The notes beneath the pieces are model-generated. The model was not told the DNA's origin, made no database searches, and saw only the letters and a program-made list of their open reading frames with translations. DNA of 64,000 nucleotides from Lineus longissimus (lineage: Eukaryota; Nemertea; Pilidiophora; Heteronemertea; Lineidae). The translations under genes were made by a program, and so were the position numbers. This document shows positions 1 through 64,000 of the stretch, piece by piece (positions within the stretch are counted from its first letter, which is position 1; each line of letters starts with the position of its first letter). The stretch spans positions 13,520,501 through 13,584,500 of the forward strand of contig NC_088311.1 in assembly GCF_910592395.1 (NCBI RefSeq), written 5' to 3'.

Positions 1-125
1 GCAGTGGATAAGACTTTGCTCTCAGAGGCTCATCAGTTGTCAACTTAATCTCATGTTTAACCAGATTGGTACACCCCGGCTTTGTGGTAAAGATGTCAGG
101 AAACTCTTCCAAGAGATTCTGAACA
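1..125 (-). pseudogene. start of reverse transcriptase, downstream of integrase
   Basis: Past the integrase tail the minus-strand frame reads NLLEEFPDIFTTKPG and then HEIKLTTDEPLRAKSYPLP at the window edge. This is the standard opening of a Ty3 reverse transcriptase: an LLxEFxDIF segment followed by H-x-I-x-T and a P-x-R-x-x-x-Y-P-L-P strand. It is in frame with the preceding spacer (about 130-470), which is acidic and contains no stop that I found. Only the first ~40 residues are inside the window, so the catalytic YxDD motif cannot be judged. Its placement after integrase is what identifies the element type. Confidence 0.8.
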
Positions 126-479
126 TCTTGTTTTTGCTGGGGGGTTAAATCAGGATTAACCTTGACATCTGCTATTGTTTCATCACCACCTATTTGACAA
201 GTATGAATCATCTCGTTTTCAGTACCTTCACCGCTGTCAAAATCCTTGACAACAACCGATGCTAACATTTCAGTTTGACCAGGATCTTCCAATTTGGAAG
301 TGACGTCACCTGACTTCATGTCATTTTGAACCCCGTACAATTGTACAATGGATGCCAACGCATCATCTTGATCATCTGGACCAGAGTCATTCAGGTTCTT
401 ATGCCCCTTTTCAGGCCGTTCAATGTACGGTTTTAACATGTTGACATGAAAGTTCTTCACCTTCCTTCCAACTTGGATG

Positions 480-1600
480 GTGTAATTTACAGGACTAAAT
501 TTCTCTACAACCGTGTAGGGACCACGCCATTGCAATAAGAGCTTATTTCTCTTCACTGGAAGCAACAACAAAACTTTTGACCCAACCTTGAGTGACTTTG
601 GTCTAGCTTTGCGATCGTAATACATCTTTTGCCTCTGTTGGGCTTTACACAACGCCTCTTGGGCCAATTTACATGTTTCTTGCAATCTTTGCTTCAAGTC
701 AACTACATATTTGTACGCCGGTTTGCCTTCACTCTCAGAATCATCTTGGGTCCAATATTACTTAAACAACTCCATCGGACCTCGGACCTTTCTACCAAAC
801 ATCAACTCAAATGAGCTATACCCAGTACTCTCTTGCTCTGTTGAACGATAGGCAAACAGTACCGCTGACAAGTAGCTGTCCCATTGCTTGGGGCACTCAC
901 TACACAGTTTTTTCAGAATCGTCTTCAAAACACCATTGAAATGTTCTACTAGCCCGTTACATTGTGGATGATACGGTGTTGTTGCTACATGCTTAATTGA
1001 CAACAATCTTTCAACCTCTTGCATGACCTCAGATAAGAACTGGGTCCCCCTGTCCGACTGGCACTCCTGTGGAAAACCTAGTCTTGTGTAAATCTCCAAC
1101 AATGCCTCAGCTACAGTGATGGTGTCTATGTTTTTAAGCGCTACAGCTTCTGTGTACCGAGTTGCGTAATCAGTGACCTTCAATATCTATGACCTCTCTC
1201 TGAACATGGTACAATTGGACCAACCAAATCAACTGATGCATGCTTGAAGGGCTCTTGTATAACAGGCATACTGATCAATGGAGCCTTTCCTTGTTTACCC
1301 TTGGGTGCTGTCTTCTGGCATATATCACAAGACCTAACATGTCTGATCACATCTTTGTTCACAAAGAGCCAATAAAAGTTAGACAAAACTCTTTCTGTTG
1401 TTCGCCTAATTCCACAATGACCACTCATCAAACCTTCATGAGACACAGTAAGAACTTTCAATCTTTGCTGCTCAGGCACCACCAATTGTTTCACCGGTTT
1501 TTTACCACCTTTAGGCGTCAACACCCTGTATAAAACACCTTTCTTTCCTCAAACCTGACTACACCACTTTTGGTTTCACGTGCCTTTTCAATACCAACTA
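480..1600 (-). pseudogene. int: integrase with HHCC finger, DDE core and GPY module
   Basis: The enzyme would insert the element's cDNA into chromosomes. An HHCC zinc-binding domain lies near 1310-1450 (SHEGLMSGH, then RSCDICQ). The RNase H-fold core follows with its three acids visible: VDLVGP, SDRGTQFLS and GLVEHFNG. A GPY module, WRGPYTVVEKF, lies near 490-530. All core acids are retained, but the frame shifts near 1520 and 1182 and a TAA stands at about 758 where a glutamine codon would fit. The linker before it (1518-1955) is rich in E, D, S and V and leads directly from the protease, with no reverse transcriptase in between. Confidence 0.88.
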
Positions 1601-1984
1601 ACTTCCAATACTTCTCAAGTGAAGGATCGTCCTTTTGGTTTTCAACTACAACACTCTTTTCAACAGTTTCACCGCATGATACCAACAATGGTTTTTTTAC
1701 TGACTGCTTGTTTGCCTTGGCCTGATGACATGTCACTACAGCCGCACCGGTTTCAAGATCATCACTCAAACTACTCTCAACCAAAGGTTCGGTATTCTTT
1801 ACGTCTACATCAAGGTCTACACTTTTGGTTTGCTCAGTCTCATTGCTACACCCAACACTAGCGCCATCTTTTGAGTTACCCTCACTATGTTCACCAATGT
1901 TCACTAGTTTTGGCGTATTTGCGATAATCAAATCAAAGACTGCCGTATTCACCATTAAAGCTTCAACTTTTCCTTGAACTCAAT

Positions 1985-2374
1985 CACAATCGATGTTGAC
2001 TACCGCTACTGGTAAACGTCGTACAGTGCCATCTATTAGCATACAATTTTTGAACTCTCCTGTCAATTGCTCTGGTTGGACTAATTTAGAACTCACAACC
2101 ACGCTGGTACAACCTGAATCCCTCATTAAAACAACCTCGGTGTTATTCACACTCCCTTTTGACTATGGAAAATTCAAACATCCGCAGACGGTTAACCTCT
2201 GGTCACATTCACAGTCATGTACCAGATAACTTTGACCATCCCTTTCAAATACATTTGGCAAATCTTTCTCATGACCTACATCTCTAAGAACTTCACTTAT
2301 ACAAGCGCTTGCCTTGTGAACAGTCAAACAGCTACAACCTGGGTTTTTTTCCAACTCAACAGCAACGGAACCGA
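1985..2374 (-). pseudogene. pro: retroviral-type aspartic protease
   Basis: After a cysteine-rich stretch (about 2165-2370) the minus strand reads VVLMRDSGCTSVVV near 2095-2135. This carries the D-S-G active-site triad of pepsin-like retroelement proteases, which cleave the gag-pol polyprotein as dimers. Downstream, AVFDLIIANTP near 1910-1940 matches the usual protease flap and C-terminal region, in which a hydrophobic run precedes an I-(I/L)-(G/A)-x motif. A TAG at about 2161 and a TGA at about 1980 interrupt it. The domain lies between the zinc knuckles and the integrase linker. Confidence 0.7.
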
Positions 2375-2580
2375 ACTCGGTTTTCTTGGGACAATTTTTC
2401 AATACATGATCTGGACTATAACACTTGAAACAACGCCGTACTGAGGATTTATGTCCTTATGAACTCGAACCCTTCGCCTTGTCAGCTCGAAACCAACAGT
2501 CTTCTTCTTTGTGATTCCCTTTCTTACAATACCTACAAAGCTATTGGTTCTCAGTCTTAGCTACATTTGAATTTGATTTT
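2375..2580 (-). pseudogene. gag: gag nucleocapsid with two CCHC zinc knuckles
   Basis: The minus strand encodes two CX2CX4HX4C zinc knuckles, CRYCKKGNHKEEDC and CFKCYSPDHVLKNC, separated by about 20 residues. Zinc knuckles of this kind bind the element's RNA for packaging in gag. The reading frame has a TAG just before the first knuckle and a TAA between the two, so it is a pseudogene. The upstream capsid part of gag is missing because another element begins at about 2585. The protease follows directly downstream, as expected of a gag-pro arrangement. Confidence 0.8.
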
Positions 2581-2608
2581 TGAATTTTCTTTTTTCCTGA
2601 CGGACCGC

Positions 2609-2923
2609 ATGGAGGCTTCCAACCTCCATGACAGGTCCTCGGCTCACCCGGCCGAGAGGCCGGTGGCTTTTGATTTGAGTCATCAGCCAATGGACTGTGA
2701 GTTTAGAGACTCACAGTCTTTTTCGTCCTCTCAGGCTGACCCCCCCTCTGGGGGTGAGGACTCCGCCATTGTCGCGGGTATGCGCGACTTGCGCTCTCTT
2801 GTTCGACAATTTGTGCCGCAAGACACATGTCCTCTCCCGACGGTCAACCCCGCCCTCGGTAAGGTGCCGTTCGACTTGTTCAGCGTCGCCTCCGAGCAGG
2901 AGTCGGATGCGGTCCCTGACTAG
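2609..2923 (+). pseudogene. DIRS gag-like N-terminal fragment
   Basis: An open frame starting at an ATG at 2609 encodes about 104 residues rich in S, P, D and Q and ends in PFDLFSVASEQESDAVPD. It has no catalytic motif. Its position in front of reverse transcriptase and RNase H remnants makes a DIRS ORF1/gag origin likely. It stops at a TAG at 2921-2923, and the following ~270 bases do not continue it in any frame I can follow. I cannot match it to a specific family member. Confidence 0.45.
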
Positions 2924-3189
2924 GCTTTCCAAGAATTGCCCGCGTCTCCGGCCCTGATTAGAGCCTCCACATGGTTGGATACGGCTCTCAGGGATACAGC
3001 GCCTTCTTGCGGGGGTCACCAGCGCGCCCTGGTCTCGACGCTCCTGTCTAGGGGCCGGGTGCCTGGACTCAGGCTGGGAAGCGATTCACGACCGCTTCCC
3101 CTCCAAGCCTGTCCTATAGAACCGATTATTATCGGGTCTAACCGTCGGGAACCGACCCGGTTTCACTGTCGCCCCTCAAGGCCGACATC

Positions 3190-4050
3190 CAACTTTCGGG
3201 TTTGGTACCCCCTAAAGGGATTTTTCGCCGTCAGGACAGCGCCACAGCCCGACAGTTTCTGTCGCTGCTTGGGCTGCTCAATTCGGCAGCGGACCAGGTT
3301 CCTTTCGGCTGCCTGTATATGCGCCCACTCCAGCTCCTCCTGCTGTCGAGTTGGCGTCCATTCACGGACTCCCTCGACCAGCGGATATTTATCCCGGGGT
3401 CTCTCCTGGGGGAGGTGTGGAGTTTCTGGGGTTCGGAGACGGAGCTCCTCCGCAGAGTGCAGCTCAGCCCTCCGTCGCCCCAGATGTCCCTGTTCACGGA
3501 CGCCTCCCTTTATGGTTGAGGCGCCCATTTGAACGAAGGGGACCTGACCACCAAGGGCACGTAATCAGAGGAGGATGCGCGTCTCTCGATCAATATCCTC
3601 GAGATGCAGGCTGTCATCCTGGCCGTGAGGGCCTTCACGTCTCATCTGAGGGGTAACAGGGTTTCTCTTTTCTCCGACAATTTGACGGTGGTCGCTTATA
3701 TTCGGAGACGGGGGGACGAGATCCGACACATTGTGCCGTCTCACTTGGGAGCTCGTGCAGCTTTGTCGCCGCTTGGATATCCAGCTCCTCCCCCGTCACA
3801 TCCCCGGCCAGAGAAATATCTTGGCCGACGCCCTTTCCAGGTTGGACCGTCTGGTCCAGACAGAATGGACCCTCCGTCGCGAGGTGGTCTCTCGCCTGGG
3901 GGCCCTGTGGGATGCTCCGGTCGTGGACTTGTTTGCGATTCAGTTGAACAAGAGGTTCCCCCTGTACTACTCACCCCTCCCGGACGGGGAGGCCTTGGGA
4001 GTGGACAGCCTGTCGGCCTCCTGGGACGGATTCAATGCTTAAGTATACCC
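3190..4050 (+). pseudogene. reverse transcriptase C-terminus and RNase H (DIRS)
   Basis: A frame near 3202-3516 ends in MSLFTDASLYG, which opens the RNase H fold, with D as the first catalytic acid. After a TGA that replaces the expected tryptophan, the frame continues through ILEMQAVILAVRAF (E) and SLFSDNLTVVAYI (D) to ILADALSR (D). These are the four RNase H acids in order. The segment before it, LLGLLNSAADQVPFGCLYM, matches the thumb region of DIRS reverse transcriptases. Lesions are a TGA at 3517, a TAA near 3561 and a frameshift at the G-run near 3710. The polymerase catalytic motif is missing. Confidence 0.75.
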
Positions 4051-4059
4051 GCCAACCCC

Positions 4060-4317
4060 TCTGTTGCCAACGGTACTCAACAAGGTGGCCAGTTCACGGG
4101 TCAGACTTTGTCTGATAGCACCGTGCTGGTTGAACCAGGCCTGGTTCCCGGTTCTGCTGGAGCTGCTGACGGATCACCCCCGCCGCCTGCTGGCGTGTGA
4201 CCGTCTGCTTTATCACCCGATCGGCCGCGTCTATCATCAAGACCCTTCTTTTTACAGGCTTCACGCCTGGAGGCTGTTGGGTATTTCCTCCGAGAGAGAG
4301 GCTTTTCGGAAGACGTT
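4060..4317 (+). pseudogene. connector between RNase H and recombinase (DIRS)
   Basis: The frame reads LIAPCWLNQAWFPVLLELL and then a DHPRRLL motif and LHAWRLLG. This conserved connector sits between RNase H and the tyrosine recombinase in DIRS elements. It has no known catalytic role. It is shifted relative to the RNase H frame upstream and to the recombinase frame that begins near 4318, so at least two frameshifts flank it. Confidence 0.6.
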
Positions 4318-5319
4318 ATCCGTAAAGTCGCCCAACCTCAGAGACAGTCTACCCTTGATTCATACGATAGCAAGTGGGCTGTCTTTCGAGACTGGTGTCG
4401 GGAGCACGGAGTTTCTCCGGGCGCTCCCTCTCTTCCCAACTTCCTCAACTTTTTGAATTTTCTATTCTCGGTCCGGAAGTTTTCGGTTCAGGGAGTGAAA
4501 GGTTATCGCTCCGCCGTTTCGGTCACCTTAAAGCTGACTGAATCGTGGCAACCGTCTTGGGATGACGCTGTTTCATCGTTGCTTCGCAATATGTCTTTGG
4601 AGCGTCCTCGCTCCATTCAGCTCTCCCCCAAGTGGGACCTCTCGGTGGTCTTAAGGGCTCTCATGAAATTTCCATTTCAACCCATGCATCAGATTTTAAA
4701 CATCTGACCTGTAAGACCGTTTTCCTGGTGGCTTTGGCCACGGCACAGCGGCGGTCTGAGCTCCATGCTTTAGCCTTTGATAAATTGGCTTTCACTGAGA
4801 GGGGCACGGTCCTAGAATTTGTCCCAGGCTTTCTGGCTAAAAACCAGGCGCCGCACACCTCCAGGCGCCCGGTTTTTATTCCCTCGTTATCCGCTACGGT
4901 CTCTAGAGACCTCCCGGACAGAACTCTCCGTCCTGTTCGGGCAGTTCTATTCTAATAAGACTAAGGAGCCTGCTGTTCGCCGAGGCAGGAAGCGCCTCTT
5001 TTTGTCTTATAGAGAGGGGTTTACTAGGGAGATAGCTGCAGCCACGGTCGCCAGATGGTTGGTGGCCACCATCCGGATGGCTTATTCTATGACACTCGTT
5101 TCTCCAGAGCTTCGTCGCCTAGGCGCCATTACGGCCCACGAGATTCGGGTCATTTCTTCTTCGTGGGCCGAGTATAAGGGAGTGGCGCTGAACGAGGTTT
5201 TAGATGCGGCTACGTGGAGTTCTCACTCTACATTCTCCCAGTATTATATGCCGAGTTCCTGGTTAACAGACGGTATGCTGTCTCTTGGTCCAATTGTCGC
5301 CGCTCGGCACGTGGTCTAG
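4318..5319 (+). pseudogene. DIRS tyrosine recombinase
   Basis: This would encode the recombinase that inserts DIRS circular cDNA. A SAM-like N-terminal part (SYDSKWAVFRDWC near 4355) leads to the catalytic domain. TAQRRSELHAL near 4741 holds the first arginine, ITAHEIRVISSSWA near 5134-5175 the H-x-x-R pair, and AATWSSHSTFSQYYM near 5207-5250 the tryptophan/histidine and the nucleophile tyrosine. All the residues of the R-HxxR-Y set are present. Frame changes near 4445, 4690 and 4820-4930 break it. The final TAG is at 5317-5319. Confidence 0.82.
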
Positions 5320-5828
5320 GTGTTTCCCTGCCTAGACCACTCATCGATTTTCTCTCCTGCTGGCTGTCTTGTCCTCCCTCCTTTTTAAGCGGGGGGGGGG
5401 GGGTTGTTCTATAGACTGTCGCCGGGTCTTCGGGCCTGCGCGTTCGCCCCGTCCAGCTGTCCTAGGGTTCAGCCGCCTAGGACTTTTGAGAGTTAGTCAG
5501 TGAGGCCGCTCCATGTTATTCTGGGGCGTGCTCTCCTTCTTGTAAAAAAAAAGAAATTTTTTCCACATTGTGTCTCTTGACGATATGTGCTGAGCTTATG
5601 CCGTGTTGAGGTGGTTTTGTCCCCGTCTAGGAGGGGATGGGTTTTCCCAGTTATGCTTCCCTTTGTTGGCCTGTTGACCTCTAGCCCGGGTGTCCCCCAA
5701 GCATTCTTTTTCTGGGTCCACTGGTCTCACCCGTTGGGTTCTGCTGCGCAGCTTGGAGACAGTTCACTTCACTACATGGTAAGTCACCGTTTACCCTCCT
5801 TCCTTTGGTTGTTGGTATTCGATGCAAA

Positions 5829-5922
5829 AGTCTGACCTGGGTAGAGTATGAACGACATAAAATTTCCATTTCCTGTGGAAATGTCATTTTATTAGTTCAT
5901 ACCTACCCAGGTCAGACTACCA
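5829..5922. repeat. ~94-bp palindrome at DIRS 3' end
   Basis: The arms read AGTCTGACCTGGGTAG and its complement, continue through GTATGAAC and ATAAAATTTCC, and meet around TTTCCTGTGGAAA near 5866-5878. DIRS elements carry inverted terminal repeats and an internal complementary region used to circularise the cDNA, and this palindrome fits that role. A further copy of one arm lies at 6111-6168. Confidence 0.75.
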
Positions 5923-6110
5923 GCCCTGCCTGTCCTCACAGCAACGGGACAAACTCGGTGCGCTCGAGTAATAAGTACTAGTGATGGCGGCTCACACGAG
6001 GCAGAGGTTGTATAGGGGTGCCGCCTAGGTGTAGCTAAGTGAACTAGCTAAAAGATTTCTATTATAGATAGATTATTTCTTCCTCGGGTGTGTCCGAATG
6101 GAGTACACAT

Positions 6111-6378
6111 GCAAAAGTCTGACCTGGGTAGGTATGAACTAATAAAATGACATTTCCACAGGAAATGGAAAATCTCAATCCTCACTTTCTTCCTACTATG
6201 GCCTCGAGCGGTAAGGTGGCTAAATAGATTTTCCAAATTAGACTTTGCTAATTGACTATCTGAGCAGATGGACAATATTCTGAGGGCTTGAGAGAAGGCT
6301 ATAGCCCTTTTGCAATGGCCTGGGTGCCACCTTACCGCTCGAGGCCATAGTAGGAAGAAAGTGAGGATTGAGATTGGG
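6111..6378. repeat. second DIRS end copy plus 50-bp inverted repeat
   Basis: Bases 6111-6168 repeat the right arm of the palindrome at 5829-5922 in inverted orientation. Directly after it, 6168-6222 (ending CTCGAGCGGTAAGGTGG) is repeated in inverse at 6328-6378, with a loop of ~105 bases between. This looks like the 5' end of a second DIRS copy, or the hinge of a rearranged one. The Penelope-like coding region begins at the outer edge of the right arm, so its ORF starts inside DIRS sequence. Confidence 0.65.
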
Positions 6379-7155
6379 AAGGCAGTTCGTCATCATGACC
6401 TTAAATCGAGCCCCAACCCAGCTACTACGCATAACAAAGTTACATTGTCTGAGGATGCTTCAGAGGACCTCACTTCAGTGATTAGCCCCAAACCCCGCAG
6501 GATCCCATTGGTTCTTACATATCACCCTGGTTTACCCAACATCACAGCTATCACACGCCAGTTTCTTCCAGTCTTATATCTTAACCCTGCCATGCGAAAA
6601 TGTTGCCCTGAGCCCCCTATTGTGGCATTTCGTAAGCCAAAGAATTTGCGCGATTTTCTTATTAGGGCTAAACTTCCCACCAACACCCAACCCCTTGTCA
6701 GACCTGGATGCGGCCCCTGCTCACTCAAAGGTCCGAAAAGGGGTCGCAAGTGTGAGTTGTGCCAATCACTCCCGACCCAGTCTCACATCGTTAGTTCGTA
6801 TACAAACAAGAAATACCCTCTCCGCCTGAAAAAGACAACTGATTGTGACAGTAAATGTGTTGTTTACTGTATTCAATGCACCCGTTGCACCTCTGTCAAC
6901 CAGTATATCGGCCAGACCACTAACTTTAGAAAGAGGATGAACAATCATATGTCCAACATCCGTTTGGGCAAGGACGACGACCGCGACTGTTCTCTCCTAT
7001 ATGCCCACTTTAAACTCCCTGGTCACTCTATCAAGGACTTGCGTCTCACCATAGTTGAGACGTGTGCTGAGGAGTTTGCTGTACTAGAAGTGGAGAAACG
7101 CTGGATGTGGACTATTAGATCCATTACACCACAAGGGTTGAACACACGTTGCTAA
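6379..7155 (+). pseudogene. Penelope-like element, linker and GIY-YIG endonuclease (5'-truncated)
   Basis: The open frame encodes the C-terminal third of a Penelope-like polyprotein. IPLVLTYHPGLPNI near 6500-6545 is the conserved segment after the reverse transcriptase. A linker with paired cysteines follows (GCGPCSLKG, KCELCQ, near 6710-6765). Next comes the GIY-YIG nuclease: VVYCIQC near 6862 and QYIGQT near 6903 give the two strands, FRKRMNNH the catalytic arginine, and LEVEKRWM near 7088 the metal-binding glutamate. It stops normally at 7153. The frame is intact from about 6379, but the reverse transcriptase is gone. The first ~23 residues of the longer open frame (from 6310) come from the DIRS inverted repeat and are not part of it. 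Confidence 0.85.
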
Positions 7156-7454
7156 TCCCTTTCTATTATGCTACTCAGTTACTTTAATCCTCTTACCTGT
7201 ACTTTTCCTTATTGTTTAGACTCTGCTTGCCTCTTTGTTTTTCCCACCCTTTTAGTTTTCCTTTATTATTGTATTGTATTTGCTGTTGTATTGTCTCCTG
7301 GTTTACTCCTGGTTTACTCCAGGACTTACCATTTACTCTGTATATGCCGTACTGGTAGTTTACTCTCGTGATAGTGCCTGAAGAAGGCCCTTATTTAGGG
7401 CTGAAAATTTGAGCTTTTTGTATGACTTCATCTCAATACAATCGCTCATTATAT
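7156..7454 (+). other. Penelope-like 3' untranslated region
   Basis: T-rich non-coding sequence follows the endonuclease stop. It contains a short duplication (TGGTTTACTCC twice near 7300-7320) and the stem-loop described at 7378-7406. The element probably ends shortly after the CAATAC motif near 7435, because family A sequence begins at about 7455. Confidence 0.55.
7378..7406 (+). ncRNA. hammerhead-like stem-loop in Penelope-like 3' end
   Basis: The bases read CTGAAGA, then a stem GGCCCT/AGGGCT closing a TATTT loop, then GAAA. CTGANGA-stem-GAAA is the core of hammerhead ribozymes, and Penelope-like elements are known to carry such ribozymes. Here an extra A sits between the core and the stem. 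I also cannot find a convincing stem III and cleavage site, so it may be a decayed relic or a chance match. Confidence 0.35.
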
Positions 7455-7535
7455 ACATATTTGACCTACTTTTCAAGGTCCATTGTCAATTAATGGCCCC
7501 TGTCAAACAATGGCCCCTGGCCTTTTCATTTCTTG
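7455..7535 (+). repeat. family A 3'-end fragment
   Basis: The stretch starts with TTTGACCTACTTTTCAAGGT and ends in ATGGCCCCTGGCC followed by TTTTCATT. Both are signatures of the family A repeats seen many times to the right. It lacks the 5' hairpin. Confidence 0.6.
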
Positions 7536-7539
7536 TACA

Positions 7540-7930
7540 CTTAACATGCTTTCTTGGCTTTTGTTCATGATATTTAGCATATTTTTTAAAATGGTGGAGT
7601 GTTGCTCCATAGCTATAGTCATAAAATTAGACTGTTGCGCTTGGCTCTCAGTAAACTGATTCATGGCAGTTACAAGTACAGTACTTTGTTGGGCCTGACC
7701 TTCTCTGACTGGTCCATTCTGGTGCAGTCGTTAGAACATTATTTTGGTGGGTGAGAGCAGTGGCTATGACAGAGCTTTGTACATCTTGGCCTTTAAGTTT
7801 AAGTTGTAGTAAAGCCTGTGGTAGCAAATTTAACGACGATATGTCAAAAACTTGAGTAGCTTTTGGTTTGTCACGACCGCCAGCATTTGCTTCATTATAC
7901 TTTTTAGCTATGTTGGCTTTGCAGCGTAGC
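7540..7930. other. unassigned non-coding sequence
   Basis: I see no long open frame, repeat unit or motif that I can name in this stretch. Confidence 0.5.
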
Positions 7931-8640
7931 TAAAATTAAAATTAAACCAGTAATTGGTCGATTTTAAATTAGAAATTGTCGTCTGGTCAAAACTGGCAAA
8001 ACGTCCTCAATCATACCTGTCTCTGTAATGTACTGAACGCGCTACACTTAAGGCATTGCCCTAAGGCATTGCAGCCGAGGCTGATAATGTGATGGCCATT
8101 TTATGAATATCTATAAAGTATGTACGTTCATTTCTAAACATAGTTCCAATCTAAATTTTTCATAACGAGCAGTTAGAAAGTGGTATTACCCTATATTTTG
8201 ATTCTCAATGTCAACATGTCGTTTTTTGGGGTTATTTTGTCTAATTCTTATTGATATTGCCGATAAAAGTCACGTAGAGAAACCCAGATTGATGTGCTCA
8301 GTTCATTTACGTACGGTAGACGTTTTGACAGAAAACCAGGGTAAGTTTTCTCTGTATTTTCTCTTGATTGGTACAATTTGCCATGACAACTGTTATTTGA
8401 AAAGTCATAGTATAGAATGACTCCCGTAGCTTGTTTACATAGGAAGTGTTACCGCTTTTGGCTTTCTGTCTCGTTAAATTTGCTCAGTCATTGAGTCGAA
8501 GTCGAAGATTAAAACACACATGAACGCCATAGTACATTTTATACACAAAACGGTGTTGCAAAAAATCTTCCCAATCATCAGAATAAAATATATAAGTTTT
8601 ATAAGTTCTTTTATGATTTAGGCCTAGGCCAATTTTATTA
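7930..8640. repeat. repeat family D, copy 1
   Basis: This segment aligns by eye with 37590-38370. Shared pieces include the AATTGGCAG-like start, CTGAACGCGCTACAC, GCATTGCAGCCGAGGCTG, CTTGTTTACATAGGAAGTG and the end GGCCTAGGCCAATTTTAT. No coding frame is conserved between the copies. It is likely a non-autonomous element; I do not recognise the superfamily. Confidence 0.7.
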
Positions 8641-9060
8641 GCCACGCTGGCTTCCAGCGGAGCTTATGGTTTGTACTGGAGCTGGCCGAAAGTAGTTCCA
8701 GCAAAATAGTTGCATTTTCATCCGAATTTGCTGTAGCTGGGCCAGAAAATGTGCCAGGATACCAATATTTTGAACTCTTGTTTTGATAGGATTATAGCTA
8801 TTCACAGCAGAAAGACTGAACGCCCCGTAATTGGCAGTAATTGGCAGATTTTAAGCTGGAAATTGTTGTCTGGTCAAAAACAAATTCCTATCAGCACTTG
8901 CTTTGAAAGGAATACATTTGTGGATCCCCTCTAGGCCCAATTACAATTATCAATCAATCAAATATGACATTTCTAAAGCGCCCAAATTTGGTTAAAAATT
9001 TCACCAACTCTCAGGCGCCTTTGAAATACTCTCGAAAAAGCAGGGTTCTCCACTAATACA
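8640..9060. other. repeat scraps, including a second family D 5' piece
   Basis: Bases 8780-8885 (AACGCCCCGTAATTGGCAGT and onward) match 37575-37650 and so are another family D fragment. The remainder contains no frame or motif that I can support. Confidence 0.45.
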
Positions 9061-9062
9061 TC

Positions 9063-9085
9063 AGTCCGGGCGCTGCGCCCGGACT
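9063..9085. repeat. 23-bp GC-rich palindrome
   Basis: AGTCCGGGCGC and its complement meet at a 1-base centre. The CGCCCGG motif recurs at 9106, 9130 and 9150, suggesting a short degenerate array at the edge of a repeat. Confidence 0.6.
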
Positions 9086-9549
9086 AAACGCAAGTGAGAC
9101 CATCACCGCCCGGCCTAAAATCCAGCGCCCGGTCAAAAAAAATTGCCGCCCGGTTAAAACATAAAGCACGATAACCACATGGCCGTGCTAAAAATAGGCC
9201 CGCAACTACTAGTTGACGAGGCTGCGGGAGGTCAATGCATTTGATAGAACAGCCTGCTTCATTCATCCAATGTTTGCCGAGTGGTAATTCTATTTTTAGC
9301 CATGTTAGCTGGTCTGCGCAATAGACGGAATGGACAATTGATATCTCGCTACAGAACTTGTGCATGTGTGTGAAGGCGGGAGCTTGTAATGTGGTGTCGG
9401 GGATTACTTTTTTGCTGGACTGGACTTGTAAATAGATTACTATTATAGGACCTAGGTCTATTCACGAGGTCATATGGATGCAAAAGCAAGTAATCAGGTA
9501 ATCTTCTGGCCGTTATCATCCCCCTACCTCCCTTGCAATAATAATACCA

Positions 9550-9794
9550 TATTAAAGCAGTTTTTGCGGAATTTCGCCGGCCACGCGGCCGGTACGTTAC
9601 TGGTTTGTTTTGCGCCCGGGTTTTGCGGTGTCGTCACAAATGTTCGTGTAATAAATGGCGTTCTTGAAGCGCATTTAAAACGGCAAATGAAGCACTCAGG
9701 TGCCAGGAAATCGCATCTAAGCGGTTTCAAGTAAAAAAAATTTCTGGGGGAGACTCCCCCAGACCCCCCGTTCGGTGGCGCGCCTACGGCGCGC
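9550..9794. repeat. GC-rich palindromes with CTGGGGGAG/CTCCCCCAG hairpin
   Basis: A hairpin CTGGGGGAGACTCCCCCAG lies at 9745-9763 and is followed by a second palindromic block around GGCGCGCCTACGGCGCGC near 9777-9794. These mark a repeat terminus next to the LINE fragment on the right. Confidence 0.5.
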
Positions 9795-9985
9795 ACGTCG
9801 GGCTGTGCAGACTCTAGAGCAGACTTTACTGACATGAGTTTCCATCGACATATGTTCGTCAAAAAAGACACCCAGATTTCTGACTGACGTACTGGTGCTG
9901 ACTGTCGAGTTCCCCACCCTGACTCCGTCAATGCTGATCTTCCCAAGCTGCTGCCTGGCGTTTTCTCTTATCCTAAGCTTCGTCC
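9795..9985 (-). pseudogene. CR1/L2-like LINE reverse transcriptase fragment
   Basis: On the minus strand one frame reads GKISIDGVRVGNSTVS and then VRNLGVFFDEHMSMETHVSK. The second piece is the conserved block C-terminal to the reverse transcriptase palm in CR1/L2-type LINEs (V-x-x-L-G-V-x-x-D, then M-x-x-H-V). Only ~60 residues remain and the frame is lost beyond 9795. It belongs to a different lineage from the LINE at 10.8 kb. Confidence 0.65.
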
Positions 9986-10004
9986 AAGCTGTTATCGCTA
10001 ATTG

Positions 10005-10276
10005 TTATGCGGCTCCTCCCCTGGTCAAGTTGCACACTTGGCTGCAAAGCCTCCGCCAATCAGCTCATTCTCTACCGCACATGACCAGGGGAGCCAATCA
10101 GCTCGCTGCGTGGACTATTCCAACAGTTCTTATTCCTTGGCATCATTCTTGCCCTATCTCATACGAACATAGTCCACGCTGCAATATTACTCAATTTTAT
10201 CACTCTGTTACCTCATATTTCTGCATAACTCGCCTTATTTCCTCGTTATTTCGTCATATTTTACAAGGCAAGTATA
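10005..10276 (+). promoter_or_regulatory. promoter-like region with paired CCAAT boxes
   Basis: Two direct copies of GCCAATCAGCTC lie near 10050 and 10094. Around them an inverted repeat pairs CTCCCCTGGTCA (near 10014) with TGACCAGGGGAG (near 10081). Direct CCAAT boxes ~45 bases apart in front of an ATG at 10277 resemble a polymerase II promoter. I see no clear TATA box. Confidence 0.4.
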
Positions 10277-10459
10277 ATGGCTCTTTCTGTTAAGATCGTA
10301 GGTAGCAGTTTTGTGAAGAAGTTGGGCCAGTTTGTTAATGAGCGTGGCGATAGCGGCCAATTTGTCGATCGCCAGCGCTTGAATCTCGGCCTTGAGTATG
10401 ATTTTGCTTGTGTGGATATCCACGGTTTCGGTGGTTTAACTGTTCCCTCTCTCGGGCCT
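10277..10459 (+). pseudogene. possible SGNH-hydrolase-like N-terminal fragment
   Basis: From the ATG the frame encodes MALSVKIVGSSFVKKLGQFV and later NLGLEYDF and DIHGFGGLTV. An I-(V/I)-G-x-S-F-V start, then N-L-G-L and a G-x-G-G-x-T-V motif, is the pattern of small SGNH-fold proteins often encoded by repeats in marine invertebrate genomes. The Ser in GSS would be the nucleophile. Homology fades after about residue 60, and the frame then runs into THAP-derived sequence from the other strand. The family call is from memory of the motif pattern and is moderate at best. Confidence 0.4.
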
Positions 10460-10475
10460 AGGTATTGTTCCAGCA

Positions 10476-10718
10476 TTAGGCAGTCATTAGGATGCAGATA
10501 TCCGGCTTCATGTGATAATCCGTATCGATAAAGTGATCACTGCGAAGTTTGGCCGAAGGCCCAGGCTTCCAACACTCCAAACGTTTGCACTTCCGAATCC
10601 ACAGCTTCCTCCTCTCTTGTTCAACTGGCTTTGGAAATTCATGAAAATGGGTCCCATCCGTAATTCGATTGTTCTTTGTGCTATCCTTGACACAATTCGG
10701 AGCCACACAATACACCAT
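10476..10718 (-). pseudogene. THAP zinc-finger domain fragment with a lost cysteine
   Basis: The minus strand opens MVYCVAPNC, then FHEFPKP, a W about 14 residues on, and RSDHF. This is the C2CH layout of THAP domains, which bind DNA in P-element, Kolobok and host THAP proteins. The third zinc ligand, normally Cys in a C-S-x-H-F motif, is Arg here, so the finger should not fold. The ATG start fits, because THAP domains usually begin at the protein N-terminus. It ends at 10476 with a short unrelated tail. No transposase body follows downstream on this strand. Confidence 0.7.
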
Positions 10719-10799
10719 AGTGAATGAAACACATTACTTCCAGGTGTGCATAATTAAGTAAGGCCCTCCTGCTTTTATGATTGCATGACATGTACAGAT

Positions 10800-13410
10800 A
10801 ACCTGATCTACATCACAACTTTTGCTGAACCCGCCGCCTGGCTCTAACAAGCCAGTTTTCGTGAGTACTCTGTACTCAATGTTCGAGGCCCATATTCCTC
10901 ATTCTGATAGAGTCAGCAGACGTAACGATATGCCATGGTTCAACTTAGTGATTAGGAGAGCAATACAGAGGCGTACAAAACTTTTCAAGAAAATGACCAA
11001 GGTTAACAGTGCCGGTAATGTTTACCGCTTCAGGGAAGCAGTGAGGAACGTAAGGGAGCTTGTTACCGGAGCAAAGCGTACACATCACGATAAAGTCTGT
11101 AATTCGCTCAGTGAGCACTCAACAGGTTCGAAGAACTACTGGGCCATCCTGAAACAGCTACTGGGCAAAAAGGTCAGTGGTGGAATAGCGACCTTGGTTA
11201 GTTCCGGTGTTGTCCTTGACTCGGATGGGATGAAATGTGAGGCTTTCCTCAACCATTTCTCAGCTAAATTTCATCACAACTACGTCACATCTACGGTTCC
11301 TGATTTTGGCAGAAGAACCGAGCGTTCGTTATCAGATCTACATGTCTCTAAGGAAGAAATCAGGAAGCTTTTGCTAAAGTTAGACTCATCAAAGGCCGGG
11401 GGCATTGATGGTATTACTAACAAAATGATAAAGCTGGTTGCTGGTTCCCTGGACGAACCGTTAAGTCGGTTATTTAACTTATTGTTGCTGTCAGGTCACT
11501 TCCCTTCAGCCTGGAAGGTGGGTATTGTTGTTCCCATATTCAAAAACAAGGGATCCAAATGTTCGACCGATAACTACAGGCCGGTAACCTTACTGAATTC
11601 GTTGTCAAAGGTATTTGAACGCACAGTGTATGAGGCTATCTTGAGGTACCTTCAGGAGGAAAACTTGTTGTTTGAACGTCAATCCGGATTCCTGCCAGGT
11701 CACGATACTCAGAAACAACTTGTCGCCATTGTTCACAATATCTTGTCAAACAATGATGCAAAACGGGTAACAAGGGGCGTCTTTCTCGATATCTCAGGGG
11801 CATTTGATGCCGTACCACATTATCTCTTGCTAAAGAAGCTCAAAGGTTATGGCATTATTGGAAATATTTTTAATCTCCTTCAGTCCTATTTGAATGATAG
11901 AGGTGTCAGAGTCAGGGTTAATAACACATTATCCAACTTGACCCAACCAGGCTATGTAAACTCAGTAGTACCCCAGGGATCAATACTGGGGCCTCTCATG
12001 TTTCTCATTTACATTAATGATTTAAGTGAATATGTTAGGAACTGTACCTTGTATATCTATGCCGATGACTGCTCACTATTTCTGCCAGTAAGCTACGCAG
12101 AGGACATCAATCTGTCAACAAAATTAATACAGGAAGACCTTCACAGTCTTCTTGCATGGTCGAAAAGATGGAAGCTAGACTTCAAAGCTGAGAAAAACAA
12201 GGAGGTTATTTACCACTCACCTCGTCGTAAGGTCCGCAACTTTGGCTATCTTGAACTAAATGGGAGTGTTATCCCCCGTGGCCAGTCTCACAAACATCTT
12301 GGTATCATACTGGATGAAACACTGTCGTTTCAGCATCACATTTTGTATGTCGTGGGTAAATGTAACAACCTATTGAACCCATTAAAAACTTTGCAGGGTT
12401 CACTACAGTCCAAACACCTCGAGAAGCTTTATTTCTCATTCATATTACCTCACTTGGAGTATGGTTCTGTCATTTTCGACTCGGCAAACATCACTTTACT
12501 ATCTAGACTCGATAAGGTTCATTATCGGGCTGCCCTGATTGTAAGTGGTTGCATATGGGGCACTAATACCACCAAGGTTCTTGACTGTCTGGGCTGGGTG
12601 ACCCTTGGAAGGCGGAGAACGGAGAAAAAGTTAATCCTGATGTACGATGTTGAACATAACAATATACCCACTTACGTTCACAATGAATTTGTTCAGTATC
12701 GAAACCCCGTCTTTGACGGGCGTCTTAGAAATCGCAGAACCTACAATCTTCCTAGAAACATGTCGCAGAATCTCACAAAATCCACAATACCCAGCTCAAT
12801 TAGGCACTGGTCTTCCCTTCCATTAGATGTCCAAACTCGTTACTCTCGAAACTCTTTCAAATATCACTTAAGACTATTCCTAGGCAGGAATCAAATGTCC
12901 ATGGCTACGCCCAAACTAAACCTACCCCGTCAAGCTGAAATCGTTTTGAATAGGACCAGATGTGACCTTATATTCAAAAACCACCTGTTTTCTCATAACT
13001 TTGTAAATGTTAATGACCCTTACTGTAAATGCGGACACAAGGCGCAAACCACACGCCACCTCTTCTTCAATTGCCCTCTTGCCGACATGCTTAGGGTTGA
13101 TCTTTTTGATGACCTGAATACGCTGCCATCATTCACCTTTATATTCTACAACCTTTGCCAAGAAGACAGGCTGCAGTTGCTATTGAATGGCCATTACAGA
13201 TTGTCTATTGTAGACAATATCTTTATCGTTACTAGAGTCAGCACCTTTATTGCTGAACTCTCCATTCTTTAACTTATGAAGCCTGTTTTCAATTATCATA
13301 TCCTTGTTTGTTTAATTCTTCTCTGCCATCATTCACTTTTCTCTATGTAATAATAACCAGGGCTAATAATGCTTGATAGCCCAGCCCTGGGATTCATCTG
13401 TATGTTACAA
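10800..13410 (+). mobile_element. LINE retrotransposon, 5'-truncated, with intact RT ORF
   Basis: The element lacks its ORF1 and nearly all of its endonuclease. It starts near 10807, keeps the whole reverse transcriptase ORF, and has a short 3' region (13273-13410) ending where family B begins. A second, broken copy of the same lineage lies on the minus strand at 49.8-51.5 kb. 5' truncation is typical of target-primed reverse transcription. Confidence 0.85.
10822..13272 (+). CDS. LINE reverse transcriptase with C-terminal zinc knuckle
   Basis: The frame is open for about 816 codons, with no ATG at its head (first in-frame ATG at 10879), as expected of a truncated polyprotein. Residues 30-50 hold the linker after the endonuclease (MPWFNLVIRRAIQRR). 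Reverse transcriptase motifs follow in order: SSKAGGIDGI, NYRPVTLLNSLSKVFER, FLDISGAFDAVPH, VPQGSILGPLMF and the catalytic YIYADDCSLF near 12052. SHKHLGIILDE follows the palm. A CX1CX8HX4C-type knuckle, CKCGHKAQTTRHLFFNC, lies near 13024-13074. The clade looks like the Jockey/CR1 assemblage. The single undamaged frame implies recent insertion, the least decayed coding region in the window. Confidence 0.88.
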   Translation: MLNPPPGSNKPVFVSTLYSMFEAHIPHSDRVSRRNDMPWFNLVIRRAIQRRTKLFKKMTKVNSAGNVYRFREAVRNVRELVTGAKRTHHDKVCNSLSEHSTGSKNYWAILKQLLGKKVSGGIATLVSSGVVLDSDGMKCEAFLNHFSAKFHHNYVTSTVPDFGRRTERSLSDLHVSKEEIRKLLLKLDSSKAGGIDGITNKMIKLVAGSLDEPLSRLFNLLLLSGHFPSAWKVGIVVPIFKNKGSKCSTDNYRPVTLLNSLSKVFERTVYEAILRYLQEENLLFERQSGFLPGHDTQKQLVAIVHNILSNNDAKRVTRGVFLDISGAFDAVPHYLLLKKLKGYGIIGNIFNLLQSYLNDRGVRVRVNNTLSNLTQPGYVNSVVPQGSILGPLMFLIYINDLSEYVRNCTLYIYADDCSLFLPVSYAEDINLSTKLIQEDLHSLLAWSKRWKLDFKAEKNKEVIYHSPRRKVRNFGYLELNGSVIPRGQSHKHLGIILDETLSFQHHILYVVGKCNNLLNPLKTLQGSLQSKHLEKLYFSFILPHLEYGSVIFDSANITLLSRLDKVHYRAALIVSGCIWGTNTTKVLDCLGWVTLGRRRTEKKLILMYDVEHNNIPTYVHNEFVQYRNPVFDGRLRNRRTYNLPRNMSQNLTKSTIPSSIRHWSSLPLDVQTRYSRNSFKYHLRLFLGRNQMSMATPKLNLPRQAEIVLNRTRCDLIFKNHLFSHNFVNVNDPYCKCGHKAQTTRHLFFNCPLADMLRVDLFDDLNTLPSFTFIFYNLCQEDRLQLLLNGHYRLSIVDNIFIVTRVSTFIAELSIL

Positions 13411-13414
13411 TATT

Positions 13415-16198
13415 ATTAGCTCAGCTGACAAAGTCAGCGGAGCTAGTAGAATAGCTGTTCAAATGGTGTCCGTCCTGCAATCCATCCATCCATCCATCCA
13501 TCCATCTAGGGACCCATCTGTGGACAAAATTGGACATTTCTGATTGGGAAGGCCTAGCCACTTCGTTGAAGGTGCTAAATTAGGAGTTGCCCAAGGTGAA
13601 CTCAAAACATGAAAAATCAGCGCGATCCGACCTGTATTAAGAGAATGAGGTCATTTCGCGTTTAGATTTCTTTCCCTTTTTACCTCGGTCCACAGAGCAA
13701 ATATTGTTTTCAAATGTGGCTGAATATTTTTTAATATTTTTTCATTTTTTACTTTTAATGGAATTAATATAGTTTTCACCGCCAGTTGGCGCTGCAGGCA
13801 CATTGACTGAATTTTGGCGATTTCAAATTTGGCGGTGGCTAAACTTTTTGCAAGCAGTGCCGCTGATTGGCCGATCGATAGAAGAGATGCCACCATTTAA
13901 AAATGGCGGTAGTCGCTGCTTCAATGAAGATGAGTGAACTTTCTCATGTTCAATCGGTTGATACTCTTTTAATCAACATGACCATGTACCTGAAATTTGT
14001 TTAGGTACTGTAAAGAGTCTATATAATTCAGATTTATCGATAGTTTTTTATAATATTGCGGAAATTTTGTGCACAAATTAGCGAAAGTTGGTGCTCGTCT
14101 CATGTCATTTTAGAGCGAGAAATTTGTTTCCGTCGATCTCTACCACTGAAAAATCGCTTGCATAGCTTCAAATTTTTGTGAAAATAAGTATCTGAACTTG
14201 GTTTCAAATAGTCTAGAGAGTTACCTTTGTGGTGATACATATGGTATGTGATAAATATTTGTGGAATTTGTGAAATTCGGTTTTCAAACGTGCCGATGAT
14301 GCAAGCGATCTCGCGTGAATTTTGCAAGTCCTGATATGTCGACCGGGTGTCAAAAATCACTCGCCAAATTCAATTCAAAGATCAAAAATAATATCTGAAC
14401 TTAGTTTCAAATAGCCTACGCAATTATCATTTCGGTGATATATAATGCATGCATGTAATAATTGATTAATCTGCCTAAAACGTGCTATTAAAACGGCGAA
14501 AGATCGTGATATTCTGATAAACACTCTGGTGGCGGTCGCACTAAATAATGACCGGTAGGGCCCGGCGTCTGGCGAAGAAAAAAAGGTAGCGCCCGGAGGT
14601 TGAAACGGGATTTTTATGCACTTTTAACTGTATATATATGTTGTTTGGATGTATTTCTAACAGTTCTGTAACTTTGATGACCAAGCTTTCGCCCAAAGTT
14701 GGTAAAATTGATGCTTGTTTATGGACTGCGCTAGCGACCGGAGAATTCGCCGTCGGCCATTTTGGCTACGGTCCCTGAGTTGTTGTGGTTGGCAATTTTG
14801 CAACAAATTTCGCCATTTACGTTTGTTTACAATTATTTTGAAAGTCACATTATGACATCGTAGTATGAATTCCACTGCAGTTTCGTTACGCAGCAATGCT
14901 CATGTTTTTGGTTTGCAATCCTGTACTGTCTGTACACTGCGCTGTGCATGGCTGTACTGTAGCTGTAAAAAAGACAAAAACCAAAGCCTAGCCCTAAGGC
15001 TATAGGACAGGCTTAGAGTATAACTCAACAGGCCCTCATGATTCATTTGATGGACACCTTATTTGGATAGTACCTCATCATTAAGTCCACTAGATCCTGT
15101 TCTGTCACATGTCGTAGACGATAGACAATTTTCAAAATGTAGTACACCACTCGCTCATCTTTAAGCCCAGCTCTCGGCTCACATCATGTGGGCACGGATG
15201 GCTGTTGAGTGTTATGGTTCAGTCTGTGAGACTAATTTAAAGAGGTTACACTTTTATTTTGAATTGGAAAACAGCCCACAGGACTGACTTTTCACTGAGT
15301 AATAAGTGTGCCCTTCGAAGGTTAAGTCTCTTTCTGGATTTGTTTCCATAGATGCCTTGTTCAGGATATCATCTGACCGATGCCTGATCAAGCACAGACT
15401 GTATCCGGTGGTGTACATTTCCCCGTCTATGTCACCCTTTTTTATTCAGTCAGTGTTAATTTCTCTTCTTTTTTTTTACAGATTAACTGTTGTTGGTTAT
15501 TGCAAGAGGAGTCGTTGGCACATTTCAAGTCCAGGAAAGCACTTGCTGTTCCCACATTCAGAGTAAGGTGTGCTTACTCGTTTTACTGCTTTCCATTCCC
15601 GGAGAGCGTTATCAAATATCTGCCACAAGGCAACAAATATCTGCCGCAAGGCGCTTCAAATATCTGCCGAAAGGCATCAAATATCTACCGCACCAATAAA
15701 GTTCATTTTGTTAACCAACTCCTTATCTTCTTTTCTTCATATACAAAAAAGACCGTCCCAAACATTTGGCTGCATCCACTTCATCAATGTCCAACCAACA
15801 GTCGGTTCATTTGACCATTGTAAAGCACCAGGCCCCACCTCACAAAATACACTGTAATAATTATGTACCTTGTGTCCATGTGCATGTTATTAGTTCCACC
15901 TACGCTGCATGAAGACAAGGACTCCACTCTTTGACGTCACCACACAACTCCTTGACGTCATCACACACCCCACTACTGCAACGGCAATAGAAATGACTTT
16001 ACGTCATAATACCAGGGTGACGTCAACTCAGTACTTCAGCATGCACTGATATAGCAAGAAGGTCTTTCGCATCAGCACTTCTGCGTGCTAGACGTTATAG
16101 CTTCACGTTGCCTCATAATAACGGTACCGACACACACTTGGCCCTTGCCTTCACCTATCCATTTCAGCTGAGCGCCAGGCACTTGGGCCTCTTGTTGA
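13415..16198 (+). mobile_element. family B repeat element, copy 1 (probable Helitron-like)
   Basis: It begins with TAGCTCAGCTGAC and a hairpin formed by its complement GTCAGCGGAGCT, then GTGTCCGTCC and a CCAT microsatellite at 13486-13506. It ends in CAGCTGAGCGCCAGGC, then TTGGGCCTCTTGTT near 16163-16195. The same start and end are found at 21.5-23.2 kb. The length (2.8 kb against 1.7 kb) suggests further sequence nested inside. I found no coding region within it. The end hairpins and the lack of inverted termini fit Helitron-like elements, but that is inference. Confidence 0.5.
15612..15695 (+). repeat. minisatellite, ~25-bp unit
   Basis: Four degenerate units of AAATATCTGCCGCAAGGC and a few more bases stand in tandem. 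They create short repetitive open frames that should not be read as protein. Confidence 0.7.
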
Positions 16199-16401
16199 AA
16201 GTAATAAAATTATTTCAAACAAACAAGCCAGTTGCTAGCCTGATTAGGTAATCAAGTTGTCAAACACATAATTGGCTATATCTTCAAAATGGATGGAGCT
16301 AATTGCATTTGGTTTTCTGTATTGTATAAAGTGTTAGGTACACTTTTGAATTCGTCTTACCGCAGAAAATGGCAAAAAACCTTGATATATGGCCTTTAAA
16401 C

Positions 16402-17310
16402 ACAGTTGGAGCAAAGGCAGTAGAGCGGATGTGACAAAAGAACACCTCAACTACTTCATTCACTGCAGTTCAAATAAAACCTTAACAACTGTCATCCACC
16501 CCAGGGGCCAAATTCATTAGACGTGTGTAACTTCTCCCTGATTAGTTATAGGGCCTATTCATATTCTGTGAAGATTTACATGAAGGACCTGAATCTGTCT
16601 ATTCAGTAGTTAAACGCTGTTTTAAGCTGAACGCCCTTTATGAATTTGGCCCCATTTGTCTAAGCTTGATTCCATCTAGTCTGTCCACATCTCCCTATCT
16701 ACCATAAACCTACATTCTGGTACATGCATATACTACTTGCTACATTTTCTTGTCATTCATCTCATTCCTTGCTATTAAATTCCGCCAGGGTAGCTATTCA
16801 GGCTGCCATGCCTCTAGTTTTATCCCCCCCCCCACCAGTTCACTAGTTTTTCACACAAGTTTTGATCCTTTTTCGTACATTTAATTTTTACCGTACCACA
16901 AACATGAATAGTGAGCCATACAGGGTGGTATATCCTCTCATGGTTTCGCGCATCAACACAGACTACTCATTGTTTTTGTAACATAATCGGGAATGTTGAT
17001 AATAAATATCTTATTTTGATGGTGTTTTTTTACAAAGTGCTATTTTTTCTCATGTTTACGGGATGAAGCCGTCTATTATCTACGAGTCATAACGGTGGTC
17101 TCCACAGGCAAAGTGGTGTTGCTGTGCATGCTGTTGAACTGGTTACACGAAACCAATCAACCAGTCAGCCATGAGATTGACAGGATCGGGGAAGAAGACG
17201 CTGTATCTTAGCTGATTTGTCCTTAACGTTTTGGTCTTGTTTTACTGTATTATACAAGTTCATTGAATAAAGAAGCCGTGAAATTGAAAAGGCATCTCTG
17301 AATTTTTATT
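16402..17310 (+). repeat. backbone repeat, intact copy holding the empty sites
   Basis: This stretch exists again, in pieces, at 38376-38599, 41063-41296 and 42955 onward. Joined, the pieces follow it in order: the C-tract start near 16825, TTTTTGTAACATAATC near 16974, the GCAAAGTGGTGTTGCTGTGC block near 17108, and the TTCATTGAATAAAGAAGCC block near 17261. It contains AATAAA near 17267, so it may have been a transcribed element's 3' end. Its 5' part (16402-16820) is duplicated at 18262-18712. The uninterrupted sequence at 17053-17058 and 17307-17308 shows where family A later inserted in the paralogue. Confidence 0.8.
16504..16653. mobile_element. MITE-like element with GGGGCCAAATTCAT inverted ends
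   Basis: The left end GGGGCCAAATTCAT and the right end ATGAATTTGGCCCC are inverted copies around ~120 bases. The paralogue at 18371-18534 has the same ends and about 20 more bases after the left one, so this copy has a small deletion. No open frame is present. I cannot define a target duplication. Confidence 0.55.
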
Positions 17311-17594
17311 TGTTATAATATTAAAAAATAAAACTTGCCCGTTTAACCTAAACTCATGAACATGCAACCTTTAACTCTTATAGTGTCATGCTCGACCTTA
17401 GGTGGAGAGAGGGTAATGCCTCAGAAAATAAATTATCCACGGCGCAATTTGAGTCCTTTATGTTAAGTTTATCTGCCAGTATTAAGACGGCACTGATCAT
17501 TTGATACCAGGAAACCAAATAGTTTCTACATGAAAATTTCCCGCAACTTGCAACTGAAAGTCGAGCACCTTTTCAGAACAGGTTAGGCAAGGGG

Positions 17595-17872
17595 TATGGT
17601 GATGTAAGAGATGTCATCATGCCTCATGTCACAATCAAGTATGAGACCGTATTGTCACCTGAATGATATCAGAAAAGAGGGTGATTTGACAATCAAGTGA
17701 CCACATTGTAGTCTGATCGATATAAGATAAGAGGGTGATGTTAGAGACGGTATCATGCCTGATGTCACACTCTAAGTAAGACTTCGTTGTAGCCGGATTG
17801 ATATGAGAGTAGAGGGTGATGTAAGAGATGGCATCATCCCTCATGTCACAATCTAGAGACTGCATTGTAGAA
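17595..17872 (+). repeat. 83-bp tandem repeat
   Basis: The block GGGTGATGTAAGAGATG recurs at about 83-base spacing, with ATGTCACAATC and TTGTAG elements between; one unit is shortened. Related units lie at 43390-43510 and 52720-52790, where the 9.2-kb element has inserted. The unit near 17728 preserves the TAA target in uninterrupted form. Confidence 0.75.
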
Positions 17873-17879
17873 TGTTGGG

Positions 17880-18260
17880 AGGGAATAGGGCAGTGTCACA
17901 GGAACTAATCTAAACTCAAGGTAATGAAGGAGAGATTTGCACTGACCTACTTTTATGACCTTCTGCCCTTTTTTAAGGCTGTTATAGCTAAAGTAGTCGT
18001 GTTTGGTATCGAACTAAAGATAATGAACAGTTGGTTTGCGCTAACCCATTTTCATTACCAATTGACCTACTTGGAGACGGTTAAAGTGAAAGGTGTCATC
18101 CACGATTGATATCAAACTAAAAGTGTTTAAGAGTAGCTCAACCCGGATCTAATTTTATGACTTACTAAATAACTTGAACATCGTTAGAGGAAGGCAGTCG
18201 CGTTAATGGTATCAAACTAAAGGCACTGAAAGAGCAGTTTTGTGCTGGCCTGCTTAAATA
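17880..18260. other. unassigned sequence with a loose ~100-bp periodicity
   Basis: CTAAAG and a GGTATC-AACTAAA-like motif recur near 18005, 18105 and 18208, so this may be a very degenerate tandem repeat. No gene is visible. Confidence 0.35.
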
Positions 18261-18261
18261 C

Positions 18262-18712
18262 AGTTGGAACAAAAGCACTGAAGGTATTGAACAGCGGATG
18301 TGACAAAAGAACCCCTCAACTACTTCATTCACTGCAGTTCAAATAAAACTTTCACAACTGTCATCCACCCAAGGGGTCAAATTCATAAACGGCTTGTAAG
18401 GGTTAGACGTGTGTAACTTCTCCCTAATTAGTTTCAGGGCCTATTCATATTCTGTGAAGATTTACATGAAGGACCTGAATCTGTCTATTCAGTAGTTAAA
18501 CGCTATTTTAAGCCGAATGCCCTTCATGAATTTGGCCCCATTTGTCTAAGCTTGATTCGTTTTAGTCTGTCCACATCTCCCTATCTACCATAAACCTACA
18601 TTCTGGTACTCACATATACTACTTGCTACATTTTCTTGTCATTCATCTCATTCCTTGCTATTCAATTCCGACAGCGTAGCTATTCAGGCCGCCAGGTCTC
18701 TAGTCTACTGGC
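18262..18712 (+). repeat. second copy of 16402-16820
   Basis: The two segments match at the large majority of positions by eye, including the MITE-like element and the flanks CTCAACTACTTCATTCACTG and ACCATAAACCTACATTCTGG. They are direct repeats 1.86 kb apart and probably represent a local duplication or two copies of one element. Confidence 0.8.
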
Positions 18713-18719
18713 ATTCCAG

Positions 18720-19380
18720 CAGTGGCACCGGCTAAAATGCCTTCTGTCTCTGGTTTACTCAATACGTGAGGTTCTTTCGGAGCCTCTTTATTTACAATGT
18801 CTACACCATCAGTCCGGTTTTCTGATTCGGACTAACTGTCCAACTGACTAACATGACCTTAGCGGTCTTTTGCTCTTGTTTTGAAACCATCTTTTCTACC
18901 TGCCATAAGTTCTACAAATACATTATGTTAAGGGCTAAAAGTTTGATTGATGGATGAATAAAATTATCTATCACACCTGGCTGTCACCAAAAATGTTGTG
19001 ACCAAGTGATCCGAACGGTAAGATCACGGTCACTTTTTACTCTAATGAGGGTATGATGAACAGGTGCCGTATTTTCTGTCTTCTAGCAAGAAGAACCAGT
19101 AAGACTCGTATATATTTTCTTTATTGAACTCTCAATCTCGTCACAAATATGTTCACGCATCTGTTATTTCAAAATAATGTACGGTATTTACAACAGTCTG
19201 TAGCCGAGATTGACTACTAAAATTACGATATATATATACATGTGGCTATTTTCTGAATCATAATATAACCCCTACAACGTTTGGTCTTCACAAACATTCC
19301 GTCTTAAAGTATACACTCAATTCAAGTTTCAGACTCTCAAATCTCTATTAGGAGTAAACGTAGCTCACTGACAGCACTCA
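18720..19380. other. non-coding; hairpin and a minus-strand AATAAA
   Basis: GTGACCAAGTGATC and GATCACGGTCAC form a hairpin at 18999-19034. TCAATAAAG on the minus strand near 19120 could end a minus-strand transcript that includes the 107-bp repeats. I see no gene. Confidence 0.35.
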
Positions 19381-19382
19381 GA

Positions 19383-19690
19383 GGTTGGAAATCAATTCTC
19401 ACGTCAATCGAACCATTCAGGAGAATCTGTGGTTGAAGATCAGTGTATCTGAGGTCAATTCAGCCATTCAGAAAAGAGAGAGTTTCTGTGGTTGGAAATC
19501 AATTCTCAAGTCAATCAAACCATTCAGGAGAATCTGTGGTTGAAGATCAATACATCTGAGGTCAATTCAGCCATTCAGAAAAGAGAGAGTTTCTGTGGTT
19601 GGAAATCAATTCTCATGTCAATCGAACCATTCAGGAGAACCTGTGGTTGAAGATCAATACATCTGAGGTCAATCAGCCATCTTACCAAAC
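19383..19690. repeat. 107-bp tandem repeat, about three units
   Basis: GGTTGGAAATCAATTCTCA starts units at 19383, 19490 and 19597. The units differ at only a few bases, so the array is young. Confidence 0.85.
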
Positions 19691-21010
19691 ACCCCAGTTT
19701 ATATACACGGCCAATAGATTAAGAAAAAAATTCATTCAATAGAAAAGGAGTGAATTTCCTTTGTAGTCCTACTCCTAGCCCAAAATATAGTTCAGTTACA
19801 TAATTCATATTACTACACGATCAAATGTCCAAACATGACCCAGGCACCTGGTCTAAAACAATGGTTATTAAACGTCAGAAACAGGAGCATCAGATATCAA
19901 TAGTCTTATCATATGTTAAACACAAAGGCAATACTTAATGACCCAGGCCTGTCTGGACCCAACACTAGATACTGAACTTAGAATTATGATTAGAGATCAC
20001 AGTGAGTTGCTAAGAGGTTTTAAACTATCAAATTTGCTACCGAACTCAAGGCTTAATAGAAGTATTATTTACAGTCTTCATTAAACAAGCTACAGGACTA
20101 CAGGTGCCTGAAATAGAACATAAAGTACGACGCAAAACATAGTGAACACTTACATTGAAAGTAGAATAAATGAAGGGTTCCAAGTATCCAACACGAGCAC
20201 AGCTATGAGATGAAGGGGAAATAGTGTGAGGTTTAAGGAGTATGATAAAAAATAATTAAATTTATTCCAACCAGAGTGTCTTCCAGACAGCTAACTACCC
20301 TAAATTACCCCAACCAAGATGCTTAACTAGGAGATCCAAATATTATGGGAAGCCACCCAAGCTGAAGCGAACCAAACCATTATCCTCACACTATTTTGTA
20401 TAGACTTTTGTCAAAAGAGATACAAAAAGTTGAAAATGAAGTTTAAAGCTAACAATCATACCTACAATATGATAGCATTAAATTTTCATTTTAACCCCCT
20501 TCTATCGACAGCATTAACCCTCTCAGCAATTTAGTGAAAATTCATAAAAAGGCCCTATAGTAAACAATAGAATCATAAGAAATTCCTACCTAATCAAAAA
20601 AAATCCATAAAGAAACCCTGATGTACGATAATCCAACCTAATATCGATTGAAAATCACAACCCGGCAGTCTCCTGTAAATGAATACATGAATGGGGTCAT
20701 GAGGCTGACTCGCCAACTCGCTATAGCCCTGTATTAGTAAAATTGGTAAAATGTACAGCAACCCACCTTAGAATGAGTTTTATTATCAAGATAACACTCT
20801 AGGCGTCGCCACCGTGGTGTTACTTTACTTCTCGGACACTTACGATATCCCTGGACGGGAGTTTTAAACGCGGGCGGCTACGGGCGATATAGTGAGATCA
20901 GGCTCGTGCGGCTGTGCAGTACAGGAACTAAAGGGTTAGATAAATTAAACATGTGGCAGTTGATTAACAAAAAGTTTTTACTTTCTAATATGTATCGGTC
21001 ATACCCCATG
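19690..21010. other. AT-rich non-coding region with a small CpG-rich patch
   Basis: No open frame of note is present. A short CpG-rich patch near 20800-20930, containing CGCGGGCGGCTACGGGCG, stands out from its AT-rich surroundings and might be a promoter or an LTR remnant on the minus strand. Confidence 0.35.
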
Positions 21011-21019
21011 GACTTAGTC

Positions 21020-21400
21020 CTGACCTTGCATTTACTGGTTGGTTGTCCCTGGCTAATGTAAGGTCAAGACTTTACTGGTTGGACCATGTTCACTGGACTA
21101 GCTCCCAAGCTACACCTCAAAGGAATGGATGTAAAGGTCCAGACTGTTGCTGGTTATCCCAAGGTTGTGACATGTATCTACTGGGCTGGTTTGTCTCAAC
21201 CTGCACTTCAAAGGAATTGATAGAAAGGTGCAGACTGCATTTACTGGTTGTCCTAGGTTGTGACCATGCATCTAATTGACTGGTTTGTCTCATGCTGAAC
21301 TTCAAAGGATTTGATGTAAAGGTCCAGACTGCAGTTACTGGTTGTCTACTGGGTTGAGACAATGCATCTACCGGGTTTTGACAGTCCAAGGATCTATCCC
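21020..21400. repeat. degenerate ~90-bp tandem repeat
   Basis: AAAGGTCCAGACTG, with variants, recurs near 21134, 21221 and 21319, each followed by a TTACTGGTTGT-like motif. Open frames on both strands here are products of the repeat. Confidence 0.7.
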
Positions 21401-21507
21401 AAAATATCATAATCTTGTCTATCATTCCCTTATCTCATCTAAAAATTGTCCATCTGTCACTTCCCTGGAGACGAATCTATGCCGTCACTTGATGGCTCTA
21501 GTATTTT

Positions 21508-21567
21508 TAGCTCAGCTGACTAAGTCAGCCGAGCTTGTCAAATAAGTTGTTCAGTGGCGTCCGTCTG

Positions 21568-21598
<31 letters not shown>

Positions 21599-23200
21599 GT
21601 TAAACCCATGGTGCACATTTTGTAACCGTAAGACCTAGAGACTTCAATTTTGCATTTCTGGATACTTCTGGTCAAACTCTACTTTCAAAACAAAATTTGT
21701 CGCCATTCGACCTACTTCCTGCGAGCGAGAGTGCATGAAGGAAACTGGCCTATATCGGCCTAGGAGCAGCAGAATTAGTCGAAATATGCTCTAATATTAA
21801 GATAAAATTCTTGAAAATCTATTTTATTGAGAAAAAGTTCAAAATTTTAACAGGAGAGGGCGCTACCTGCCTTTTAATTATTTCTGCCGATTCAAATTCC
21901 CGCCCGATGACGTCAGCCATCAATGAAGTCTCCTATTTGCCAGTTCTCAAAACATGGCAGCTGCACAACAAAAGCAGTAGCTCCAGGAATAAATCACTGT
22001 TCACTTCAGCTTCGTAATCGATTGTACCCCCACTTTATTGTGTTTTGTGTGGTGTTCCTATTCAATCAACGATGTAAGGCCTTATTATGTTGGTTTTAAT
22101 TGAGAAGGTGCATTATAAGCGGCCTACGAAATACCGAAGCGGAGACAAAATGGCGGCATGTTGTTTACGCTATGTGCTATAATCTTGGAGCTCAATGACA
22201 CTCAAGTACCCAATTTTCTGCCTAAAAAGTAGTCTGGTAGGCGATATTATCACTAGTTCGTTTCAGTGGTAGTCATAAGGTCTTTAGGGACTACTTTCAG
22301 AAATTAGTTCTTGAAAATTTGGCCACATTTCTGTGAAAACGATATCGGAAAACTTGTGCATGCTCTGTTCGCGATGACATCGCCGATGTATTTTGAAGTG
22401 GAGAATTCCCACAGTATGTGCAGTGAATCGGCATGATTCTGTTCGCCTATTAAGTTTTAGTTCTACGATTCTTTCATGAGTAAAAAGTAGACATTCTAAG
22501 AAATACAATAATGTCACTCCCATAAAAATTGATTGGAAATTGAGGGAGCTATGGCATTCTGTTCGGCAACTGGCAGCGCTGAAAAAATACATTGCATACT
22601 GTACAATACCAAATGGCACATTTTAAAAAGCGCTGATTGGACAACGTAGGGAATCACCAGAAATGACGTCATCGCTGGTCTAAATAGAAAACTACGGTGG
22701 CGCAGTAGAGCACAAGAAAAGGTTTAGCATTAACTTCGTCATGCAAGCTTCAGCAACAAAACGATTTCTCATGAATGATTTATTTGATCATCATCAGCTT
22801 GTTTCCCCTGATAGATAAAAAATGATTTACAATTTCAAAGTTTTCTATTTTGTGTATAGTCACATGTTATTTAACTGGCAAGGAGCCAAGCAGTTTTGAA
22901 TATTCGCGGGAAAATACTTCGTACTTGTAAACGAGGCTATGACAATGAGTATCCTCATTCATGGCATAAACTTCATGTCTCGGTAAATATTTTCATACGA
23001 TGATTTCACCCGAATTATGGTCAGGATTGAGGAATGAACAGTGGCATAATTATGTCAACCAAAAACATTGGTACCGTAGTGAACGCAAAAGGATATCAAA
23101 TACCATGGAGCATGCCATTTTCATGCATAATGAACTGAACACCGGGAAGATGTTAATGATATTAACTCAGCTGAGCGCCAGGCCCTTGGGCCTCTTGTTT
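21508..23200 (+). mobile_element. family B repeat element, copy 2
   Basis: This is the cleanest family B copy. It begins TAGCTCAGCTGACTAAGTCA and folds back on CAGCCGAGCT. It passes through a CCAT/CCGT microsatellite at 21570-21600 and ends CAGCTGAGCGCCAGGCCC, then TTGGGCCTCTTGTT. The 3' part contains the block GGACAACGTAGGGAATCACC, which recurs in copy 3. No gene is visible. Confidence 0.6.
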
Positions 23201-24430
23201 CACATTTTGCTGGTCACAAAAAACACGAAATGAAAACGCACGCATATTTCCCAGTATACTATACCAGGAGTCTTTCTATGTGTCATCCCCACCTCCTCAA
23301 GGATACATTCCAGACCCGAAGATGCTCCTACCTTCAAAGATGTGAAAAAATTCTGATGGATTTTACAATACACAAACCTATGTACCTTAGACCACACCCT
23401 TCCTAAATAATTATTTCGAAACAGCAATATTGTTCTATTCCATATCAATGCAGATGGAACTTGCACACAAAAACTACATGAACAATTATGACCTCCACTT
23501 CTTCCTTCCCAAAACATGGCCGTCGCTGGCATAGAGACAAAGGGGCCCAAAAAACATGTTTTTCATGCAAGTTTTGATAAAAAATTTGCAAAGTATGATC
23601 TTTTGGCCCCCCCCCCTCCGAGAACCATTGCCTCCCCCAGGCCAAAAAAGCAAGCCACCTCCATCCTAAACTCACCTCGCATACTGCCACCACATGTGGC
23701 TAGTTAGATATGCCAGCCTGCAGCGACGACCATTTTAAGCGTGATAGCTTGTTGTGTGACGTGATCACTTGGGACACCCGTTTGCATAAATGAAGGTCAG
23801 CATGGCAAACTCTTTTCAGCCTAGTGTAAGGTAGTGGACCTATTTGACTATTCAGTTTATAAATAAGTAAGGGAGTATTACTAAATTTGGTTTGTGGCAA
23901 CTTGCCACAGGGGTTAAAAAAGGAGTAAGTCTGGTCGTATCACGCCATATTATATGTTGGTCAGAGCCAAGTCCTGATTGGGTATTTTGGGAAAGAGGGG
24001 ATGAGGTATGGTTGGTTACCAAGGGTGGTGTACTTGTTGTGAAAAGGGGAGAGAGAGAGTTGGCTTGGCCCTGAACAGACATCCACCATCATCCACGAAA
24101 ATAAGACTTGAGAGATTATATTATATTCATCATCATTACACAAATTCGGCTGTGGATCTTAGTTCTTGCATCTCATAACACTGCTCAACCCCACATAGAC
24201 CTAGAAAGGGCAAGCCTTCCACTAGTCTTAGAGCTAATGTTAATTATCTCGGAAGAACAAAGTGCTTGTTCGTGATCTCTTTTATTCTTTGTTGCAGCCA
24301 ACATCAATGAGGGCTATACGAGCACGATATAACCCCTATTTACAGACAAGACATCGAGTGGAACAGGTAAAGGCCCAACAATGTCCACAGTTAGTTTTTA
24401 TGTCAGGAACGTCATCATATCATCATATCA
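23200..24430. other. unassigned non-coding sequence
   Basis: Several short open frames overlap on both strands near 23200-24140, but none shows a recognisable motif or codon pattern. A C-rich run lies near 23600. I support no gene here. Confidence 0.45.
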
Positions 24431-24439
24431 TATCATTAT

Positions 24440-25677
24440 CATTCTGTTCGGCAATTGTCAGCGCTGATAAAATACATTGCATGCTAATGCATGCCAAATG
24501 GCACACTTTAAAAAGCGCTCATTGGACAACGTAGGGAATCACCAGAAATGACGTCATCGCTGGTTTAAATCTTCTATATAATAATATTAGAAGGGGGACG
24601 AATAAAGTCACACTTAGAGGCGTTGGATCGCCTTGAAATTTTGCATGAATGGTGGTGACACCTTACCCTGATGCAACGTCTTGGTTTTATTCAAAAATTT
24701 ACTTCAGCAGAGCAGAAATGAGGGATTTATAATCGGACACTGTCAATTCTCCTTACCACTCACAGAAGCCAAGCCATTGCTGTTAAGTTATGCAGGGGCT
24801 TAATCAATTACCTGCACTCCATGTGGGGTGAATAACATTATCTTTTGAACAGCTGGCTGTAGGGGGATGATTGGAACAGCCGGTATACCTGCTGACCTGC
24901 TGAACCCAGATAAATGTTATTTTCAATCCACGATTGCAGGTCACCTGATTTTCGAGATTTCGCGGGAAATTGTAAACAAACGTATGTGTGCAGTTCAAAT
25001 GTAAACAAAAATGTATTTTTGGTACTTTTGGTGGCTGGACTTGGGTTTTCCCGCAGTTAGAAGCCGGGGTCAAATTGGTGGTCTTTTGTTTATGGGTGCT
25101 GTTTTAGTCAGAGGTAGCCCTTGATTATGAAGGGATTTTCAAATATGAAAACGACCCTTTGTATTGTTGTAAATTCCAATCATCTGCAGGACAGGTCAAT
25201 TTCTCTCAATAAAATTAATTTTGTTGACTCCTGTAATCTCTATCTTATCAAAAAAAAGACAGTGGTGTTAGTCCCAAACTGGTCATTTCTATTTATTTTG
25301 ACCTCTGTTAAATCAGGATACCTCTCAATTACAGACAGCATTTTGTATCCTTGTGCTGTACAACCCAGCCTGGACATACCACAGTTGTCCATGGAGAAGT
25401 CTCATCCTCTCTGACACTTCTTTTCTGTAAAGCTACCGATACAACATACTGAACTGTGGATATCTTCCGTTGCCTCCTGTAATATTTACATACCATGGCT
25501 GATTAGTTCAATCATATTTCAACCAGCTGGCAGCTCTGCATTGGAAATCTTAGTGGTATAACATGTTCTCTTGACCTTCAAACAGTAGTATAAAGCTGAT
25601 ATTTACTACTTTACACCCTCAGTCGTATGTTATTAGGTCATCCAGCTGAGCGCCAGGCCCTTGGGCCACTTGTTACT
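24440..25677 (+). mobile_element. family B repeat element, copy 3 (5'-truncated)
   Basis: The segment enters family B at CATTCTGTTCGGCAA (matching 22553), shares GGACAACGTAGGGAATCACC and AAATGACGTCATCGCTGG, and ends CAGCTGAGCGCCAGGCCC followed by TTGGGCCACTTGTT. The hairpin start is absent. The middle differs from copy 2, which may reflect a further insertion. Confidence 0.55.
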
Positions 25678-26088
25678 TTTCTAGCTCTCCATTTGTAGAT
25701 TATGCAAAGAGAGAGTTCACGAATCCCCTTTTTTTTGTAAAATGAGACATTTCACTACTATAATTGCTCATTTATCCATGTTCACACTAACCCAATCATC
25801 AGTCAGTAAAAATGTTTGGAGAAAATTTGCACAAACACAAAGCCTCCTCAGAACAACGTTTGTGACATTTCGCTACTTTTTGAGGTTTCTTTGTGAAAGT
25901 GGGGTTTATAAAACCATTTTTCTACAAAGATAAATGATCTCTAGACAAAATAGCATATATATTCTTGTTCAGGCAATCAAAGTCATCTGACAGTGGTTTC
26001 AACAAAATTTAGGCAAGACTTCGACCAATAATCAAACAAATTTTGTAGATTAATACAAAGAGAGTGCTTACAAGTCCCCTTTTTAGCT

Positions 26089-28010
26089 CACCGTAGGGGA
26101 GTCTATATAATACCGCGGTGTCTGGCGTCCGTCGTCGTCTGGCGTTTTATCCTGTGGCACATTTCTTAACCGTGAGGGCTAGATGGCTAAAAACTTGGTG
26201 TGATGGTAGCTTTGGGCAATGTGCCCTAACTTATTTTTCTTTTTTGCAATATGACCTACTTTCTGGCCTCCAGGCGGCCATCTTGGAAATTGGTTTTTGG
26301 CTCACCGTAAGGGGAGTCTATACGATAGCGCTGTGTCCGGCGGCGGCGGCGGTGGCGGCGGCGGCATCGTTGTTGTCGTCGTCGTCGTCGTCGTCGTCCG
26401 TCGTATCCTGTTTCAGAAACAGTGGCACGTTTCTTAACCGCTAGGGCTATGAACTTGAAACTTTGTACACAGCACCCCCTAGGTCAGGTGACCTCTGACA
26501 CTGAATTTCGGTCGATCTGATTCTCAACTTGGCCACCAGGGAGCCAAATGTTGATATCTAAAAAGTGTGATATCTCGCTTATTAGTGACTTGTTTTCGAT
26601 GAAACTTTTGTTGTAGGTACTCATAGGAAATATACATCTTATATCATACGGGTTTTTAATTTGACCAACTTTTCAAGGTCGCAGAGGTCATATGGCGTAA
26701 ATTGGCCGTTAGAGTGTAAACTATGGCACGTTTCTTAACCACTAAAGCTATGAACTTGAAACTTGGTGCATATAACCCCCTAAATCAGATAACCTCTGAT
26801 GCCGAATTTTTGCCCGATCTGTTTCTTTATTCGGCCACCAGGGGGCCATAATGGAAAAAGTAAGAAGTGCAATATCTTGCTTGTTTTTAGTGATTCGTTT
26901 TCAATAACATTTTTATGGTAGGTTCTCCTAGCAAGGATACACCACATATCATATGAGTTTTTGATCTGACCTGCTTTTCAAGGTCACAGAGGTCAAATGG
27001 CGTAAATTGGTCGTTTGATTGTAACTATGGCATGTTTCTTAACCACTAAAGCTTTGAACTTGAAATTTGATACACATGACTCCCTACGTCATGTAACCTC
27101 GGACACCGAATTTTGATCTGATCTGGTACTCAACTCGGCCACCAGGAGGCCAAAACTAAAATAGGTAAAAAGTGCAATATCTCGTTTATTAGTGACTTGT
27201 TTTTGATGATATTCTTATGGTACTTACTCCAAGCAATGATACATCACATGTCATACCGACTTTGTTTTGACCTATATACTATACATGTACAATGTTTCTT
27301 AATCTGGATGAATTCCAAAGCACCAAATATCTATACGGTGAGCACAATGGCCCCTGGCCGTGTCATTTGCCTTTTTGAAGCTAATGGTTGTACGTAGAGT
27401 GACAATTTTTTTATGGTGCTGTATCTAATAAGGTTGAATGACATATCAACCGGGTGTTAGATTTGACCTACTTGTCAAGGTCACAGAGGTCACAGTTCAC
27501 CGATAGGTGGCACGTTTCGTTTCTATTTGAGCTAGAGGGTTCTAAACTTGTGAGGACCCTCTATTCTACATCTGTTCTACCCCAAAAAATTTTCCCGCTC
27601 AGACTTCAAATATCGTGAAAATTAAACAAAGTGCGATTGAAACCAAATTTTATGTGACTGTATATCTATGTACTCTCTACAACGTCCCTGATTTTCAGTC
27701 AAATCCATTGACCAATATGCTCGCAAGGCGGCCATCTTGGAAATGAAGCAAAGTCCTATTACTCCGAAACTAATAATCGGATTGCAAATAAACTTCATGT
27801 TATCATGTATCTATGTACTCTTATCAATATCCTAATTTGCAGTCAAATCCCATGACAAATATGGCCGCCAGGCCGCCATCTTGAAAATCCAATGTAGTCC
27901 TATTACTCCTAAACTGTTGAAAAGATGTCAACCAATTTTCATGTGACATGTACACTCTTCAATTACCCTGAAATTTAGTCAACTTTATAACCAAAATACT
28001 ATAGTTAGAT
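26089..28010 (+). mobile_element. two nested family A elements
   Basis: An outer family A start (TTTTTAGCTCACCGTAGGGG) lies at 26089. A second, complete start (TTTTTGGCTCACCGTAAGGG) follows at 26289, with a GGC/GTC microsatellite at 26338-26400. The inner copy ends at about 27371 in GGTGAGCACAATGGCCCCTG, and outer-type sequence resumes until about 28010. The inner copy holds three ~300-bp units, marked by GGCACGTTTCTTAACC-type motifs near 26424, 26724 and 27027. Confidence 0.65.
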
Positions 28011-29300
28011 GGTACCGGTTATTTTCTTTTCTGCCATTGAGCCAAGAAGATATTATTCAATGGAATCAAAACTGGTGAAACTAGTCAGAAACAGAAGCGT
28101 TCTAAGAAGAAAATAACTTTTATAATCTTTGTAAAATTTCTATTCTTCAAAGTCACTATTTTCAAAAAAGAATCAACCATGCTTCCAGTCAGAGTAGTCC
28201 TAGCTGCACTAAACAATGATATATATATAGGTTATCCTTGCCTATAACGTCTTCTATACCTTCCTGTACAACTGAAGATGTACCATGCATTTGATTAGGC
28301 CCACAAGGCATATAACCAGGAGTGGGTGTAAATACTCAAGATATCTTTGTAGTAAACTCCGCCCTCTATTTCTTGTCTTGCCCAGTTACATAGGATTATT
28401 CAGGAACCACTGTTCATTCCTATCTTGTATGAGGGAAGTCAATTTCACGTTTATTGGGTTACTGCTTATCTTCAATCATTTGTAAGGGATCATTTGACTT
28501 AGATGGCAATTGCTGGCGTGCCTTTTCTTTGGCCTACGCCAAGAGTTGTTTGTGCACCGCCCACGAATATCTTAAAAACATTTGTAACAAAATGAATGAT
28601 TTTCCCCGCCCACAGACCGTGGCAGTCTTGCGTAAGAACATTTGACCAATATCGTTGGGTTTCAAAATCATATGACATGACATAGTCAGGCCTACACATA
28701 ATAATTATAGATCCCATCGGGCCTCACTGCAATGTCACCCAAAGACATTATAGGCAAGGATAACCTGTATATCGAGTATATACTGTGGTTTCACTTTTAT
28801 AACATAGTGACCTTGACTGGTCTGAAGTATAAATTCTCCCTACTGATCAGTTTTCATAGGCATTACAACATGTGTAATCACATCAGGGCAATGAAATGAA
28901 TGCCAGCAGAGGTACACATTGACCCATTATTGAATAGTCCTCATAGTGAATCCATTTCAATCAGCATGACCCTTCTTTCTTCATTACTCTGAAACCTTAT
29001 TACCAAAGGCAAAGGCTATTTTGGAATGCGTTTCATACCGCTGACATGTTTATTTCCACATCTTTTCAACTTTTGCTGATGTCCCCTCATAACCTTATTT
29101 GATTGTTTTAAACATGTTAAATGTCCAGTTATTCCAACATTAATCAGTCGTAATACTGGTGGTTTTTATCAACGTGTGCATGAAGCGGAACTTCTTGTGA
29201 AGTTAACCTAAAAAAACGTCTGTCATGTAGGCTTTATGATTACATAATCAAAAAATTCAAACAAGATAAAAGCAGGTGCATTGGCACCACATGTTCCTCA
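28010..29300. other. unassigned AT-rich sequence
   Basis: I see no repeat or coding motif with support. Short frames near 28285-28720 lack recognisable features. Confidence 0.45.
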
Positions 29301-29327
29301 GAACTCATCTAACACAGAACACTAAAC

Positions 29328-30824
29328 ATGTTGAAAATCGCTGCCTTATCCTTGCTGATCCTGGTGACAGCCATGCATCAAGGTGAAGACGATGAAGCTG
29401 ATGTAGCCGCAAATGGTATGCCCGACAACAATGATGAAGAAAATGCATTTGCAGACCAACGTGTTCCCCGTCGACGCCAGAGTTATTCCATTGCGGAAAA
29501 GGTCCGTCGCCTGCTGGACTTCCATGGGTTACATCAAGAGGGGAGGGTTCTTGATGCGGCAGAGTATGCACGAAATAATCACATCCCATACCAGACGTTC
29601 CGCACTTGGTTGAATAATGAAGAATGGATTATTGAGCAGGACGACCAGAACCGAGGTCAACGCAGAAGAGTGAGAGAGGGCCATGGTGGTTTGTGGCCGA
29701 CAGTCGAAAACCGCGTCCTAGGACGAGTTCAGAACACGAGAGGAAGAGGATTGCCTGTCTCGCTTGCTGATATCCATGATTATGGCATCAAAGAATTCGA
29801 TTACTATTGGGTAGAATTCCCTGAAAATGAACGAAATCAACTGGAAGCTTCAAGAGCGGAAAGAGCACATTTCCATGCATCAAATGGGTGGGTTAACAAT
29901 TTCAAAAAACGCAAAGGATTATCCCATCGAAAACGGACAAAGAACTCGACGACGATACCAGACGATGCTCCGCAACGTGTACAGGAATTCATTGGTCGTG
30001 TGCGAAATTCAGTCAGAGAATTCAATGTGCAACAAATGGTTAACATGAATCAGACATTCGTACAGTTAGACTTTCCCCCTCTCTACACTTACAGTGCCAG
30101 GGGTGCATGGCAGATCGATGTGAAAACATCTTTGGGCAACCACAAGCTTGGCTGTTCAGTGTCCCTAGCAATCGGTAGCAATGGGGAAAAACTTCCAGCG
30201 CATGTGACCTTTCGGGAGCCTGGATTTGTCCGACAAATTAGAGCATTGCATGAAAACAATGAACTACCAGAAAACGCTGTTTTTTCCAGTTCTCGCACTG
30301 GTTGGGTGAACAATGAAGTGTTAATAGACTGGTAAGATCGTGTGCTATTTCCAAATGTCGGGGATCTACAGGATGCTATTGGTTCCAAAATGTTGATTGT
30401 GGACAGATTTCGTGCACACCTAAGTGAAGCATTCAGTATCCCAGTGATTAACCATGGCCTCCTATTAGACTACATCCCAGCAGGCTGCACTTCCCTGGTG
30501 CAGACATTAGATTTAGTAGTCATGAGGCCGTTTAAGACGCTGGTCAGAAAATATTGGAAACAGTGGAAAGTCTTAAACACTGATGATGATGGTGTATCCC
30601 AACGGATTTCATTGTTAATTTTTTTGCAGATCATAAGCCGTGCCTGGGATGAGGTAGACCCTCATTCAGCAGAACATGCATTTGCTGTAGCAGGACTCAC
30701 GGGTGAACAACAAGTTGTAGGCCTAAATGATTTTGTTCAAGTAGAGGGAGAAGAGCCAAATGATGACGATCTAGAGTTTTTTGACGAGCCACCTGCTACG
30801 GATGATGAATTTGAATTTGAGTAA
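29328..30824 (+). pseudogene. pogo-like DDE transposase, copy 1, mutated first Asp
   Basis: About 499 codons in one frame are interrupted by a single TAA at 30333-30335. An N-terminal helix-turn-helix region (SYSIAEKVRRLLDF, then YQTFRTWL) is followed by a second DNA-binding segment near residues 180-210 (NGWVNNFKKRKGLSHRK). The DDE core has NMNQTFVQLD, MLIVDRFRAH and CTSLVQTLDLVV. The acids should be D-D-D; the first is Asn here (NMNQT), whereas copy 2 at 58.6 kb keeps NMDQT. The second and third acids are 35 residues apart. The tail is acidic. The hydrophobic first 15 residues are probably not part of the real protein; an ATG at 29373 fits better. Two lesions make it inactive. A family A element follows the stop by ~12 bases. 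Confidence 0.8.
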
Positions 30825-30835
30825 TTGATTGGTTT

Positions 30836-32724
30836 TTAGCTCACCTCTTAGCAGAGGTGAGCTTATCCCATACCGTGGCGTCCGTCGTCCGTCGTCGTCG
30901 TCGTCGTCGTCGTCGTCCGTCGTCCGTTAGCAGGGCACGTTTCGTAACTGTTTGAGCTATTGAGTTGAAACTTGGTACACATGTACCCTTATGTAATGAC
31001 ACCTTGGAGACCAAGTTTCGGTCCGATTCGTTTCATGGTTTGGCCACCAGGGGGCCAAACGTTAAAAGTGAAAATATGCAATATCTCCCTTAATAGTAGT
31101 CGGGAAATTTTGAAAATAATATGGTAGGTAATTCTAGCAAAGGTGCATCATATATTCTCCGGGTTTTTGATTTGACCTCCTTTTCAAGGTCACAGAGGTC
31201 AAATGGTGTAAATTGGCCGTTAGGATGTAACGATGGCACGTTTCTAAACTGCAATGACTATTGATACCAAATTTGGTACACATTTACCCCTTAGTCAGGT
31301 GATCTCAGGGACCGAAGTTTGGTCCAATATGATTCACCACTTGACCACCAGGGGGCAAAATCCAAAAACCTTAAAAATGTGATTATTCCTTAACTTCTTG
31401 CCCGATTGCCACCAATTTGATATCATGGGTACATCTAACCACCATACAGTATATGTCACACAGGTTTTTAATTTGACCTTCTTGTCAAGGTCACAGAGGT
31501 CAAATGGCGTAAATTCGCCGTCAGGCCGTAACTATGGCACGTTTCTTAAAGAGGTTGAATAGCGCCTCCAGAAGCAAGCAACAGCGCCACCCGTAGCAGA
31601 AATAAGAACTGCTTAGTGACGTCATGGTTTCCATATACGGCATCTCATTTGCATATTTTTACAACCTTATTTACTACGAGTTATAAATATGCCAGTAGCA
31701 CGTGGATCATGCCGGGCGGCGCTGTCAGGTGTTTCCACTATGGGTTACATAATCGGCTACAAAGAGGCCAGTGTTCTAGTAAATGAAGTTAGCAATGATA
31801 GCGAAAGAATGTTAGTGTATGTTACGCAGTCAATAGCGATAGTAGTGAGTTGGAGAGAGGAGAAAATGGAAAATGGAGAGAATAGTAGTATGGATTTCGA
31901 GTCCCAAGAAGAAACTTTGCAAAGTTTTCATCAAACTGATAATCATATTCCTTCCTTCTCTGTCTCCAACAATTAAAAGTTGCTGCAGTCAACCTGATGC
32001 GTTTATCCGCGAGCGAATCGACGAGACAAGCATTTTTCAAGCATCCGAATGGTACCTTACAGATCCGCAAGGGGCGCGTTACCGAAAATGTTGCAAAAAT
32101 CAATAACGTGATCGTAAATATTGTCATATTTTTCAAAATGAGAGTATGTAAATGATACGCAGACGGTAAACCAATGAAAGGCCAGTATCTATTGAACCTT
32201 ACAAGTGATTTGGGGGCCTTGAAACTCCTTATATTTATCAATGAAACCTTATTCCCGCCTAAGGTTTTGACCGGGCCGTCCAAAACTCCCCATTTTTTGG
32301 CGGGCCATTCCCTTTAACTGCAATGACTATTGATCACAAATTAAGTACACATGTACCCCTTGGTCAGGTGATCTCAGGTACCGAAGTTTGGTGCGATCTG
32401 ATTTGCCGTTTGGCCTCCAGGGAGGGCGCCAAATCCTAAATTCTTCAAAATGCCATTATTCCTAGTAATGACTTGCCCGATTGGCACCAATTTTATATCA
32501 TAGGTACATCTAATTCTAACAACCATTCAATGTGTCACCCGGGTCTTCTTTGATTTGACCTACTTTTCAAGGTCACAGAGGTCGAATGTACTGTAAATTG
32601 GCCATTTTGGGGAAATTGTAATTGCTTGGACCTACATCAAACCTAACACTACATGACACAATACCATGCTCTTTATCCATCTTTCCTCCACATGAGGTGA
32701 GCACAATGGCCCTGGCCATTTCAT
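30836..32724 (+). mobile_element. family A element, copy A3, with internal insertion
   Basis: It starts TTTTTAGCTCACCTCTTAGC, forming a hairpin with AGAGGTGAGCT, then TGGCGTCCGTCGTC and a short GTC array. It carries ~300-bp units with the AGGTCACAGAGGTCA module at 31187 and 31488, and ends GGTGAGCACAATGGCCCTGG plus CCATTTCATT. It is close to identical to A4 (33822-35087) apart from GTC length and the 764-bp insertion at 31550-32313. No protein is encoded. Confidence 0.7.
31550..32313. mobile_element. 764-bp TTAA-flanked DNA transposon (Kolobok/piggyBac-like MITE)
   Basis: The sequence sits between two TTAA copies (31546-31549 and 32314-32317) inside family A copy A3, and copy A4 has a single TTAA at 34678-34681 with continuous flanks. 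The ends read AGAGGTTGAATAGCGCC and, complemented, AGGGAATGGCCCGCC. TTAA targets are used by piggyBac and Kolobok; an AGRG-type end fits Kolobok T2-like MITEs better than piggyBac's CCC start. Near the left end lie a CRE (TGACGTCA, 31618), an octamer (ATTTGCAT, 31650) and a TATA-like TATAAATA, then an ATG at 31689 opening a 95-codon frame without known motifs. Confidence 0.7.
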
Positions 32725-32727
32725 TCT

Positions 32728-33285
32728 TGAATCTAATTTCGGGACCCAACACAATTTCCAGGTTAGAGATTTGCAAATTATAAAGGAAAAAATTGTCAAC
32801 TTTGGAGCTCTTTGGGCGGGTTGGCCATTTTGGGGGAATCTGGAGGGCCCGATTTTTTTTGATGGATAGTTCTAAATGAAACTAGGCAGCTTTAAAGATA
32901 GACACGAAAAAAAATTAACCTGAACATTTCAGCAAAATGCATCCAGAAATAAGCAGTACAGAGGAGAAAATGTCAAAATCAATACACTACGTCAATGTAC
33001 ACCAATACATTAAAAAAAATTATTTCGTAACCATGGTTACTTAAATATGAAAATCCTCTTGAATAGCTAAGACACATGAAAACCCATCTTAATTGGCCAG
33101 AAAACATCTCTCAGCTTCTCCCACAAATAACGATTCACTTATTTCAACGTCAGTAACATGTGCACGCGGAAAACAATACGACTAACTCCACTTTTTTAAG
33201 ACAAACCACACCATCCCACAACTATTGCTTGATTAACCCCTAACAATGACAAGTACTTTCTCATACTCTCCCTTCATATCGACAG
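32728..33285. other. unassigned sequence between family A copies
   Basis: AT-rich and non-coding, with several GATTTTTT and TCAAAAT-type runs. Its right end is a family A terminus at 33286-33315 (GGTGAGCACAATGGCCCTGG). Confidence 0.4.
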
Positions 33286-33820
33286 GTGAGCACAATGGCC
33301 CTGGCCATTTCATTCGATAAGCAAGCATCCGGGCTTTTGATTTGACATAATTTTCAGGGTCACAGAGGTCAACAGAGATGTCGTAAATTGGCTGTCAGAG
33401 TGTAACTATGGCACGTTTCTTAACCGCTATAGCTATTGACTTGAAACTTAGTGGACATGACTCCAGTGTTCAGATAATCTCAGACACCAAATTTCAGTCT
33501 AATCTGATTCTGACTTTGCCACCAGGGGGCCAAAAATGAAAAGGTAAAAAGTGCAATATCTCACTTATTAGTGACTTGTTTGTGATAATATTTTGATGGT
33601 AGGTACCTCAAGAAAGGATACATCACATGTCATACTGATTTTGATTCGACCAACGTTTTTCAAGGTCACAGAGGTCAAATTCCATAAATTGGTTCTTAGG
33701 ACTTACATAGCAACATCCTTTAACTGCAGTGACCATTGATCTCACATTTAGTACACAAGTACCGTACCCTATAATCAGGCGATCGCAGGATGGTGTTTAC
33801 TCAACCTCTCTATTTTTAGC
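33286..33820 (+). repeat. family A fragment
   Basis: After a 3' terminus at 33286-33315, an internal family A unit follows (GTCACAGAGGTCAACAGAGA at 33359, GGCACGTTTCTTAACCGC at 33411 and CAAGGTCACAGAGGTCAAAT at 33661), ending where A4 starts. It appears to be the remains of an older copy into which A4 inserted. Confidence 0.6.
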
Positions 33821-33821
33821 T

Positions 33822-35087
<1,266 letters not shown>

Positions 35088-35465
35088 TTATATGGTACTG
35101 CCCCTAGGCAGTTTCAATTTGACCACCATGTTTGAAACACATTTTCCATTTCTCATCTTTTCATTCGTTTCAACCCAACTAAACACTATAAATTGCTAAA
35201 ATATAAGGCTTATGTATATACTGAATAGCACTACAATGGGTCCTTATTCAGCTTGTCAAAGGTAACTTTAGTTGGGTAAGTTCCACAATGGAACTGGTCT
35301 TATTCTCAGGCTAGCGAGCCACCCCACTGCCATATCATTCAAATACAAATCTAGGAAGTGTTCATGCACTTTTCTTCTTTATTCTGGATGTGCCTGTGCC
35401 GCAGAAAAGGTAATTTATTGTGTTTATAGGGTCATTTATAATAAGTCGTTCATTATTTCCATTCG

Positions 35466-35700
35466 CACAGTACAATGTATGCATTTGTGTACCTTCATGT
35501 ACATTGTCATGTACATTCGTCGGTAAATTTATTGGCACAGTGCAGTGTATGCATTCATGTACATCGTCATGTACATTGTCAACTTTTCAGTCTGCCCAAA
35601 GCCAAGCAAGCTACTTGGTGTCCTAGATTTGCCAAAATTCCAAGCATATCATTCAAATAGATCAAAGCCTAGCAAGCTATTTGGTTTACTGTCTGTGGCA
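35466..35700. repeat. 70-bp tandem duplication and a second short duplication
   Basis: The segment from CACAGTACAATGTATGCAT (35466) is repeated 70 bases on at 35536 with a few changes. Next to it, AAAGCCAAGCAAGCTACTTG at 35600 recurs as AAAGCCTAGCAAGCTATTTG at 35665. Confidence 0.65.
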
Positions 35701-35851
35701 CGCCAAAGCGGAATAAATGCAAGACTTAAAAATATCATGCAACCCTTGAAAAAACATGCCAACATTTCAAAAACCTATGTCAAGATTTTTAAATATGTAC
35801 CAAGAAATTTCAAAATATAATGCATTAATTCCTAAAAATATATGGCATCTT

Positions 35852-36182
35852 CTTTTCAAAAATATGTGGTAACCCTTGGAAAAAAACATTTTGAAAAGAA
35901 TTCTCGCAACATTCACGTGACCAAACAATACCACATGACTTTCCTTTATTGGCTTGAAAGACCTGGAGGCAAGCTTGTAGTGGTACTTCTGTGAGATAGC
36001 TACGAATCGTGCCAACACTAGCCAAATACCGATATTGAACCAGACCTATTGATTGGATTGAAAGATCTTCGATGCATTTCCAAACCTCAAAAATGCGGTA
36101 ACGACATGTCATGCATATTCTTCTTACTCGGTGCCCTGTTGCCATGTTTTTTTCAAGGGTTGCTACATATTTTTGAAAACAA
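35852..36182. mobile_element. MITE-like inverted repeat, ~38-bp arms
   Basis: TTTTCAAAAATATGTGGTAA at 35852 and its complement near 36160-36182 are arms around ~255 bases; the arms extend through a CCCTTG and AAAAAAACAT core. A third, direct partial copy lies near 35728-35760. Small frames in the loop are not supported. Confidence 0.55.
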
Positions 36183-36198
36183 GTTGACCTACATTTTT

Positions 36199-37110
36199 GG
36201 CTCACCTGTGAGGCTTTACAATGACGCAGTGTCCATCGTCTGTCTTCCGTCGTCATCCGTTGTTAGACATGGGTGGCACGTTTCTTTACTGCTAACGCTA
36301 TTGAACTCCAACTTGTTGACCGCTGCTCAGAGACCGAATCGCATATTATATCATATGATTCACATTTTGGCCACCAGGGGCCCAAACGTCAAAAGTGAAA
36401 AACATGCGTTTTCTCCCTTAATACTGGTCTGAAAAATTTGAAAAAAAATATGGTAGTTACTTCTAGCAATGCAACATCACATATCCTCCGAGTTTTGATT
36501 TGACTTACTTTTCAAGGTCACATAGGTCAGAGTCTCTTGGCGGCTCTGCCAGTGAATGACGGCATGTTTTGTAACTGCTTTAGCCAGAGATCTCAAATTT
36601 GGTACAAATGTAGCCCTAAGTGACTGCTACTCAGAGACCGAATCGTGGCTTCATATGATTCACAGTTTGGCCACCAGGTGGCCAATATGAAAATATGCAA
36701 TTGCTCCCTTATGAATATTTCTGGTTCGAAAAAATTTGAAAAAAATATGGTTGTACTTCTAGCAATAGTGCATCATATATCCACTGCGTTGTTTTTCCGA
36801 CTTACTTTTCAAGGCCACAGGATCGAGGTCGTCTGGTGGCACCGCCGTTAGAGAACAGTGGCCTTTTTAGCCAGAGATCTCAAATTTGGTACAAATGTAC
36901 CCCTGGGTGACCTCAACTCAAAGACCAAATCGTAGTGTCATATGATTCATGGTTTGTTCACCAGGAGGCCAAAGGTCAAAATATGCCATTTTTCGCTTAA
37001 TACTGGTCCGAAAAGTTTGAAAAAAATATGGTAGGTACTTCTAGCAATGATACATCATATATCGTCTGGAGATTTTTACCTACTTTTCGAGGTCGCAGGA
37101 TCAAGGTCAT
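36199..37110 (+). mobile_element. family A element, copy A5, diverged
   Basis: It begins TTTTTGGCTCACCTGTGAGG, has a short GTC-rich stretch near 36235-36265, and carries three diverged ~300-bp units with GGCCACCAGG near 36368, 36667 and 36957. The 3' terminus is not found. The AGGTCA pair is degraded in this copy (CAAGGTCACATAGGTCA at 36512). Confidence 0.6.
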
Positions 37111-37555
37111 CTGGCATCACGATCACCACCATTGCGGAGTTGAATTTAAAGAGGGGGGGGGCTGCAAATTTAACATGGCGGGCTAATTTTAGACGGGGCG
37201 CATTTTCACTGCTCAAATTTGAACGGGGCGCTAGCGCCCCCTTTAAATGGCCTGGCGAGAACACTGCCAATAGGCTATCTTGGATTTCCCATTCCGGATC
37301 ATAACTCAAGAACAGGTAACCCAATTGATCTCTTAATTCTATGGTTTAATAGGGTGGATTGGGGGAGGATCCCTATCGATTTTGGTCGAGATCCGAAATT
37401 CAATATGGCCAGCCAGAGGCCATCTTTCCTTTACACCCCATAACTTCAAAACCAGTTTAGTGAGTGGCCTCTGGACACTGGTGCCCACGGAGTGGGGGCA
37501 TACATTTTGATTTGCCTCGAATGCGTTATATTTAGTATAAGCTCTTGTTTCGATA
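37110..37555. other. unassigned sequence
   Basis: A GGGGGGGGGC run lies at 37153 and GGGGCGC motifs at 37196 and 37224. No gene or repeat family can be supported. Confidence 0.4.
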
Positions 37556-38372
37556 AGATTATTGCTATTTACAGCAAAAAGGCTGAATGCCCCGTAATTG
37601 GCAGTAATTGGCAGTAATTGGCAGATTTTAAGCTGAAAATTGTTGTCTGCTCAAAACTGGCAAAACGGCCTTGATCCTACCTGTCTATGTAATGTACTGA
37701 ACGCGCTACACATAAGGCATTGCAGCCGAGGCTGTTGATGTGATGGCCATTTGCGAATGTATATAGAGTGTGTATGTTCACTTCAAAACTTAGTTCTAAT
37801 CTAAATTTGTCATAACCATCAGTTGGAAAGTGGTATTTCCCTATATTTTGATTCTCAATTTCAATGTGCCTTTGAAACTGGTAGTTTTGTGGGGTTATTT
37901 TGTCTAATTCTAATTGATATTGCCGATAAAAAGACTCGTAAAGAAACCCAGATTCATGCGCTCAGTTCATGTACATTGACGTTTTGACAGAAAACCAAGG
38001 TGAGTTTTCTCTGTATTTTCTCTTGATTTGCTAGGTACAATTGGCTATGACAACTGTTTTGAAAGCTCATGATATAGAATAACCCCGTAGCTTGTTTACA
38101 TAGGAAGTGTTACCGATTTTGGCTTTCTGTCTTGTTAAATTTGCTCAGTCATTGAGTCAAAGTGGAATATCAAAACACACATGAACGCCATGTGCATTTT
38201 ATACACAAAACAGTGTTGCAGAAAATTCTTCCCAGTCATCGGAATGAAATAATCGTAATACTTCACAATTATCTATTACACATAAATATAACAATTATTT
38301 GAGAATAACTTTCAAATCCAGACACAAATTTGTTTTATAAGTTCTTTTTAGATTTAGGCCTAGGCCAATTTT
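37555..38372. repeat. repeat family D, copy 2
   Basis: This matches 7930-8640 over most of its length, with one extra unit of a short AATTGGCAGT tandem near 37592-37625. It ends GGCCTAGGCCAATTTTAT at the junction to the backbone repeat. No coding frame is shared by the two copies. Confidence 0.7.
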
Positions 38373-38599
38373 ATTTTATCCCCCCCTCCAGTTCACTAGT
38401 TTTTCGCAAAAGTTTTGATCTTTTTGGTACATTCATTTTTTTAACGTACCACCAACATGAACTGCGAGCCATACAGGTTGTTTATCCTCGCACGGTTTTG
38501 CGTATCAGCACAGACTACTCATTGTTTTTGTTACATAATCTGGAATGTCAATAATAAATGTCGGCAGGGTTATCTGTGACTGTACTATTTTTTTCTCAT

Positions 38600-41062
38600 T
38601 TTTAGCTCACCTGGGTGAGCTTATGTCATCACGTCTTGTCCGTCGTCCGTCGTCTGTCGGGCCGTCGGTCCGTCTGTTGGGCCGTCCGTCTGTCGGTCCG
38701 CGTGACGTCCGTCAACAATGGTGGCACGTTTGCTCACCATTGAGTCTAGGAGGTTGTAACTTGGTGTGTGGATGTCTTATGACAGCATGACCTCACATAC
38801 CGAAAATCATTGCAATTTGACCTACTTTCTGGGCTCCAGGCGGCCATCTTTGAAAACCTTATTTTGTCAATATCTCATGAATGCTGATAGCTAGGATCTT
38901 GAATTTTTTTCTGTGGATACCTCTGAAGAGACTACATGACATAATACCAGGGTTTTCGATTTGACCTACTTTTCAAGGTTACAGAGGTCTAACTCTATAA
39001 TTTCATCACTTTCATCACATAATGTCATCACTTGTTGTAGACTCTTTAAATTTGGTATGTAGACACTTATTAAGCATCTCTACATGTTGACCAAAAAAGT
39101 AGGTCAATGTGACCAACTTTTTTTGGGCTCCAGGCGGCCATCTTGGAAAACCTTGTTTTGTCAATATCTCATGAACGCTGATAGCTAGAACAATGAAATT
39201 GTTACTGTCAATACTTCTGATGAAACTACATGACATAATGTGCGGGTTTCTGATTTGACCTACTTTTGAAGGTCACAGAGGTCAAACTCTAAAATTTCAA
39301 CGAAGAGGTAGCACGTTATGTCATTAATTATGCTAGACCCTTCAAATTTGATATGTAGATACCTATTGGGCATCTGTACATATTTAAAATATTCAGGTCA
39401 ATGTGACCTACTTTTCAGGTGTAAATAGGTCAGGTCATGACATAACACTCAATGTCAGTTATATCAAGAAACCTTCACTTTGTGATCTTCAAAGGTGAAT
39501 TATTGATTGATATGATCAAGATTGACATAGAGCTTGTAACATTTTAACCTTGACCTAGTTTCCAAGGTCAGAAAGGTCAAACTATAAAATTCCACTTAAA
39601 GGTGATATATTCACTACTATTTGTCTGAGATTCTTCAGATTTTATATGGAGACACCTAATGGGATCTATACAAGTTGACCCAATTAAGGTCAATTGTGAC
39701 CTAGTTTATCAAGTTTGACTTCTGCAACTCTAAAAGTGTCATTGACGTGCCACATTTTTTCATATCTAAAAGTCAATTTAACCTCCATATGTCATTAGTC
39801 TCCGCCATCGGCTGAGACTTTTGTATTAGGGTATTATTCTCCTCAAGAAATTATTCCAGCAAACTCTCGTCCCCAGGTGAAAGCTTCATATGTACATGAA
39901 CACGGCAATGGATTGCAAAACATTGATAAAACGAGGGTGTCCATGAACCTAGAAGTCAATCTGGGTTACAGCCGCGAAAGTGCTATGGGCATGCATAGCG
40001 CAATACATGTACATTTTTAACCAATAAACCTCGCCATACCGGCACAATGACTGGTGCCCCGCGTTATGTGTATTACATATTGGCTGCACATATGGAGGAA
40101 CGTAATGGATAAAGACCAGGGACTAGTCTACACCATCGAAGCATTTTTCTATAATACCGGTAAATATAATATGATATTTGGAGTTTATGGGCTATGAAAT
40201 AAGAAAAAACGGCAGTGAATTAAAGCAGCTGAGTTTCAAGAATGTGTTCGTCCCTTCTGGACACTTTCAGTTGCCTTGATCAGTCGTATTTCGCACATAA
40301 ACCATCGCTCCGCTGAAGTGAAAGTGCGATGTTTTTGTTTTGTTTTGTTTTTGTCAACATGCATGGCTGTGTGCATTCACGGCTGATCGTTCATGCACTG
40401 GATTTTGGTCTGAGAGCATTTTTAGTTCCTGGACGTATAGTTAGTCCACGTTATAACAACAAACGGGCCATTTCAACCAAATGGCAATAAAAACAATAAA
40501 AGCCACCCAAGCATTTTCGGGATTACAGTATACTGCAAACCTAATCGCAATCATAACTATTGTTAATGATATATATTGCTTGAAATACACCAGCAATCAA
40601 TAAACAAAATTAATATTATATATTTATTTATTCATTCATTCCTTCCAGTGCACATTCAACTGCGGCTTCACATCCCTTCCTCAAGGGCTCATCTCAAAAT
40701 GTCCTTATGAAAAAGACGACATAATTCGGTCTCCCCTTCACCCCTCCCCGCTCTTGCAACAAAACTAAACAAATGTCCCATAATTCTTCAGAACATAAAT
40801 TTATATCACTCTCAAGCCCCTCCCTACCACTAACACCACATTATTTCGTCTTTTTCCCCTCCAATCAACCGAATCGATCGTCTTGTCCCAACATCCACTC
40901 TCACCCAGACAATTTCTCAATCCCCCTTCCATTCACAATGCGAACAATACCCCTACAATGAGGCGGAGACTCCAGAGTCTGCTAAGACTCAACTGACAAT
41001 TCTAGTTTCATCTGCAATTTAATGATTCCCAGGTGAGCACAATGTCCCCAGGACATTTCATT
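38600..41062 (+). mobile_element. family A element, copy A6 (2.46 kb)
   Basis: It starts TTTTTAGCTCACCTGGGTGA with its hairpin partner GGTGAGCT, then GTCCGTCGTCCGTCGTC, and ends GGTGAGCACAATGTCCCCAG plus GACATTTCATT. The flanks CTCAT and ACAGGATGATGCAG join to match the uninterrupted backbone near 17050-17065. No target duplication longer than a base or two is visible. The 5' half contains diverged family A units with GGCGGCCATCTT blocks at 38840 and 39132; the 3' half (39840-41030) is AT-rich with no gene. Confidence 0.7.
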
Positions 41063-41296
41063 ACAGGATGATGCAGTCTATTATCTATGAGTCATTCCTG
41101 TGGTCTTCACAGGCAAAGTGGTGTTGCTGTGCATGCTGTGGAACTGGTGACACGGAACCAATCAAGCAGTCAGCCGTGTGAGTGACAGGATTGGGAAAGT
41201 GGACGCTGTATCTTTGCTGATTTTTCTTGTTTTACTGTATTATACAAGTTCATTGAATAAAGAAGCCTTGAAATTGTAAATGCATTTCTGAATTTT

Positions 41297-42954
41297 TGGC
41301 TCACCGTAGGGGAGTCTATACGATACCGCAGTGTCCGTCGTCGTCGTCGTCGTCGTCGGCGTCCGTCGTATCCTAGTTCAAAAACAGTGGCACGTTTTTT
41401 AACCACTAGGCCTATGAACTTAGAACTTTGTACACATGACCCCCTAGGTCAGATGACCCGTGACACTAAATTTCTGTCAGATCTGATTCTCTACTTGGCC
41501 ACCAGGGGGCCAAATGTGGATATCTAAAAAGTGTGATATCTCGCTTATTAGTGACTTGTTTTCGATAAAACTTTTGTGGTAGGTACTCATAGCAGGGATA
41601 CATCATATATCTTACGGGTTTTTAATTTGATCTACTTTTCAAGGTCGCAGAGGTCAAATGGCGTGAATTGGCCGTTTGAGTGTAACTATGGCACGTTTCT
41701 CAACCACCAAAGCTATGAGCTTGAAACTTGGTACATATAACCCCCTATATCAGATAACCTCTGGTGCTGAATTTCAGCCTGATCTGATTCTTGACTTTGC
41801 CACCAGGGGGCCAAAACAGAAAAAGTAAGAAGTGCAATAGCCTGCTTATTAGCAAATTGTTTTTGATGAAATTTTTATGGCAGGGACCCCTAGCAAGGTT
41901 ACCTCAGATGTTGCACGATTTTTCGGATTTGACCTACTTTTTAAGGTCGCAGAGGTCAAATGGCGTAAATTTGCCGTTTGAGTGTAACTATGGCACGTTT
42001 CTCAACCGCAACAGTTATGAACTTGAAACTTTGAACAAATGACCCCCTAGGTCAGTTGACCTTTTACACTGAATTTTGGTTCGGTCTGATTATTGACTTG
42101 GCCACCAGGGGGCCCAAACTCAAAACTCAAAAAGTGTGATTTCTCGCTTATTACTGATTTGTTTTTGATAAATGTTTCATGGTAGGTACTCCCAGCAAGG
42201 ATACATCACATATCTTACGGGTTTTTGATTTGACCCACCTTTCAAGTTCACAGAGGTCAAAGTTGAAAACTTTTACCGTTCTTGGTACGTTTTGTCGTTG
42301 TTCAATGTAAAGAGTTTTAATTTTGTGTAATAATGCATCTAAGAAGCCACTATTTGTATGCCAGGTTTCAGCAAGATCGGAATTCAAATATGGCCGAAAT
42401 TGCATGTTTTGTGGGTTTTTCCTCGTATTGTGGCAATTCAAAGGTCGTGAGTTCAAACCCCGGTCAAGGACAGCCAAAAATATTTTTATTTTTCATCTTT
42501 TCCTTTTTTCTTTTCTGAGTTCTATCTTACATTTTCTTCATTTTTTGATTTATTTGGTGCCATAGATTTAATTAGGCGGCCATCTTGGAAATCGTTTTTT
42601 GCCGATTGCTGTAGTGTAACGAGTGATGAAATTGTTATGGTCAGGTGGATATGTCTACATCACATATCACCCTGGTTTGTTATTTGACCTACCTGTCAGG
42701 GTCACTGAGGTCAAAGTTAAAAATATATTCACCGTGACCATTGTCATGGAGTGGCACGTTTCTTCACTATCATTTTCACCTAGACTCTACAAGCTTGGAA
42801 CCACAAGTCTCGGATTCACCACTTGGCCAGGGCCGGCTCTGAACTGGTCACAGATGCATGTATAAATTATGAGAGGCCTACATACTGTAGCACTTTCTGT
42901 AACTGTCTACTAAAAATACTTACGGTGAGCACAATGGCCCCTGGCCGTTTCATT
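41297..42954 (+). mobile_element. family A element, copy A7 (1.66 kb)
   Basis: It starts GGCTCACCGTAGGGGAGTCT after a T5 run and ends GGTGAGCACAATGGCCCCTG plus CCGTTTCATT. Its flanks, CTGAATTTTT on the left and ATTTATTATG on the right, are contiguous as CTGAATTTTTATTTGTTA in the backbone at 17298. Three ~300-bp units are marked by GGCACGTTT near 41389, 41690 and 41991, with AGGTC pairs at 41642 and 41944. A short GTC array lies at 41335-41360. Confidence 0.75.
42390..42490 (+). other. tRNA-SINE-like box B motif inside A7
   Basis: GTCGTGAGTTCAAACCCCGG near 42441 resembles an RNA polymerase III B box with the flanks often seen in tRNA-derived SINEs. No cloverleaf can be folded around it, so it may be a SINE scrap or coincidence. 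Confidence 0.25.
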
Positions 42955-43513
42955 ATTTATTATGATAATTAAAATAAAACTTGCCTATTAAACCTAAACT
43001 CTCGCCTATTAAACCTAAACCTTTAATTGAAAGCTCAATGAAATGTTAACCTGCACTGGTGGCATTGGAGAATCCCACTTTCTGCCTACATTGTCGATGA
43101 GAGGGCGTTTGGATGTAACAAGCCAATTGGTGAAAGATAAGACCAAAACAATTGGGTGGTTGCGGAAACCGCACTAACAGACCACCATTAACAATCATTA
43201 CTGCATTGAACATTCCTATGAATTGCTAAAGGACATTCTGTGCTAGTATCAAACGGGCGGTTATGAAGGTACCTTTCAGCTGACGTACTTTTAATACTGA
43301 GTGACATTAATTGAGGAGCATTAGAGCCAAGCCGGTCAAGATTTGGCTCATTCACATCCAGGCAAGAGTCTGCATTGTTGCGTAATTGATATAAGAGGGT
43401 GTCACAATTAAGTAGCCTGATTGATATGAGAGAAGAGGATGATGTAAGAGATGGCATCAAAGCCTGATGTCACAATCAAGAGCATGCATTGTAGCCTTAT
43501 GGATATGAGGTAA

Positions 43514-43762
43514 GGGGCCTTGTCCAAATTATTCGCCGAAATTCACCGGCGAATTTACGGCGAATTTTTACAAGTTCGCCAAAATTCGCCAAAACCTCCT
43601 CAAAAATCGTCAAAAATTCGCTGGAAAGTTCGACAGAAATCGCCTAGAATTTGCCATAAAATCGCCATAAATTCGCCGAGAATTCGCCATAAAATCGCCA
43701 CAAATTCGCCGGAAAATCGCCACAAATTCGCCGGAAATTCGCCACAAATTCGCCATTAAAAC
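43514..43762. repeat. left terminal inverted repeat and ATTCGCC array
   Basis: After the 32-bp terminus, the motif appears twice inverted (GGCGAATTT) near 43549 and 43560 and then about 15 times forward as AAATTCGCC variants until 43762, with ~11-12 bases per unit. The minus-strand gene frame runs into this array, which supplies its last ~36 codons. Confidence 0.85.
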
Positions 43763-44663
43763 GGTTGTCCCGATAGTTGATAAGGTGCGATTTGATGTGA
43801 TGCTGACGGCAGTAGGTCTCCCAGCTGTCTCGTATGCCATTTTTTTCATCTGGTATCGGGCCAGCAACTTCACACACCATTCGGGCAATCCTGAGGGCAG
43901 CAACTTCATGTGCAAAGAATCGGAACTGGGGTAGGTTATCCCGGCCTAGGGTTTCACCAGCAAACTGTACTTCTAATCTCTTTTTAACATATGAATGGAA
44001 CCCAAGTAACACATGAGCCATGCAATGGAACTGATGAACCATACCAATGTTTTCCTCAGACAGTCCACCATCGAGAAGAGTTTCTTTGCGCCATTGATCA
44101 ATGAGTCTGTTTGACATCTTTTCGTTTGCAGCACGGTCGCTCATTAGAAAGGACAGCTTGCCTATTTGATTTTGAATGTAGTCTGCTGGTGATTCATCTG
44201 TCCCAGAGGTACAACTTGTGGCAATTTCTAACAAGTTCTGTTTGGCTGTTTTTGCGATGGTTTCCCCAGTCTCATGGGCAACACTTTGAAACCCTAGAGG
44301 AAAGACCTCTCCTGTGTCAAGAGTGATTGAAGCATTCAGTATTTTTCTTTTCTTCCTTGAAGTTCCGTCCTTACTGTAACCAATGTTTTTCCGTTTACGA
44401 ATCTGTTCCTCATAGTACTTCTTTATCAGAAAGTGACTTTGGTCAGCATTATTTGCACACGCCTGTCTTTTCGGTAATTCTTTTTCACTGAATGTGACAC
44501 CAAAGATGTTGGTTGCAACAGTATTGATGACTAGTCCTATTCTATGCGTGGCAACCTCATGTGATTTAAGTTCTGCAATACAAAGTCTAACATTTGGTTT
44601 TAAGTTCTGAATTTTTACCAGTACCTTCCCTCGAAGTAATGCGTTCATTTTCATCATTGTCAA
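43763..44663 (-). pseudogene. unfamiliar transposase-like protein, RNase H-fold pattern (C-terminal part)
   Basis: The frame runs ~300 codons on the minus strand before reaching the terminal array. Blocks in order are VATHRIGLVINTVATNIFGV, IGYSKDGTSRKKRK, NASITLDTGEVFPLGFQ, LSFLMSDRAANEKMSNRL, VHQFHCMAHVLLGFHSYV and GIRDSWETYC. An acid in a strand (ITLDTG), a second acid in SDRAAN and a C-x-x-H before a hydrophobic helix resemble the layout of hAT-type RNase H-fold transposases, but at a very distant level. I have an impression of similar unannotated proteins in other marine invertebrates. It joins the upstream frame (44767-45683) through one frameshift near 44610 and a TGA near 44767. Function is inferred only from fold pattern and from its place inside a TIR element. 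Confidence 0.55.
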
Positions 44664-45683
44664 CCACTTCTACATACTGATCTGCTTCTTCTACCTGTAC
44701 ACATGTTTCAGCCTGTTCTTGCTTTCTCCCCCTTCTTTTATAGTAGCTTTTCATACTCCTTTCCCTTCAAAGTTGCTCTCTAAGCACCTTATTCTCTTCC
44801 CTCAGTGTCGCCAAAACATCCCCATTCAATGCTTTTATCACTTTCTGCAACTCTTGGATTTTCATCTTGTGGCGGGGTTCCCTGCGTTTAGCATTGCGCA
44901 CGTCAAAGTCTTCAAGTTCTAAAATTTTGCTTTCCAAAGCCTGAAGTTTTCTTTCTTTTACCATGGTTTCTCGGTCAAGATGATGTTGACTTGCTGCCTG
45001 CCTCGTCTGTACTCGACCTGACAAAGTTTCCACCTCAATTGGCGCATGGGGTTCCATCGTCGGGGCTCTGACGGTTGGCAGTGGCAGTGGAACTGGCATG
45101 ACTGGCAGGAGAAGTTCCTCAGTTGGCTCTGGGTGGTTGTCATCTTCAGCTGTGCCAGAGTTTCCAACTGTTGGAAGCAGCACTGGCAGTAGAGGTTCGG
45201 CAGTGGGTACCAAGAGGTCTTGCAGTTCAACTATTGGCAATGGCAGAGGGGGTTCTATCATCGGGGCTGCAACTGTTGGCAATGGTGGCTGAGGGGGTAT
45301 GTCTGCAGGTTGTGCCGCTTCTAAGTTGAATAAAGCTGACTCAAGAGTTCCAAGTTCTTCAAGGAGTTTACATGATCGACATCCATTGCGCAAGCTTGCG
45401 ACTTCATCTAATCTCTCATAAAAAGTGTTTTTGTTCTGCTCAAGAAATGTGGCCAAGTCAAAAGTGACAAGTCCCTTTAACCATGTAAGTGTAGCCTCTC
45501 TATCAAGGCGTAAGCGTTTTCTCTTCCTCTCCAAGTCCAAAACTAATCCAATTGTGAAGAATTCCAAAGACAACGCTATGCCATTTGGTGCAGAGGATGA
45601 TGAAAATACACTTTCTGACAAACCAACTTTGCCAAGGTGGGGATAGCTGATAGTGTTCTTTTTTTTGCCCATTCTGGAAAACA
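44664..45683 (-). pseudogene. N-terminal part of the same gene: proline-rich middle and coiled coil
   Basis: The frame can start at the ATG at 45683 (MGKKKNTISYPHLGKV), just after a good splice-acceptor-like tract (TTCATGTTTTCCAG), so the start could also be an exon edge. Residues 1-130 are mixed charged helix, with a basic run ERKRKRLRLDRE. Residues ~135-235 are rich in P, L and E. Residues ~245-305 look like a coiled coil ending EENKVLREQL. A TGA follows at about 44767, but the same frame stays open and highly charged for ~50 more codons (KSYYKRRGRKQEQ, then VEEADQYVEVVDN), which suggests the stop is a recent lesion. I do not recognise the domain. Confidence 0.45.
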
Positions 45684-46059
45684 TGAATTGGAACCAGTCT
45701 TGGGAATGAAACAGTATCATACTCTTCACCAATTTTTGAACAACTACCACCAAATATAATGTTGGTACTATGAAATAGTGTGCATTGCCATGAAAGAGTC
45801 AATTTTTACCCCCACACACCCCACCAGAGTTCAGAGACAGATGCTTAGGACAATAAATATTGCTACCTTGCACTGGGCCTATATCTAATAAAACAGGCCT
45901 TGTAATTCATCCTGGTTACTCTATGATTAATAATAACAGAAATTCAATGTCATACTCAAGTGCACTTACATCTCAAATCAATGAAATGACTGTTGTTTAG
46001 GACAATATTCACAAATAAAACACTGTTTTCACAAAGTAAATGCATTTGTTTAGTTATTT

Positions 46060-46760
46060 CTTCAAACACGTTGGATATGGCATTCTCCGGTAACGGCGGC
46101 GTAAAATCAAAGTACGTTACGCTACACTCAGTGCAACACGCCCGCCGAAGAGTATCGCGGGGATTCCCCGGGAATTCCGCCTGCGACACTGCTTTGGAAG
46201 CGAGTTATTGGACGATCAGATCTCCGGGGCAACAAGCGCGTCATGATCGACGTGAGGCGTGGCTACGCGACGCGCTTCGACCAATGAACGTCGCGGCTGG
46301 CTGTCAATCACTGACAGAGCGTCGGTCGTTCAACGGCTGTCGTTGTGTACATTGAAGCGGGGGGTATCGGCTTGTTTAGTGGCCTGTTACTGGGGTAATC
46401 TTTTGTAAATTATTTAATGAGTTATATCACTGCAATCTGTGAAGCTTTAGGAATCTGGTGATTACAAACATTATGCATCCGCAATGATTTAGCGACTGCA
46501 GTAGCCGGGAGAACTCACCTCAAAACTTTCCGAGCGGCCCATTCGAAAACGGAACTGGTTATGCGGGCTGAATGGCGAGCTCTCCTCTGATTGGTAAAAA
46601 AAAAATGGTAGCGATCCGATGAGTCGTCTGCTCGCTGCACTGCTTCCCGCGTAAATGACCATGGAAACCAAAGTGACTCCCGCGTGTCGCGGCTACATTG
46701 ACGCCGTCGGAGTTATTTATCTTGCGCTACAAGGCGTACATTAATAGTAAAAAATATATA
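46060..46760 (-). promoter_or_regulatory. CpG-rich promoter-like patches with CCAAT boxes and a splice donor
   Basis: CpG density jumps at 46080-46370 and 46490-46720 compared with AT-rich flanks. CCAAT boxes appear as GACCAATGAACG near 46279 (plus) and ACCAATCAGAGG near 46590 (minus). On the minus strand, TTTTGAGGTGAGTTC at 46511-46525 gives a strong splice donor, following an ATG-initiated stretch from 46657. This could be the promoter and first exon of the minus-strand gene downstream at 43.8-45.7 kb. Confidence 0.45.
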
Positions 46761-46799
46761 ATTTGTTGTATATTATGGAGAATTTGATGCTCTTTCTGA

Positions 46800-48480
46800 T
46801 GGTATATTGCTTTTTTCAATTCAAGCAAAGGAATAATGAGGTAAAACAATATTTTATAACGAGGTGCAATTTATTGAGCGGATAACATCAAAATCCAATA
46901 CACTAATGACGTTGTGGTGGTAATGCTAGTAACACACTTCGACATTTGAGAAGAACATGACAAATTCATGAAATAAAACACTTAATCAGGCATGTCAGGT
47001 GAAATGTGAATTGTCATACGGCTATATTGTCTTTGTACTCGCTGTGTATGAGCTTGTTATGAATGAAATTTGTCACTGTAGGCCTGCCTCGGCTATTTAA
47101 TCATTGAAGCAGTCTTCAATGGCATGCCCGCTGCCATTTTCGCTGTCATGTGACCCGTACTCCACGTGACCCCTGGCCGGTTCGTCTCATAAGTTGGATA
47201 CATCGGGGCCACTCTCTGTAATGTAATGCTAGACCAATAAGGGACGAACTGCTACCTGCCTTTTGCGAAAATGATTGGTTGATGCAATGTAGACCACGCC
47301 TCTGCATTAATTATTTCCATGTGATGTCTAGCGTCACAATGTCACCTCAGGCAAAGTGATTGGCTGATTCAAAAATAACATGGGGCATGCACCTGGTGAC
47401 TGTCTGATCATCCCTAAAAATAGCACAGGGATAGTCTGGCCACCCCCCAAACAGCTATCTTTAAGAAAAGCTCCACGCACGGGCGTTACATAGCAAAATA
47501 CACTACAGGGCTGCAAGATCTGTATGCGCAGCGGGCTGCGCAGTAAGCTAAAATGCGTGGTGCTGGAATTCCCTCACTTTTTTGAGGGCACATAGGCTCA
47601 ATTTACAGCGGAGTCGGAGCGGAGCGCATTGAGGATATGGGCTAATGTAATGCAAGAGAGTGGTTGAGTGACTCTAGGGAATCCGCCTTCTCATTTTCAA
47701 AAGGAGTATGTTTTCACGATTAATATTTGGAGTAAGTAATAGAGTTTGGTGGATTTCATCATTACAGATTAAGTAAGGTAATATTCTTTTGTGGAAATCG
47801 GTTTTGAAATTTTTGAAAATAATGTTTTATTTGAAAATCTCTATAAAACCATGTGATTAGACACCGGAAGCCAACGCCCCCAAATCACCATCCTCGGCAC
47901 CAGTGGTTTTCAATATGCTCCGGCTCTCGATATTATATTATTTTGTAGGGACAAAGGAATCTCAAAAACCTGTATCTCAGGATGCCAAATCACTTTTGTG
48001 TATTCTTTATGCCAAGGTATATAATGGAATCTCAGTTTCTAAACATTTTAACGTTTTCTATCGATAGAAAAGACGATATTTTTTGCTGGGTAAAGTATTA
48101 CAGTTTTCCTGTAACAGTGATTCAACATTTGGGGCCAGGGTAATTATGGAGGTAGAAATTGGCTAGTTGGTGAAGATTCGGATTCTGATGTTGGAACAAT
48201 AGTGAAATTGGAATCTGAAAATGGAAATAATGGGAAATTGTTTTGTTTGGAAATTAACATCTAATATAATATACCAAGAAATGACAGAAACCCTGAACTT
48301 AATACGATCTGTTACTCGTAGCACGATGTGACTTTTCATAGATTTTTGAAGTACTAGAAAGTGGTAGACTGTTACAGAATGCCATACATGTATCTTCATG
48401 TAAAATTTTAATGTAGGGTGGTTCATGTTCAATAGGAGAAAAACTGAAAATGTAATCATGAGGATACAACTGGATGATGC
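46800..48480. other. unassigned interior of the 9.2-kb element
   Basis: AT-rich with scattered short frames; a small GC-rich stretch near 47510-47640 reads GCGCAGCGGGCTGCGC. I see no gene. Confidence 0.4.
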
Positions 48481-48500
48481 TACTGTAATACTGATATTAC

Positions 48501-48564
48501 CTTCTGTTTCAGATACTTCTGATGGGAACATCCAAAGGTCATCTTCACTATCACTGTCAGAGTC
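48501..48564 (-). CDS. candidate 64-bp internal exon, acidic
   Basis: On the minus strand, CTTTTCCCGGCAG (acceptor with a pyrimidine tract and an upstream CTAAT branch-like motif) is followed by an open stretch encoding DSDSDSEDDLWMFPSEVSE, then a GTAATA donor at 48500. Acidic Ser/Asp repeats are common near nuclear localisation or interaction segments. Its partner exons are not identified. If it belongs to the minus-strand gene at 43.8-45.7 kb, it would be an upstream exon. Confidence 0.4.
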
Positions 48565-48898
48565 CTGCCGGGAAAAGTTGAATTAGGAACATTCAAAAAA
48601 TGAAAGTGACTACTAGTATGCAATTAGACCACATAAATGCCTTGCCTGTATTGGTTCTTGAGTTGTGGGGCGGGCAAACTGACAGGGGAGGTCATTACAC
48701 CACAGACGTTTCAGGTCTGTCACCATTAATATTTAAAGGTTCTTGAGTTAAGGAGCAGAATGCGAAAGAGCAATTGTTAATGTGGTGGCCATCTTGGATA
48801 TGGACAGGGATATGGGGTCCGGTCCAAAAGTTATAGGGAACCTCCCACCCCGGAGAATCAAAATCCTCAACTCCGGGCAATCGGTGCCAAGTCCAGAC

Positions 48899-49290
48899 TC
48901 CGAGTCCACAGCCCCAAAAGTGGTGTTACATTAACACTCAAAATGAGTGTGCCTGGAACACCCATTTGTAGTGTAGACAACCACCCGACACTAATTATTG
49001 GTGTCCAATTTTGAACACCACAGACAAGTGTCGGCCCAAACACCCACATTAGGTGTCCAATTTTGAATACCTGTGGGGGGTGTTGTGGTAACACTAATAG
49101 TCAGTGTTGACATCTCGAACACCCATTTGTAGTGTAGACAACCACCCAACACCAATATAAGGTGTCCTGTTTTGAACACCACAGGCATGTGTCCACAGGC
49201 AAGTGTCGGGCGAACACTACACTACCAGGGTATTGACTCAACACAACTTTTAAGGGTTTATCCAACACTGCCAGTGAATGTATAAGGTAC
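48899..49290. repeat. AACACC/GGTGTT palindrome-rich array
   Basis: The motif AACACC or its complement recurs roughly every 15-30 bases, often as imperfect palindromes around AATTTTG. One longer unit (AACACCCATTTGTAGTGTAG) occurs at 48957 and 49119. Related sequence stands at 51825-51945, beyond the LINE. Small minus-strand frames here are by-products. Confidence 0.7.
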
Positions 49291-49379
49291 CGGTGTAACA
49301 TCTGTGGTTGTTCCCCATGTGTCAGTGTTTCGAAACAATAGGCAGCCAGAGAGACCATGACTTTTCAAAAGGGGGAAAC

Positions 49380-49840
49380 ACAGAAAAACTTGTCAATCTA
49401 TCTTTGAGCGTTCCCAAACAATGAGGGGAAACACTCATAAACAGAAACACTCAAAAACATTACACCTGGGAATCGGGATGGAGGGAAAAAATAAATGGTC
49501 GGGAAAATCGGCACAGAGCTGCCGTCGGGAAACAGGGTTTTTCTTATTTGACGGGAAACGGGATCTTTCATGTATTATCTGTATCGGGATCGCTGAAATC
49601 GCTTTATGTTCATGTCTTATTTCTATCTCGCCATTTTCCTAAGACACTACTAACCCATTAAATCGGTCATATGTAATGTGACATATTCTCATAGTACTTT
49701 ACTTATTATCACTTCCATGTTCAAGACTGCCAATGAGTTTGTGGTAAAAATTATCTCGTCAGTATGCTTTTTGCGCATTCACATTATACTGTCCCCATCA
49801 TCATCGTGGGGCAGACGTGATGCAGCGCTGCAAGCCCTTT
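49380..49840. other. GGGAATCGGGAT motif region
   Basis: GGGAATCGGGATGG at 49468 recurs at 51752 on the far side of the LINE, and CGGGAAA-type motifs cluster at 49500-49560. This suggests that the LINE inserted into an element flanked by these motifs. Confidence 0.4.
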
Positions 49841-51494
49841 CAATGGTCGGCAAAGTAATTTACCACAGCAAAAATAAATTTGGCAACTCTTTCAACCACT
49901 TTCTTGTTAGTAGCTGTTGAAAGGGAACTGTGACCATACAAGAGGGCTTGCAGGCGCTCATCTATGCGGTGAAAATTGACAAAAGAAAAGTTGGTCAGCC
50001 AACCCAGGTCATTGAACAGTGAGACACGAAGATCTAGAAGTGGAGGGCAGTCGAGAAATATATGTTTTGTGGATTGATTCTTAAAACCACAGGTGCAGGA
50101 TGGGCTTTGTACATTAGTAAAATTATGACTAAACAGGTGTGATTTAAAGATCAAACCACACCTGGTTCTATTTAGATATAGTTCTTCATACCGGGTTAAA
50201 TCTAATTTAGTGGAGACAAGCGGGTCTTTTGGCCCTTTCCGAAGTAATCTAAGATTATATTTAAATGAATTACGCGATAAACATTGCTTGACATTAGTTG
50301 GTATAGTGTCCCATGGACTTGGAGAATCCCTGGGATACATTCAGAGGAAGACGATATGGTCTAGGTTGCCTAAGTCTAGCATCTATAACCTGATTACGAT
50401 ATGAGTTAAAAATTTTACAAACATATGACGGGACAGAATGATTTTCTACATCGTACATTAAAATTACTTTCTTTTCAACTCGACGGGAATCAAGTGTCAT
50501 CCAGCCAAGCCTTTTATACAGTTTCATATGATTTGTTCCATGTAGACAGCCACTAACTATTATGGCAGCCCGATAATTGATCTGATCAAGTTTAGCTAAT
50601 AAAATCTGGCGAGCAGAGGCAAAAATGATTGAACCAAATTCAAGATGAGGCAGGATAAAAGACATGTACATTTTTTCAAGATGTTTTGATCGGACTGATG
50701 ATTTTAACAATTTCATCGGGTTTAGCATAGCATTACATTTGACAATTAGATCGGTAAGATGTTCACTGAAGTTAAGACATTCGTCAAGGATTAAGCCGAG
50801 ATGTTTATGAGAAGAGCCCCTATGAATCATGTCCTGATTCAAGTGAAGCTGACCATGATTCCTAGCTGCTCTCCGCGGCGAGTGAAAGACTACTTCCTTA
50901 CTCTTGGATGCCTTAAACTCCAATTTCCACAATTTAGACCATTCTGACAGCCGGTCAAGGTCTTCTTGAATCAGGTTTGTTGACAAATCAGAATTGTCAT
51001 TACAGTGAACAGGAAAAAACAAGGAACTATCATCGGCATACAAATAGAGAAGACAATTTTGTACCACATCACTGAGATCATTGATATAAACAAGGAACAG
51101 AAGCGGTCCTAAAATTGACCCTTGAGGTACACCACAATTGATAAAGTCCGGTCTAGACTTCTCAGAATAGCTTTTATTGACACGTACACGAATACTTCTA
51201 CCTAATAGGTATGACTTAATAAGAGAAAATAAATTACCCCTAATTTCATGGGCTTAGAGTTTCTTAAGTAGGAGATAGTGAGGAACTGCATCAAAGGCAC
51301 CGGCAATGTCAAGAAAAACACCCCTAGTCTCCATGTTAGACTCCCTATTAGACAGTATCATGTGTGTTATATCAACAAGTTGCTTCTGGGTATCGTGCCC
51401 AGGAAGGAACCCAGACTGACGTTCAAACAGAACCTCATTTAAGTGTAGATGTTCAAGCATACTGTTATAAATCAACCGTTCGAACACCTTGATT
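49840..51494 (-). pseudogene. LINE reverse transcriptase, second copy of the 10.8-kb lineage
   Basis: On the minus strand homology begins abruptly at KVFERLIYNS (51494), so the copy is 5'-truncated within the reverse transcriptase. It shows FERQSGFLPGHDTQKQLV, FLDIAGAFDAVPH, VPQGSILGPLLF, the catalytic LYADDSSLFF and SHKHLGLILDE. The zinc knuckle CTCGFKNQSTKHIFLDC follows near the end. The same blocks occur in the intact copy at 10822-13272, at lower overall identity. Two lesions are seen: an in-frame TAA at about 51254 replacing a lysine codon, and a frameshift near 50315. It is nested inside the 9.2-kb TIR element. Confidence 0.88.
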
Positions 51495-51499
51495 TTTAT

Positions 51500-51824
51500 G
51501 TCTGTGAGTTATTCAGATGGTGACAATGATGAAGCACCGAACTTCATGCTCGGTGGTACATACACGAACAAGATTTGGTAGAACGGCTTCCTGTGGATTA
51601 TTAGACTATTTGATGAAATGGTTTGGCGAGCAGATTATTTTCCTTTTTCCCAGCATGACTAGGCATCTTAGATTGTACTAATTGAATGTTGCATTCACAC
51701 CATAACGTGCTACATTCCATTTAGCGGGATTCGGCCAATATTGCTGTCGGGAATCGGGATGGGCCATTAATTTTAGCGGGACGTCAGGACAGGTACCCCC
51801 CTTCCCCCCCTCCTCTATATACTG
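51500..51824. other. unassigned spacer right of the LINE
   Basis: The stretch is non-coding and contains the second GGGAATCGGGATGG at 51752. I see no gene. Confidence 0.4.
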
Positions 51825-51945
51825 GTGTTGGATGTGGCCAACACCCATTTGACACCGAGAATAGGTGTTGACACTTGCCAACACCATCGTTCAACACCCA
51901 AACTTGGTTTTGAATAGGAGCTGACACTCACTTCGGGTGTTGGCT
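51825..51945. repeat. second AACACC/GGTGTT array
   Basis: GGTGTTGG, CCAACACCC and GACACC motifs alternate in palindromic arrangement, as at 48899-49290. Together the two arrays could be the ends of an element of about 3 kb nested in the 9.2-kb one. Confidence 0.6.
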
Positions 51946-52329
51946 AATGTGGCAAACAGCTCAGTGGTAGGGCCTACAGATTATTATCAGTGGAGAAAAT
52001 AAAGTTTGTTTTTGATGCCATAAAGGGTCTGAAGTATATGGGCTTTCAAAGGTCATTATCAAAAATACGTAAAAACATTACAAGCAGTCGCACATTAGAT
52101 GCACTGCAGACCATTTGGGCAAGAGCCAGTGCCAGTCCCAGTGCCAGCGTGCCAGTGCCAGGTATTGAACCAACCCCTTGTCACGTGACTGCCCGATGTG
52201 TCCTGTAGAAAAAACAGAGAAAAAATCTTGTACTCACCATTACAGAAATCTCTCTGTTCTCCATTGGACGTACAATGAGGAGGATGACGATACAAAGAAC
52301 AGGGTGAGCTGTGACTGCTTTCTGGTAAA
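51946..52329. other. non-coding with a GTGCCA minisatellite
   Basis: CCAGTGCCA-type hexamers repeat at 52125-52162. AGCTCAGTGGTAG at 51959 looks like a tRNA D-arm, but no tRNA follows it. I support no gene. Confidence 0.4.
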
Positions 52330-52716
52330 AAAATGCGCCCAAAAATACGGAAATTCGCCAGATTTCGGCGATTTTCACTTCGCCTCTGCTCGTCGAAATT
52401 TGCCTGGTATAAATTTCGCCAACGTTCAATGATAAAAACTCGTCGAAAAATCGTCGGGAATTCGCCGAAAGTTCGCCTGAAATTCGCCTGCAATTCGCCT
52501 GAAATTCGCCATAAAATCGCCGCTAATTCGCCAAAAATTCGCCGATAATTCGCCATAAATTCACCGAAATTCGCCTTCAAAATCGCCCAAACTTCGCCAA
52601 ACATCGTCAGAACTTCGCCAAAATTCGCCGGAGACTTTTGGCGAATTTAAGGCAAATTTGTGACATTTTTGGGGCGAATTATGGCGAATTTCGGCGAATA
52701 ATTTGGACAAGGCCCC
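52330..52716. repeat. right ATTCGCC array and terminal inverted repeat
   Basis: About 25 forward ATTCGCC-like units occupy 52335-52625; orientation then flips to GGCGAAT for the last ~85 bases, and the element ends in the inverted copy of its 32-bp left terminus. Compared with the left array it is longer, and it switches orientation at about 52633. Confidence 0.85.
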
Positions 52717-52804
52717 TAAGAGGGTGATGTAAGAGACTGCATCATAACATGATGTCACAATCAAGTAAGATACGGCATTGTAGCCGAAGAGGGTGTTGAG
52801 TACA

Positions 52805-52918
52805 CATGTACGTTATTGCTTGGCCTTCATCAGACTTAACACTACATGACACAATACAATGCTTTCCATCCATTTTTCTTTCACATGGGGTGAGCACAAT
52901 TGCCCTGGCCATTTCATT
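52805..52918 (+). repeat. family A 3'-end fragment
   Basis: ACACTACATGACACAATAC and the terminus GGGGTGAGCACAATTGCCCT plus CCATTTCATT match the ends of A3 and A4. The 5' part is missing. Confidence 0.65.
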
Positions 52919-52919
52919 T

Positions 52920-53520
52920 TGCCAAACTTTGAGTTTTTAGGGGAGTAGGATTGATACTTCGTGTACATTATTCATTAGGCAAACACGTGTTAAAGCTTGT
53001 GTATTGTGGTAAGAGGCTTACTTTCATTTTCCTACCCCTTGTGGCCATGGTTGGGGTGGGGCACAGAAAGGGGCATGGGGGGTCAGAATGTTAATAGAAT
53101 TTGTTTTCTCTATTTTTTCATGGTCTGGGTGTCAAACTTAACATTAAACTCTACGACTATTGACATAGCACCAATATTTATTATGTTATAGCCCTGTGCT
53201 ATGAAGTGTGGGTGTAGCATTTTCTGATTTTCTAAAAAGATTCAACGCCTAAAGTGTTATGTTTAGAGCATTTACTATTTGGCCTAGGCGGACCAATTTT
53301 GCAGTAATCATGTTCGCCACAATTCAATTTATGACTCCATAGAAAAAAGATTTCTGATCATTTGATGGTTCATTGATGACAGCTTTTGTTTCGATGGTAA
53401 TTTAATGTAATTTCCTCCTTTAGAGCCTTTATAGGAACAGATTGCCATGTCGCAAGACTCTATTACATTAAGCGGCGGGCCACTACCTTCAAAGTTCCTC
53501 TCTTCAATCTATGCCTTTAT
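52920..53520. other. unassigned non-coding sequence
   Basis: AT-rich, with one G-rich stretch near 53040-53090. No gene or repeat can be supported. Confidence 0.45.
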
Positions 53521-53883
53521 CTAATTAAACTGATCAATCAGTGCATAACAGCCTTCTGCACAGGCCCCAAAATCAACCGGCGGTCGTGATATATTTCGGG
53601 AGGCAGATGATGTAGTTGGCTGCTGCGCACCACAGTCACGCCCAAGCAGGGTTTCTGGTGGCCCTCCCCCATGAAAATTTGAAAACCTAGAATGTTGTAG
53701 GTGTGATTTCCCCGCATCTGGAGCACTGCTATCATGGCGATTTGTCTGCAGATATTGCAGTGTGTAACAGGGAAAAGAATATTCGTTGCCACTGCAGTAG
53801 GCCTGCGAACTGGACCCTGTTGAAACCCTAGAGTGAGTAATGAGTGAAGAAAGCCTGCTGGAATAAAATGATTGACTTACCAC
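53521..53883 (-). CDS. possible exon downstream of the Myb/SANT-like exon
   Basis: A 120-codon minus-strand frame ends ALIDQFN and contains FHGGGPPETLLG, loosely like the T-G-G-G-P segment found after Myb/SANT-like domains in Harbinger second proteins and related host genes. A possible acceptor, TTTTATTCCAG, lies near 53860. It is about 450 bases downstream of the Myb/SANT-like frame on the same strand. The evidence is thin and it may be chance. Confidence 0.25.
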   Translation of the reverse strand: MVSQSFYSSRLSSLITHSRVSTGSSSQAYCSGNEYSFPCYTLQYLQTNRHDSSAPDAGKSHLQHSRFSNFHGGGPPETLLGRDCGAQQPTTSSASRNISRPPVDFGACAEGCYALIDQFN

Positions 53884-54335
53884 CGAACAATGTGTGCCAT
53901 TGGCACTCTTATCAGTACTGAATTACCAATTTTCAGGTGAATAGTGACAACAGGCTTATCGAAAACACCAAACAATGGGGACGCACAGCCGTGGCTGTCA
54001 TCAAAATACAGAAAACCGCCAAAATCGACAAACATACCTAACTATTACAGCTCTATATAATCATCATTTTTCGGTCTATTAAAAATTTTTAAAGAGCTTT
54101 TTGTGATAGAGATAGATTTATTGGTGAACTGTCTCGTTCCCGAAGGTGACACAGCACACTAGTTTACCTTTTATTTCTTTAATGGCTAGGAAATATTCCA
54201 GGGCCGACCGAATCGTAACTCCGATAGCGTTATCAATGCCTATCAGAGGTATAGGCCAAATGACAATAGGCACTTTTCCCGAATCGAAACTCTGGTAGCC
54301 TCCGGCGTTGTTAGGAAGACCAAATAGAAACTTTG

Positions 54336-54765
54336 TTAGGCTACCAATGATGTCACAGATAGGCGCCGGTAAGCCGTTTCACTACAGGCGGTCGGGACCT
54401 CCTTTAGCGCACTGTTATTAGTAGGTAGATCACTTCTAAGCAACATGTGGCGCGTTGAAGGTGATGTGGCGATGGACTTCGTTGAGGGAAATGACCATGG
54501 GTATAAAATGCGGGCTACTTTTTGTTTTACTTCCCGTTTTAGGCCCTGCCACTTATCTTTTATGCTACTGAGATTTCTTGTAGAGACACCTACAGCATTA
54601 ACTTGCTGAAGGATATCGGTGTATATAGCATCTTTATTCCTCTGCGTCATTTTGGCCAAGTCTTTGGCCGTAAACTTTGCATTATTACGGCTAAACAGCC
54701 TCACAATAATACGTTTTTCGGCCTCCAAATAATCAACAGTACGATTTCGTTTAGGCTTTAGACTG
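54336..54765 (-). CDS. Myb/SANT-like DNA-binding domain exon
   Basis: The minus-strand frame reads KPKRNRTVDYLEAEKRIIVR at its head and later QQVNAVGVSTRNLSSIKDKW and LKREVKQKV. An acidic first helix, then N-A-V-G-V-x-x-R and K-x-K-W-x-x-L-K-x-x-V-K, is the Myb/SANT-like pattern of PIF/Harbinger accessory proteins and many host regulators. An acceptor-like CGTTCCGCCCAG stands upstream at about 54766-54777, so the ATG at 54728 may be internal to the exon. The frame stays open ~45 codons past the domain and stops at 54336. No Harbinger transposase is seen nearby, so host gene or transposon origin cannot be decided. Confidence 0.6.
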
Positions 54766-54789
54766 TCACAAACTGGGCGGAACGGGTGA

Positions 54790-56050
54790 ATGTTTCAGCA
54801 CTATACCATACATTACCGCGCAATCCGTGCCCTCATATTTTCCTTGTTCCACAACTTACAAAGGAATTGAAATAGATATCCTGGTGATGGATATTTATAG
54901 ACCAACCTTGGTGCAAGGAAAGGGCCTACCGTATGTGGTAAAATCGTTACCGGCGCGCTAACAGCGTTTGGATTCGGCCACTTTACTAGCGCTGGTACAC
55001 TATCAGTTGATATGCGTTGTTAAGGCCACTATCGTTGGCCTCACTATCGGAGTTTCGATTCGGTCGCCCCAGAGATAAACAAACTGAACGGCTAGTCCCA
55101 AGGGTCATCAGGCCAATCATGATAACAATTAAGTACCCCTAGAAAGGCTTCTAAATGGGGGTACTTACAAAGGAAGGGTACGGCGACATAATGATTTGGT
55201 TTGATGGCCTTTGGTTTTCCTGTTAGCAGCCAGATTGGAGTATGAAGTGAATTTGTCACATGTCGGGCAGTCCACATTCTGATTTCTGTTGGTTATTCTA
55301 TTTAAAGTAGAAAGATTTAGTAGATTTAATCCCACAGGTCTGTTAACCCATTGAAACCCATGCAATTCAGTCTCTGGTTTGAAGCAAATGTAATATGAGA
55401 GCTGTGATTTTGGGAATTAATAGTTAGGTAATTTTCGGCGGAAAACAGTAGTTTTTCGTTCATTAGTTACCTTATATGAAATTGTAGTAATCGTTGACCG
55501 CATCATACATTTGCTAATGCTTTCTATGTAACTTTTGATGATTGCCAAGTAACATAATTATACTTCATTGGTTCCCATGACTAGTAGCACATGTTGGGTG
55601 ATGGGGACCTTCAACTTTGTTCTTGTTGATTGTTATTTTCCCAGTGGAAAAGAAAGTAATGTCTTCTCCAAGTGCGCACAAGAACCTCGATTCTAGGATT
55701 TCTGAGTGCCATTTCAATTGATATAAATCATCACAAGTATGGTACTTTAGCTAAGGTTGAAAGTGAAATCTCAGATGCTGACTTAAAGATGATGTACTCC
55801 TGTACTATTTCAGCTAACAGGGGAAAGGTCACAGGGGTTTGTTTGCCGAGCCAGAGAAGCTAAGTTAATCCCCTAGTTTCCCCTAGGTTTGATATGTGTT
55901 GCATATTGTTTCACTTGCTTCTTCTTTGATGGTGATTGTTGCTATTTCATTGACAACTCATTGGGACTTTTCACTATGTAAAGTCCTGATCATATTTAAT
56001 ATCAACACCTACTTCATGCAGTTTTTCCCAAACTAGCACACCAATTCCAA
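54790..56050. other. unassigned non-coding sequence
   Basis: AT-rich, with short frames on both strands. I support no gene. Confidence 0.45.
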
Positions 56051-56054
56051 TACA

Positions 56055-56735
56055 ATGTGTCGGTTGTCGTTGTCGTTCGTCGTCGTCATAGTTTTAAAAA
56101 CAGTGGCATGTTTCTTAGCTGCTAGAGCTATGAATTTGAAACTTTGTACACAAGACCCCCCAAGTCAGGTGACCTCTGACAATGAATTTCAGTCCGATCT
56201 GAATCGTTACTTGGTCACCAGGGGGCCAGAAGTGGAAACCTAAAAAGTGTAATATCTCTCTTATGAGTGATTCATTTTCAATTAAAAGTTTATGGTTGGT
56301 TTTCCTAGCAAGGATATATCACATATCGTACGGGTTTTTGATTTGACCTACTTTTCAAGGTTACAGAGGTCATACTGCGTAAATTGGTCGTTTGAGTGTA
56401 ACTCTAGCATGTTTGTAAACCGCTAAATCCATGAACTTGAAATTTGGTAGACATGACTCCCTATCTCATGTTACCTAGGACATCAAATTTCGATCTGATC
56501 TGGTTCTCGACTTGGCCACCAGGAGGCAAAACTAAAAGAGGTAAAAAGTGCAATATCTCGCTTATTGGTGACTTGTTTTCAATGATATTTTTTTGGTAGG
56601 TACTCCAAGCAACGATATATCACATGTCATACCGACTTTGGTTTGACCTATATACTATACTTGTAGAATGTTGTAGGATGAATTCCTAACCACCAAATAT
56701 CTATACGGTTAGCACAATGGCCCCTGGCCGTTGCG
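56055..56735 (+). mobile_element. family A element, copy A8, short
   Basis: A degenerate GTC stretch (56070-56090) leads into two ~300-bp units (GGCATGTTTCTTAGC at 56105 and AGCATGTTTGTAAACC at 56406). The copy ends TATACGGTTAGCACAATGGC plus CCCTGGCCGTTGCGTT. The hairpin start is lost. Confidence 0.6.
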
Positions 56736-56739
56736 TTAC

Positions 56740-57430
56740 TCGTTAGATTTTGATGATTTTTTGTCAGTATTCTTGGAATTTTTTTGTACTATTGTACTAC
56801 TTCTAGCGAAAAAGGTTTTTAAAAAAGTTTGAAAAAAAGGTTTTTTGTAAGGGTTTTTTAATTGGCTGATTACTTAATGAAAGACTCATGCATTCGCATT
56901 CCTGCCACAATGTATAAATAGAAAACAAGATTTCTTATGATATCCTGAAAACCGCATTGGAATTAGTGCATTAGTTTGGGAGATATTGATTGAAGAAGGT
57001 GTTGATATTAGTATTATCAGGACTGTACTCCAACTGTAGTGGAAATCCAAGCTGATAAATGATAAGGGTGTTAAGTATATGGATTATTATTCTCTTTTTA
57101 GCTGAAGCAACTGGGCCATAGTGTTGATAAAGTTGAATTCATAGTGATGGGAGGAACATTCATGTGTTTGTCTGAAGAATACCGGGACTGCTTCATCAGA
57201 AATCTTCATGATGCATTATCTGGACATACTAGTTGTTGTATTGAGGAGGCTGTCAAGTAAGTACATGTTTCCTAGTAATAGTGTTGACCCTTCGTGCTGC
57301 CACAATGGTATGGGCCTGATGTGCATTGTGCGTCATTTGCCATGCACCCGGGCTATAACTTTTGAACGGCTCAACATATCACTCTCATTTTTGCCTGACC
57401 GTTCTGATGGTCTATACAAAAGCACAGTGT
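56740..57430. other. unassigned non-coding sequence
   Basis: T- and A-rich runs lie near 56750-56860. No gene is visible. Confidence 0.4.
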
Positions 57431-57864
57431 CCATCGTTGATATCCGGGTTTTTGATTTGACCTACTTTTCAAGGTATTAGGGGTCAAAGAGCATAAGTTG
57501 ACCGTAGTCTGTTTCCGGAGCATTATCTCCTTAGCTATTTTGAGGAGAATCGTTCGTCCGATCGAATTCATTTTTGGTAAGAACGTTGAGGGTGACTAGA
57601 GCAAGGTTCCTTACGAAAACGGGCTCGTTCCGATTATCAATATGGCCACTAGGGCGTCGTGCTTGAAATCGGTTTCCGTCAATTTCGAGAATGGCTTGGA
57701 GGATGGAATTGATTTTTAGTGGGTGTAGGCCTAATGCAGTTTTGTAAGGGGAAGGTTCCTTTCGAAAATCAGCGCGATTCGAAATTCAATATGGCCACCA
57801 CGCTCACATCCTCAAAATAGGTTTCCACAATTTTAATTTCCATATGCAAACTAACCACCCCACT
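57430..57864 (+). repeat. family A-like unit, left flank of the TAA element
   Basis: TTTTTGATTTGACCTACTTT is followed by GTTTCCGGAGCATTATC and GGTTCCTTTCGAAAAT. The same order (TTTTTGATTTGACCTACTTT, GTTTCCGGAGCATTTATCC, GGTTCCTTTCGATTAAG) appears on the right of the TAA element at 62610-62985. Confidence 0.6.
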
Positions 57865-58644
57865 TAAGCTCTGTACACACTGACAACATTTTCAGTAACA
57901 TTTTCAGAAACATCTCGGCAACACACCTGGGCAACAAAAATTTGGCCCTGTATACACATGACAACATTCAACAACATGTTGGGCAACTTGTTATCGGATG
58001 TTTCTGAGAAAATTAGGATTTTGGACGGAAATTAATAAACAATGGAAGATCCAAGAGAAGAAGATGTATTGTCGGGGGCTCCTCCATAATTTTACGTATC
58101 CTGATTGAAAGACGGCAAAGAAGACGTAAAGATGAGAAAAGAGTGTGGACAAGACCATGGATATACACTAGAATCCCAGATATAAGGTCTGGTAGGCTTG
58201 GCCTGGCCTCAGTCATAGCTCCTCCCAGAAATGCCATTCAAATGATAATACTACACTAATTCACCATGGGTAGCCAAGTTGAATGCCTTGTCAAAATTTG
58301 GAAATGTCAATGACCAGTTTTACTTCATGAATGATTGACACGCTCTTCAGGCTACAGTATCCTATTGATTAGGCAATAGGTGGTGATCACTATACAATGC
58401 TTGATCAATAGCTACTCATCTTTCTTGGACCAATTATAGATCAGGCATACACCGTGGTGGCTGCCTCATTGTTAGGAGTTTGATTCCTCATTCTTTGATT
58501 TATTGCTTTGCGTTGACTTTAAAGCAACATGCTTTGGTAAAATTAATGCTTCCATTTCATTGGGAAAAAACGTTTAGTTAGGAAGGGCTTAAAACAACAT
58601 CTACATGGAAGGAGACGTACAGATCAGTACAAATCGAAGACTCA

Positions 58645-60041
58645 ATGATGGCGGAAGGTGGGTTACCTGCCCGCCGCCGAAGCTATACAGTTAAAGAAAA
58701 ACGTCAACATCTAACTGACTTCGAAAATGTCCTGGCTGCTGGAACGGTACAGACTGCTCGTGAATATGCCGAACACTACCGGATACCATTCGATACATTC
58801 CGAAAGTGGGAACCGCAACGAGCAAAGTTTGAAGAAGCTGCAACGGACCACAAGAAAGCTCGCCGCAGACTACGGGATGATCATATGATGGTTACTGGCC
58901 CGAAATTGAACACATGCTACACGGGTGGTTTCTTGTCGAAAGGGCCAAAGGAATAACAGTTTCATGTTTAGAGATACAGGAGAAAGCCACCCATCTCTTT
59001 AACGAATGGTGGGATGATCTGCCACAGGAAGAAAGGGACCGTCTCATCCAGACAAGACCAGAACAGGTGCGCTTTCAAGCGTCGGTGGGATGGTGTGATC
59101 GCTTCAAGGAGAGGAAAAGGATTTCCTTTCGTAAGAAGAATAAAAACAGCACGCTTATCCCAGCCGATGCTCAAGCTCGCATCACCGTTCTACGAGATGA
59201 ATTAAACGCTCTTGTTGATGCATATCACCTAAGGCCAGAGGAGCTATTCAATATGGACCAGACTTTTGTATTGTTTGATTGTCCTTGCCTCTACACCTGT
59301 AGCACGCGTGGTGAAATGAACATTGATGTACGTACTTCCAGAACAAACGTCAAATTAGGATGTACAGTCACGTTATGCATCTTGAGAGCGGGCGACAAGC
59401 TCAAGGCCCACATAACATTTCCTCGCAGAGGGTTTGTCGGACAGCTGGCAGAGCTAGAAGCAATGGACCTTCCAGATAATGTTGTTGTTACCTCATCTCA
59501 AACTGGATGGATGCGCCTTGAAACTGCTCTGCACTGGATGACAGAAATCTTTGAACCACACGTTGAAGAGAATAGACAGAATGAGAACTTTGTACTTCTT
59601 GTCGACAGATACCGGGTGCATCGGTCAGAGGACTTCGGTATGGCAGTAACAAACCTTGGGGGTATCCTGCAATTCGTCCCTGCAGGCTGCACGTCACTGG
59701 CTCAGCCTTTGGATATCGCCGTCATGTACTCCTTCAAGTCAAAGATTAGAAGGCATTGGAAAAGGTGGAAAAAGGAGAGGACGGGCATGGATGGCCAATG
59801 CGATCCTATCAGACTATGAGATGTAGTAGCGATCATCAGCAACGCTTGGACTGATGTTTCACCGGATCGACCACGCCGTGGATTTGAGGTCCTGTTGGAT
59901 CGCGACGGGGCAGCAGAGGAAGCAGAGCCAGTGGACGCTGATCACCACGACGCTGATGAGAATAACAATGATGGTGATGCAGTGTTGTTTGTGGACATGC
60001 CAGCCCACAGTGACAGTGATGAGAATGGTAACGATGAGTAA
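58645..60041 (+). pseudogene. pogo-like DDE transposase, copy 2, catalytic triad retained
   Basis: From an ATG near 58645 the frame gives a helix-turn-helix region (SYTVKEKRQHLTDFE, then FDTFRKW). A frameshift near 58890 moves it to the frame that opens around 58914. A second DNA-binding part (VGWCDRFKERKRISFRKK) and the core follow: LFNMDQTFVLFD, FVLLVDRYRVH and GCTSLAQPLDIAV. Asp is present at all three catalytic sites, and the last two are 35 residues apart. A TGA at 59817-59819 interrupts, but the frame stays open through an Asp-rich tail (DADENNND, HSDSDEN) to a TAA at 60039-60041. Copy 1 at 29.3 kb shares the same layout but is clearly diverged. Confidence 0.85.
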
Positions 60042-61960
60042 CTGATCATGTGAACGTTCCTATTGAAACCATGAGGATTACGCACTTCTGTTTGACTACA
60101 GTAGCTTTAAGGATTAGAGCGCCGCAACTAGTGTTTCAGTGGAGTCTTGAGGATTACTCACTTCTGTTTGACTGCAGTAGCTTAGGATTTTAAGAGCGCA
60201 ACTATTGTTTTTGTTTAAGAAAGACAGGGCACAGTGGGGCGTTGTCAATTTGAACCATTTTTCTATTCAACATGTTTATGAACATGACGGTGATAGCCAT
60301 GGATGTTTTAAGATTTATGGAAGACGAGAATGTTAGTGGAGCATTGACGATTAACCGCTTTCTACTTGGTTAGGATGCCTCAAGGATTTTAAGAGTTGTT
60401 TCTTGAAAGTCAAGATGCTCGATATTGCTAAATGCTGACTGTATAACTTTAAGGTTTATGCACATAAATGTACAGTATAACTAGACGTTTCAGAGTGCAT
60501 CTAAATGTACCTCGGCTAATTCATGCTGCTGAAGCCTATTGTTATTGAGTGCGATTTAACTCAAGAGTTAATTAATGCTGCATTAAGGCAGTCATGTAAC
60601 AATCAAAGGTGAAATGACATGTCTCTTACAAATTGTTTTAATGTACATGTATCTGGTCTGTAAGACTTAGAACCTTTATAGATGAACTTATACTTTTATT
60701 TCAAATCTTATTTATAATTATTTAGCTTTGTAATCCAATTGCACTCTGTTATTGGTTTACAGACAATGGGTGATATGAATAAAGACTAGCAAATGCTTTT
60801 ACTCCGGTTTTGTACAGGAAGGCCTAGTGTAAATGTACATGGAGATTTAGATAAAAGCATTTGCTAGTCTTTATTCATATCACCCAATGTCTAGGGTGTT
60901 AAAAACTTTACCTTCACTTCACATCCTCTCCCTGGAAGGGGTTAAGTTTAGAAACTTTTATCGCATAAAGTATGATACAGGTAACTGTGAAGAAAAGAAA
61001 CTGGCACCAGAAGAAGTGTGAACTAGGAGCTGAAGCATTTGTGTTGGTAATGCCCCCCCCCCCATGAGCACCTACCTCGGATGGAGCAATCCCTCCACTC
61101 AACCACCCAGTAACATAGGCTATCCTTTTGCTTGAGAGGTACATGGTGTACAACCTTTACCAACAGGAAATTCAGCTCATAGTTGTAAAGTTCCATTCAT
61201 TTGCATCTTATCAGTTCTTACACAAGATAAAAGTTTGAGGAGACCCCTTACAGTCACTTGATGAGACTAAGACATGCATAGCCGGCAATGGATCTTTCCC
61301 TACCCTTCCCCTTGGTGCAATGGATCACTCTAAGTCTGTTCAGAGGGGCGTAGTTAGAGGGGGTGGGGATGGCAAATCCCCCTCCCAAAAAACTAACTAA
61401 TACACTCCCTGTTTATGGATGTGTATGGTAGTGGAAGTCGCAGCGGAGGTGGATTTACACACTCACTCAGCAGCTAAGCACATATTCTAGGAGAAAGGGA
61501 CTCTAACAGGAATGTGGCAGGAGAAAGTTACTGGCAAGTCCCTCAAGTCATCATGACCACGAAGTAAACTTTTAGGGTGAAATGTTTGCCTAGGTTTTAT
61601 TGTCCCTATATGTCTCTGACAACATCAGAGAATTAAAATCCACTTGACTACCACGATTCATCAACATTGTGGTCACGGTTGTACTGTAATACAATAGGCC
61701 TATTACGTCCAACGATCTAAGACAACTCATTACCGATCACAAAAGTGTTTACCAGTACGGGCAGCGCTATTCAAAGACAGCAGCTCCCCTTTGTATTCTG
61801 TAATTTGGACAATAATATGACAGCGCGTGAATGAAAAAAGTCTGATCAGATTTAGACTGGGCCAGTTGACATGTAGAATTCAAGACTGTGACCAGGTGAT
61901 CGCAGCACTTCATTGCTGCTGCCTATTGGTCAACGGCTTTGTTCAGCCCCTTCATGTTGT
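60042..61960. other. 3' half of the TAA element, non-coding
   Basis: Duplicated stretches (GATTACGCACTTCTG at 60074 and GATTACTCACTTCTG at 60152) and the hairpin at 60763-60892 are the only structure seen. No second gene is visible. Confidence 0.45.
60763..60892. mobile_element. 130-bp foldback element, 40-bp arms
   Basis: ATGGGTGATATGAATAAAGA and AGACTAGCAAATGCTTTTA form the left arm; the right arm is an almost exact inverse ending TCATATCACCCAATGTC. The loop is about 48 bases. It would be a small MITE inside the TAA element. AATAAA occurs in both arms in opposite senses and could act as a two-way polyadenylation signal. Confidence 0.75.
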
Positions 61961-62453
61961 CAACTTATCCACCCTTTAGCAATAGCACTATTGAGAGTAT
62001 TATTCGTGGGAGGAGCTATTATTGAGGCCTGGTCAAACCCACCAGACCTTATATCTGGGATTCTAGTGTATATGAGAGACCAGCATGGGGCCTACCACTG
62101 TCTCTTGTCTACTGTCATCCCATAAACAGGCACAACTTTCCCACAGTGCGATAAGTTGTTCCACTTCACTCAATAACCATTCCTTGCTGGAGGCTGCTAT
62201 TTTGGCGACATCACATGGCTTCAGGTAGATCATGTAATTTGTGGCCTATTTCTGATTGGTTGGATAAAACTCGACAACACTCGGCAACAAAATTGATTTT
62301 GTATTATTTCGACAACATTTGAGCAACATTTGGACAACATGTTATTGAATGTTTCCGAACTGTACACACTGCCAACATTTTCGATAACATCGCACCTGGA
62401 CAACATGTTGGCCAACATGTTAACCAAAATGTTGTCAATGTGTACAGAGCTAA

Positions 62454-63080
62454 AGCCAACTTCACCATTATCTCACCTTCAACCTTAATAGGCTGAGGGG
62501 TTATGCTCGCTTTGCGATGCTATTTTTGCTATATCTCATGAATTGTGCTAGCTATAATCATGACATTTTTACAGTGGATACTGCTTATGAGACTCTATCA
62601 GATAATACCCAGATTTTTGATTTGACCTACTTTTCATGGTTATTTGGGGGTCAAATAGCGTAAATTGACCATAATTGGTTTCCGGAGCATTTATCCGTAA
62701 CTTTTGATGCTAGGCTTTTCATCTTTGGGTGGTTTGAAGGTCTTATTGGTGCCATTGTGCCTTTTGGCACATTTGATAATTTTGATGTTGCCCCCTGCCT
62801 TTGAGGTGGCATTATGTCGACACAATGTCCGCCAGGGCAGCCATCTTGAAATCCGTTTCTGGGCATTTAAAGGAGAATGCTTTCATGGAATGTTATGATT
62901 TTCAACTATCCAAGATTGCAGCCAGGGCAATGATTTTCACTGAGGCAATTGCTAATGGTTACACGAAGGTTCCTTTCGATTAAGGGCGCCATCAACTATC
63001 CAAGATGGCCACCACAGAAGCCATCTTGATTTTCGTTTCCTATAAACTAAAGAACATACGGTCACTTTGATGTAATTTCT
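62454..63080 (+). repeat. family A-like units, right flank of the TAA element
   Basis: This carries the same blocks as the left flank (see 57430-57864) plus AAGATGGCCACCACAG near 63002 and GGCAGCCATCTTG near 62836. It shows that the TAA element sits in an older tandemly arranged repeat. Confidence 0.5.
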
Positions 63081-63590
63081 TTGTCATGTATTAAAGATGG
63101 CTGGAGGAAGGTTCCTTTCCATTTTTGTGAATCAAAGGTATGTTCAGTTTCCGCATCTGCAACTTGTATTTCCATTGTAACATCGCGCCCAGTTGTTCAG
63201 GCATATGATGACATTGAAACAATTCACTTCACTACACTTGAACTGTCCTGTGATAATCGCATCAGTGTCATTGGCCTATACAGTCCACCGGCTTCCCCTA
63301 CAAGGAAGATAATTGGTGGAATTTCAGACATTACTGCACAGATTAACCTTTGTGCTCCCACTGTGATACTTGGATATTTCAATGTTGACTCATCAAAATA
63401 TCTCCTGTTGCTACACACTTACTGGACTTCTTCCAAGACCTTGGGGTCTCTCTGTATCCACGAGATGGTCAGACCACTGATGGAATGACAAAAATAGATA
63501 ACATATTCACAAATTGCAAACAAGGAGAATTTCAAACTGGCACAGCAGAGACCTATTACTTCTATCACAAAGTTGTGTGGATTTCATTCT
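63081..63590 (+). pseudogene. LINE apurinic-type endonuclease fragment
   Basis: One frame reads ISVIGLYSPPASPTRK and PTVILGYFNVDSSK; after a frameshift near 63410 another reads LLDFFQDLGVSLYPRD and TDGMTKIDNIFTN. This is the endonuclease of LINEs, which nicks the target: V-x-x-Y-x-x-P, then G-D-F-N and a T-x-x-x-x-I-D-x-I-x-x-N block. The D of GDFN is Tyr here, and the S-D-H motif reads F-Y-H (YYFYHKVVW), so catalytic residues are lost. It stops at a TAG near 63590. Its lineage relative to the other LINEs here cannot be decided. Confidence 0.7.
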
Positions 63591-63639
63591 TATAGATTAT
63601 TCACCTGCGTTGGTAAGAGTGCTCTGTTCTTTCCATTAA

Positions 63640-63978
63640 GGCAGCAACGTTTCACTGTAGAAATTAACCAACAACCATTTAATAATTAGTGCTAAAGCAA
63701 CACATTTGTTGTTTATATAACATACTATGAGACCTTATGACACATATGCAGTATCGATTCCTAGCCATCACAACCACACTATAAATGACTGATTGATATC
63801 TATCATTAATTCATCTATAATGATTTACTTCACCTTTATCATCTCATCCATCTTCAGCACGAAATGGGTTGAAGTAGAGCAGAGGTCTTTCGCTATAGAA
63901 ATAAACCAAAAACCTCTGTTCCTTCATAATCTAAGACATCAAAATGAATCAGAAATAACAAGACAATTTTATAAGTAA
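63640..63978 (+). pseudogene. two short related coding-like segments after the endonuclease
   Basis: QQRFTVEINQQP near 63641 and EQRSFAIEINQKP near 63878 are similar peptides ~240 bases apart. R-x-F-x-x-E-x-N followed by L-x-N-L loosely fits the segment between endonuclease and reverse transcriptase in LINEs. The window ends before this can be tested. Confidence 0.25.
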
Positions 63979-64000
63979 AATCCATTTCTATTGCTGTGAT

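Follow-up and report, generated by a model that had tools for sequence, protein, structure and literature searches.

The 9.2-kb segment at 43514-52716 of the window (the whole 64,000-nucleotide stretch of Lineus longissimus DNA that was analysed) raises the question of which enzyme mobilizes it, and whether the minus-strand gene lying just inside its left end encodes that enzyme. A first-pass annotation had described the segment as a DNA transposon and had taken the gene as its transposase; the transposon and its TAA/TTA duplications stand, and the gene as its transposase does not. It is very probable that the segment is a copy of a TAA-duplicating family (the TAA family) that was enlarged by other elements, that a second transposon, X, was nested within it and later suffered a deletion, and, with less certainty, that Harbinger-type enzymes mobilize the family in trans.

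The segment is a real transposable element with 31-bp exact inverted tips and TAA on either flank. The tip (GGGGCCTTGTCCAAATTATTCGCCGAAATTC) reads the same from 43514 (+) and 52716 (-) over 31 bases and in 33 of the first 34, much as first described, and its first 24 bases have no further match in the window at up to three mismatches (maximum of 0 in 100 shuffles). The first 20 bp of the family's TIR are GGGGCCTTGTCCAAATTATT, and the short form of the tip of this GGGGCC/TAA element is GGGGCCTTGTCC. Once joined, the two flanks give an alignment with the repeat at 17708-17870 (78%, 169 columns, E 2e-30) and restore the local repeat without the element, as the first-pass annotation had proposed. 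That annotation had also seen ATTCGCC arrays at both ends and an orientation switch near the tips. At up to one mismatch, the motif occurs 18 times on the left (16 +, 2 -) and 26 times on the right (20 +, 6 -), with a spacing of exactly 11 bp through long runs and a flip of orientation close to the tips. Absent from that description was the finding that both long arrays point the same way, the inverted part being confined to the tips.

Features of the TAA-family copy, of the X remnant inside it and of the empty-site repeat (window coordinates)
Feature	Position	Strand
Paralogous uninterrupted repeat serving as empty site	17706..17870	.
Left TSD, TAA	43511..43513	.
Left TIR, 31 bp exact	43514..43544	+
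Two reversed motifs just inside left tip	43548..43565	-
Left ATTCGCC array, 11-bp period	43572..43755	+
Foreign block: end-truncated transposon X, homologous to X copy at C17:5113884-5121748	43756..46928	-
X gene, catalytic-region part of frame (DGTSR, SDRAANEK, CMAH)	43767..44669	-
X gene, upstream part from ATG, P-rich, coiled-coil-like	44770..45672	-
Possible 5' intron of X gene, from splice-site-like sequences only	45674..45969	-
High CpG observed/expected upstream of X gene, possible promoter	46100..46900	.
X terminus, GGTGGTAATGCTA on + strand	46916..46928	-
Host-family internal sequence restarts, 99% to L022	46929..47029	+
Stretch with LINE fragment and ACACC-rich repeats	47030..51821	.
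LINE reverse-transcriptase fragments	49843..51508	-
Host-family right end, 93% to L013	51822..52716	+
Right ATTCGCC array, 11-bp period in main part, orientation as left array	52333..52630	+
Five reversed motifs at right tip	52640..52699	-
Right TIR	52686..52716	-
Right TSD, TAA	52717..52719	.

A search of the 391-Mb host genome, allowing up to three mismatches, found 71 copies of the tip and none of a reversed-pattern control; the 71 include 32 convergent pairs, of which 28 measure less than 1.6 kb, and this bears out the expectation of a DNA transposon with other genomic copies. Both tips are present in 16 of 20 fetched loci (L009-L028), giving 17 two-ended copies with that of the window. 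The TAA duplications, whose presence in other copies had been suggested as a check, recur as identical 3-bp flanks of TAA or TTA (TWA) in 16 of the 17, the sole exception being L012 (TTG/TTA); two loci (L015 and L016) have their flanks in common and represent a single insertion that was duplicated. The segment is one member of a cut-and-paste DNA transposon family with mostly shorter relatives, and its 9.2-kb length results from nesting and is not the usual family size. Among copies the arrays vary in length by entire 11-bp units gained or lost. Pairwise difference is 4.2% in the array core, 2.1% in the spacer and 1.4% in the inner region, and 2.1, 1.9 and 1.3%, respectively, when CpG-type sites are left out.

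The family looks non-autonomous and is probably moved by PIF/Harbinger-type enzymes, which are abundant in this genome: of 1318 DDE_Tnp_4 candidates 150 were scored, and all 150 lay above the cut-off. A 3-bp TWA duplication is given as a Harbinger trait in excerpts of PMC4482050 and PMC9179366, and a TIR range of 25-50 bp in the latter; the TWA duplications of the two-ended copies and the 31-bp exact TIR agree with both. The family thus resembles the non-autonomous PIF/Harbinger (PHIS) elements in its 3-bp TWA duplication, its TIR of about 30 bp, its short copies and a host genome rich in DDE_Tnp_4 genes, while differing from them in its long same-orientation TTCGCC arrays with an 11-bp period at both ends and in that no copy was found to carry a gene for a transposase or a Myb protein. 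No DDE_Tnp_4 or Myb-like Pfam match was found among 24 of the 73 stop-to-stop frames of the window copy (at least 50 aa) or in the typed pieces of the X gene. Such a lack is expected of a non-autonomous copy, but on account of it we do not classify the family as Harbinger. Under the Repbase rule, given in an excerpt of PMC4455052, membership goes by a match of the first 11 terminal bases to a known member.

PIF/Harbinger-type transposases encoded elsewhere in the genome would then mobilize the family in trans, and its arrays are predicted to be repeated binding sites for that transposase or a partner; constraint of this kind is unsupported by the copies, because array cores are no more conserved between them than the inner region. 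Short subterminal repeats bound by the transposase or a partner are described in excerpts of PMC8195511 and PMC10368747 for CACTA/En-Spm (TnpA sites) and hAT elements (Hermes STRs), and the TAA family likewise repeats short motifs inside both ends. It differs from Hermes in having 3-bp rather than 8-bp duplications, and from the CACTA and hAT repeats in its 11-bp phasing and whole-unit changes in length.

Comparison of 150 of the 1318 DDE_Tnp_4 candidates with the 71 tips found no autonomous copy, and the nearest of the 150 matches listed lies 12.4 kb from any tip. An unlisted DDE_Tnp_4 fragment occurs 2.2 kb from a tip on contig C19, past a truncated copy. At L024, an element without a right tip, a DDE_Tnp_4 fragment lies about 1.1 kb past the truncated right array, and it is not taken as linkage because the 391 Mb hold 1318 candidates. 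The unusual TTCGCC arrays and the lack of a Harbinger gene found inside a copy could also point to some other, unknown TWA-duplicating transposase; we regard this as unlikely, since the duplication and TIR length fit PIF/Harbinger and genes of that type are numerous here. An autonomous parent in the form of a 29.6-kb (C5) or 56.9-kb (C30) tip pair is very unlikely: the C5 flanks are unequal (TAA left, AAA right) and likeness to the family ends covers only about 80 bp of its left tip and 65 bp of its right, against which stand the convergent tips and matching variant sequences on two contigs. The 29.6-kb giant parent was rejected for its mismatched flanks and short tip similarity.

The minus-strand gene has a different origin. 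Similarity of the window copy to its family ends at 43755, the final base common to the remaining family (element base 242), and restarts at 46929; the match to the X copy on C17 spans 43745 to 46928 and ends there, at X's own tip, where the block closes with the C17 tip GGTGGTAATGCTA. The left junction has a 3-bp CCA microhomology, and the X site is uninterrupted in three host-family relatives (L022, L012 and L014). The gene is cut near ...YRDNRFN where the block meets the left array, and its catalytic and upstream parts are separated by a stop and a frame change. Neither part has a tblastn match in the 20 loci, with their 16 two-ended copies, and the stretch that follows the restarted family sequence has no counterpart in the other fetched family copies. 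The window gene is a broken remnant of X, a different transposon inserted in the TAA element.

X inserted just ahead of GTAACAC at 46929. A deletion may afterwards have removed its far part together with some 0.7 kb of host-element sequence, so that the gene of X came to abut the left array at 43755/43756. The deletion counts as a reconstructed step because the window copy of X is without its far end and second 7-bp duplication. Pack-type elements capture gene pieces, and template switching in gap repair could in principle have brought in 3.2 kb from a C17-like gene, leaving the sharp edges and CCA microhomology of the block; such transduplication is most improbable, since the right edge is the exact terminus of a transposon with TIRs and TSDs, unexpected for random capture, and the family sequence past it forms an intact site in the three relatives, and in its pure form it was rejected on these grounds. 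Least credible is the first-pass reading, a new pairing of ends and enzyme with this gene as transposase, to which a position 250 bp inside one tip and transposase-like motifs lend some appeal, as the gene is not found in other fetched family copies (presence in every long copy had been proposed as a check), is bounded by family-sequence junctions and X's own tip, and belongs to a transposon whose complete copies have different TIRs and 7-bp duplications. The first-pass annotation had itself named as an alternative a passenger gene in full-length relatives with a Harbinger transposase; the gene is a passenger, and such relatives were not found.

Two complete copies of X (5228 and 5229 bp) are recent and 99.48% identical. 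Their TIRs are 13 bp long (TAGCTATACCACA), and their TSDs, GTGCTTG and ATATAAA, 7 bp. With the C17 copy, flanked on either side by CTTTCAG, a 7-bp TSD is present in all three X copies possessing both ends. X is present in at least tens of copies, and the host genome has 95 protein-level matches. The protein has a D-D-CxxH-E arrangement, in which the two D, the CMxH and the E after it all lie in conserved blocks, and it has the signatures DGTSR, DRAANEK, CMxHVLLGF, KDNRFN and ERxFGxLDAS. Counting from the residues that we take to be the catalytic D and E, the spacings in L033/L039 are 69/78 (D1-D2), 37/35 (D2-C) and 307/310 residues (D2-E); L037 has Y in place of the H of CMxH. Taken by itself, the window ORF has a weak D+CxxH motif, which 142 of 2000 shuffles also contain. 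With regard to an RNase H fold, two single-sequence structure models of the window protein are of low confidence (mean pLDDT 44.5 and 49.6). X would be an autonomous transposon, mobilized by its own DDE-type protein.

In its two D, CMxH and following E, X is like the C/DxxH group (hAT, P, MuDR, Kolobok and Dada), and its 7-bp duplication falls inside the 4-10 bp given for these transposases in an excerpt of PMC3706591. It is unlike the named families of the group in that neither gene nor protein has a significant match in Pfam or PDB. Kolobok, for which an excerpt of PMC6004289 gives a TTAA duplication and a THAP domain, is ruled out by the duplication, which is not TTAA, and the scanned parts of X (including part of the upstream exons) have no THAP match. 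Dada targets small RNA genes. In 33 kb surrounding three X copies, Rfam at its gathering threshold gave 0 matches, a search that could miss any gene interrupted by the insertion. The usual hAT duplication is 8 bp, and an excerpt of PMC12730594 also reports hAT lineages whose duplications are 5, 6 and 7 bp long. Assignment to hAT is without Pfam support: no hAT model matched at E up to 5 in three L029 frames or at E up to 1 in seven A1 members, in searches where HMMER filters drop most weak matches. Scans of viral and prokaryote contigs gave no relative. Relatives of the X protein are presumably common in invertebrate databases.

X may represent an undescribed lineage. That this lineage has the rank of a superfamily among the cut-and-paste transposons of animals and is undescribed and, jointly, that the phased 11-bp arrays of the TAA family make up transposon ends of a new type is a tentative proposition, against which we lean somewhat. 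A literature search, with Repbase outside its coverage, found no paper on the TAA family, and paper text gave no match to the longer strings from the TIR and the arrays. Paper-text matches to GGGGCCTTGTCC (two) and to MSDRAA (one) concern unrelated subjects by title.

Here the host genome itself shows that ends and enzyme had been paired wrongly, however plausible the match. The arrays, with their 11-bp phasing and whole-unit length differences, make it possible to test how transposon ends are recognized at multiple sites. X is a more interesting discovery than the TAA family, being a transposon with many copies and recent mobility, and the profile libraries searched here leave its protein unnamed; if it is undescribed, genome annotations would list X genes as uncharacterised host proteins.

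The interval 43514-52716 is a real transposon, but its earlier pairing with the gene inside it was wrong. Its tips, TAA duplications and arrays all lie where the first-pass annotation placed them in the window sequence. Both tips share an identical 31-base terminal inverted repeat, whose first 24 bases match no other place in the window even when 3 mismatches are allowed, and the joined flanks restore the local repeat of about 81-83 bp, as had been proposed. Further copies with these ends, which had been anticipated, were found: the 24-base tip has 71 matches in the host genome (37/34 by strand; 0/0 in the control search), forming 32 convergent pairs 207 bp to 56.9 kb apart and leaving 7 tips without a partner; 28 of the pairs span less than 1.6 kb. 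At least 33 near-complete left ends, the window's included, are present among the best 40 of 62 candidates matching the left 300 bases. Both tips are present in 16 of 20 loci fetched around left-end matches (copies of 0.2-0.5 kb being left out), and equal 3-bp flanks, TAA or TTA, confirm the suggested duplication in 16 of 17 two-ended copies, these 16 plus the window. Two loci with flanks in common, L015 and L016 (C8:16618688-16650734), lie about 31 kb apart, each about 17 kb from a DDE_Tnp_4 gene, and are probably a segmental duplication that took in the transposon. Distant convergent tips with matching sequence variants also occur at C5:13715625-13745271, where the flanks differ, and at C30:50461-107317.

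The minus-strand gene, previously read as the element's transposase, lies in a foreign block; tblastn with its two parts found no match in the 20 family loci. Similarity between the window copy and its relatives breaks off at element base 242 (43755), and the window copy lacks the 500-700 bp over which other copies run on. A locus on contig C17, found through a 69-bp match, matches window 43745-46928 at 97.5-98.5% and no further, and three family copies (L022, L012, L014) align with the window from 46929 onward; CCA is common to both sequences at the left junction. Because its end at 46928 is GGTGGTAATGCTA, the terminus of the C17 copy of a second transposon, X, the block is identified by sequence as X with its opposite end missing. 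The simplest cause of this truncation would be a deletion that also took about 0.7 kb of the host element. In that order of events the TAA element would have inserted first, X would then have inserted into it, and the deletion would have come last.

The C17 copy of X runs from TAGCATTACCACCACA to GGTGGTAATGCTA with CTTTCAG at both flanks, and its gene, interrupted by a 1565-bp insertion, extends past the point where the window's gene is cut, through an ERxFGxLD block. Its protein has at least 95 matching stretches in the genome among the best 108 of 126 candidates, and many of these stretches lie in open frames of 500-1200 residues; the total counts the query and two fragments of the window's gene. 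Over 3.95 kb, three loci show 99.4-99.5% identity and another two 99.0%; two of the copies both terminate after 5.2 kb in TAGCTATACCACA inverted repeats, with GTGCTTG and ATATAAA as their respective flanks on both sides.

Seven X sequences, including the window piece and one partial sequence, share conserved DGTSR, DRAANEK, CMxH, NRFN and ERxFGxLD blocks. Spacings in L033 and L039 are 69 and 78 (D1-D2), 37 and 35 (D2-C) and 307 and 310 (D2-E), the long D2-E distance resembling that of hAT. The putative catalytic residues are assigned from the motif alone, which in the window ORF by itself occurs by chance in 142 of 2000 shuffles; profile and structure searches gave them no support. The hAT, P, MuDR, Kolobok and Dada groups are described as having a C/DxxH signature and making duplications of 4-10 bp (PMC3706591, PMC10045372).

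Features in the window and at related loci
Feature	Location	Strand	Remarks
Tc5-like transposase gene, in two frames	window 29328-30824	+	HTH_Tnp_Tc5 and DDE_1 matches
Tc5-like transposase gene	window 58914-59819	+	HTH_Tnp_Tc5 and DDE_1 matches
ORFs with GIY-YIG match and LINE-type reverse transcriptase match (816 aa)	window 6310-7155 and 10822-13272	+	
ACACC/GGTGT-rich repeats	window 48920-49330 and 51820-51960		either side of LINE fragment; possibly ends of one more nested element
Harbinger DDE_Tnp_4 fragment	L024:2355-2978	-	E 2e-33; about 1.1 kb beyond family copy without right tip
1565-bp insertion in X gene	C17, L030+L029 joined coordinates 6170-7734		8-base overlap of matches at edges

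The arrays have a period of 11 bp in the window element, and the two long ones share one orientation, inversion being confined to the tips. Two in-phase runs of motifs, hand-chosen and totalling 21 units, depart from consensus at 8 of 147 positions in the 7-bp core and at 29 of 84 in the 4-bp spacer; across 14 aligned family copies the cores are no better conserved than adjoining sequence. Family arrays vary by whole units, since a landmark just beyond the array lies 242-298 bp from the left tip, and always within 1 bp of 243+11k, in 13 of 14 measured copies; in the other, L020, the landmark was not found. TTCGCC-rich ends may extend beyond the TAA family, because inverted TTCGCC motifs also mark the ends of the 1565-bp insertion itself.

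The family would be mobilised in trans by Harbinger-type enzymes, with which it shares a TWA target duplication (PMC4482050). DDE_Tnp_4 genes are abundant in the host genome (at least 150, the best of 1318 candidates); the closest of these lies 12.4 kb from a tip, and a further fragment outside them lies 2.2 kb from a tip on C19, beyond a truncated copy. Because the 24 of 73 window-copy frames scanned against Pfam hold no Harbinger gene, the family is called Harbinger-like rather than filed as Harbinger. Harbinger elements carry Myb/SANT-like genes; a Myb/SANT-like ORF (Myb_DNA-bind_5, E 1e-11) at window 54336-54728 (minus strand), just outside the element, is its neighbour by position. The TAA family is the ordinary part of the finding, non-autonomous and Harbinger-like with odd ends, and X is the part worth following.
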